Positions 1 through 35,255 of a DNA stretch of 35,255 nucleotides are shown here, one piece after another. Position numbers and translations under genes: made by a program. A model generated the notes under the pieces. That model saw nothing but the letters and a program-made list of their open reading frames with translations, made no database searches and was not told the origin of the DNA. The DNA is taken from the IMG/VR virus record IMGVR_UViG_3300008450_000188, positions 1 to 35,255 of that record; one strand, 5' to 3'. Position 1 is the stretch's first letter, and each line of letters opens with the position of its first letter. The stretch is from a virus.

Positions 1-114
1 TGGTCAAGGTTACGAAGGTTATTCACAACTAGCATTACAAGATGCGTTAAATCGCTGGAATGCAACACAAAATGCACCACAAAACGCATTAAATACATAC
101 ATGGGCTACGTTAC
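1..114. repeat. Terminal direct repeat, left copy
   Basis: These 114 bases are identical to 35142-35255. Both copies lie inside the same reading frame of a virion gene, which runs on across the junction. This is what an assembler leaves when it closes a circular or circularly permuted genome. A physical packaging repeat placed inside a virion gene is less likely, though possible. Confidence 0.95.
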
Positions 115-265
115 AGGTTCACCACAAGGCTCACAAACTGTTTCACAAGTATATAAAAATCCTTTGTCAGGGGTTGCTGGTGGTGCTGGTATTGGTGGTT
201 CAATAGGCGGTGGTACAGGCGCTTTAATAGGTGCTGGTCTTGGCGGTCTTTTAGGTTTACTTTAG
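1..265 (+). CDS. Internal virion/ejection-type protein, C-terminal part (gene split by window ends)
   Basis: This is the 3' end of the gene that starts at 34549; joined across the terminal repeat the protein is 285 aa, and the stop TAG is at 263-265. The last 35 or so residues form a long Gly/Ala-rich hydrophobic stretch (GVAGGAGIGGSIGG, then GLGGLLGLL), typical of a glycine-zipper membrane hairpin. Such ends occur in phage proteins thought to enter the host envelope during DNA ejection. The body is rich in Gln, Ala and Asn. The next gene starts 9 nt downstream with a good Shine-Dalgarno (TAGGAG). The ejection role is inferred from composition and from its place between tail hub and fibre genes. 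Confidence 0.7.
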   Translation, partial: GQGYEGYSQLALQDALNRWNATQNAPQNALNTYMGYVTGSPQGSQTVSQVYKNPLSGVAGGAGIGGSIGGGTGALIGAGLGGLLGLL

Positions 266-274
266 GAGTTAAGT

Positions 275-1570
275 ATGGCAATCTCAGATTTTTTTAGCGG
301 TGGTCAAACTCCAGATTATCTATCAGGTTTGCTTGATGATGAACAGTTACGCAGACTTAAACAAAATGCACAACAAAATGCTTTAATGCAGTTTGGTCTA
401 TCTGCTTTATCACAAGGTGGTTACTCACAAACTCCAGTAGGCATTGGCGAGATACTAGGTAAGTCTGGCATGGCAGGTATGCAAGGCTATCAACAAGGCG
501 TACAAAGTGGCATAGAAGGCATAGGAACTCGTGCCAAGTTAGAAGAATTGCAACGCGCTAAAAAACAAAAAGCAGCAGAAGATTTATTCAGAAGTAGAAT
601 TGGTCAACCAAATGCAACGCGTGATGTTATGACTCAAGGTACTGTGCAAGTTCCATCAGCACAAGGTACTGTTGCGCCTAACTTTCAAACACAAATGCCA
701 GCACCAACTGTAACGCAAGAACAATACTTTAGTCCAGATGTAATGTTACAAGAGGCGTTATCATCAGGTGTATTGCCATTTGACAAGTATTTAGAGTTGT
801 CTGCTAAACAAAAAACAGAGTCACCATTTGCAAAAGTTGACCCATCTAAATTCACTACAGAGTCTATTAATAAATTTAACATGACTGGTAATTATGGTGA
901 TTTAGTTGCCACTACAGAAGCACCTTCAATGACAGATGAGCCAAGTCGTGTAGCGTTTGCTAAATTCGGCAAAAGATTAAATCAATTAAATCCACAGCAA
1001 GTAAATGAAGTTAATAAATACATAGAGCAATCTAAAGAGAGAGTTGCTGGTGCTGGTGTTGCAAGTCAACGACCAGGATTTAAAGATGCTGGAGAGTTAC
1101 GCAGAGAATTTAAAGCTGACCCAGTTGTTAAAACATTTAATACTATTGATAGCGCATATAAGATTATTAAATCCACAATGACTAGTCCATCAGCAGCAGG
1201 TGACTTAGCTGGTGTAACTAAATTTATGAAATTGCTTGACCCAGAATCAGTTGTGCGTGAATCAGAAGTTGGTATGGCAAGAAATGCAAATGGTTTATAT
1301 GACAGACTATCTAATTATTACAATAGAATTACTACTGGAGAAGTTTTAACTCCAGACCAACGTAAAGATTTTTTAAATACTGCTACGCAATTTTATGACA
1401 TTGCTAGAGAACAAAAAGCATCAGTAGAAAGACAGTATTCTGATATAGCAAAAGATGGTGGATTAAATGAAAAATTAGTAATTGGTTCGCCAACTTCAGA
1501 AACATCATTAAGCAGTCAAGATATGGCTCGTAAAATTCTTGAGGAAAGAAAAAAGAAAGGGGCTAGGTAG
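275..1570 (+). CDS. Putative internal virion/ejection protein (431 aa)
   Basis: The 431-residue soluble protein starts at ATG 275 after a TAGGAG ribosome site. It is rich in Gln, Ala, Lys and Ser; the N-terminal part (residues about 20-110) has Gly-Met-Gln-rich helical sequence (GMAGMQGYQQGVQSG) followed by a charged helix (KLEELQRAKKQKAAEDLF). The C-terminal third is predicted mostly helical and ends in a basic tail (EERKKKGAR). I see no enzyme motif. It lies between the glycine-zipper protein and a third large unknown, 2 nt before the next gene, so the three look like one ejection-protein module comparable in position to podovirus internal core proteins. The function is inferred from context. 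Confidence 0.6.
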   Translation: MAISDFFSGGQTPDYLSGLLDDEQLRRLKQNAQQNALMQFGLSALSQGGYSQTPVGIGEILGKSGMAGMQGYQQGVQSGIEGIGTRAKLEELQRAKKQKAAEDLFRSRIGQPNATRDVMTQGTVQVPSAQGTVAPNFQTQMPAPTVTQEQYFSPDVMLQEALSSGVLPFDKYLELSAKQKTESPFAKVDPSKFTTESINKFNMTGNYGDLVATTEAPSMTDEPSRVAFAKFGKRLNQLNPQQVNEVNKYIEQSKERVAGAGVASQRPGFKDAGELRREFKADPVVKTFNTIDSAYKIIKSTMTSPSAAGDLAGVTKFMKLLDPESVVRESEVGMARNANGLYDRLSNYYNRITTGEVLTPDQRKDFLNTATQFYDIAREQKASVERQYSDIAKDGGLNEKLVIGSPTSETSLSSQDMARKILEERKKKGAR

Positions 1571-1572
1571 TT

Positions 1573-3171
1573 ATGACAATTGATATGCAAACTTTAAATA
1601 AATTATCATCTAAAGATTTAGAGTATTATGCTGCCGGTAAAATGGACAAAATGTCTATTTCTGGATTGGAATTAATTGCTAATGCACCAACAACTCAAGC
1701 CGTATCTTCTAGAGGTATACCTACCGATACTGGTATGCCAGATATTTTACCTACTACGCCACAACCTACAACATTAGGGGAAAAGGCTATTGGTGCTGGT
1801 GAAGCTGCTCTGTCAGCTATAACTGGGGCAACTACTGGAACTTTAGGTGGCATGATGAATATGCTAACTACTCCACCGGCAAATGTATCTGCACAACGTG
1901 AAGCTGAGTTTAAGAGATTAAATCCAAATGTTCCATACAATCCTGCAGAACAAAAGTTTATTCAAGGTGCTGAAAGATTTACCTATGCGCCAAGAACTCC
2001 TGCTGGGCAAGAGTATGCTGAAAATGTTGGGAATGTTATTGAACGTAGTGGAGTACAAGGTCTAGTAGGTATGCCTATTCCTGGTAAAACAGTTCCTAAA
2101 ATACCAAAACAAAATTTAGCACAAATACAAAATGCACCAAAAGATAGGTTATTAAATACAGCACAAAAAGCAGGATATATAGCTTTGCCTAGTGACGTAG
2201 GTGCTGGTAAAGGTCCTAAGACTTTAGAAACATTATCTGGGAAATTTAAATCAGAAGAATTAGCTAGTTCTAAAAACCAAAATACTTCTAATAACTTTAC
2301 ACGTCAATATTTGGGATTACCTGAATCTTCACCATTAAATGCAGAAACATTAGACTCATTACGAGAAATCCAATCACCAGCTTATGAGGCAGTAAAAAAT
2401 ACTGGAGTAATTAATCTCGGAGATAAAAATCCATTTGCTAATTTTGTTGGCAATATTCAATCTACTAAAGGTAAAACAAGCGCATTACTAGGAGAGGTTA
2501 AGCCTAACTACACTATTAGTGCTAGTGATGCAGTAGAACAAATTAAACAATTAAGAAGTGATGGCAATGATTACTATCGTTCTGGAACAGATATTCAAAA
2601 ACCTAATCCTAAATTAAAAAAATTAGGTCAACAATATATTAATGAAGCAAATAAATTAGAAGGTATTTTAGAAAGTCATGTTAATAAGATTGGAAAACCT
2701 GAATTAGTTCAAAATTTCCGTAATGCTCGCAAAGAAATTGCTAAAACATATACTGTTGAAAAAGCATTGCTTGGTGAAAATCTTATTGATTATCGTAAAA
2801 TTGGTAAAATGATTGACAAAAAGCAACCAATTACAGATGAATTAGCTTTGGCCGGTAAATTTGCTAAAGAATTTCCAAGAGTAAATAAACCTATACCTTA
2901 CGAGCCAACAGCATTTACATTGCCAGACGTATTTAGTTCGGTTATTGGTGCTGGAGTTGATGTATTGACTGGTGTTCCATTTGCTAGTGCATTACCAGCA
3001 GTTCGTGTTGGTAGTCGTTATTTAATGGAGTCTAATCCATTTCAACAAAGATATGTAAAGCCAAAATATGACCCATTAGTATCGCCATATATTGAAAAAT
3101 CTAATTTTTATAACCAATCACCGTACGCAGGTCTGTTAAGAAGGCCAGATGAAAAAGACGAACAATACTAA
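1573..3171 (+). CDS. Putative internal virion/ejection protein (532 aa)
   Basis: The gene starts 2 nt after the previous stop. The N-terminus (LSSKDLEYYAAGKMDKMS) resembles a short helical motif, followed by a Pro/Thr-rich stretch and a weakly hydrophobic Ala/Gly segment at about residues 70-95 (AGEAALSAITGATTGTLGG). The middle is charged and helical. Residues about 440-480 contain a second hydrophobic part (VIGAGVDVLTGVPFASALPAV), and the tail has several Tyr-Pro motifs. No catalytic motif is recognisable. Size, position after two similar proteins and the hydrophobic segments suggest a virion protein delivered with the DNA. This is inference only. Confidence 0.55.
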   Translation: MTIDMQTLNKLSSKDLEYYAAGKMDKMSISGLELIANAPTTQAVSSRGIPTDTGMPDILPTTPQPTTLGEKAIGAGEAALSAITGATTGTLGGMMNMLTTPPANVSAQREAEFKRLNPNVPYNPAEQKFIQGAERFTYAPRTPAGQEYAENVGNVIERSGVQGLVGMPIPGKTVPKIPKQNLAQIQNAPKDRLLNTAQKAGYIALPSDVGAGKGPKTLETLSGKFKSEELASSKNQNTSNNFTRQYLGLPESSPLNAETLDSLREIQSPAYEAVKNTGVINLGDKNPFANFVGNIQSTKGKTSALLGEVKPNYTISASDAVEQIKQLRSDGNDYYRSGTDIQKPNPKLKKLGQQYINEANKLEGILESHVNKIGKPELVQNFRNARKEIAKTYTVEKALLGENLIDYRKIGKMIDKKQPITDELALAGKFAKEFPRVNKPIPYEPTAFTLPDVFSSVIGAGVDVLTGVPFASALPAVRVGSRYLMESNPFQQRYVKPKYDPLVSPYIEKSNFYNQSPYAGLLRRPDEKDEQY

Positions 3172-3195
3172 GTAGAAATAACAAGGGAAATAATT

Positions 3196-5682
3196 ATGGC
3201 AAAAACCAAGATAAGCGAGTTTAGTTCTACCCCAGCCTTAAATACCGATATTGACGGTATAAATATTGGCGAGGGTATGCTACCTTCAAACGTGAACAAC
3301 TCCTTCCGTGAGTTGATGTCACAATTAAAGAATCAACAAGACGGCTCAGACGGTAGTGACTTTACTGTAGGAGGTAACTTAACAGTTGCGGGCACTACGA
3401 CAACAACTGGGGCGCATACATATAACGGTGCAGCTACATTTAACGGTGCTGTTACCATGAATTCTACTGCTAACCTAGGCACTAATGCTACGGTAGGCGG
3501 TGGTGTTGTTAATAACACAGTAATCGGTAATACCACAGCACAAACTGTACGAGGCACAACTATAACAGCCACAACAGGCTTTGTAGGCGGCTTAACAGGT
3601 AATGTAACGGGTAACCTTACAGGTAACGTCACAGGCGCAGTCACAGGAAACGTAACGGGTAACGTTACAGGCAACTTAACTGGAAATGTAACGGGTAACG
3701 TTACAGCAGCATCTGGCACATCAACATTCAATAACGTAACGATTGATGGCACGTTAGATATGTCATCTGGCACGGTAGGAACTATTACAGGTCTAGCTAC
3801 TCCAGTTAATCCTTCTGACGCAGCAACTAAAAGTTATGTAGACACCAATGACGCATTAAAACTTAACCTTGCTGGTGGCACTATGTCCGGTGCTATTGCG
3901 ATGGGTACAAGTAAGATTACAGGTCTTGGTGACCCAACTAGCGCACAAGATGCAGCTACTAAAAACTATGTAGACAATTCTGTTCAAGGTTTGGATGCTA
4001 AAGCCTCAGCAGTCGCAGCAACTACAGGCAACATTACATTATCAGGTACACAAACTATTGATGGCGTGGCTGTTATTGCAGGTGACCGAGTTTTAGTTAA
4101 AGACCAATCTGCACCAGCAGAAAACGGTATATATGTGGCAGCATCATCAACATGGGCTAGGTCATCAGACGCAAACACATGGGATGAGTTAGTATCTGCC
4201 TTTGTATTTGTAGAAGGCGGTACAGCTAACGCTGATAGCGGTTGGACTTGTACATCAGCAGCAGGTGGTACACTAGGTGTTACAGCAGTAACTTGGGTTC
4301 AATTCTCCGGTGCTGGTCAAATCACAGCAGGTACAGGTTTAAGCAAAACAGGCAACACAATCAACGTAAACACAGCATCATCAAGCCGCATTGTTGTAGG
4401 TGCAGACGAGATTGACTTGGCTACTACTGGTGTTACAGCAGGCACATACAAATCAGTTACTGTGGATGCTTTTGGCCGTGCTACAGCAGGTACTAATCCT
4501 ACTACGATTGCTGGCTTTGGCATTACAGACGCATACACAAAAACAGAAATTGACACATCGCTAGCAGGCAAATTAAACAATACTGGTGGTACAATGTCTG
4601 GTGCAATAGCAATGGCTACCAACAAGGTAACAGGCTTAGGTGACCCAACAAATGCCCAAGATGCAGCAACAAAGAATTACATTGATGTCTTATTTGGCAG
4701 CACATCAAGCGCAGCCACAAGCGCAGCAGCAGCCTTAGTAAGTGCTAACAATGCAGCAACATCAGCCTCAAGTGCGTCAGGTAGTGCGACAAGTGCAGCA
4801 AGTAGTGCAACAGCAGCCGCAGCATCATTTGACCAATTTGATGACATCTATCTAGGTGCTAAATCAAGCAATCCAACAGTAGATAACGATGGTAACCCAT
4901 TACAAACTGGCGCTTTATACTTTAATACTGTAGCCAATGAAATGCGAGTCTATGATGGCTCAACATGGAAAGCTGCTGGTTCTGCAATTAATGGCACATC
5001 AACAAGACAAACATTTACAGCAACATCAGGTCAAACTACATTTACAATTTCTGGTGGTTACGATTCTGGTTTTGCAGACGTATATCTTAATGGCGTAAAA
5101 TTAGTAAACGGCACAGAGGTAACAGTAACAAGCGGTACAAGCGTTGTATTAGCTACAGGTGCTGCAACTGGTGATATTGTTGACGTAGTAGCTTACGGTT
5201 CATTTAATGTAGCCAATACATTGCCTTTAACTGGCGGCACAATGTCAGGTACTATTTCATTCGCTGGTGGACAAACATTCCCTGGAACTGGTGATGTTAC
5301 TTTAACTGGTAGTCAAACACTTACCAATAAAACATTAACAAGCCCTGTTATTAACACAGGAACACTAACTGGCTTTAAAGAAACAAACACAGCATCAGTT
5401 TCAAACAACTTTGACTTATCTGCTGCTAACTACTTTACTCATACATTATCAGGTGCTACAACATTTACTGTAAGTAATACAGCATCAAGCGGTTCTGTAT
5501 CAACATTAATTCTTAACTTAACTAATGGCGGTTCTGCTGCTATTACTTGGTGGTCAGGCATGAAATGGGCGGCTGGTACTGCGCCAACTTTAACTGCTAG
5601 TGGTAGGGATGTATTGGGTTTCTTTACTTATGATGGCGGCACAACTTGGTCAGGATTAGTGCTTGGAAAAGATATTAAATGA
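3196..5682 (+). CDS. Tail fibre protein with repeat modules (828 aa)
   Basis: This is probably a trimeric fibre involved in host attachment. The N-terminus (about 1-50, FREL motif) looks like a virion-anchoring domain. Residues about 131-171 hold tandem GNVTGNLTG-type repeats. Three copies of a phage tail repeat of the type DPTSAQDAATKNYVD occur near residues 205, 246 and 483, followed by an Ala/Ser-rich helical linker at about 502-545. A further domain (about 555-600) has the widespread fibre motif TGALYFNT..EMRVYDGSTWKA, and a beta-rich C-terminus follows. The ribosome site AAGGGA precedes the start. The stop TGA overlaps the ATG of the following homing endonuclease. Confidence 0.88.
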   Translation: MAKTKISEFSSTPALNTDIDGINIGEGMLPSNVNNSFRELMSQLKNQQDGSDGSDFTVGGNLTVAGTTTTTGAHTYNGAATFNGAVTMNSTANLGTNATVGGGVVNNTVIGNTTAQTVRGTTITATTGFVGGLTGNVTGNLTGNVTGAVTGNVTGNVTGNLTGNVTGNVTAASGTSTFNNVTIDGTLDMSSGTVGTITGLATPVNPSDAATKSYVDTNDALKLNLAGGTMSGAIAMGTSKITGLGDPTSAQDAATKNYVDNSVQGLDAKASAVAATTGNITLSGTQTIDGVAVIAGDRVLVKDQSAPAENGIYVAASSTWARSSDANTWDELVSAFVFVEGGTANADSGWTCTSAAGGTLGVTAVTWVQFSGAGQITAGTGLSKTGNTINVNTASSSRIVVGADEIDLATTGVTAGTYKSVTVDAFGRATAGTNPTTIAGFGITDAYTKTEIDTSLAGKLNNTGGTMSGAIAMATNKVTGLGDPTNAQDAATKNYIDVLFGSTSSAATSAAAALVSANNAATSASSASGSATSAASSATAAAASFDQFDDIYLGAKSSNPTVDNDGNPLQTGALYFNTVANEMRVYDGSTWKAAGSAINGTSTRQTFTATSGQTTFTISGGYDSGFADVYLNGVKLVNGTEVTVTSGTSVVLATGAATGDIVDVVAYGSFNVANTLPLTGGTMSGTISFAGGQTFPGTGDVTLTGSQTLTNKTLTSPVINTGTLTGFKETNTASVSNNFDLSAANYFTHTLSGATTFTVSNTASSGSVSTLILNLTNGGSAAITWWSGMKWAAGTAPTLTASGRDVLGFFTYDGGTTWSGLVLGKDIK
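3589..3710 (+). repeat. Tandem repeats encoding GNVTG/GNLTG units
   Basis: Units of about 12 bases (variants of ACAGGTAACGTC and ACGGGTAACGTT) repeat roughly ten times within the tail fibre gene and encode alternating Gly-Asn-Val-Thr and Gly-Asn-Leu-Thr. They probably form a regular beta structure in the fibre shaft. Third-codon positions vary between units, so the array looks old or selected at protein level and not freshly expanded. Confidence 0.85.
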
Positions 5683-6131
5683 TTATGAATAAACATTTCA
5701 ATGCAACTCATGGAAAGTCAAATACTAAAGAATATGCAGCATGGCGTTCTATGATTCAAAGATGTTATAACAGCAATCATAAATACTTTAATCAATATGG
5801 TGGTAGAGGTATTATTGTTTGTGATAAATGGCATGACCCACAAAATTTTTTAGATGATATGGGTGATGCACATGGATTAAGTCTTGATAGAATTGATAAT
5901 GATGGTATATATGAACCGTCAAATTGCAGATGGGCAACCAAAGAACAGCAAAGTATCAATCGCAGTAATACTTTATGGATAGAATTTAATAATGAAAAGT
6001 TACATTTGTCAGGATGGGCAAAAAAATTGAATATATCAAAAGAAGCGTTACATTATAGATTGAAAAAATTTGGTATTGAATTAGCCTTATCTACTCCGCT
6101 TGGCAGAAAAAACTTTGTAGGAGTTAAATAA
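5679..6131 (+). CDS. Free-standing HNH/AP2-type homing endonuclease
   Basis: The 150-residue protein matches the phage homing endonuclease type with Y..W..M..RCYN, then YGGRGI.VCD.W (residues 40-51), then SLDRIDNDGIYEPSNCRWA (about 68-86). D70, D73/N74 and N82 lie in the likely nuclease core. The C-terminus (about 99-140, FNNEKLHLSGWAKKLNIS) looks like a DNA-binding helix-turn-helix module. The gene is wedged between two fibre genes: its ATG overlaps the upstream TGA, and its TAA shares an A with the downstream ATG. It is visibly more AT-rich than the fibre genes, which suggests transfer. A start at 5685 is equally possible, as neither has a clear ribosome site. Confidence 0.88.
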   Translation: MIMNKHFNATHGKSNTKEYAAWRSMIQRCYNSNHKYFNQYGGRGIIVCDKWHDPQNFLDDMGDAHGLSLDRIDNDGIYEPSNCRWATKEQQSINRSNTLWIEFNNEKLHLSGWAKKLNISKEALHYRLKKFGIELALSTPLGRKNFVGVK

Positions 6132-8125
6132 TGGCAGTTAATGACATAGTAATGGGTGCGGCTGGTGCTAGTGGGCCAGCTACATTCGTTGAGGATGTAT
6201 TTTCTACTTACCTTTACACAGGTAATGTCTCTACGCAAACGATTACTAACGGTATTGACCTGTCCAACAAAGGCGGTATGGTTTGGACAAAATCAAGAAG
6301 TGCGGTTCAAGTGGCAAGAATTTATGATTCTGCTAGAGGAACAAATAAAAATTTAATACCAAGTTTAACTAATGCTGAAGCTACCGATTCTCCGTCAGCA
6401 ATGAATTTTTCATCTAGCGGATTTGGATTGGTAGCGGATAACTCAAACAATCAAAGCGGGGTTACCTACGCCTCTTGGACATTTCGCGAACAACCTAAAT
6501 TCTTTGATATTGTTACTTATACTGGTGATGGCGTTGATAATAGGTCTATTCCTCACTCATTAGGCTCTGTGCCTGGCTGCATGATTTTAAAAGCAACTGT
6601 TAGCACAATAAATCTAAATAGCTGGGCAGTTTATCACAGGTCTTTACCAGCACCGCCAGACAATTATATGATTTTAAATGCTACAAGCGCATATCAAACA
6701 TATTCTGGGTTTTGGGGAACAACTGGACCAGACGCAAGCAATTTTTATATTGATGCTGCCTTTAATGAAAGCGGCAAGACTTATATAGTTTACCTATTCG
6801 CCCACGATGCAGGTGGCTTTGGCACAAGTGGTGCAGATAATGTAATTAGCTGCGGTAGTTTTACAAGTGCTTATTTAGCATATCCAAATATAAATCTTGG
6901 GTATGAACCGCAATGGGTATTAATAAAACGCACAGATATAGCGCAAGATTGGTATGTAATGGATAATATGCGTCCAGATTTTACAGCAAATGCAGCATCT
7001 GGAAATGTAGATACAAAAGTTTTAAGACCCAATACTTCAGGTGCAGAAAGTGGTGGATTTCCTTATTTTGGCCCTAATGCAACTGGGTTTGGTGGAGTAA
7101 TAAACTTTAGTTCAGGAACAACAGGAACCTACATCTACATCGCTATCCGCAGACCAATGAAAACACCTACGACAGGGACTAGTGTGTTTAGTCCGCAAAC
7201 TTATACAAGCACGGATGTTGAACCAAGAACAATAACAACTGGGTTTGTTACAGATACGGTTTTATACAAACCTAGAACATCAAATGGTGGCATGGATTAC
7301 AAATGGCGTATGTCAGATAGATTGCGTGGTGTTGGTGTTGTTGGCACTAATTCAGGTAGTGAATTATCCACAAATGATATCAATTCTGAAAATTACACCA
7401 ATTCTGTTACTGCATATAACTCATCATTTCAATCATTAGCTTTAATGAATGGTGTAACAATTGGGTATTTGTTAAATAGAACAGATGATGGCGGCAATGT
7501 TGATTATGTTGGATATAATTTTAAACGCGCACCAGGCTTCTTTGATGTGGTTTGTTATACAGGGACAGGCGCAACAAATAGACAAGTTAATCATAATTTA
7601 GGCGTAAAACCTGAATTGGTAATATATAAACCTAGAAACAATAGTGGTAATTGGGTTGTATTTACTAATTATGATTATGAAATGTATTTAAATACGACAA
7701 CGGCATTGCAAGGGCCGGGATATGAAGGCAATCATGGCAACCCAACTTCTACATATTTAGTTGCCCAAGGGGGTTCAAATACAAATGGATATACTTTTGT
7801 AGCCTATCTATTTGCAACCGTTGCTAATGTATCTAAAGTAGGTTCATACACAGGCACAGGGGCTACTCAAACTATTGATGCTGGGCTTGCTTCAGGCGCT
7901 AGGTTTGTAATGATTAAACGCACAGACTCTGCTGGCAATTGGTTTGTTTGGGATACAGCCCGCGGTATGGTTGCAGGAACAGACCCAAGACTTGCGCCAA
8001 ACTTAACTTCGGCTGAATCAAACGCCAACTGGGTTTACACAGCATCAACAGGCTTCCAAATAGTAACAACAGACGCAACAGTTAATGCTAGTGGCGGCAC
8101 ATATATTTATCTTGCAATTGCTTAA
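6131..8125 (+). CDS. Tail fibre/receptor-interacting protein with repeated beta modules (664 aa)
   Basis: The protein has at least two diverged copies of one module: FFDIVTYTGDG..NRSIPHSLGSVPG.M near residues 125-155 and FFDVVCYTGTG..NRQVNHNLGVKPE near 475-500. Each is followed by a W-V stretch and ends with TYIVYLFA or TFVAYLFA. A related third part (YTGTGATQTIDAGLASGARFVMIKRT) lies near the C-terminus. Two short W.K/R.A...DSARG or DTARG motifs, near residues 52-70 and 615, follow the same plan. This repeat type is common in large phage tail proteins of unknown exact role. The ribosome site GGAG sits inside the end of the homing endonuclease gene. Confidence 0.75.
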   Translation: MAVNDIVMGAAGASGPATFVEDVFSTYLYTGNVSTQTITNGIDLSNKGGMVWTKSRSAVQVARIYDSARGTNKNLIPSLTNAEATDSPSAMNFSSSGFGLVADNSNNQSGVTYASWTFREQPKFFDIVTYTGDGVDNRSIPHSLGSVPGCMILKATVSTINLNSWAVYHRSLPAPPDNYMILNATSAYQTYSGFWGTTGPDASNFYIDAAFNESGKTYIVYLFAHDAGGFGTSGADNVISCGSFTSAYLAYPNINLGYEPQWVLIKRTDIAQDWYVMDNMRPDFTANAASGNVDTKVLRPNTSGAESGGFPYFGPNATGFGGVINFSSGTTGTYIYIAIRRPMKTPTTGTSVFSPQTYTSTDVEPRTITTGFVTDTVLYKPRTSNGGMDYKWRMSDRLRGVGVVGTNSGSELSTNDINSENYTNSVTAYNSSFQSLALMNGVTIGYLLNRTDDGGNVDYVGYNFKRAPGFFDVVCYTGTGATNRQVNHNLGVKPELVIYKPRNNSGNWVVFTNYDYEMYLNTTTALQGPGYEGNHGNPTSTYLVAQGGSNTNGYTFVAYLFATVANVSKVGSYTGTGATQTIDAGLASGARFVMIKRTDSAGNWFVWDTARGMVAGTDPRLAPNLTSAESNANWVYTASTGFQIVTTDATVNASGGTYIYLAIA

Positions 8126-8134
8126 GGAATAATC

Positions 8135-8572
8135 ATGGAAATTAGAATCAGAGAATCAGGACAGGTAATGTATGAAAGCGAGTTTCGTGCATTATTCCCC
8201 AACACATCATTGCCGCTACTTACTGAAGCCGTTTTAAATGAGTTAGGTGCTGACATAGTATTAGAAGGCCCACAAGCACAGCCTACACGCTACCAAATAG
8301 CGTTTAGAGATGGTGTTGCACAGGTTGATGGCAAATGGTTTACCAAGTATTCTGTTAGCGATTTAGATGCAGATGGCATTGCCGCAAAAAACGCTGAACA
8401 AGCTAAATCAGTTCGTGAACAACGCAATCGGTTAATCGCTGAATGTGATTGGACACAGGTTGAGGATAGTCCAGTAGATAAAGCAGCATGGGCTACATAT
8501 CGCCAAGAGTTGCGTGATTTAACTCTGCAAGCAGGCTTCCCATTTGATGTAACTTATCCAACTAAACCATAG
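8135..8572 (+). CDS. Phage tail protein with DUF4376-like C-terminus (145 aa)
   Basis: The C-terminal half carries the frequent phage motif VREQRNRLIAECDWTQVED.P followed by WATYRQELRDLTLQAGFPF, found in small proteins encoded beside fibre genes and often called tail fibre assembly or DUF4376 proteins. The N-terminus (EIRIRESGQVMYESEFRALFP) also matches that type. It probably assists or caps fibre assembly. The ribosome site AAGGA precedes the ATG. Confidence 0.75.
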   Translation: MEIRIRESGQVMYESEFRALFPNTSLPLLTEAVLNELGADIVLEGPQAQPTRYQIAFRDGVAQVDGKWFTKYSVSDLDADGIAAKNAEQAKSVREQRNRLIAECDWTQVEDSPVDKAAWATYRQELRDLTLQAGFPFDVTYPTKP

Positions 8573-8581
8573 GAAAACATT

Positions 8582-9343
8582 ATGGCAATCCCTAGAAATC
8601 TATCTATACTTGCACAAGGTGCAAATTCATCGGGTGTACTTGGTGTCGCTAATGGCGGTACGGGATTAACATCACCAGGCGCATCAGGTAATGTTTTAGT
8701 ATCTAACGGCACAGGCTTTGTTAGTTCTGCACCTGCTGCTGGTGGTTCACTATTACGAATGACTGTTTTTACTTCATCAGGCACATGGACAAAAGGTGCT
8801 GGCACTAACTACATTAAAGTTCGTGGTGTAGGTGGAGGCGGAGGTGGCGGTAGTGGCGCAAGTGGTGCTTATGGTGAAGCTGCTGGAGGTGGTGGTGCTG
8901 GAGGATATGCTGAAGAATTTATCAATACAAGCGGCGTTACTACTGTAACTGTTACTTTAGGTGCTGGAGGCACAGGCGTATTCCCAAATACAATAGGTAA
9001 TACTGGCGGAACTACAACATTTGGCTCTTATTTTACCTGTAATGGTGGTTTAGGTGGTGGAAATAATAACAATCCAAATGGGGGTAGTGGTGGTACTGCT
9101 ACTGGCGGAGATATTAACATTAAAGGCGGTGGCGGTACTGCTGGAGGATATGGTAATCAAAGTGCAGGTGGTGGTGCTGGTGGCGCTTCAGCTTTTGGTG
9201 GAGGAGGACATGGGCCTGCTATGCCTAATGATTCTAGTGGTAACTCTGGCGCTGCGTATGGTTCAGGTGGTAGTGGCTCTTGTAAAAATGGAACTGGTGG
9301 CACAGGTGCTGCTGGTATAATTATCGTTGAAGAATATGCATAA
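8582..9343 (+). CDS. Glycine-rich fibre-tip adhesin (253 aa)
   Basis: The N-terminus includes the LGVANGGTGLTSP motif seen at many fibre C-terminal adaptor regions. Residues about 55-75 (FTSSGTWTKGAG) start a domain made mostly of poly-glycine stretches (VGGGGGGGSG, AAGGGGAGGY, GGGGTAGGY, GGGGHGP), ending in IIIVEEYA. This composition matches receptor-binding phage adhesins in which glycine-rich segments form a polyglycine-II sandwich and the loops between them bind the receptor (known for the S16 gp38 type). It is likely a host-range determinant. The assignment rests on composition and position. Confidence 0.75.
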   Translation: MAIPRNLSILAQGANSSGVLGVANGGTGLTSPGASGNVLVSNGTGFVSSAPAAGGSLLRMTVFTSSGTWTKGAGTNYIKVRGVGGGGGGGSGASGAYGEAAGGGGAGGYAEEFINTSGVTTVTVTLGAGGTGVFPNTIGNTGGTTTFGSYFTCNGGLGGGNNNNPNGGSGGTATGGDINIKGGGGTAGGYGNQSAGGGAGGASAFGGGGHGPAMPNDSSGNSGAAYGSGGSGSCKNGTGGTGAAGIIIVEEYA

Positions 9344-9352
9344 GGGAAAAAA

Positions 9353-9601
9353 ATGACAAATAATTATGCAATAATTGAAAATGGCAAAGTAGTAAATCTA
9401 GTAGTATCAGATGCAGATTTTGCTGCTGAACAAGGCTGGGTATTAGCTGGTGAAGGTGTAGGTATTGGTTGGGATTATAACGGTAATTTTGTTGACAATC
9501 GCCCTGTTTCAACTTCTATTGAGCCTCCTCCTGCACCAACAAAAGAAGAATTGCTTGCACAACTACAAGCATTAACAGCACAAATTAACGCATTAGCTTA
9601 G
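9353..9601 (+). CDS. Small tail-associated protein (82 aa)
   Basis: The start NNYAIIENGKVVNLVVSDADFAAEQGW is a widespread beginning of small proteins encoded after phage fibre genes. A Pro-rich linker (EPPPAP) and a coiled-coil-like end (TKEELLAQLQALTAQINALA) follow. The role is unknown; fibre assembly is possible. The ribosome site AAGGGA lies 7 nt before the ATG. Confidence 0.65.
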   Translation: MTNNYAIIENGKVVNLVVSDADFAAEQGWVLAGEGVGIGWDYNGNFVDNRPVSTSIEPPPAPTKEELLAQLQALTAQINALA

Positions 9602-9609
9602 GACTAATC

Positions 9610-9861
9610 ATGGATGAACAAGATAAAAGGCTGGAACGCATTGAGTCTAAAGTAGATAAGATGTCAGAGGCAATCGTTTCTTTGGCTAGGATGGAAGAAC
9701 GCATGATTACACTCTTTAAGCGTATGGATTCCTATGATGAGAGGCATGAAGCATTGCTTAAAAAGACGCAAGACTTAGAAGTTAAGCAAGCGTCAGCATT
9801 ATGGGTAGAACGTGTTATGTGGGTAGGTGTTGCAGCCTTAATATCTTGGATGCTTAAATGA
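9610..9861 (+). CDS. Coiled-coil protein with C-terminal membrane anchor (83 aa)
   Basis: Residues 1-60 are a charged heptad-like helix (RLERIESKVDKMSEAIVSL, EERMITLFKRM), and residues about 64-82 form one hydrophobic membrane segment (VMWVGVAALISWML). The layout resembles XhlA-type or other small lysis-cassette membrane proteins. It stands just upstream of the lysis genes, so a holin-associated role is plausible but not shown. Its TGA overlaps the next ATG. Confidence 0.6.
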   Translation: MDEQDKRLERIESKVDKMSEAIVSLARMEERMITLFKRMDSYDERHEALLKKTQDLEVKQASALWVERVMWVGVAALISWMLK

Positions 9862-10031
9862 AACAAACTATGATTAATCGCATTTGTTTATGTGACCATT
9901 GCCGTAAGGCTTTTATCATCAACGAACAAGGCAATGAATCAACGTGTGACAATTGCCTAGCTGAAGACGAACTAACGCATGAAATGATTGACTCTGGTGA
10001 CCTCATTGGAGTCAATTATGACCGTGCATAA
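9858..10031 (+). CDS. Small zinc-ribbon protein (57 aa)
   Basis: The 57-residue protein carries two Cys pairs, CDHC at about residues 12-15 and CDNC at about 30-33, spaced as in a zinc ribbon, and has an acidic C-terminal half. The start codon overlaps the previous stop (ATGA) and the end overlaps the next gene by 14 nt, which supports translation. No specific function can be named. Confidence 0.65.
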   Translation: MKQTMINRICLCDHCRKAFIINEQGNESTCDNCLAEDELTHEMIDSGDLIGVNYDRA

Positions 10032-10206
10032 GCTATTTGGGCCACAAGATTACTTTCAGCACATGATTGGCAAGACAATTGAGGAAGTAGGTATATTTGA
10101 TGGCGAGTTAGTTATATTCTTGGATGACTTATCTGAGGTGTGTATCTTTGAAGACGAGGATGGACTAGCGATGCAAATCAATGAACGGCCTGAACTGGAT
10201 GGATAA
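10018..10206 (+). CDS. Hypothetical acidic protein (62 aa)
   Basis: I chose ATG 10018 because a GGAG ribosome site lies 6 nt upstream inside the previous gene; the upstream in-frame start lacks one. The protein is strongly acidic in its second half (FDGELVIFLDDLSEVCIFEDEDG) and probably a small beta fold. The function is unknown. The stop TAA shares one base with the endolysin ATG. Confidence 0.6.
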   Translation: MTVHKLFGPQDYFQHMIGKTIEEVGIFDGELVIFLDDLSEVCIFEDEDGLAMQINERPELDG

Positions 10207-10646
10207 TGCAATTATCAACGAACTTTAAGCTAAATGAATTTACCACATCACAAACAGCAACAAGAAAAGGCATTGATAACACAGCACCAGCACCAATCAT
10301 TGAAAGATTGCGTATGCTGGCTAATACACTTGAGCAAGTCCGTACTTTGTTGGGTAATCATTCAATTCGTATATCTAGTGGTTATCGCTGTATTGCTCTT
10401 AACCGTTCTATTGGAAGTGGCGATACATCTGCACACGTACAAGGTTATGCCGTTGATTTCACGTGTCCTGGCTTTGGTACGCCAAAAGAAGTAGCCAATA
10501 AGATTGCACAGTCAGACATTAAATTTGACCAGCTAATCTATGAAGGCACATGGATACATTTAAGCGTAGACCCACGTAATCGCAGAGATGTTCTAACAGC
10601 AACATTTAAAGGTGGCAAAGCTACTTATAGCAAAGGCATTGCATGA
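10206..10646 (+). CDS. Endolysin, peptidase M15 family (146 aa)
   Basis: It should cleave the peptide part of peptidoglycan at the end of infection. The M15 zinc peptidase signature is complete: SGYRC at residues 58-62, SAHVQGYAVDF with zinc ligands H77 and D84, and WIHLS with H118. The length of 146 aa is normal for single-domain M15_3 endolysins. There is no signal peptide, so release depends on the holin-like protein that follows with a 4 nt overlap. Confidence 0.9.
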   Translation: MQLSTNFKLNEFTTSQTATRKGIDNTAPAPIIERLRMLANTLEQVRTLLGNHSIRISSGYRCIALNRSIGSGDTSAHVQGYAVDFTCPGFGTPKEVANKIAQSDIKFDQLIYEGTWIHLSVDPRNRRDVLTATFKGGKATYSKGIA

Positions 10647-10831
10647 AGAAGTGGTATAAGTCTAAAACATTATGGTTTAACGTAGCTGTTGCTATAGGCG
10701 CAGCAATTGAGTCATCATTGTCGCTAATACAAGGTTACTTTGACCCACGTGTGTTTTTATCTTTGATAGGTTTAACGGCTGGCGTTAATGTTGTGTTGCG
10801 CTTTCTTACTACTACCGGAGTATCTAAATGA
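10643..10831 (+). CDS. Holin-like membrane protein (62 aa)
   Basis: A short basic N-terminus (MKKWYKSKTLWFN) precedes two hydrophobic segments, at about residues 11-31 and 36-56, with a short turn between them. The start resembles many phage holins with a WKSKT.W.N opening. Its position between endolysin and spanin supports the call. The overlaps on both sides (ATGA) imply coupled translation. Confidence 0.75.
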   Translation: MKKWYKSKTLWFNVAVAIGAAIESSLSLIQGYFDPRVFLSLIGLTAGVNVVLRFLTTTGVSK

Positions 10832-11301
10832 TATCGTTGACGTTTAACTTTAAACACGCTTTGATTGCCGGCACTATCTTTGTAGCATTTAGTGCTGGTT
10901 GGACAGTCAATGGTTGGCGGCATGAAGCTAATCTAAAAGAGGCATTACAAGATAAAGTAGAACTACAAAAAGCCTATGACGATTATGCCCGTGAAGTTGC
11001 AGCAAAGTTTCAGAATCAACAAGCAGCACAGACAGTTGTTTATCGTGATTTAAAGAGAAAGGTTCAAGATGTTACGGATGATAGAATATGTTTTGCTGAC
11101 AACAATGCTTTGCAGTTGTGGAATGATGCCCTTACAGGTATGCCCAACACCACCACAGGAACTGCTAAAACGACCACCTCTGCCAGTACCGCTATTACAG
11201 ATGAGCAAGTCATTACCAACGCAATAGAAAACTTTGAACAAGCTAAAGCAATGCGTGACCAGCTTAATGCTTTAATAGACTGGTACGAAACTAATCGTTA
11301 A
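10828..11301 (+). CDS. Rz-like i-spanin (157 aa)
   Basis: The N-terminus has one membrane anchor (about residues 9-28, ALIAGTIFVAFSAGWTV), followed by a long periplasmic coiled coil (EANLKEALQDKVELQKAYDDYAREVAAKFQ) and a C-terminal part with ICFADNNALQLWNDAL, a motif frequent in Rz-like proteins. It would help fuse inner and outer membranes after peptidoglycan loss, which implies a Gram-negative host. I did not find a convincing embedded Rz1 lipoprotein. The 3' end overlaps the convergent metallophosphoesterase gene by 11 nt. Confidence 0.75.
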   Translation: MISLTFNFKHALIAGTIFVAFSAGWTVNGWRHEANLKEALQDKVELQKAYDDYAREVAAKFQNQQAAQTVVYRDLKRKVQDVTDDRICFADNNALQLWNDALTGMPNTTTGTAKTTTSASTAITDEQVITNAIENFEQAKAMRDQLNALIDWYETNR

Positions 11302-12451
11302 TCATACCAATGTCGCAGGTGTGACGTTCAATCTCACCGTATTCTTTGTGTAAGATAATAGCGCACATATCACGACCAGCACGGTAGCCTTGTCCTTGAT
11401 GCCAAGCATCTCTAGCAGCCAATGTTCTAAAGTATTCTACTACGCCACCGTGATACTCTTTTACGTCTTTATGGTGTACGTGACCAACATACCAATACCT
11501 AAACTTAGACTTGCCCCATTCTTCAGACTTGTCTGCTGCCATAATTGATAGCATATCTTTACCTTTAACGGTATCGCCATGCGTAGAACCTATTAGCACC
11601 TTACCAAACGTGTAGTACCAACATACTGACGGTGACAAATCCACTTCCATACGTGGTTCATTATGAAAGTAACAGCTAATCATCAATGCCAACGCATAAG
11701 ATGAATGGCCATCGTGGTTACCTTTGTTGATGCGGAAGACTACCTTCTGATGTTTTTCTAGCAATCGTTTTAGGCAGTAAATAATGGCCCGTAACCCTAC
11801 TTGCTGCACCTTTGCCCAGCGACCATCTACGTCAAGCTGATGACCTGAGTTCGTTGTGTTCTTTTGATTGTCGGCATGAAACATATCACCAAGATTAAGT
11901 AGTAACGCTGTGTGTGAGTTAGGTGAACTAGCGATAAGCCTGTCTATTGCGCTACAGGTTAGTTTCTCTGCAATGTCTAGGTCAAAGTCATCGCCAGCAT
12001 CTTGATGCCAAGCATATAATCCAAAATGCGGGTCGCCCATAGGAATGACTGTAAGAATGTTGTCAGCACTAATTGCAGGTGGTGGTGTGATTGGCGCTAG
12101 ACCTTTGATGTCTTCTGCTAAGTCTGTGACAAAGTTACGGATTATTTCTTCTAGCTTGCTATCGTCTACACGGGTCTTAACCCATTGCCCAGACGCTTTA
12201 CCTTCTGCGTTATAGTAAGTAGACACGCCTCGTACAATAAACGGCTCTGGTGCTACTCTAGTCATATCATGGTTAGGTGAGTAACCTGCTAGTGCTGCTT
12301 TAGTTTTTAGACTTCTAATAGATACATCAACTACAGTAGCAGATACATTAAAAAACTTTGCCGATGCACGATTAGAACCTAGTTCACAAGCCTTTGAGTA
12401 ATACTCCCATTGCCTGTCTGTAGCAAATTGCGCTAATTTATCATCTATCAT
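11291..12451 (-). CDS. Calcineurin-like metallophosphoesterase with N-terminal helix-turn-helix-like region (386 aa)
   Basis: A full set of two-metal phosphoesterase motifs is present: GDPHFG (D140, H142), NLGDMFH (D189), KGNHD (N245, H246), THGD (H291) and GHVHH (H324, H326). The first 60 residues (RQWEYYSKACELGSNRASAKFFNVSATVV) look like a helix-turn-helix. The start at 12451 has an AGGAA ribosome site and overlaps the upstream gene by 11 nt; an earlier in-frame ATG at 12484 lies inside that gene and has no site. It is the last gene of the leftward operon with ERF and SSB, so a nuclease or DNA end-processing role is plausible, but the substrate is unknown. Confidence 0.85.
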   Translation of the reverse strand: MIDDKLAQFATDRQWEYYSKACELGSNRASAKFFNVSATVVDVSIRSLKTKAALAGYSPNHDMTRVAPEPFIVRGVSTYYNAEGKASGQWVKTRVDDSKLEEIIRNFVTDLAEDIKGLAPITPPPAISADNILTVIPMGDPHFGLYAWHQDAGDDFDLDIAEKLTCSAIDRLIASSPNSHTALLLNLGDMFHADNQKNTTNSGHQLDVDGRWAKVQQVGLRAIIYCLKRLLEKHQKVVFRINKGNHDGHSSYALALMISCYFHNEPRMEVDLSPSVCWYYTFGKVLIGSTHGDTVKGKDMLSIMAADKSEEWGKSKFRYWYVGHVHHKDVKEYHGGVVEYFRTLAARDAWHQGQGYRAGRDMCAIILHKEYGEIERHTCDIGMIND

Positions 12452-12575
12452 ACGTATTCCTATGTTTTTGTTTATTATAAACATATTTAGAATAATATGT
12501 AGATATAATTAGCCCTACCACAATACCTAGTATAAAAGCCTCTTTGTAACACAAGATGTAGTCTAAGGTGTACAT
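12441..12575 (-). CDS. Small membrane protein (44 aa)
   Basis: The 44-residue frame has one hydrophobic segment (AFILGIVVGLIISTYY, about residues 13-28) followed by a basic tail (NKQKHRNTYDR). It starts 4 nt after the upstream stop and overlaps the phosphoesterase start by 11 nt, the same tight packing as its neighbours. The ribosome site is weak, so translation would depend on coupling. The function is unknown. Confidence 0.5.
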   Translation of the reverse strand: MYTLDYILCYKEAFILGIVVGLIISTYYSKYVYNKQKHRNTYDR

Positions 12576-12579
12576 AATG

Positions 12580-12753
12580 TTATACGCTATGACCGATATA
12601 AGTGGCTTTGCTATCGTTAAACTGGACTTCTACAGCGCATGGATAACCAGTATTTACGTGTAGCAACTTATAGATTCCTAATGCCATTCCAGCAATACAT
12701 ACTAAAAATAAAACAACTACCACAACTTCTGCCCTGCTGTATTTATTGTTCAT
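12580..12753 (-). CDS. Small membrane-anchored protein (57 aa)
   Basis: One strong transmembrane segment (about residues 9-30, EVVVVVLFLVCIAGMALGIY) follows a short charged N-terminus; the rest is polar and probably faces the periplasm. The ATG overlaps the TGA of the upstream gene (ATGA). It is the second of several tiny membrane proteins in the leftward operon. No family was recognised. Confidence 0.6.
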   Translation of the reverse strand: MNNKYSRAEVVVVVLFLVCIAGMALGIYKLLHVNTGYPCAVEVQFNDSKATYIGHSV

Positions 12754-13211
12754 AATTTGTACTCCATAAATTTAAGCAATTTAGTTGGGCAAATATAAAA
12801 ATCTTGCACCATGTTTTCGTACCGTTTATCTTTAAATTTTTTAACTGTCCATTGGCTATAAGTCTTTGTATCAAGTATAGCTATATGTGTCCTAGCCTTG
12901 TTAAGATAAATATAACTATATGGTTTTGGATTTGACCTATCATAAGAATGTTTGGCACAGACCATAAAGTTTTCACCAAAAGCCCAATCTTCTGCACAAG
13001 TAAAATCAGCACCAAGTCCTTTAATTTCTATTCTTTGATTAATATACAAATCACCTTCATCTGTATAGTATTGCAATTCATCTGCCGATTTAGCTTTAAT
13101 TGTGGTGTTGACTGTTACCTTATTGCCACGGCTTACAAGCCACCTTGCAACTTGCCAAACTGCATCATGGCTTTTATCAAGGTTACTCATGAACTTATCA
13201 AAGTCACTCAT
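12750..13211 (-). CDS. Hypothetical protein with possible PD-(D/E)XK nuclease core (153 aa)
   Basis: The sequence DEGDLYINQRIEIKG places D54, E62 and K64 in the order and spacing expected for a PD-(D/E)XK nuclease active site (Asp, then Glu-x-Lys on the next strand), with a helix before it (AVWQVARWLVSRGNKV). The remainder is beta-rich and aromatic. Similar small proteins could be nucleases or restriction-fold DNA-binding proteins. The start overlaps the upstream stop (ATGA). The gene is more AT-rich than its neighbours. The nuclease call rests on the motif alone. Confidence 0.45.
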   Translation of the reverse strand: MSDFDKFMSNLDKSHDAVWQVARWLVSRGNKVTVNTTIKAKSADELQYYTDEGDLYINQRIEIKGLGADFTCAEDWAFGENFMVCAKHSYDRSNPKPYSYIYLNKARTHIAILDTKTYSQWTVKKFKDKRYENMVQDFYICPTKLLKFMEYKL

Positions 13212-13462
13212 TTATTATTAGCCTCGTAATGTAAACCATCGTTTCCATTTTGACCGACAGTATCTACACGGTCTTCATTCCAATTAAGCGGACAACCAGT
13301 AAAAGCGCACTCATTAGTTGCTGCTAAACCTTTACCGCAGATGTTACATACTGGGTCTTTCTTACCAAATATTCTGTCAAAGCCTTCATCAAACTTTTCT
13401 TTCTGTTGCTTGCTGCCAATTTTAGATACTAAGCTATCGCCTGTGATTGAGTTGCTAGACAT
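13208..13462 (-). CDS. Zinc-finger-like hypothetical protein (84 aa)
   Basis: Start 13462 was chosen for its GGAG ribosome site 7 nt upstream; an upstream in-frame ATG at 13519 has none. Residues about 38-60 hold CNICGKGLAATNECAFTGC, four cysteines (C38, C41, C52, C57) consistent with one zinc site. The N-terminal half is charged (KQQKEKFDEGFDRIFGKK). Lying directly after ssb, it may act in DNA metabolism, but nothing shows how. Confidence 0.6.
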   Translation of the reverse strand: MSSNSITGDSLVSKIGSKQQKEKFDEGFDRIFGKKDPVCNICGKGLAATNECAFTGCPLNWNEDRVDTVGQNGNDGLHYEANNK

Positions 13463-13534
13463 AGGTAGACTCCATAAATTTATTGGTTTTAAAAGTAGGT
13501 CGTGCCATTTAACTTTCATAACACGACCTATACG

Positions 13535-13918
13535 CTAGAATGGTATATCTGACTCTACGTTATCCATAAAATGCTCAACCGTATGTGTCTTACCTTCAAT
13601 CTTAACCTCTCCCTTCCCACCTAGCAAACTTACTGTGCTAACACGGCACTCTAGGCTTGATTTCTCTGTGCCATCCTTTGCTTTGTATGGGCGCAAGCTA
13701 ATTTCGCCTGTAATGCCTATCTGTGTGCCTTTAAGAAGCATTGGCGCTAATATTTCACCACGTTTACCCCACAAGTTGCAGTTTAACCAGGTAGTTGTGG
13801 CTTTATCACCATAACCGGCAGTCAATGACAGCGAAAAGTTACAGATTGGGTCTTGATTTGCCGTGTAACTTAATTTTGCGTCTTGTCCTAGGCGGCCTGT
13901 TGCGTTTAAATTATTCAT
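13535..13918 (-). CDS. ssb: Single-stranded DNA-binding protein
   Basis: The 127-residue OB-fold protein opens with MNNLNATGRLGQDAKLSYT, has the typical core strand WLNCNLWGKRGE (about 44-55), and ends with an acidic tail finishing in DIPF, the tip that binds partner proteins in bacterial SSBs. It protects ssDNA during replication and annealing and probably works with the ERF protein of the same operon. A ribosome site (AAAGGA) precedes the ATG. Confidence 0.92.
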   Translation of the reverse strand: MNNLNATGRLGQDAKLSYTANQDPICNFSLSLTAGYGDKATTTWLNCNLWGKRGEILAPMLLKGTQIGITGEISLRPYKAKDGTEKSSLECRVSTVSLLGGKGEVKIEGKTHTVEHFMDNVESDIPF

Positions 13919-13935
13919 ACTATTTCCTTTAGTTG

Positions 13936-14073
13936 TTACCTAATCCTAGGTATTGGTTTTGAAAGTAAATACTTGTGACCCATTTCTTTTATAGCTTGCG
14001 CTACTTTAGCGTCACGGTCTGCCACCTCTTTTTGGCTGGGTGGGGTTAAGCCATATAGTGACTTGATAACCAT
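13936..14073 (-). CDS. Small basic hypothetical protein (45 aa)
   Basis: ATG 14073 has a good ribosome site (AAGGTGG, 5 nt spacer) and lies 10 nt after the preceding stop. The peptide is basic and helical (SQKEVADRDAKVAQAIKEMGHKY). No domain is recognisable. It is kept as a gene because of the ribosome site and packing. Confidence 0.5.
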   Translation of the reverse strand: MVIKSLYGLTPPSQKEVADRDAKVAQAIKEMGHKYLLSKPIPRIR

Positions 14074-14083
14074 GTGTTCCACC

Positions 14084-14236
14084 TTAAAAGCAGTTCGTGT
14101 TGCAGTTGCCAAGACTATCACAGCAAGTTGTACACATTACCATTCTACCACCCGACATAAATGTATGAGTTGTACAGGCTGCGTATGCTGTTACTGATAC
14201 TACTAATAATGCTAAAGCTACTAAAATTTTATTCAT
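14084..14236 (-). CDS. Secreted cysteine-rich small protein (50 aa)
   Basis: A textbook signal peptide (MNKILVALALLVVSVTAYA) is followed by a 31-residue mature part with six cysteines (C21, C35, C38, C39, C45, C49), including CTTCCDSLGNCNTNC. The mature part would be periplasmic or surface-exposed and disulfide-bonded or metal-binding. C21 follows Tyr-Ala-Ala, which is not a good lipobox. A strong ribosome site (AAAGGAG) precedes the ATG, which overlaps the end of the upstream gene by 8 nt. The role is unknown; superinfection exclusion or envelope modification are options. Confidence 0.65.
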   Translation of the reverse strand: MNKILVALALLVVSVTAYAACTTHTFMSGGRMVMCTTCCDSLGNCNTNCF

Positions 14237-14441
14237 GGCTTTTCTCCTTTGTTTTAATCATTTCATCTGCATATTCATATGCTGATTCTGGAAACCAACT
14301 AATACTGTCTGGTTTAAATTCTGTGTTGTATTTTTTTGATAATGTTTCTAATGATTTAACAATTTGATAATTTGCTAACAATCCTTGCAATGCCATTGCA
14401 GCAAAATAATCTCTTAATTCAATATTATCTGGTTTTGTCAT
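14229..14441 (-). CDS. Conserved small phage protein (70 aa)
   Basis: The pattern LRDYFAAMALQGLLAN near the N-terminus and AYEYADEMIKTKEK near the C-terminus is widespread in small phage early proteins of unknown function. The start shares one base with the ERF stop (TAATG). It lies in the ERF-SSB operon, so an accessory role in recombination or replication is possible. Confidence 0.7.
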   Translation of the reverse strand: MTKPDNIELRDYFAAMALQGLLANYQIVKSLETLSKKYNTEFKPDSISWFPESAYEYADEMIKTKEKSHE

Positions 14442-15043
14442 TATTTATTCTCACTAGAGTATCGTTTATAAGCTGACCTAGTCTTGCTATCTAATAAGCC
14501 CCACATAACAGACTTCTGTTCATTGTCAAGCGCATCCCATGTTACTTTAGCTTCAGCAGGATTGCCTTGCGCCATAAATGCTGTAAAGCCTTCAGCTAAA
14601 CTATGTAGGATGTCCATTTCTTCTTTGCTGTACTCTGGTGACTTGAGTTCTGGTATTACTGGTTTTTCTGACCCTGTAGTAGCATCTAGCACATCGTGTT
14701 CAACAATTTCCATTGCCACGACCCACAAATACCTGCGCTGATATGTTTCTACCGCCCCTACGTTTTGCACCTCATGGCAGCCCTTTAACGCTGCGCTACC
14801 CATGGGGCTAGTGATAACTATCTGTGAGTTGTCATCAATGTCTGTAATGGTCAATGTTGCCAAGTCTGACGTAAAGCTAACAACACCACATAACCCTTGA
14901 TTGCTAAATATGTTGTTAATGGTTGGCAAAAAGTCACCAAGTTCAAAATATTTGTAACCTGCAAACTTATTGTGACCAGACTTGCTTAGTTTTGTGTTCT
15001 GTAATTCTAAACGTGCATTATTTAATTTTTTGTAAACTGACAT
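14441..15043 (-). CDS. ERF-family single-strand annealing protein (200 aa)
   Basis: The protein contains the ERF signature: GHNKFAGYKYFELGDFLPTINNIFSNQGL (about residues 22-50), SPMGSAALKGCHEVQNVGAVETYQRRYLW (about 79-107). ERF proteins anneal complementary ssDNA and promote circularisation or recombination of phage DNA, as P22 Erf does. The C-terminus (about 135-200) is a less conserved helical region. With SSB and nearby nucleases it gives the phage its own recombination set. Start ATG 15043 lies one base after the previous stop. Confidence 0.88.
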   Translation of the reverse strand: MSVYKKLNNARLELQNTKLSKSGHNKFAGYKYFELGDFLPTINNIFSNQGLCGVVSFTSDLATLTITDIDDNSQIVITSPMGSAALKGCHEVQNVGAVETYQRRYLWVVAMEIVEHDVLDATTGSEKPVIPELKSPEYSKEEMDILHSLAEGFTAFMAQGNPAEAKVTWDALDNEQKSVMWGLLDSKTRSAYKRYSSENK

Positions 15044-15044
15044 T

Positions 15045-15161
15045 TTAGGCCACCAATAATAAATATAAGAAAATTGACAATAAGACTACACCAACAAAGC
15101 ATAAGCCCTCAATAACTGGTGTTAAGTCTGTTTTAGGTTTGTAGTTTTTATAATCACGCAT
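15045..15161 (-). CDS. Small membrane protein (38 aa)
   Basis: A polar, basic N-terminus (MRDYKNYKPKTDLTP) is followed by one hydrophobic segment to the end (LCFVGVVLLSIFLYLLLVA). The ATG overlaps the upstream stop by 8 nt. An upstream in-frame start exists only inside the previous gene. The function is unknown. Confidence 0.55.
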   Translation of the reverse strand: MRDYKNYKPKTDLTPVIEGLCFVGVVLLSIFLYLLLVA

Positions 15162-15492
15162 TTTGTTCTGCCTCGCTTTCAATAGCAGATATACATACGT
15201 TAGCAAATGACTTAGCAAACACAACGAAATCTTGTGCGCTTTGTTCACGGTCTACTTTTCTACCTGCGTTTAAGGAATTGTCGTATGCAATAACCATTGC
15301 TTTTAGAGTTTGTGCAATAGCTTCTTGGTCAGCGTAGTCTAGTACGATTGAAAATACATCGTTTGCTGATGATTGAAAGGTTTCTGTGACACGGTCATAA
15401 ACACGTTCTTCTGCGTTATCGTAATGATTGTCACGGTCTTGCCAGTCTGGGTCAAGTGTGCAACCTGGGTACCAATCTGCGTTATAGTCCAT
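15154..15492 (-). CDS. Hypothetical protein, first gene of the leftward operon (112 aa)
   Basis: The acidic protein has an aromatic N-terminus (MDYNADWYPGCTLDPDWQDRDNHYD) and a helical remainder (EAIAQTLKAMVIAYDNSLNAGRKV). A strong AAGGAG ribosome site lies upstream, and it is the first gene behind the near-consensus leftward promoter, so it should be expressed very early. The position fits host-takeover or anti-defence proteins, but nothing in the sequence proves this. Confidence 0.6.
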   Translation of the reverse strand: MDYNADWYPGCTLDPDWQDRDNHYDNAEERVYDRVTETFQSSANDVFSIVLDYADQEAIAQTLKAMVIAYDNSLNAGRKVDREQSAQDFVVFAKSFANVCISAIESEAEQNA

Positions 15493-15523
15493 TATATTTC
15501 TCCTTACCGTTTCTATTAAGTTA

Positions 15524-15543
15524 ATCGCATAACTTGCTGCGAT
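15524..15543. promoter_or_regulatory. Inverted repeat at the leftward transcription start
   Basis: ATCGCA and TGCGAT form a perfect 6+6 inverted repeat with an 8-base centre. It overlaps the predicted start of the leftward transcript, just downstream of its -10. It could be an operator or a 5' hairpin in the message. Confidence 0.4.
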
Positions 15544-15549
15544 GTGTGT

Positions 15550-15578
15550 ATAATATCAACAGCAAATAACCATGTCAA
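15550..15578 (-). promoter_or_regulatory. Strong sigma70-type promoter for the leftward early operon
   Basis: Read on the minus strand, -35 TTGACA (15573-15578) is perfect, the spacer is 17 bases, and the -10 is TATTAT (15550-15555) preceded by TG (extended -10). It points at the gene starting at 15492. On the plus strand, TATAAT at 15549-15554 overlaps it and may serve the divergent rightward genes, although I find no good plus-strand -35. Confidence 0.8.
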
Positions 15579-15616
15579 GCATTATTTATACATTTATTTA
15601 AAATAATTGAGAAAAT

Positions 15617-15967
15617 ATGAAAAGAACTGAACATCAAGAACAAGTCATGCTTATTACCTGGTTCAGATTGCAGTACCCAAAGTTTAAACTTAACCTATGG
15701 GCAATTCCTAATGGTGGGTCTAGGCATATAGTCACGGCAGTTAATTTAAAGGCAGAGGGAGTGCTTGCCGGAGTTAGCGACTTATTCTTAATGATACCTA
15801 AAGGCGAATGGCACGGTATGTTTATAGAGATGAAGGCTAAAACAGGGAAAGTATCAGATAGTCAGAAAGAATTTATGGCTGCTGCCAATGCTATGAACTA
15901 TAAAACTATAGTTTGCTTTGGATTTGATGACGCTAAAACGTCAATAATAAACTACTTGCAAGAATAA
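15617..15967 (+). CDS. VRR-NUC domain nuclease (116 aa)
   Basis: The small stand-alone VRR-NUC protein has IPNGGSRH (about 30-37), GVSDLFLMIP (D55), GMFIEMKAKTGKVSDSQKEF (E71, K73, Q83), the usual restriction-fold active site. These phage nucleases are thought to act on branched or flapped DNA. It is the first gene of the rightward operon and is followed by a structured RNA. The nearest plus-strand -10 is TATAAT at 15549. The ribosome site upstream is weak (TTGAGAAAAT). Confidence 0.88.
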   Translation: MKRTEHQEQVMLITWFRLQYPKFKLNLWAIPNGGSRHIVTAVNLKAEGVLAGVSDLFLMIPKGEWHGMFIEMKAKTGKVSDSQKEFMAAANAMNYKTIVCFGFDDAKTSIINYLQE

Positions 15968-15968
15968 T

Positions 15969-16013
15969 AAAGTTAGTTTAAAGTAACACTATCACTTGGA
16001 AGTGATTAACTTT
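15969..16013 (+). ncRNA. Stem-loop domain in leader after the VRR-NUC gene
   Basis: AAAGTTA (15969-15975) pairs with TAACTTT (16007-16013) and encloses an inner hairpin from ATCACTT (15991-15997) and AAGTGAT (16000-16006). It lies directly before the larger three-way junction, and together they fill the gap between two genes. It may be a regulatory RNA domain, a boxB-like signal or a protein-binding site. Confidence 0.4.
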
Positions 16014-16017
16014 AGTA

Positions 16018-16100
16018 GGGCTTCACATGCTAACTGGCGGTTACTAAGACCGTTCTTCCAACCACCTTAAAAAAGTGGAGTTAGCAGGTGAAGCCTTTTT
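16018..16100 (+). terminator. Three-way-junction RNA ending in a T-tract (attenuator-like)
   Basis: A long closing stem pairs 16018-16035 with 16079-16096, with a single A-G mismatch. Inside are two arms: 36-41 with 49-54 (CGGT/ACCG core), and 62-65 with 75-78 (CCAC/GTGG). The stem ends in GTGAAGCC followed by TTTTT, as in an intrinsic terminator. It ends 15 nt before the ATG of the replication gene, so it probably sets how much transcription reaches the replication genes, similar in position to lambda tR1. Confidence 0.6.
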
Positions 16101-16114
16101 CATGGGGCAAACAA

Positions 16115-16852
16115 ATGCATTATTATAAATTTAATATAGCAGACTATCGGAAAGACACTACACATCTAACTCCGATTGAACATTATATCTATCGTAGTCT
16201 TATAGACTGGTATTATTTAGATGAACAACCAATACCTAAAGAAACCCAGTCGGTTATTCGTCGGTTATCTTTGGGTTCTGATTCGGTTAATTTAGTTATT
16301 AACGTATTATCTGATTTCTTTGAATTAACTGATAAAGGCTACATTCATAAGCGTATTGATATTGAAATTGAAGAATATCATGGCATGCTTAAATCAAATA
16401 AACAAAATGGTAGCAAAGGTGGTAGGCCACCAAAGCAAGTCGTAGAGCCACAGAAAACCGAGTCGGTTAATTTCGCTAACCCAAAAGAACCCACTCGTAA
16501 CCCTAACCATAAACCAGAAACCATTAACCAAAAACCAATTAAATATATACCACCAATTCCTGCGGAATTATTTACTGAATATCAGGCTATTAGAAAAAGT
16601 AAACGTGCAGCACCTTTTACGGAACGTATGTATAACTCATTATGTAAGCAAGCATCACTAGCAGGGATAACTCCAGAGAAGGCAATTACTATTTGTTGTG
16701 AGAAAGGTTGGACTGGATTTGAAGCATCGTGGTTAAAACAAGATAAGCAAGCATCAACATTAAATGCAGCCTTATCAGTATTTAAACCACAGTACATTGC
16801 AGAACAAACAGCACACATTAAATTAGTTGGAGATAATCATGCAGAATTTTAA
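16115..16852 (+). CDS. Replication initiation protein, DUF1376 (YdaU-like) family (245 aa)
   Basis: The protein starts MHYYKFNIADYRKDTTHLTPIE and continues YIYRSLIDWYY, the standard opening of DUF1376 phage replication proteins, a winged-helix domain in the place of lambda O. A basic linker follows (KQNGSKGGRPPKQ, about residues 95-107) and then a C-terminal helical domain (about 150-235). ATG 16115 is preferred; an upstream GTG at 16088 falls inside the terminator-like stem. It likely binds the origin and recruits helicase with the next gene product. An origin may lie within or beside this gene. Confidence 0.82.
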   Translation: MHYYKFNIADYRKDTTHLTPIEHYIYRSLIDWYYLDEQPIPKETQSVIRRLSLGSDSVNLVINVLSDFFELTDKGYIHKRIDIEIEEYHGMLKSNKQNGSKGGRPPKQVVEPQKTESVNFANPKEPTRNPNHKPETINQKPIKYIPPIPAELFTEYQAIRKSKRAAPFTERMYNSLCKQASLAGITPEKAITICCEKGWTGFEASWLKQDKQASTLNAALSVFKPQYIAEQTAHIKLVGDNHAEF

Positions 16853-17315
16853 TTTACCAGCAGAATGGGTTGAACGTATCTTTATGCGACTACATGGTCG
16901 TTTTGGTAATAACTTTTTTGACAAGTTTAAAATTGGACAAGTAAACGAAGCTGGTGAGGATGTTGGGATTGCTAATGCAAAGGCTACATGGTCACTAGAG
17001 TTAGCTGGTGTAAGCGCAGAACGTATTAAAGCTGGATTAGATGCTAAGTATCAATATGCACCTAACTGTGATGAGTTTTTAAAGCATTGCGTAACAAATA
17101 ACATACAAGACTTTAAAGCATTGCCAGCACCAGTAAGCCATGAAGACAACAAGGCACACGCTGACAAACTTGCTTTATTTATTCACGAAAGATTAAAGCC
17201 AAAGACTGACTATCATGCCTGGGCTAAACGAATCTTACGCAATCCAAAGAACTTTCCAGAAACTTCAGTAGAAGCAGCACGTAAAGTTCTAGGGGATAAC
17301 TATGAAGTGGGTTGA
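16839..17315 (+). CDS. Replication protein P-like, putative helicase loader (158 aa)
   Basis: The motif WVERIFMRLHGRFGNNFFDKF followed by ANAKATWSLELAGVSAERIKAGLDA resembles the beginning of phage replication P-type proteins, and YAPNCDEFLKHC is typical of that group. Its position directly after the DUF1376 protein with a 14 nt overlap supports this. Start 16839 has GGAG at a 6 nt spacing. It probably loads the host DnaB helicase. There is no Walker motif. Confidence 0.65.
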   Translation: MQNFNLPAEWVERIFMRLHGRFGNNFFDKFKIGQVNEAGEDVGIANAKATWSLELAGVSAERIKAGLDAKYQYAPNCDEFLKHCVTNNIQDFKALPAPVSHEDNKAHADKLALFIHERLKPKTDYHAWAKRILRNPKNFPETSVEAARKVLGDNYEVG

Positions 17316-17463
17316 ACAAGACAAATACCACATAAGTTCTGGTGCATGGACTATAGCTAAATACTTTTCACCTGCTGGAGTTAAGTATGGCCTCAGCAAG
17401 ATGAACAAAAATCTTGGTTATTACGACACGCTAGAAAAAGCTAAACGAAATGCTAAAGATTAG
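17302..17463 (+). CDS. Small hypothetical protein (53 aa)
   Basis: The gene starts inside the end of the previous gene (14 nt overlap) with an AGGGG ribosome site. The protein is basic and has the pattern YHISSGAWTIAKYF, ending in TLEKAKRNAKD, like small beta-plus-helix domains found in phage early regions. No function can be assigned. The promoter of the next gene begins immediately after its stop. Confidence 0.6.
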   Translation: MKWVEQDKYHISSGAWTIAKYFSPAGVKYGLSKMNKNLGYYDTLEKAKRNAKD

Positions 17464-17492
17464 TTGCATATTTTATACAGCGTATATATAAT
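17464..17492 (+). promoter_or_regulatory. Promoter of the XRE regulator gene with internal palindromic operator
   Basis: TTGCAT (17464-17469), a 17-base spacer and TATAAT (17487-17492) make a strong sigma70-type promoter. The spacer holds a perfect palindrome, TATAC-AGC-GTATA (17474-17486), the size of a typical XRE-family operator half-site pair. Binding there would block RNA polymerase, so the regulator encoded at 17522 may repress itself. Confidence 0.7.
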
Positions 17493-17521
17493 AAATCCAT
17501 CAACGACAGAAAGGGTTATTA

Positions 17522-17764
17522 ATGACGCACACAGAGTTAAAAGAGTTACGCAGCAAAACAGGTTTATCACAGAAAGAGTTTGGCATTAAGCTGTTTAAGA
17601 CCAGGGATAGTATTGCCAAGTACGAGTCTGGCAAGTTTACGATTCCTGCTTACATGGATATTTTAGTTAAGGCTGTGTTTGATACTGAAGAATTTTTTGA
17701 AAAAGGTAAACGAATAGCTAATTGGGCAGATAATCAGACAACAAAGGAAAAAACAGTTGACTGA
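17522..17764 (+). CDS. XRE/Cro-type helix-turn-helix regulator (80 aa)
   Basis: Residues about 5-45 form the classic fold ELRSKTGLSQKEFGIKLF, then TRDSIAKYESGKFTIP, with SQKEFG as helix 2 and SIAKYESG as helix 3/4. It is a single DNA-binding domain without a dimerisation or cleavage domain, closer to Cro than to a CI repressor. It has its own promoter with a palindrome in the spacer, which suggests autoregulation. I see no integrase or divergent repressor gene, so a full lysogeny switch is not supported. Confidence 0.85.
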   Translation: MTHTELKELRSKTGLSQKEFGIKLFKTRDSIAKYESGKFTIPAYMDILVKAVFDTEEFFEKGKRIANWADNQTTKEKTVD

Positions 17765-17954
17765 GATTTCATGTAACGAATGGATTAAACGCATGAAGGA
17801 TGCTGGATTTAGTGGTAAGTTTAGAGCAGTTGATATAACAGGGAAGATAATTGTTAATGGTGAAATAAAGCAAGGCAAAATAGAAACGGTGAAAGTGGCT
17901 ACATCTGAAGAGTCACGCAGAAAAATAAAGGATATGTTTAAAAATGGAAGTTAA
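17757..17954 (+). CDS. Small hypothetical protein, TTG start (65 aa)
   Basis: TTG 17757 is preferred because an AAAGGA ribosome site lies 8 nt upstream and the overlap with the previous gene is 8 nt; the next in-frame ATG (17793) lacks a site. The protein is basic and mixed alpha/beta (FRAVDITGKIIVNGEIKQGKIETVKV). No family was recognised. Confidence 0.5.
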   Translation: MTEISCNEWIKRMKDAGFSGKFRAVDITGKIIVNGEIKQGKIETVKVATSEESRRKIKDMFKNGS

Positions 17955-18312
17955 AAATTTCAACATTAGTAGCAGTAACCTACCTTACCTATTTGAAAAA
18001 ATTAAGGCATTAGATTTATCACTTGGCTACGTAGCTAACGTAACAGTCAAATCACACACACGTAACCTAGAACAAAACTCACGTTTATGGAAGTTGTATG
18101 GTGCGATTGGAGATTACATTGGCGAATCACCAGACAAGATACATGAGTTGATGGGCTGGAAGTTTTTACGCAGTCAATCTACTGTAAATGGCGAAGCAAT
18201 TGAGGTGATAAAGAGTACGACTAAGCTGTCTACGGCAGAGATGGCTGATTACCAAAGGCACGTTGAGATATGGGCTGGCAGCATTGGATTTGTGTTCAAT
18301 GACGAAAGCTGA
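17944..18312 (+). CDS. ninB: NinB-like recombination protein (122 aa)
   Basis: NinB (lambda Orf) proteins bind ssDNA and SSB and stand in for RecFOR in phage recombination. The features seen here are RNLEQNSRLWKLYGAIGDYIGESPDKIHELMGWKFL at about residues 35-70 and a C-terminal STAEMADYQRHVEIWAGSIGF helix, both typical of the family. The gene sits as in the lambda nin region, before a Ref-like nuclease. It overlaps both neighbours (11 and 14 nt). Confidence 0.85.
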   Translation: MEVKNFNISSSNLPYLFEKIKALDLSLGYVANVTVKSHTRNLEQNSRLWKLYGAIGDYIGESPDKIHELMGWKFLRSQSTVNGEAIEVIKSTTKLSTAEMADYQRHVEIWAGSIGFVFNDES

Positions 18313-18559
18313 GAAAGAATACCTTAATCGTGTTGCAGAACTTGGCTGCATTATTTGTCGTATGCCAGCAGAGATACACCACCTACGCACAGGAATGGGA
18401 CTAGGAATGAGAAACGATTATAAGAACGCAATACCACTATGCCCAACGCATCATCGGACTGGTGGACATGGAGTAGCTTACCATGCAGGTCGGTTAGCAT
18501 TTGAGTCCCAATTCGGGACAGAAATAGAATTATTAGAGAAAGTGAGAAGTTTATTATGA
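18299..18559 (+). CDS. Ref-like HNH nuclease (86 aa)
   Basis: Residues 17-21 CIICR, then EIHHLRTG (about 26-33), then IPLCPTHHRTGGHGVAYH (about 46-63) match the phage Ref/HNH type, in which P1 Ref is a RecA-dependent nuclease. Cysteines and histidines for the zinc and metal sites are present (C17, C20, HH28-29, C49, HH52-53). ATG 18299 gives the standard short N-terminus (TKAEKEYLNRVAELGC). It probably acts in recombination with NinB, ERF and SSB. Confidence 0.8.
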   Translation: MTKAEKEYLNRVAELGCIICRMPAEIHHLRTGMGLGMRNDYKNAIPLCPTHHRTGGHGVAYHAGRLAFESQFGTEIELLEKVRSLL

Positions 18560-19158
18560 TAGTTTTTCGTAAGAAAGTAGACGCATGGGTAGTAACAGCT
18601 AGGGATTCAGATTGCCAAATAATTCATATCGGTGATTATAAAACACAAGAAGAAGCCAAGGCAGCAGAACAAGCATTTAAAGAGAAAAGACTAGCAGAGT
18701 CATACGCTAAACAAGAAGCAAAGCTAGACAGACAAGCAAAAGAGATGGTTGCTAGATATAACGTCTACCTAGAGTTTTGTGTATTGCCTAAGACTTTAAC
18801 TGACATGAAGCAACATTTAGATGCTGATAAAAATACTGCGTCTAATACAATTAAAAGTTTGATGGCCCGTGGATATTTAAAAAGCATTGTCATTAGCGAC
18901 ACCAGTTCACGCAAATATTATAGCTTTGTCACTATCAAGCTAATGAGTTACGAAGAAGCATTGGAATACGTGTCACCAAGAAAATACAAAACCAAGGCTA
19001 GTGAAAATGAAGCAACAATCCCTGGTGCAAGGGTAATTAACTTTGATGACAATAAATTGACCAAGCTATACATGACACAGCGTGCAATAGACAGGGCTAA
19101 TATGAAGTCACCTAAGAATTATGTTAGCGGTGCTTTAATGTCAACGGCGGATTGGTAA
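18556..19158 (+). CDS. Winged-helix hypothetical protein in the lambda-Q position (200 aa)
   Basis: The N-terminus (about 10-45, AWVVTARDSDCQIIHIGDYKTQEEAKAAEQ) resembles a small AP2-like beta domain; a charged helix follows, then a winged-helix-like part (about 75-125, LTDMKQHLDADKNTASNTIKSLMARGYLKSI). The C-terminus is basic. It lies after NinB and the Ref-like gene and just before the promoter that starts the late genes, where lambda encodes antiterminator Q. A regulatory role in late transcription is a guess from position plus DNA-binding appearance. The ATG overlaps the previous TGA. Confidence 0.55.
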   Translation: MIVFRKKVDAWVVTARDSDCQIIHIGDYKTQEEAKAAEQAFKEKRLAESYAKQEAKLDRQAKEMVARYNVYLEFCVLPKTLTDMKQHLDADKNTASNTIKSLMARGYLKSIVISDTSSRKYYSFVTIKLMSYEEALEYVSPRKYKTKASENEATIPGARVINFDDNKLTKLYMTQRAIDRANMKSPKNYVSGALMSTADW

Positions 19159-19391
19159 TGAGAGTTACTAGCGATGGTTCAAGCGCAAGCTACTACGAGT
19201 TGCCTAAAGATGCTAGTGAGTTGCAAGACTTAATTAGCGCAAAGAATATGAACGCACAGATAGGGGAGATATTTAGAGAGTGCTACAGGTATGGACAGGC
19301 ATCACATTGTGACGAGATACGAGGCATTAAAAAGATTTTATTCTATGCCAATGCTGAGTTGAAAAGATTAGCCAGTCAAGATAACTCCTAA
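19158..19391 (+). CDS. Conserved small phage protein (77 aa)
   Basis: ATG 19158 shares one base with the previous stop. The sequence SASYYELPKDASELQDLISAKNMNAQIGEIFRECYRYGQ.SHCDEIRGIKKILFYA is a frequent small phage protein, with a logic similar to DUF3310 proteins (a YRYG/YLWR-like core and a helix at the end). No biochemical role is known to me. It is the last gene before the late promoter region. Confidence 0.7.
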   Translation: MRVTSDGSSASYYELPKDASELQDLISAKNMNAQIGEIFRECYRYGQASHCDEIRGIKKILFYANAELKRLASQDNS

Positions 19392-19417
19392 CTGGCTATT
19401 AAATAGCAACAAATATG

Positions 19418-19489
19418 TTACTTATTCATTACGTACATAGTAACTTCAAAGCCAAAACGCATTTCTGTAGCAGCTGGTGTTGTCCACAT
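19418..19489 (-). CDS. pqqA: PqqA-like pyrroloquinoline quinone precursor peptide (23 aa)
   Basis: The reading frame on the minus strand gives a 23-residue peptide opening MWTTPAATEMR and continuing GFEVTMYVMNK. PqqA peptides are 22-24 residues with the pattern M-W-x-x-P, R-x-G-[FL]-E-V-T-x-Y; the Glu (E15) and Tyr (Y19) that become PQQ are both here at the right distance. AAGGA lies 8 nt before the ATG. No pqqBCDE is present, so the peptide would feed host PqqD/PqqE. It stands alone, antisense to its neighbours, beside the late promoter. PQQ is the cofactor of methanol dehydrogenase, which suggests a methylotroph host. It is an auxiliary metabolic gene by inference. Confidence 0.88.
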   Translation of the reverse strand: MWTTPAATEMRFGFEVTMYVMNK

Positions 19490-19533
19490 GATAGTAGTCC
19501 TTAATCTGTGATAAGCAAGATTGCTTGTATGTA

Positions 19534-19562
19534 ATAATGTTCTTAATGTTACAGGCTAACAA
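19534..19562 (-). promoter_or_regulatory. Possible promoter of pqqA
   Basis: On the minus strand TTGTTA (19557-19562), a 17-base spacer and CATTAT (19534-19539) form a moderate sigma70-type match. A perfect inverted repeat, AAGCAA-GA-TTGCTT (19513-19526), lies where transcription would start and could be an operator or leader hairpin. Confidence 0.4.
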
Positions 19563-19588
19563 TACAGAAAAGCATGATTTACGCTATA

Positions 19589-19617
19589 TTGACGCAAAGT
19601 AAGAGATATGATATAGT
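19589..19617 (+). promoter_or_regulatory. Strong rightward promoter for the late genes
   Basis: TTGACG (19589-19594), a 17-base spacer and TATAGT (19612-19617) preceded by TG (extended -10) make a near-consensus promoter. It is the only strong plus-strand promoter I see between 17492 and the late genes. Transcription should begin near 19624, about 10 nt before the first terminator hairpin. Confidence 0.8.
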
Positions 19618-19632
19618 CACGTAAAGATTTAT

Positions 19633-19659
19633 AGTAGTGCAATTTTGCATTACTTTTTT
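19633..19659 (+). terminator. Intrinsic terminator directly behind the late promoter
   Basis: AGTAGTGCA (19633-19641) pairs with TGCATTACT (19646-19654) around an ATTT loop, with one G-U pair, followed by six T. This would stop transcripts after roughly 35 nt unless RNA polymerase is modified, the arrangement seen at lambdoid late promoters. Confidence 0.75.
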
Positions 19660-19714
19660 ATTCCGGCGACAGTACATCGCTAGAAAGCAATCATTGCCCC
19701 TCAGACGTGATAGG

Positions 19715-19758
19715 GTAGACTCCGAGGTAGTCTAGTTGCGAGAACCTCCTACTTTTTT
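19715..19758 (+). terminator. Second terminator with competing antiterminator in the late leader
   Basis: GTAG (19715-19718) plus GAGGT (19724-19728) can pair with ACCTC-CTAC (19744-19752), followed by six T (19753-19758). An alternative hairpin, TAGACT (19716-19721) with AGTCTA (19729-19734), uses the same bases and excludes the first. Smaller hairpins (GCGA/TCGC, CCC/GGG) fill 19660-19714. The ribosome site of the next gene (AAGGA, 19759-19763) begins directly after the T-tract. Confidence 0.55.
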
Positions 19759-19768
19759 AAGGATAGTT

Positions 19769-20137
19769 ATGGGCTTATTGGACATTAAAGAAGGTATCGT
19801 ATCTGTTAAAGAGAACGACGCAAACACAGAAAATGCCATTAAAAACTATTCCCTTGGGCCATTAAACCCAAACTTACCTAACAAAGAATACTGGTCAAAG
19901 ATGGCCAAGTCATTCCGAATCACTCCAGACGAAGCTAAACGTCAACGCTGCGGTAACTGCGAATACTACGAAAATACTCCATCAATGCTTGAGATGATGG
20001 AAGAAATCCCATTAAACAAATACGACCTATACGATGGTCAAGCCCAACGTGGCTATTGCCATAAGCTAGACTTTATTTGCCATAACTCCCGTCTATGTTC
20101 TGTATGGGAAGAAAAAGAATTTGAGATGGAGGATTAA
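19769..20137 (+). CDS. Cysteine-rich metal-binding protein, first late gene (122 aa)
   Basis: ATG 19769 is chosen for AAGGA with a 5 nt spacer; an upstream in-frame TTG at 19736 lies in the leader hairpin. The N-terminus (LLDIKEGIVSVKE) precedes a C-terminal domain with CGNCEYY (about 62-68), then GYCHKLDFICHNSRLCSVWE, giving five cysteines and a histidine in a pattern like high-potential iron-sulfur or zinc proteins often seen in phages. The function is unknown. Confidence 0.7.
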   Translation: MGLLDIKEGIVSVKENDANTENAIKNYSLGPLNPNLPNKEYWSKMAKSFRITPDEAKRQRCGNCEYYENTPSMLEMMEEIPLNKYDLYDGQAQRGYCHKLDFICHNSRLCSVWEEKEFEMED

Positions 20138-20139
20138 TT

Positions 20140-20301
20140 ATGCGTAATATGGATAAGATTGCAGCAAAGATTGGCAAAGTAATGGGCGAGTATAAAGACA
20201 AAGAGTTACATTCAGGCAAAGGTGGCAAGATAGTTAAGTCACGTAAGCAAGCTATTGCAATCGCCTTGTCAGAAGGTGACAAAATGAAAGGCAAAAAATA
20301 A
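20140..20301 (+). CDS. Small basic protein, DUF6496-like (53 aa)
   Basis: The sequence IGKVMGEYKDKELHSGKGGKIVKSRKQAIAIALSE matches a common small basic phage protein. A strong ribosome site (GGAGG) precedes the ATG. It is probably a virion or packaging-associated DNA-binding peptide, as it opens a run of lysine-rich genes leading to the terminase. The stop shares a base with the next ATG. Confidence 0.75.
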   Translation: MRNMDKIAAKIGKVMGEYKDKELHSGKGGKIVKSRKQAIAIALSEGDKMKGKK

Positions 20302-20441
20302 TGCGTGACATGAACAAAATTGCTGAAAAGATGGACAAACTCTGGTCAGGTGGCAAGTTCCGTACTGCCAAACCAAAGAAGACAGAGGAAACATACAAGA
20401 CCATAGACGCTGAAATGGCTAAATTCGCTAAAGGCAAGTAA
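20301..20441 (+). CDS. Small lysine-rich protein (46 aa)
   Basis: The 46-residue basic peptide (MRDMNKIAEKMDKLWSGGKF, ending AKFAKGK) lies in a TAATG overlap with its upstream neighbour. Its opening MRDMNKIAEKM resembles the MRNMDKIAAKI of that neighbour, so the two may be ancient duplicates. The function is unknown. Confidence 0.65.
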   Translation: MRDMNKIAEKMDKLWSGGKFRTAKPKKTEETYKTIDAEMAKFAKGK

Positions 20442-20442
20442 C

Positions 20443-20598
20443 ATGGCTAAACAAGGTCTATACGCAAACATTCACGCTAAACGCAAGCGCATTGAAGAAG
20501 GCTCTGGCGAAAAGATGAACAAGGTTGGTTCTAAGAACGCACCTTCAGACAAAGACTTTAAAGACGCAGCCAAGACTAAAAAGAAAGCTAAGAAATAA
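20443..20598 (+). CDS. Conserved basic phage protein (51 aa)
   Basis: The pattern LYANIHAKRKRIEEGSGEKMNKVGSKNAPS..DFKDAAKT followed by a poly-lysine end is widespread among tailed phages near head genes. It may be a minor virion component. It lies 1 nt after the previous stop and in TAATG overlap with the next gene. Confidence 0.75.
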   Translation: MAKQGLYANIHAKRKRIEEGSGEKMNKVGSKNAPSDKDFKDAAKTKKKAKK

Positions 20599-20858
20599 TG
20601 GCTAAAGACCCACGACTAGATAGAATTGGTGTAACTGGCTACAATAAGCCTAAAGCCACACCAGGTCATCCAACTAAAAGCCATGTTGTAGTTGCCAAAG
20701 AAGGTGACACAATAAAGACAATTAGATTTGGTCAGCAAGGCGTAAAGGGTAGTCCGGATGGCAGCAAGCGCAACGAATCATTTAAAGCCCGTCACGCAGA
20801 CAACATTGCTAAAGGAAAACTATCTGCTGCATACTGGGCCAATAAGGTTAAATGGTAG
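20598..20858 (+). CDS. Conserved phage protein (86 aa)
   Basis: The sequence KDPRLDRIGVTGYNKPK.TPGHPTKSHVVVAKEGDTIKTIRFGQQGVKGSP and the end FKARHADNIAKGKLSAAYWANKVKW are nearly invariant among many phage homologues. It is a basic, probably virion-associated protein of unknown role, usually found near terminase and portal genes as here. Confidence 0.8.
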   Translation: MAKDPRLDRIGVTGYNKPKATPGHPTKSHVVVAKEGDTIKTIRFGQQGVKGSPDGSKRNESFKARHADNIAKGKLSAAYWANKVKW

Positions 20859-20939
20859 ATGAACGACCATTGGGCAATAATACTATTAGCTGTAATAGCT
20901 AACTTAACACTCGTTATAAACGCAATACATCATTGGTAG
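20859..20939 (+). CDS. Mini membrane protein (26 aa)
   Basis: The frame has a start directly after the previous TAG and encodes one hydrophobic segment with polar ends (MNDHWAIILLAVIANLTLV, ending NAIHHW). Such tiny single-span proteins are common in phages, but with no clear ribosome site the call is tentative. Confidence 0.4.
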   Translation: MNDHWAIILLAVIANLTLVINAIHHW

Positions 20940-20945
20940 ATATTT

Positions 20946-22190
20946 ATGGCATGGAACGATTACGTTAAAAAGGTAATGAACAAGCCCCTCATGTCAAATG
21001 GGGCGATTAATCGTGAACAGTTCCAAGCAATGATGGGATTAAATAAGCCTGAACCAGTAACTTCATTCGTTGCTAGTGGCTTAAACGCAATAAAACAACC
21101 ATTGGATTATTATGCTATAGACAAACGAGTGCCATTAGTAGGTGGTCAATCTATTGCTGATTTAATTGGTCTTACTGGTACGCAATCATTAGTACAAGAC
21201 TTTAGCCAAGGTAAGCCAATGATGCGTGATGGTTTGCCTGATGAACGCTTTATTGATGCAGCTAGCATGATTCCTATGATTAAGCCTGCTGCGATTGCTA
21301 CAGGTAAAGCTGCTAAATCTTTAGGCAAAGAAGCATTACGTCAAGGTTATGAAGGTACTGGAGTGCTAGGCAAGATTGCGCCAGATATTAAAATATCTGT
21401 ATTACCACCAGAAAAATACCGTGGTGAAACTTTAAAAGGTATGCCAACCATGATTGACATGGGTGGTGGTAGATTAGAACCATTTGGTACAGACCAACGC
21501 ATTGTTGATATAGCTGGACAATATGCAGCAGACCGTGGATTAGTTTATAAACCACAAACAGATTACGTGCCAGTAGATGAAGTTCGTGCCAAAAAGATTG
21601 CAACTGCCTATGACAAGATGCAGAACAATCCAGCAGATAAAAAAGTTAAAAAAGCATACGATGCTTTAATAGAAGAAACACAAGCGCAATATGAGGCTTT
21701 AAAGAAAGCTGGCTATAATTTTGAGTTTATGCCAGAAAGTTCAGATTTATACGGCAATCCAAGAAATGCCATTAATGATATTGTTACCAATAAGCATATG
21801 TTTGTGTTCCCTACTGAATCAGGTTTTGGTTCATTGACACCAGCCCAAGCATCAAATCCATTGCTTATTAAAACAGGCGAAAAATGGAATGGTAAAGACG
21901 TAACAGCAAATGATTTGTTTAGGGCCGTACACGATGTATTTGGTCATTCTAAACATGGTGTTGGATTTAGGGCTACTGGAGAAGAAAATGCTTACCAGTC
22001 ACACGCTAAAATGTATAGCCCAGAAGCATTGCCAGCAGCCACAAGCGAAACTAGAGGCCAAAACTCATGGTTAAACTTTGGCCCATACGGTACACGTAAT
22101 AAGAAAGCTAAAACAGAAGACACTATATTTGCAGACCAAAAAGCTGGGATACTTCCAGATTGGGTATGGCGTGAAGGATTGCTAGATTAA
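20946..22190 (+). CDS. Large virion-type protein with a conserved HDxFGH domain (414 aa)
   Basis: The N-terminal 130 residues are mildly hydrophobic and contain LIGLTG and ASMIPMIKPAAIATG. The middle (about 190-260) is helical. The C-terminal domain (about 270-414) holds LFRAVHDVFGHSKHGVGF (H329, D330, H334), GEENAYQSHAKMYSPEALPA, then TSETRGQNSWLNFGPYG and FADQKAGILPDW, a highly conserved module of phage proteins. The His-Asp-x-x-Gly-His pattern with nearby Glu and His suggests a metal-dependent enzyme, possibly delivered into the cell. The reaction is unknown to me. Confidence 0.65.
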   Translation: MAWNDYVKKVMNKPLMSNGAINREQFQAMMGLNKPEPVTSFVASGLNAIKQPLDYYAIDKRVPLVGGQSIADLIGLTGTQSLVQDFSQGKPMMRDGLPDERFIDAASMIPMIKPAAIATGKAAKSLGKEALRQGYEGTGVLGKIAPDIKISVLPPEKYRGETLKGMPTMIDMGGGRLEPFGTDQRIVDIAGQYAADRGLVYKPQTDYVPVDEVRAKKIATAYDKMQNNPADKKVKKAYDALIEETQAQYEALKKAGYNFEFMPESSDLYGNPRNAINDIVTNKHMFVFPTESGFGSLTPAQASNPLLIKTGEKWNGKDVTANDLFRAVHDVFGHSKHGVGFRATGEENAYQSHAKMYSPEALPAATSETRGQNSWLNFGPYGTRNKKAKTEDTIFADQKAGILPDWVWREGLLD

Positions 22191-22544
22191 TTATTTTATA
22201 TGCAATGCTTCTTTAAGCACACGGTCAATATAGTCTGCTTTATCTAAATTAGATGATTTTATTTTACTAACTGCATCCATAATTAAGAAGTGATATTCTT
22301 TAGGCTTTAATCTTTCAGGTTTAGGATTAATCCAATAAGAATTAAAGTTTTTTAACCATAATGCAGTAAAGAAAAATCCAATAATGAATGAACCCCATTG
22401 TTGATGGCTGTAAGAAGCATAGAACCAAAAAGGTTGGCCAAGTAAACCAAATATAGATGAATATTTACGGTCAGTATATTTGTTAGACTGCATTAAATAC
22501 ATTGCGATTAATTCAGTTGCTGCTATAAAGAATTGTTCTATCAT
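22191..22544 (-). CDS. Small inner-membrane protein, leftward in the late region (117 aa)
   Basis: Start 22544 has AGGAG at a 5 nt spacing; an earlier in-frame ATG at 22559 has none. Residues about 1-20 and 40-75 include hydrophobic stretches (IFGLLGQPFWFYASYSHQQWGSFIIGFFFTALW) with the QPFW and QWG.F motifs of a small membrane protein found in other phages. The C-terminal 45 residues are soluble and charged. It is the only leftward gene in the late block and has its own promoter. Its stop lies one base after the end of the convergent gene. Confidence 0.7.
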   Translation of the reverse strand: MIEQFFIAATELIAMYLMQSNKYTDRKYSSIFGLLGQPFWFYASYSHQQWGSFIIGFFFTALWLKNFNSYWINPKPERLKPKEYHFLIMDAVSKIKSSNLDKADYIDRVLKEALHIK

Positions 22545-22580
22545 GTATGCTCCTAACATTTATGGTAAACTACATATTGT

Positions 22581-22610
22581 ATTATAACAGATTAATTATA
22601 CATAAGACAA
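22581..22610 (-). promoter_or_regulatory. Promoter of the leftward membrane-protein gene
   Basis: On the minus strand TATAAT (22581-22586), preceded by TGT (extended -10), lies 18 bases from TTGTCT (22605-22610). It is correctly placed to transcribe the gene that starts at 22544. Confidence 0.6.
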
Positions 22611-22660
22611 CAATTACTTATTAATAACAGGGTGACCACCCATTATGGAGTCACATAAAC

Positions 22661-22951
22661 ATGGCAGAGTTTGAAAAAGTAGAAGAAATATCAAATCGTG
22701 GCGGTAAGCGTGAAGGTTCTGGTAGAAAGCCAGGAACACCTAACAAAATATCAGCTACAGTTAAAGACAATGTAATTGCAGTATTTGAAGGCATTGGTGG
22801 TGTTGAACACATGAAGGTGTGGGCAATAGACAATCCCAATAACTTTTATAACATTTACGCAAAGATATTGCCTATACAAACAGAGTTAAGCGGTGCTGAA
22901 GGCAAGGACTTAGTTATTAATATAGTAACAGGTATCAATGACCACGATTAA
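22661..22951 (+). CDS. Small terminase subunit-like protein (96 aa)
   Basis: The N-terminal GGKREGSGRKPGTPNKIS (about 14-31) is a basic AT-hook-like motif found in many phage small-terminase-type proteins; a helical part (VKDNVIAVFEGIGGVEHMKVWA) and an acidic end follow. It should recognise phage DNA for packaging. The stop overlaps the TerL start by 14 nt. An imperfect hairpin (GTGAC/GTCAC, 22633-22654) sits over the upstream GGAG site. Confidence 0.7.
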   Translation: MAEFEKVEEISNRGGKREGSGRKPGTPNKISATVKDNVIAVFEGIGGVEHMKVWAIDNPNNFYNIYAKILPIQTELSGAEGKDLVINIVTGINDHD

Positions 22952-24200
22952 ACTTGCATACGCACCACGCGACCCGCAGAATCAGATACACAGGGCAGTA
23001 AGGGATAATCGGTTTGTAGTATGTGTAGCGCACCGGAGGATGGGTAAGACGGTAGCAGCTATTAACCAATTAATCCATAGCGCATTGAAGAATAAGCAAG
23101 CGAATCCTCGTTATGCTTACATTGCGCCAACTTATAGCCAGGCAAAGCGAGTAGCGTTTGATTACCTAGTAGAGTTTACAAGACCATTAGGTGCAACAGT
23201 AAACATCGCTGAGTTACGAGTAGACTTTATGGGCAGACGTATCAGCCTGTATGGTAGTGAGAATGGTGACAGCTTACGAGGTCAGTATTTTGATGGCGTA
23301 GTGCTAGATGAGATTGGTGACCAAAACCCAAAGATATGGAATGAGATTATCAGGCCAGCTTTAGCGGATAGAAAAGGTTACTGCTTATTTATAGGCACAC
23401 CAAAAGGTAACAACCATTTTAAAGAGTTTAGAGATAGGGCAGAAACAGCACCAGAAGGTTGGAAGCTGCTAGAGTTCAAGGCAAGCCAAACAGGTTTACT
23501 AGATGCACAAGAGTTGTCATCAGCCAAGAACGAGATGGGTGAAGACAAATACATCCAAGAGTTTGAGTGTAGCTTTGATTCACCAGTAGAAGGTAGTTAC
23601 TACGGCAAGCTAATGAATGAGGCTGAAGAAGCTAATCGCATTGGTGTAGTGCCTAGAGATGATTTAAGCAATACATATACAGCCTGGGACTTGGGTATGT
23701 CAGACTCCACCAGTATTTGGGTGGCACAAGTAGTAGGTAAAGAAGTAAGGCTAGTGGACTATGTAGAGAATCACAGTCAATCGCTAGAGTGGTATGTAAA
23801 CTGGCTACGTGATAACAACTGGCACAAGGCCACACACATATTGCCGCATGACGTTGAAGTAAGAGAACTAGGAACTGGTCGGTCACGTAAAGAGATGTTG
23901 ATGGAATCAGGGCTTGATATAATCATTGCACCTAAACTATCAGTAGCAGATGGGATACAATCAGTTAGGCGTTTATTACCTAGATGCTGGTTTAATAAAG
24001 AAACAACAAAGCAAGGCATTGACTGTCTAAGAAACTATAGACGAGTGTATGATGAAAAGCGTAACGTGTTCTTTGACACACCATTACACGACTTTGCGTC
24101 ACACGGGTCAGATGCTTTCAGATATTTAGCAGTAGGCTTAAACGAACCTGATTCGTCATGGACTCAGCCACTTAACGTAAATACTAAATGGGTAGTGTAA
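22938..24200 (+). CDS. terL: Terminase large subunit
   Basis: This motor ATPase and nuclease cuts and packages phage DNA. The 420-residue protein shows Walker A AHRRMGKT (31-38), Walker B VVLDE (121-125), coupling motif GTP (153-155), and RNase-H-like nuclease acids in AWDLGMSD (D251), HDVE (D305) and HGSDAFRY (D392). The length is normal. The portal gene starts at or just after its stop. Confidence 0.95.
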   Translation: MTTIKLAYAPRDPQNQIHRAVRDNRFVVCVAHRRMGKTVAAINQLIHSALKNKQANPRYAYIAPTYSQAKRVAFDYLVEFTRPLGATVNIAELRVDFMGRRISLYGSENGDSLRGQYFDGVVLDEIGDQNPKIWNEIIRPALADRKGYCLFIGTPKGNNHFKEFRDRAETAPEGWKLLEFKASQTGLLDAQELSSAKNEMGEDKYIQEFECSFDSPVEGSYYGKLMNEAEEANRIGVVPRDDLSNTYTAWDLGMSDSTSIWVAQVVGKEVRLVDYVENHSQSLEWYVNWLRDNNWHKATHILPHDVEVRELGTGRSRKEMLMESGLDIIIAPKLSVADGIQSVRRLLPRCWFNKETTKQGIDCLRNYRRVYDEKRNVFFDTPLHDFASHGSDAFRYLAVGLNEPDSSWTQPLNVNTKWVV

Positions 24201-24202
24201 AT

Positions 24203-26377
24203 ATGGATGAATTAGAACTAAAGACGATTATCTCCACAGAGATTGACAACTCCATCGGTTATTTGGAAACAGAAACCGTTGAAGACCGTGCCACCTCTAT
24301 GGACTTTTACCTACGTAAGCCTTATGGCAACGAGGTAGAAGGTAAGTCATCAATAGTTACTGGGGAAGTCGCTGAAGCAGTAGACGGTGCATTACCTCAA
24401 CTAATCCGTGTTTTCACGTCTAGCGAAGATGCTGTGCGTTTTGAGGCTACTAAGGATGGTGGCGATGAGTTCGCTGACCAGGCTTCTGACGTAGCTAACT
24501 GGGTATTCTACAAGCAGAACGATGGCTTCTTAATCATGCACAACTGGTTCAAGGATGCCTTGATGCAGAAAGTTGGTGTGGTTAAGGCTTACTGGTCTGA
24601 CGAGAAAGACATCACGAAAGAAACCTACGAAGGTTTGACTGATGATGAACTCACCATGCTAATGATGAATGATGAGTTTGAGATACTAGAACAAGAAACA
24701 TTGACAGATATGCGTGAAGGTATGCCTATGGTTACCACGCACAACGTCAAGATTAAACGCACTAAAGACAAGTCCAAGATTGTTGTAGAGAACGTACCAC
24801 CTGAAGAATTCCTAATTGATAAACGTGCAAGGTCTATCCAAGACGCACAGTTTGTAGCACACCGTAAACGCATTGCCCGTGGTGAATTGATTGCTATGGG
24901 TTACGATAAAGAAGTTGTAATGAACATTCCTATCGGTGACCGCTTAACATACAGCCCAGAGATACTAGCACGTTACTCACAAGGTGAGATACCACAGGAC
25001 ATTGTAGACGTTGATGACGCAATGCAAGAGGTTGAAATCTTTGAATGCTACATCAAGGTAGACATGAACAAGTCTGGCTTGCTTGAGTTACGCAGAGTTA
25101 TGTACGCAAACAACACAATCTTGGATGACGAAGACTGTGACTATGTGCCGTTCCACTCTGTATGCCCATTTCCTATCCCACACAAATTCTTTGGTCAATC
25201 ATTGTCTGACCGCACGATGGACTTGCAACTAATCAAGTCTACAATCATGCGTCAAATGCTAGACAACTTGTACCTAACAAATAACTACCGTGTTGGTGCA
25301 GTAGAAGGCCAAGTAAACTTAGATGACTTGCTAACATCAACTGCTGGCGGTGTAGTGCGTATTAAGAATCCTGGTGCTATCGTGCCTATGACGGTTCAAT
25401 CCACAGCAGCACAATCATTTCCTATGATGGAATACTTGGATGGCGTACAAGCTAAACGTACTGGCGTTAGCGATATGCAGCAAGGCTTAGACCCAAATGT
25501 ATTGCAGAACGTATCAGCCACAGCAGTAGCTGCAATGACACAGCAATCAACCGGTAAGCTAGAACTAATAGCACGTATCTTTGCTGAAACAGGTGTTAAA
25601 TCATTGTTTAAAGGTATCTTGCATTTAATGTGCAAATACCAAAATTCAGTACAGACAGCACGAATTCATAATAGCTACGTACAGTTTGACCCACGCGAAT
25701 GGGACACAGAGTACAACGTAACTATTAACGTAGGTTTGGGTAACGGTAATAGACAAGAACAAATAGCCATGCTTCAAATGATACTTGCCAAGCAAGAACA
25801 AATCATTCAGCAATATGGGCCAACCAATCCACTTGTTTCCGTTACCCAATACCGTAAGACACTTGGTCGCATGATTGAGATGGCTGGCTTTAAAGACACG
25901 ACTTCATTCTTGAACGAGGTTACACCTGAAGTTGAACAAGGCATCCAGCAACAAGCAGCACAGGCAGCACAAGGTCAATCAGACCCAACAGCTATCTTTG
26001 CTGAAGTTGAGAAAATGAAAGCGCAATTACAAGCACAAACAGCGCAAGCTAAGATGCAAGCAGAACAAGCTAAACAACAAGCGCAGATACAACTAGCGTC
26101 AGAGAAACTACAAAGTGACCGTGAACAAGCAATTGCTGACATTGCTATGAAGCAAGCTGAGTTGTCTATGTACGAAGAAAAAGCAGCACTAGAGATTGAG
26201 ATGCAACGCGTTAAACTTGTGCAAGACGAAGCAATGGCTGACCGTAAGCAATCATTAGAAGAACGCAAACAAGTTGTAGCAGAGTTAGAGATAGTAAGCA
26301 AAAGCCTAAACGACATCACAGACGTTGAGATGGCTAAAGCTGAATTATCTAATCTATTGGCTCAGTTGAGGGGATAG
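24203..26377 (+). CDS. Portal protein, P22-like long type (724 aa)
   Basis: It forms the dodecameric ring through which DNA enters and leaves. The size (P22 portal is about 725 aa), the opening ELKTIISTEIDNSIGYLETETVEDRATSMDFYLRKPYGNEVEG, and the core FGQSLSDRTMDLQLIKSTIMRQMLDNLY match this family. The last 150 residues are a Gln/Ala-rich coiled coil like the portal barrel. An earlier in-frame ATG at 24188 overlaps terL by 13 nt and also fits; neither has a strong ribosome site, and the later one is slightly preferred. Confidence 0.88.
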   Translation: MDELELKTIISTEIDNSIGYLETETVEDRATSMDFYLRKPYGNEVEGKSSIVTGEVAEAVDGALPQLIRVFTSSEDAVRFEATKDGGDEFADQASDVANWVFYKQNDGFLIMHNWFKDALMQKVGVVKAYWSDEKDITKETYEGLTDDELTMLMMNDEFEILEQETLTDMREGMPMVTTHNVKIKRTKDKSKIVVENVPPEEFLIDKRARSIQDAQFVAHRKRIARGELIAMGYDKEVVMNIPIGDRLTYSPEILARYSQGEIPQDIVDVDDAMQEVEIFECYIKVDMNKSGLLELRRVMYANNTILDDEDCDYVPFHSVCPFPIPHKFFGQSLSDRTMDLQLIKSTIMRQMLDNLYLTNNYRVGAVEGQVNLDDLLTSTAGGVVRIKNPGAIVPMTVQSTAAQSFPMMEYLDGVQAKRTGVSDMQQGLDPNVLQNVSATAVAAMTQQSTGKLELIARIFAETGVKSLFKGILHLMCKYQNSVQTARIHNSYVQFDPREWDTEYNVTINVGLGNGNRQEQIAMLQMILAKQEQIIQQYGPTNPLVSVTQYRKTLGRMIEMAGFKDTTSFLNEVTPEVEQGIQQQAAQAAQGQSDPTAIFAEVEKMKAQLQAQTAQAKMQAEQAKQQAQIQLASEKLQSDREQAIADIAMKQAELSMYEEKAALEIEMQRVKLVQDEAMADRKQSLEERKQVVAELEIVSKSLNDITDVEMAKAELSNLLAQLRG

Positions 26378-26378
26378 T

Positions 26379-28715
26379 ATGGCAGTTATAAATGGTTTAA
26401 ACGCTATGGGTAGTGGTAATACTGCAAATATGTCTAATTTAGGAGTAGCAACTTCTGCCCAAAAAGCTGCCTCTGCACAAACTAAAGCGGTTACTGATAA
26501 AGTTAAAACATTGGTTGCTGTTACTGTGGATGCTAAACCTGCTGCATTACCACCAGGTGAAGTAGTTAAACTTACTAATGACAAAGGCAAGGTTGAGTAT
26601 TACGTTGGTACTTATGACGGCAAACTATCTAAACCATTAACTTCTGTATCAAGTGCTGTTAGTGCTGTAAACACACAGATTAAGAAAGCAGAAGCTGTAC
26701 AAGCAACTGCATTACGTACATCACAAAAGATTGAATTAAATGAAATAAAAGAAGCTGCAAAAGACGCTGGACTTACTGCCAAAGAAATTAGCGCAATTAC
26801 TAAAGCAGAAACAGCAGCCAATACAGCAGAACTAAAAGAATTTAATAGCTTACTTGCTGAACCAAACTTGCAATACGGTTCACGTGACCCAGCAACCAAT
26901 GCGCTTACTACTAGTGCTACACCTTCTACAACACCTTTAAATTCATTGCTAACTTACAATGACCCAGTTATAGCCCCAACTGTACAAGCAAACATTGCAT
27001 CTGCTAGAGATTCTGTAGCAGAGTTCCAGTTATTAAAAGGCGTTACACAGCCATTCTTACCAAGCGGAAATACAACATCTGGTGTAAATACATACGCTAT
27101 TTATCAAGCATTAAATAATGGCTCAATTATTCCAACTAAAGATAATACTGGCATAACTACTGGTTATACAGTATCTCCAGAAGTTGCTGCTGCTAAAGGT
27201 GACCAAAGTGGCTTTATGGATGCTACTGGCATGAGTAAAGCTAGTGCTAGGGCATTAGGTCTAATTTTAAATAACGATGTTGTTCTTGGTGGCAAAGCTA
27301 ATGTAGTTGTTGATGGGAAAGGTAATTATTTTGTCAATGATGCTAATGGTGATGACCGTTATGGCACACAAAAGCCTTTAATTGATACTGGTCGTGTTGA
27401 TGGTCAAGGCAATAAAATATTTGCTGAAGTATCTACAGATAACTCAAAACGCAACTTAGTATCAGTAGTAAGTAATTACGTTCAACAACCTGATGGGTCA
27501 TTCAAATACGCTGGTGTTGATAGTACAGATTACACACACGTAGAAGGCTTTAACCCAATTAAAGCACTCGTTATTGCAGGTATTTCTGCTGGCGCTGGTA
27601 TGGCTGCAGCACCTCTTGCCGGTCTAACTACTACAGTTAATGGAGTACAAGTTGCTACTTCTGCTGGTAAAACTTTAGCAGGTACAGTAGCTGGTGGTCT
27701 TGGGTCTGCATTATCTGGTAGCAACATACTTAAAGGTGCTGCGCTAGGCGGATTAGGTGGATTTACTATTGGTGAAGTTCAAGCTGCAGCACAAGCTGCT
27801 GGTGGCTATACTAATTTATTAGGTCAAGTTAGTTCTGGTAACTTTTCATCATTTACTCAAGCTGCACAAGACGCTGCGGCTATTGCGAATTCTGCTGCCG
27901 CTTCAGCTAGTGGTGTTGATGGTGGCGGTGGTGGATTAGTTGGTGGTGGTGAAAGCCAAGCTAGTATAAATTTTGGTGATACATCAGTTGCACAAGGCGG
28001 TTTCCCAAATGCAACTAATCTTTCTAATACTACCGTAAATGATTATTTAAACAGTTTTAATCTTGATGGAACACCTAAAACAATAGATTTGGCCAATTCT
28101 GGGTATTATACAGATGGTACAAAAATAATAGGTGGTGGTGCAAATACATCATTACTAAATAACCCAGATTTAAGCAATTGGTCTAACAATCAATCAACTG
28201 TGGAAAACTTTACAGGTGGCCCAGCTACAGATAGCGGTATACCTGGAGTAAATCCTGATGGCACACTTAAGCAAATAGACTTAAGCAATAGTAACTACTA
28301 TACCGATGGCACACCAAGAGTTGTAACACCATCTGGTGGTGGATTGCTAGATACAATAAAAGATGTAGGTTCAAATGTTGTTAATACATTAGGCCCATTA
28401 GGTACAGTTGCGGCTGGTGCAGCACTTGTCCCAATTGTTAAAAACGCATTAACACCAAAAGCACCAGCAGAAGAAACATATACAGCACCATTAATAAACA
28501 AAGTAATAATGCCAACAAATACAGTACCAAATTTAGTGCAGAACTATAACAACTTGTTTAATCGTCAAGGCGTAGGTGCAGGTCAATACTTAGGTTACGA
28601 TTACTTAAACAACATAAACGTGCCACCAGAATTAATGGGCTTACTAGGTACATCTGCACAAGCTAGACCAACATCGCTTACAATGCCTACACCGACATCA
28701 ATAACACCGGCATAA
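26379..28715 (+). CDS. Large structural or ejection protein of unknown type (778 aa)
   Basis: The N-terminus (about 1-150) is helical and Ala/Lys-rich. Residues about 391-475 hold long glycine-alanine hydrophobic stretches (IKALVIAGISAGAGMAAAPLAGL, GTVAGGLGSALSG, LKGAALGGLGGFTIG), and about 665-690 another (LGPLGTVAAGAALVPIV), as in proteins that insert into membranes during infection. Between them is a duplicated motif, about 50 residues apart: SFNLDGTPKTIDLANSGYYTDGT and VNPDGTLKQIDLSNSNYYTDGT. It lies between portal and scaffold. A virion protein ejected with DNA is the likely reading. Confidence 0.6.
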   Translation: MAVINGLNAMGSGNTANMSNLGVATSAQKAASAQTKAVTDKVKTLVAVTVDAKPAALPPGEVVKLTNDKGKVEYYVGTYDGKLSKPLTSVSSAVSAVNTQIKKAEAVQATALRTSQKIELNEIKEAAKDAGLTAKEISAITKAETAANTAELKEFNSLLAEPNLQYGSRDPATNALTTSATPSTTPLNSLLTYNDPVIAPTVQANIASARDSVAEFQLLKGVTQPFLPSGNTTSGVNTYAIYQALNNGSIIPTKDNTGITTGYTVSPEVAAAKGDQSGFMDATGMSKASARALGLILNNDVVLGGKANVVVDGKGNYFVNDANGDDRYGTQKPLIDTGRVDGQGNKIFAEVSTDNSKRNLVSVVSNYVQQPDGSFKYAGVDSTDYTHVEGFNPIKALVIAGISAGAGMAAAPLAGLTTTVNGVQVATSAGKTLAGTVAGGLGSALSGSNILKGAALGGLGGFTIGEVQAAAQAAGGYTNLLGQVSSGNFSSFTQAAQDAAAIANSAAASASGVDGGGGGLVGGGESQASINFGDTSVAQGGFPNATNLSNTTVNDYLNSFNLDGTPKTIDLANSGYYTDGTKIIGGGANTSLLNNPDLSNWSNNQSTVENFTGGPATDSGIPGVNPDGTLKQIDLSNSNYYTDGTPRVVTPSGGGLLDTIKDVGSNVVNTLGPLGTVAAGAALVPIVKNALTPKAPAEETYTAPLINKVIMPTNTVPNLVQNYNNLFNRQGVGAGQYLGYDYLNNINVPPELMGLLGTSAQARPTSLTMPTPTSITPA

Positions 28716-28716
28716 A

Positions 28717-28947
28717 ATGAACAGAACACACGAAGCGCAGTTGTTACTAGGTAACGAGTTTTTTAAGACAGTATTTCAAGAATTAGAGGAATTGCAACTA
28801 TCAAGATTTGCAAACTCAAACGAAGAAGACATTAATGGTCGTGAGTTAGCGTATGTAAAACTAGCCACATTGAAAGAGATTAAATCGCATATAGAATCAA
28901 TCGCAGCATCAAGCGAAATTCGTGATAAGCGATGGAAGATTTGGTAA
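28717..28947 (+). CDS. Conserved small phage protein (76 aa)
   Basis: The helical charged protein (EAQLLLGNEFFKTVFQELEELQLSRF, then RELAYVKLATLKEIKSHIESIA) has the pattern of a small protein that commonly precedes the scaffold gene in podoviruses with similar heads. It may be a head assembly helper. It starts right after the previous stop. Confidence 0.65.
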   Translation: MNRTHEAQLLLGNEFFKTVFQELEELQLSRFANSNEEDINGRELAYVKLATLKEIKSHIESIAASSEIRDKRWKIW

Positions 28948-28995
28948 CTTTTTACCAAACGCAGTCAGGGCGAATCTGAATATAGGAAGTAAACA

Positions 28996-29964
28996 ATGGA
29001 AAATACCATGACCCCTGCTACAGGGAATGGCACGGTGCAAGACGCAGCAAGCCAATTTTTTGACATGATGGAAGAAGCGGAAAACCCAGAAGGGCAAAAT
29101 GAAGCTGAACAAGAATCAGACGAAATTGAGGAAGGCGAATCTGAAGAGGAAGTATTAGAAGCCTCTGAAGAACTTGAAAGTGAAGACGAAGATGAGGAAC
29201 AGGAATCAGAACCTACTTACCGTATTAAGATGGCTGGTGAGGAACGTGAGATAACCCAACGTGAACTTATTAAGTTAGCACAGCAAGGCGCAGATTACAC
29301 CAAGAAGTCACAGCAAGTAAGCGAACAACGCAAAGCGTTAGATGCAGAAGCTGCGGCAATTAACGAGGCTAAACAGCTACGCAACGAATACGCCCAACGT
29401 CTTGAAGCAATGCAGCAAATGCTAAAGGCTCAACAACCTGAGGATGATTTAGATTATCTACAGGAAAATGACCCGATTGGCTACGCTGTTAAAGTTGCAG
29501 ATATGACTAGGCGTGAAAAGCAAATGCAAGCAATTGAGTACGAACGTCAACGCATTGCCCAACAGCAACACGCGGAACAGTCCGAACATCAACGCAGGCA
29601 AATTGCTGCGGAAGCAGAAAAGGTCACAGAGTTAATTCCTGATTACTCAGACGCGAAGAAAGGTGCTGCATTACGAAACGAGTTACGTAACTATGCAAAA
29701 AGCATTGGTTATACAGACGAAGAAATAGGCGCAGTCTATGATGCTCGTACTGTTAAGGCTCTTTACGATGCAATGCAATACCAAAAGTTGGTTGAATCTA
29801 AACCAGGCGTATCTAAGAAAGTGCAATCCGCACCTAAGATGATTAAGTCAGGCACATCAACTAACAAAACAAGTACAACCGAAGCACAAAGGCGACAATT
29901 CAATAAGTTGAAATCAACTGGTAGAGTTAAAGACGCTGCTTCATTATTTGAAAAATTTATTTAA
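28996..29964 (+). CDS. Scaffolding protein (322 aa)
   Basis: The N-terminal 90 residues are extremely acidic (runs of Glu and Asp such as SEEEVLEASEELESEDEDEE), followed by TYRIKMAGEEREITQRELIKLAQQGADYTKKSQ, a signature of phage scaffold proteins, then a long Gln/Ala/Arg-rich coiled coil and a basic C-terminus that would contact the capsid protein. It stands immediately before the major capsid gene, as expected. AGGAAG precedes the ATG. Confidence 0.85.
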   Translation: MENTMTPATGNGTVQDAASQFFDMMEEAENPEGQNEAEQESDEIEEGESEEEVLEASEELESEDEDEEQESEPTYRIKMAGEEREITQRELIKLAQQGADYTKKSQQVSEQRKALDAEAAAINEAKQLRNEYAQRLEAMQQMLKAQQPEDDLDYLQENDPIGYAVKVADMTRREKQMQAIEYERQRIAQQQHAEQSEHQRRQIAAEAEKVTELIPDYSDAKKGAALRNELRNYAKSIGYTDEEIGAVYDARTVKALYDAMQYQKLVESKPGVSKKVQSAPKMIKSGTSTNKTSTTEAQRRQFNKLKSTGRVKDAASLFEKFI

Positions 29965-29973
29965 GGAATCAAA

Positions 29974-30921
29974 ATGGCAACCTATCAAACCTACACCGCT
30001 ATTGGTCAGCGCGAAGACCTAATGGATGTTATCTATAACATAGCCCCAACAGAAACACCTTTCATGTCATCAATTGGCAAAACATCTGCTACTGCTCGTT
30101 TACACGAATGGCAAACAGATACTTTGGCTGCTGCTGTTACAACTAACGCGGCAATTGAGGGCGCAACTGCATCATCAGCTTCAATCACTCCATCAGTTCG
30201 TGTTGGTAACCGCACACAGATTTCACAAAAAACCATTGCTATCTCTGGTACTTTGGAAACTGTAAACAAAGCTGGTCGTCGTTCAGAGAAAGCCTATCAA
30301 TTGGCTAAAGCCTCTAGCGAACTAAAACGCGACATGGAAGCAACATTGCTTTCAAACAACGTAGCTGCTGATGGTGACGGTTCTACAACTGCTCGTACAT
30401 TGGGTGGTTTACAAACATGGTTAAGTTCTAACTACTCTGGTGGTTCAGGTGGTTCTGCTGGTACATTAGGTACTACAGCCCGTGTAACTGGTACTGACCG
30501 TGCGTTCACAGCAACACTATTGAACACAGTAATGCAATCTGCATTTACTAACGGTGGTTCACCAACAATGTTGTTCGTAACTCCAGCACAAAAAGTTGTT
30601 GCATCAACATTTACTGGTATCGCTACTCGCTACCGTGATGTTCCTTCTAATCAACAAGCACAAATCATCAACGCTGCTGACGTGTACGTGTCTGACTTTG
30701 GTATCATCCAAATCGTACCAGACCGTTTCATTCCTAACGCTGACAACGATGATTGCGCTTTCTTGGTTGACACAGAGATGGCTGCTGTTTCTTACCTACG
30801 TCCATTCCAAACTAACGAATTGGCAATCACAGGTGATGCGACAAATACACAACTTTTAGTTGAGTACACATTGCAAGTGAATAACCAAGCAGCACACGGT
30901 ATCATTGCTGACTTAACCTAG
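29974..30921 (+). CDS. Major capsid protein, SU10-type (HK97 fold) (315 aa)
   Basis: The start TYQTYTAIGQREDLMDVIYNIAPTETPFMSSIGK and the later RTQISQKTIAISGTLETVNKAGRRSEKAYQLAKASSELKRDMEATLL are typical of the SU10/DUF5309 major capsid family. Also present are SPTMLFVTPAQKVVASTF and the C-terminal VYVSDFGIIQIVPDRF. The length of 315 aa is usual. The codon choice looks optimised for strong expression, and a terminator follows the gene, as often for capsid genes. Confidence 0.92.
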   Translation: MATYQTYTAIGQREDLMDVIYNIAPTETPFMSSIGKTSATARLHEWQTDTLAAAVTTNAAIEGATASSASITPSVRVGNRTQISQKTIAISGTLETVNKAGRRSEKAYQLAKASSELKRDMEATLLSNNVAADGDGSTTARTLGGLQTWLSSNYSGGSGGSAGTLGTTARVTGTDRAFTATLLNTVMQSAFTNGGSPTMLFVTPAQKVVASTFTGIATRYRDVPSNQQAQIINAADVYVSDFGIIQIVPDRFIPNADNDDCAFLVDTEMAAVSYLRPFQTNELAITGDATNTQLLVEYTLQVNNQAAHGIIADLT

Positions 30922-30929
30922 TAGAAAAT

Positions 30930-30960
30930 AAACTCCCTGTGTTCACTCATGGGGAGTTTT
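30930..30960 (+). terminator. Intrinsic terminator after the major capsid gene
   Basis: AAACTCCC (30930-30937) pairs with GGGAGTTT (30952-30959) across a 14-base loop, and a short T-run closes it. It would partly reduce transcription of the tail genes relative to the capsid gene. Confidence 0.75.
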
Positions 30961-30973
30961 ATTGGATATGTAA

Positions 30974-31291
30974 ATGACAAACAAACTATACGAAAACGGC
31001 AAGACAACAGAATTTTTTGATAATGGCTCAGATGTTGTTGTCAAACAAACGCAAGACATAACTGGAATCATTGAGTTTAATAAGGCTCAATACAATGAAA
31101 CAGATTCTAGGGCAAGATGGAGTGATGATGCGTTAGGTAACAAAGTTGCATCTATTCCGCTAACAGTATTTCAAGACCTTGAGAAAAAAGGCATCACTCG
31201 TGGCTTTACTATTATTGACCACAAGCGATTTAAAGAATTTTTGAATAATCCTGATAACAAAGTCTTTAGAACAAGGGCAGGAAGAATATAA
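30974..31291 (+). CDS. Hypothetical head-tail region protein (105 aa)
   Basis: The sequence KLYENGKTTEFFDNGSDVVVKQTQDITGIIEFNKAQYNETDSRARWSDDALGNKVASIPL belongs to a small protein type found right after the capsid gene in phages with SU10-type heads. It may be a head completion or connector factor. It overlaps the adaptor start (TAATG). Confidence 0.65.
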   Translation: MTNKLYENGKTTEFFDNGSDVVVKQTQDITGIIEFNKAQYNETDSRARWSDDALGNKVASIPLTVFQDLEKKGITRGFTIIDHKRFKEFLNNPDNKVFRTRAGRI

Positions 31292-31911
31292 TGGCATTTT
31301 CAACATACGCACAGTTACAATCTACGGTTGCAGACTATCTTGCACGTAGCGACTTAACAAGCCAAATACAAGATTTTATTTCACTAGCTGAAACAAGGTT
31401 AAGCCGTGACTTGCGTATTCGTCAAATGCTGACATACACAACAATCACAATGACGGCTGACTCAGCTAACGTGACAATACCTGCTGACTTCTTATCTATA
31501 CGGGATATGCACATTATCGGCTCACCGGTATACGCTTTAAAATACGAATCACCATCTAACTTGTTTAGAAACACAGATTCATTCGTTACTGCATTGCCTA
31601 AGTTCTATACGACAGTAGGCGCACAATTCGTGTTCTCACCAATACCTGATTCAGCATACGTATTGCAAATTCTTTACTATGCTAAACCACCAGTATTAAG
31701 CGATACAAATACTTCTAACGTATGGCTAGTAAACTGCCCTGATGCGCTACTATACGCAGCACTAGCGGAAGCAGAACCATACTTAATGAACGATGCACGA
31801 CTACAAACTTGGGCTGCCTTGTACGACAAATCAATTACATCATTGACAGCAAGCGATGATAGTTCTGAGAACGCAGGTTCACCATTAGCAATTACAATAG
31901 CTGCGAGGTAG
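31291..31911 (+). CDS. Head-tail adaptor, SU10-type (206 aa)
   Basis: The start STYAQLQSTVADYLARSDLTSQIQDFISLAETRLSRDLRIRQM and the end YDKSITSLTASDD are typical of podovirus adaptor proteins that bind under the portal. The inner ADFLSIRDM, LPKFYTTVG, LQILYYAKPP and CPDALLYAALAEAEPYLMNDAR motifs are all in order. The position after capsid and before the tail hub fits. Confidence 0.82.
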   Translation: MAFSTYAQLQSTVADYLARSDLTSQIQDFISLAETRLSRDLRIRQMLTYTTITMTADSANVTIPADFLSIRDMHIIGSPVYALKYESPSNLFRNTDSFVTALPKFYTTVGAQFVFSPIPDSAYVLQILYYAKPPVLSDTNTSNVWLVNCPDALLYAALAEAEPYLMNDARLQTWAALYDKSITSLTASDDSSENAGSPLAITIAAR

Positions 31912-31912
31912 T

Positions 31913-33334
31913 ATGGAAAGAATAAACTTAGGCGAGTGGACACCAGACCAACCAGGTATCTCTGGTAGTTTGACAACGGCAACTAACGTAGTCCCACAAC
32001 AAGTTGGCTATGGCCCATTTCCGGCAGCAGCAGTTTATTCTGCAGCAGCATCACAACCGCTATTAAGTTCTTTTGCAGGTATTTACGGTAGTTCATTGGT
32101 TCTATTTGCTGGCGGTGCTACAAAGCTATTTAAGTTTAACGATTTGACTACAGCATTAACTGACGTATCTAAAGCAGGTAGTTATACAGAAACTAACGGA
32201 TGGGAATTTGCACAGTTTGGTAATGTTGTCATTGCTGCTAACAATCAAAACGTATTACAAGCATGGAACTTAAGTTCATCTACAGCATTTGCTGACTTAT
32301 CTGCAAGCGCACCTATCGCTAAATTTGTTACAGTTGTTCGTGACTTTGTTGTAGCGGCTAACATTGGTGCTGGTGCAAGTCCAAGTAAAATTCAATGGTC
32401 AGACTTAAATGATGAAACAGACTGGACATCAGGCGCAACTAGCCAAGCAGATTACCAAGAGATGTCAGATGGTGGCAACATTACTGGATTAACTGGTGGT
32501 GAGTTTGGTTTAGTGTTGATGGAACGTGCTATTGCTCGTATGACATACTCTGGTTCACCTTATTTCTTCCAGTTTGACGTTATATCTAAAGGTTTAGGCT
32601 GTATTGAGTCTGGTTCTGTGACACAATATGGTAATACAACCTATTTCTTATCTGATAATGGCTTTTACGCTTGTAACGGGCAGACATTAGAGCCAATTGG
32701 TGCTGAGAAAGTAGACCGATTCTTCCTAGAAGACGCAGACCAAACAGCTTTAAGCCAAATGAGTGCTACAATTGACCCATTACGCAAGCTAGTGGTGTGG
32801 GAATATCGCGATAACAACCAAACAAGCGCACTACTTATCTACAATTGGCAAGTAAAACGCTGGTCTTACGCTGTTACTGATGCAGATTACCTATCAACAG
32901 CCACAACACCTGCATTGACGCTAGACGCATTAGACGTATTTGGTACAGTAGACAGTATTACAACGTCTTTTGACTCACGCGTTTGGGTTGGTGGTAAAGC
33001 AACATTGGCTGGCATACGCGGAAATAGTATAATTACCTTTACTGGTGGCAATACTGGTGCTGAAATCGCTACAGGTGACATTGAATTATCACAGAACTCT
33101 ATGGTTGGCGTAATTAAGCCAATAGTAAACCAAGGTTCATGCAACGCACAGATAGCATCACGCAGAAGTCTTAACGATGACATCAATTACAGCGCAACAA
33201 GCGTACAAAATGCTGATGGTCGTTGCCCAGTTCGTTCTGCCGGTAGATTCCATCGCATTAAGCTATTACCTACAGGCGATTGGACAGCAGCAGTAGGCAT
33301 GGACATAGAAGCAGCAACACAGGGCGGTAGATAA
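31913..33334 (+). CDS. Tail hub protein, P22 gp10-like (473 aa)
   Basis: The sequence INLGEWTPDQPGISGSLTTATNVVPQQVGYGPFP, later WSDLNDETDWTSGATSQADYQEM and FFQFDVISKGLGCIESGSV, and YFLSDNGFYACNG.TLEPIGAEKVDRFF show the beta-rich family of P22 gp10 (packaged DNA stabilisation/tail hub) proteins. It closes the head and forms the base for fibres. This gene and the adaptor are the main evidence that the phage has a short tail. Confidence 0.8.
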   Translation: MERINLGEWTPDQPGISGSLTTATNVVPQQVGYGPFPAAAVYSAAASQPLLSSFAGIYGSSLVLFAGGATKLFKFNDLTTALTDVSKAGSYTETNGWEFAQFGNVVIAANNQNVLQAWNLSSSTAFADLSASAPIAKFVTVVRDFVVAANIGAGASPSKIQWSDLNDETDWTSGATSQADYQEMSDGGNITGLTGGEFGLVLMERAIARMTYSGSPYFFQFDVISKGLGCIESGSVTQYGNTTYFLSDNGFYACNGQTLEPIGAEKVDRFFLEDADQTALSQMSATIDPLRKLVVWEYRDNNQTSALLIYNWQVKRWSYAVTDADYLSTATTPALTLDALDVFGTVDSITTSFDSRVWVGGKATLAGIRGNSIITFTGGNTGAEIATGDIELSQNSMVGVIKPIVNQGSCNAQIASRRSLNDDINYSATSVQNADGRCPVRSAGRFHRIKLLPTGDWTAAVGMDIEAATQGGR

Positions 33335-34137
33335 TGGTTCAATTTGTCACATTACCACAGGGAGGTGCAGACCAACGGCAAGTTGCCGAGGTTGTCCGTG
33401 GTATAATGGATGGCAAGACAAATAACACAGGCTCTGTTACGTTAGCTACAGGTGGCGCATCAACTACAACGCTATATAACGAACGCATTGGCTACGATTC
33501 TGTCATTATCTTAGTGCCTAATAGCGCATCAGCATCTAACATTGCCGCACCTTATGGCGCATGGCAAGATAGCACAGACCAAGTAGCAACTAGCACAACA
33601 GATGCCTATCCAGTCACATTTAATACAATTGATTTTGAAAATGGCATAAGACTAGTAAGTAGTTCACGATTGACTGCTGATTATTCTGGTCTTTATAACA
33701 TACAGTTTAGTTTGCAATTCGGAAACATGGATAACGCTACACAAGATGTAAGCGTATGGTTTCGTAAGAACGGTGTAGACATTCCTAAATCTAATAGCGA
33801 CTTTGGTTTTGCGCCACGTAAAAATGCTACTGACCCATACCATATTATTGCTGCATTAAACTTTTTTGTAGAATTAGCTAAGAACGATTACGTTGAAATT
33901 GTATGGTCAACTACAAACGTGTTAGTGACAATGGATGCTAAACCTACTAGGACTAGCCCAACACGACCATCAACACCAAGTGCAATAGCAACAATGCAAT
34001 ATGTATCTGTTGATGGCTATACAACTAACATATTTACATCACCATACATAAGCAGTCAGACTAGAGGTAGTGCAGTAATTTCACACCCAGCCAATTCAAC
34101 GGCAGGTTTAACTTATAAATATATTATAGTGGGCTAA
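33334..34137 (+). CDS. Virion protein with a jelly-roll-like C-terminal domain (267 aa)
   Basis: The N-terminus LPQGGADQRQVAEVVRGIMDGKTNNTGSVTLA is common in phage proteins next to the tail hub. The second half (about 85-267) is a beta-rich domain with the pattern SGLYNIQFSLQFGN..QDVSVWFRKNGVDIP.SN and FFVELAKNDYVEIVWSTT, like C1q/TNF-type jelly rolls used as fibre tips or head decorations. It is probably a structural or adhesion protein. Confidence 0.7.
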   Translation: MVQFVTLPQGGADQRQVAEVVRGIMDGKTNNTGSVTLATGGASTTTLYNERIGYDSVIILVPNSASASNIAAPYGAWQDSTDQVATSTTDAYPVTFNTIDFENGIRLVSSSRLTADYSGLYNIQFSLQFGNMDNATQDVSVWFRKNGVDIPKSNSDFGFAPRKNATDPYHIIAALNFFVELAKNDYVEIVWSTTNVLVTMDAKPTRTSPTRPSTPSAIATMQYVSVDGYTTNIFTSPYISSQTRGSAVISHPANSTAGLTYKYIIVG

Positions 34138-34544
34138 TGGAAGCTAAATTTATACCGCCAAACGAGTTAAGAGAATGGTGGGCATTTGCAAAAGAAGGTC
34201 TACAGGCTGTTTTAAATAAATCGCCTGAGGATTACATCCAAGAAGAAGTTTTTGTTGCTCTATGGCTTCAGAAATCAATGCTATGGGTATTCCTAGATGG
34301 TGAAAAGCCTGTAGGTTTTACTGTGCTAACACCAGAAGTAGATAATTTGTTTGTTTGGGCAGTATGGGGCAAAGAACCGCAAAGTCCAGAAGTAATTGCG
34401 GAGTGCTTTGAGATTATTAAAGGTATAGCCAAGCAGGGAAACGCAAAGAGTATTACGTTTGGTTCTCATCGTCTTGGATGGGAAAAACTAGCAAGAAAAT
34501 TAGGATTTACACCTAGACAATGGGAATTAAGATTAGAGGATTAA
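34137..34544 (+). CDS. GNAT-like acetyltransferase-fold phage protein (135 aa)
   Basis: The pattern WVFLDGEKPVGFTVLTPEVDNLFVWAVWG, then IIKGIAKQGNAKSITFGSHRLGWEKLARKLGF.PRQWEL, resembles the GNAT fold seen in small phage proteins encoded among tail genes. The glycine-rich acetyl-CoA loop is not clearly complete, so it may have become a structural protein. It sits between the hub region and the ejection proteins. Confidence 0.65.
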   Translation: MEAKFIPPNELREWWAFAKEGLQAVLNKSPEDYIQEEVFVALWLQKSMLWVFLDGEKPVGFTVLTPEVDNLFVWAVWGKEPQSPEVIAECFEIIKGIAKQGNAKSITFGSHRLGWEKLARKLGFTPRQWELRLED

Positions 34545-34548
34545 GATT

Positions 34549-35255
34549 ATGAGTTCAAAACCACAAAACGTCACACAAGTACAATCAATTGACCCAATGC
34601 TAAAGCCTTTTGTCAAGCAAGGTCTAGATAATGCTACTAGTTTATATAATCAGCAAACAGCAGTTGATGCACAAGGAAACTTAATTAATCCAGCGTATTA
34701 TCCTGGTCAAACTTATGTAGGCGCATCAGACCCAACACAAGCTGCTTTGTTAGCGCAACGTAATCGTGCTATGCAAGGCAATATGCTTAATCCTACTGCT
34801 CAACAACAACAATTAAATACAATTAGCGGTGATTACCTAGCTGGTAACCCATTCTTTGGCGGTGCATTTAAAGGTGCAGCAGAACAGGCTACAAACGCGT
34901 ATAATCAATCTGTAAATTCAGCATTGTCTAACGCATCACAAGCAGGTCGTTATGGTTCTGGCGCAATGAACACAGCATTAGGTGGCGCAGGTCAAACACT
35001 TGCGAACTCACTAGCTAACACAGCCGGCAATCTAGCGTATCAAAACTATGGCGCAGAACGCAGTATGCAACAGCAAGCAGCACAAAATGCACCATCACTA
35101 GCACAACAAGATTACTATGACATTAACCAACTAGCACAAGCTGGTCAAGGTTACGAAGGTTATTCACAACTAGCATTACAAGATGCGTTAAATCGCTGGA
35201 ATGCAACACAAAATGCACCACAAAACGCATTAAATACATACATGGGCTACGTTAC
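34549..35255 (+). CDS. Internal virion/ejection-type protein, N-terminal part (gene continues at base 1)
   Basis: ATG 34549 begins MSSKPQNVTQVQSIDPMLKPFVKQGLDNATSL. The frame stays open to the window end and, after removal of the 114-base repeat, continues to the stop at 263-265, giving 285 aa. The middle is Gln/Ala/Asn-rich with NPFFGGAFKGAAEQATNAYNQSVNSALSNASQAGRYGSGAMN, a pattern common in podovirus internal proteins. The C-terminus (on bases 1-265) is a glycine zipper. Confidence 0.75.
   Translation, partial: MSSKPQNVTQVQSIDPMLKPFVKQGLDNATSLYNQQTAVDAQGNLINPAYYPGQTYVGASDPTQAALLAQRNRAMQGNMLNPTAQQQQLNTISGDYLAGNPFFGGAFKGAAEQATNAYNQSVNSALSNASQAGRYGSGAMNTALGGAGQTLANSLANTAGNLAYQNYGAERSMQQQAAQNAPSLAQQDYYDINQLAQAGQGYEGYSQLALQDALNRWNATQNAPQNALNTYMGYV
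35142..35255. repeat. Terminal direct repeat, right copy
   Basis: This is an exact copy of bases 1-114. See the left copy for interpretation. Confidence 0.95.

Follow-up and report, generated by a model that had tools for sequence, protein, structure and literature searches.

PQQ is the cofactor of methanol dehydrogenases, the enzymes with which methylotrophs of the OM43 and LD28 groups oxidise one-carbon compounds in marine and lake waters. The cofactor is built from a peptide, PqqA, which is presented by PqqD to PqqE, cross-linked between a glutamate and a tyrosine, trimmed and finished to PQQ. One PqqA peptide is consumed per PQQ, and while the enzymes of the pathway outlast their messages, the substrate peptide does not. 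PqqA must accordingly be translated anew all the time, whereas the enzymes persist. A phage copy of pqqA would in this respect follow the same logic as the psbA gene of cyanophages, which supplies the high-turnover photosystem protein D1, namely that a turned-over component is supplied, although psbA encodes a protein subunit and pqqA a consumed substrate peptide.

Phage-encoded PqqA is already known. The closest described case is the T4-like methylophage population VP_266 from Lake Baikal, which carries PqqA together with methanol dehydrogenase, and for which a role in methanol oxidation was proposed (PMC7678222, 2020). The same study states that the cultured phage P19250A encodes none of its auxiliary metabolic genes (AMGs), a statement to which our finding of pqqA in P19250A is contrary. 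Virus-encoded pqqA, pqqE and pqqD have furthermore been reported as auxiliary genes in reservoir sediments (PMC13188868, 2026) where, as far as the accessible text of that paper goes, they are read as phosphate-solubilisation or phosphate-cycle genes, and neither their genome context nor selection on them is treated. In the papers describing the cultured phages Venkman, Melnitz, MEP301 and MEP401/402 pqqA goes unreported, and in the open-licence literature we found no paper on the spread of pqqA across cultured methylophages. In this work we describe a pqqA gene in a small virus genome and show that the distribution of phage PqqA is much wider than reported.

The stretch of DNA analysed here (the window) is one virus record of 35,255 bases with a podovirus-like genome. 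The presence of a terminase large subunit on the plus strand (22938..24200; PHROG 2, E=2e-33) identifies it as a tailed phage, and the same strand encodes the portal protein (24188..26377; PHROG 1216, E=3e-158), a head scaffolding protein (28996..29964; PHROG 3927) and the major head protein (29974..30921; PHROG 1328, E=4e-100). An ERF single-strand annealing protein of the recombination module lies on the minus strand (14441..15043; PF04404, PHROG 155), and the other recognised products comprise a repair exonuclease, a primosomal-type protein, NinB, an endolysin, an Rz-like spanin and tail fibre proteins. The scan of the window proteins brought up no integrase. The closest proteins to those of the window belong to the spring-water phage ctXG6705 and to Venkman, the host of which is the OM43 methylotroph H5P1. 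VP_266 and, probably, the window are both phages of Methylophilaceae with PqqA, but VP_266 is T4-like and has methanol dehydrogenase, whereas in the small genome of the window pqqA is the only pathway gene found.

The preliminary description had proposed a 23-codon PqqA gene at 19418-19489 with its strand unstated. The gene is indeed there, on the minus strand, where the frame read from 19489 to 19418 opens with ATG (19489..19487), closes with TAA (19420..19418) and specifies the 23 residues MWTTPAATEMRFGFEVTMYVMNK; the plus strand over the same positions reads LLIHYVHSNFKAKTHFCSSWCCPH, which is not PqqA. The 23-residue product scores above the curated cut-offs of both PqqA models, PF08042 (E=3e-10, 40.3 bits against a cut-off of 21.1) and the NCBIfam equivalog TIGR02107 (38.8 bits against 20), and resembles the family in length and motif, with an E-x-x-x-Y arrangement in which Glu15 and Tyr19 stand four residues apart at the usual positions, as the translation bears out. 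It differs from the familiar members of the family in being phage-borne and alone, with no pqqB-E nearby. The family search returned zero matches in 14 control genomes, and no solved structure matches the window peptide. Of the six frames over the gene, that of pqqA alone stays open in all 144 viral copies compared. These family scores, the empty control genomes, the sole open frame and the occurrence of the identical peptide in P19250A confirm, at the level of sequence, that the predicted gene at 19418-19489 is a genuine PqqA frame and not a chance one.

The good ribosome site that had been noted earlier is an AAGGA Shine-Dalgarno (SD) sequence on the minus strand (19498..19502), 8 nt before the ATG. 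Past the stop codon, starting at a distance of 19 nt, a terminator-like hairpin with a 13-bp stem followed by ATCTTTT (19369..19398, minus strand) also overlaps the 3' end of the plus-strand gene at 19152-19391. The latter, a 79-residue frame (19152..19391) with a weak PHROG hit, is convergent with pqqA, while on the other side a plus-strand frame at 19769..20137 (133 residues when started from the TTG further upstream, at 19736) is divergent from it. As both neighbours lie on the plus strand, pqqA looks like a unit of its own. The stretch of the pqqA transcript folds 2.8 sd better than its shuffles (z = -2.8). No sigma-70 promoter was found upstream of pqqA on the minus strand, the enrichment across phages being too weak to claim, and a search of RNA families over the pqqA region gave no match. 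As a separate observation, the gene at 19769 is preceded by a leader of about 165 nt (19607-19772, plus strand), which is 90% identical in three other viral contigs (L050, L054 and L071) that carry pqqA too; this leader is without an Rfam match, and its part at 19645-19770 is without unusual folding.

How general is this arrangement? A tblastn search of the 23-residue peptide against 50,697 phage records matched P19250A (100%), ctXG6705, MEP301, Venkman, MEP401, MEP402 and four variants of Melnitz. The cultured methylophage P19250A encodes a peptide identical to that of the window from DNA that is 93% identical. All nine Methylophilales phage records reached by our searches (MEP431-434, HIM624-A, phiMB624-A and a further Venkman record are listed in the taxonomy but did not come up in the phage searches) carry pqqA, and they fall into five dissimilar groups, represented by the siphovirus P19250A, the podovirus Venkman, MEP301, the Zobellviridae MEP401/402 and the T4-like Melnitz. 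Outside these nine, ctXG6705, a phage genome with no recorded host, is also positive. In whole-record scans each of the seven records scanned contained one pqqA above the family cut-off, and for the three further Melnitz variants the gene is known from the tblastn match. The cultured methylophages resemble the window in having one pqqA each, which their records either leave without annotation or cover with an antisense ORF. The expectation that gene callers would miss so short a gene is borne out: the pqqA stretch is blank in the annotations of P19250A, Venkman, MEP301, MEP401 and MEP402, and in Melnitz and ctXG6705 an antisense ORF is annotated on top of it, since annotation either drops genes of 23 codons or overwrites them with such ORFs. 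In the Melnitz phages MZ577095-MZ577098 (for example MZ577097, 76100-76195, minus strand) and in MW202481 (2067-2195, minus strand) this antisense ORF is entered as a 'hypothetical protein'.

Queries with Pseudomonas and Methylorubrum PqqA found no further phage group among the 50,697 records. Matches to 'Acinetobacter phage MD-2021a' were dropped, since ppk and a radical SAM gene occur there beside pqqB, pqqC and pqqD; this record (CAKLQF020000010.1) appears to be a bacterial chromosome inside the phage collection. The terminase family of Venkman takes in 26 Pelagibacter phage records, none of which was matched by the PqqA queries. That these pelagiphages are unmatched while the methylophages are matched indicates that pqqA follows host metabolism and not phage ancestry.

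Metagenomic viruses extend the picture. We scanned IMG/VR with a degenerate DNA pattern for GFEVTMY (scan 1) and with a pattern for the N-terminal half of the peptide which does not require Glu15 or Tyr19 (scan 2); each yielded at least 120 stretches and both together at least 149 distinct viral pqqA loci. Nearly all of the scan 1 matches listed are complete PqqA genes of 23 or 24 residues. One copy (L251) is cut by the end of its contig, and every complete copy among the matches listed has Glu15 and Tyr19. Among the labelled loci listed, 126 have other proteins in common with the cultured methylophages, ctXG6705 or the window. Together with the peptide match in P19250A and the occurrence of the identical peptide in Methylotenera genomes, these shared proteins support the earlier suggestion of a methylotrophic host. 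A minority of the viral copies are other PqqA types, and because phage hallmark genes (terminase, portal, phage polymerase) stand beside most of those checked, phages of other PQQ-making hosts may also carry pqqA. One such separate type (TYExIRLGFEVTMYFKN and similar) occurs in the viral contigs L005, L014, L019, L025 and L029, the last of which has terminase and portal genes.

Carriage is patchy: window-type records have the gene in 8 cases out of 12, MEP301-type records in 6 out of 16 and MEP402-type records in 1 out of 12, some of the absences being due to fragments; in methylophage groups pqqA is accordingly accessory and not universal. The nearest relative of a viral copy is another viral copy in 106 of 131 cases, a count biased by the smaller host sample, and this fits the view that the gene has long resided in phages, with some exchange. 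A 72-kb viral record (G137, 72,356 bases) contains, besides pqqA and an adenylate-cyclase/CHASE2 protein, a full PQQ alcohol/methanol dehydrogenase in a frame of 628 residues (34049-35731), and is likely to be a further example of the Baikal-type methylophage.

The manner in which the viral copies vary bears on what is conserved. Among the matches listed, 136 distinct viral copies of 23 residues gave a pS of 0.59, near saturation, with a pN/pS of 0.17, and outside the search motifs the ratio was 0.27 in scan 1 and 0.13 in scan 2. Identity between viral copies at codon positions 1, 2 and 3 is 0.89, 0.92 and 0.64, respectively, while the flanking columns lie at 0.26-0.34, near random, except for the 20 bases just ahead of the start codon, where the SD site lies. 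Conservation thus begins at the SD sequence and stops at the stop codon. Start codon and ribosome site are likewise under selection, with the 4-mer core of the SD ahead of 154 of the 155 viral copies (about 13 expected); a terminator-like hairpin follows 92 of 153 (13 expected), and at 49 of 135 viral loci pqqA is antisense to both neighbours. Glu15 and Tyr19 are retained in all 134 viral copies examined among the matches listed, and likewise in all 27 from the search that did not require them. The frame, far from being disrupted in related phages, is intact there, and viral pqqA is a host-derived metabolic gene which selection has kept whole. This pattern shows that the peptide itself is what selection keeps.

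The same data bear on two readings that would deprive the gene of a function in the phage. Were pqqA a passenger fragment of host chromosome, for example an attP core lying within a host pqqA, its small size, its closeness to host DNA (95.8% at best) and its position at module boundaries would be accounted for, but an integration core would be conserved as DNA irrespective of codons, and no such conservation was found: codon position 3 varies far more than the other two, the flanks are near random, and the conserved block runs from SD to stop codon. The window proteins scanned, moreover, include no recognisable integrase. The codon pattern, random flanks, SD sites, sole open frame and hairpins taken together lead us to reject both the passenger and the integration core, a reading we regard as very improbable, and argue that it is the peptide which is kept. 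Even less probable is mis-assembly or host contamination, which could be entertained because the virus record of the window is metagenomic, but which is contradicted by the complete cultured phage genomes that carry pqqA, one of them with the identical peptide, and was rejected; in addition, pqqB-E lie near none of the 149 viral pqqA loci listed, and genes for terminase, portal, scaffold, capsid, recombination and tail proteins flank the region on either side. The carrier is therefore a phage, both in the window and in culture.

As far as the searches reach, the supposition that only the precursor is supplied has held up. Within the stretches fetched, pqqB-E were found at none of the 149 viral pqqA loci listed, whereas the like treatment of 119 bacterial loci found them at 73, and none of 49 whole viral records had a PqqE above the cut-off. 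One pqqA-bearing record (G148, 47246-47494) has a weak radical-SAM match of 27.7 bits to PqqE, far below the cut-off, which is probably another radical SAM enzyme. The pathway itself is available in the hosts. All 122 Methylophilaceae genomes searched have pqqA, in one to 12 copies; 3-12 pqqA genes beside single-copy other pqq genes are reported for this family (PMC4109929), and each of 14 streamlined genomes of candidate hosts, 1.2-1.4 Mb in size, has one pqqE above the cut-off together with two or three pqqA. Where pqqA and pqqE are on one contig in the streamlined genomes, they are separated by about 100 kb or more. Several of these genomes (G006, G008, G009, G011, G013, G015 and others) have a tandem pair of pqqA genes about 200 bases apart and a third copy, some 100 kb from pqqE. 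That streamlined genomes retain a substrate gene more than once suggests that the supply of PqqA peptide is limiting in the hosts. Many viral peptides are identical to host PqqA, and since the host already has 1-12 copies, an extra copy from the phage helps only if host pqqA is silenced, destroyed or limiting.

On this basis we consider it probable that phage pqqA is a self-contained, moron-like auxiliary metabolic gene of a lytic-looking podovirus infecting Methylophilaceae, which feeds the PqqB-E of the host. If the phage takes over host transcription or degrades the chromosome, the PQQ pathway would be starved first at PqqA. The phage peptide, cross-linked at Glu15 and Tyr19 and trimmed by host PqqD/E, PqqB and PqqC, would then yield PQQ, such that a gene of 72 nt could provide a cheap cure by which PQQ, methanol oxidation and energy are kept flowing. 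We infer here that the gene is expressed, that the host is taken over, that host enzymes modify the peptide and that PQQ is raised.

Two further readings accept the peptide as selected and assign it a different task. The preliminary description had offered, beside the supply of precursor, the option of a decoy or regulator that binds PqqD/PqqE unprocessed and lowers PQQ output or blocks another step. PqqA binds PqqD, so that an over-expressed peptide could compete, but for such a role the modified side chains of Glu15 and Tyr19 would be dispensable, yet they are invariant in all copies, including the 27 for which they were not required, and this disfavours the decoy; the phage peptide is besides often identical to host PqqA, and a gain from less energy during infection is not obvious. 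This option is hence not supported, and we judge it improbable. Only slightly better placed, and still unlikely, is the reading of a peptide that descends from PqqA but performs another job for the phage, either as a modified signal or as an unmodified small regulator. Further ribosomal peptides have been tied to phage-host interaction (PMC11118758), which lends this reading some analogy; however, the constraint sits on the residues that define PqqA, the carriers are phages of PQQ-dependent methylotrophs while related pelagiphages are unmatched, and in one viral record a PQQ alcohol dehydrogenase accompanies pqqA.

The supply of precursor to the host pathway remains the preferred reading. A broader proposition, on which we are evenly divided, is that methylotroph phages have acquired a lone pqqA repeatedly and that it comes near to being their hallmark, unrelated groups of which phages keep the precursor and no enzyme because precursor supply fails first in infection. 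As an auxiliary gene, pqqA would also provide a consumed substrate peptide rather than an enzyme. Because cultured phage-host pairs exist, this role is directly testable. Should pqqA prove to be the rule among cultured methylophages, viruses would control methanol oxidation generally and not just in one Baikal population.
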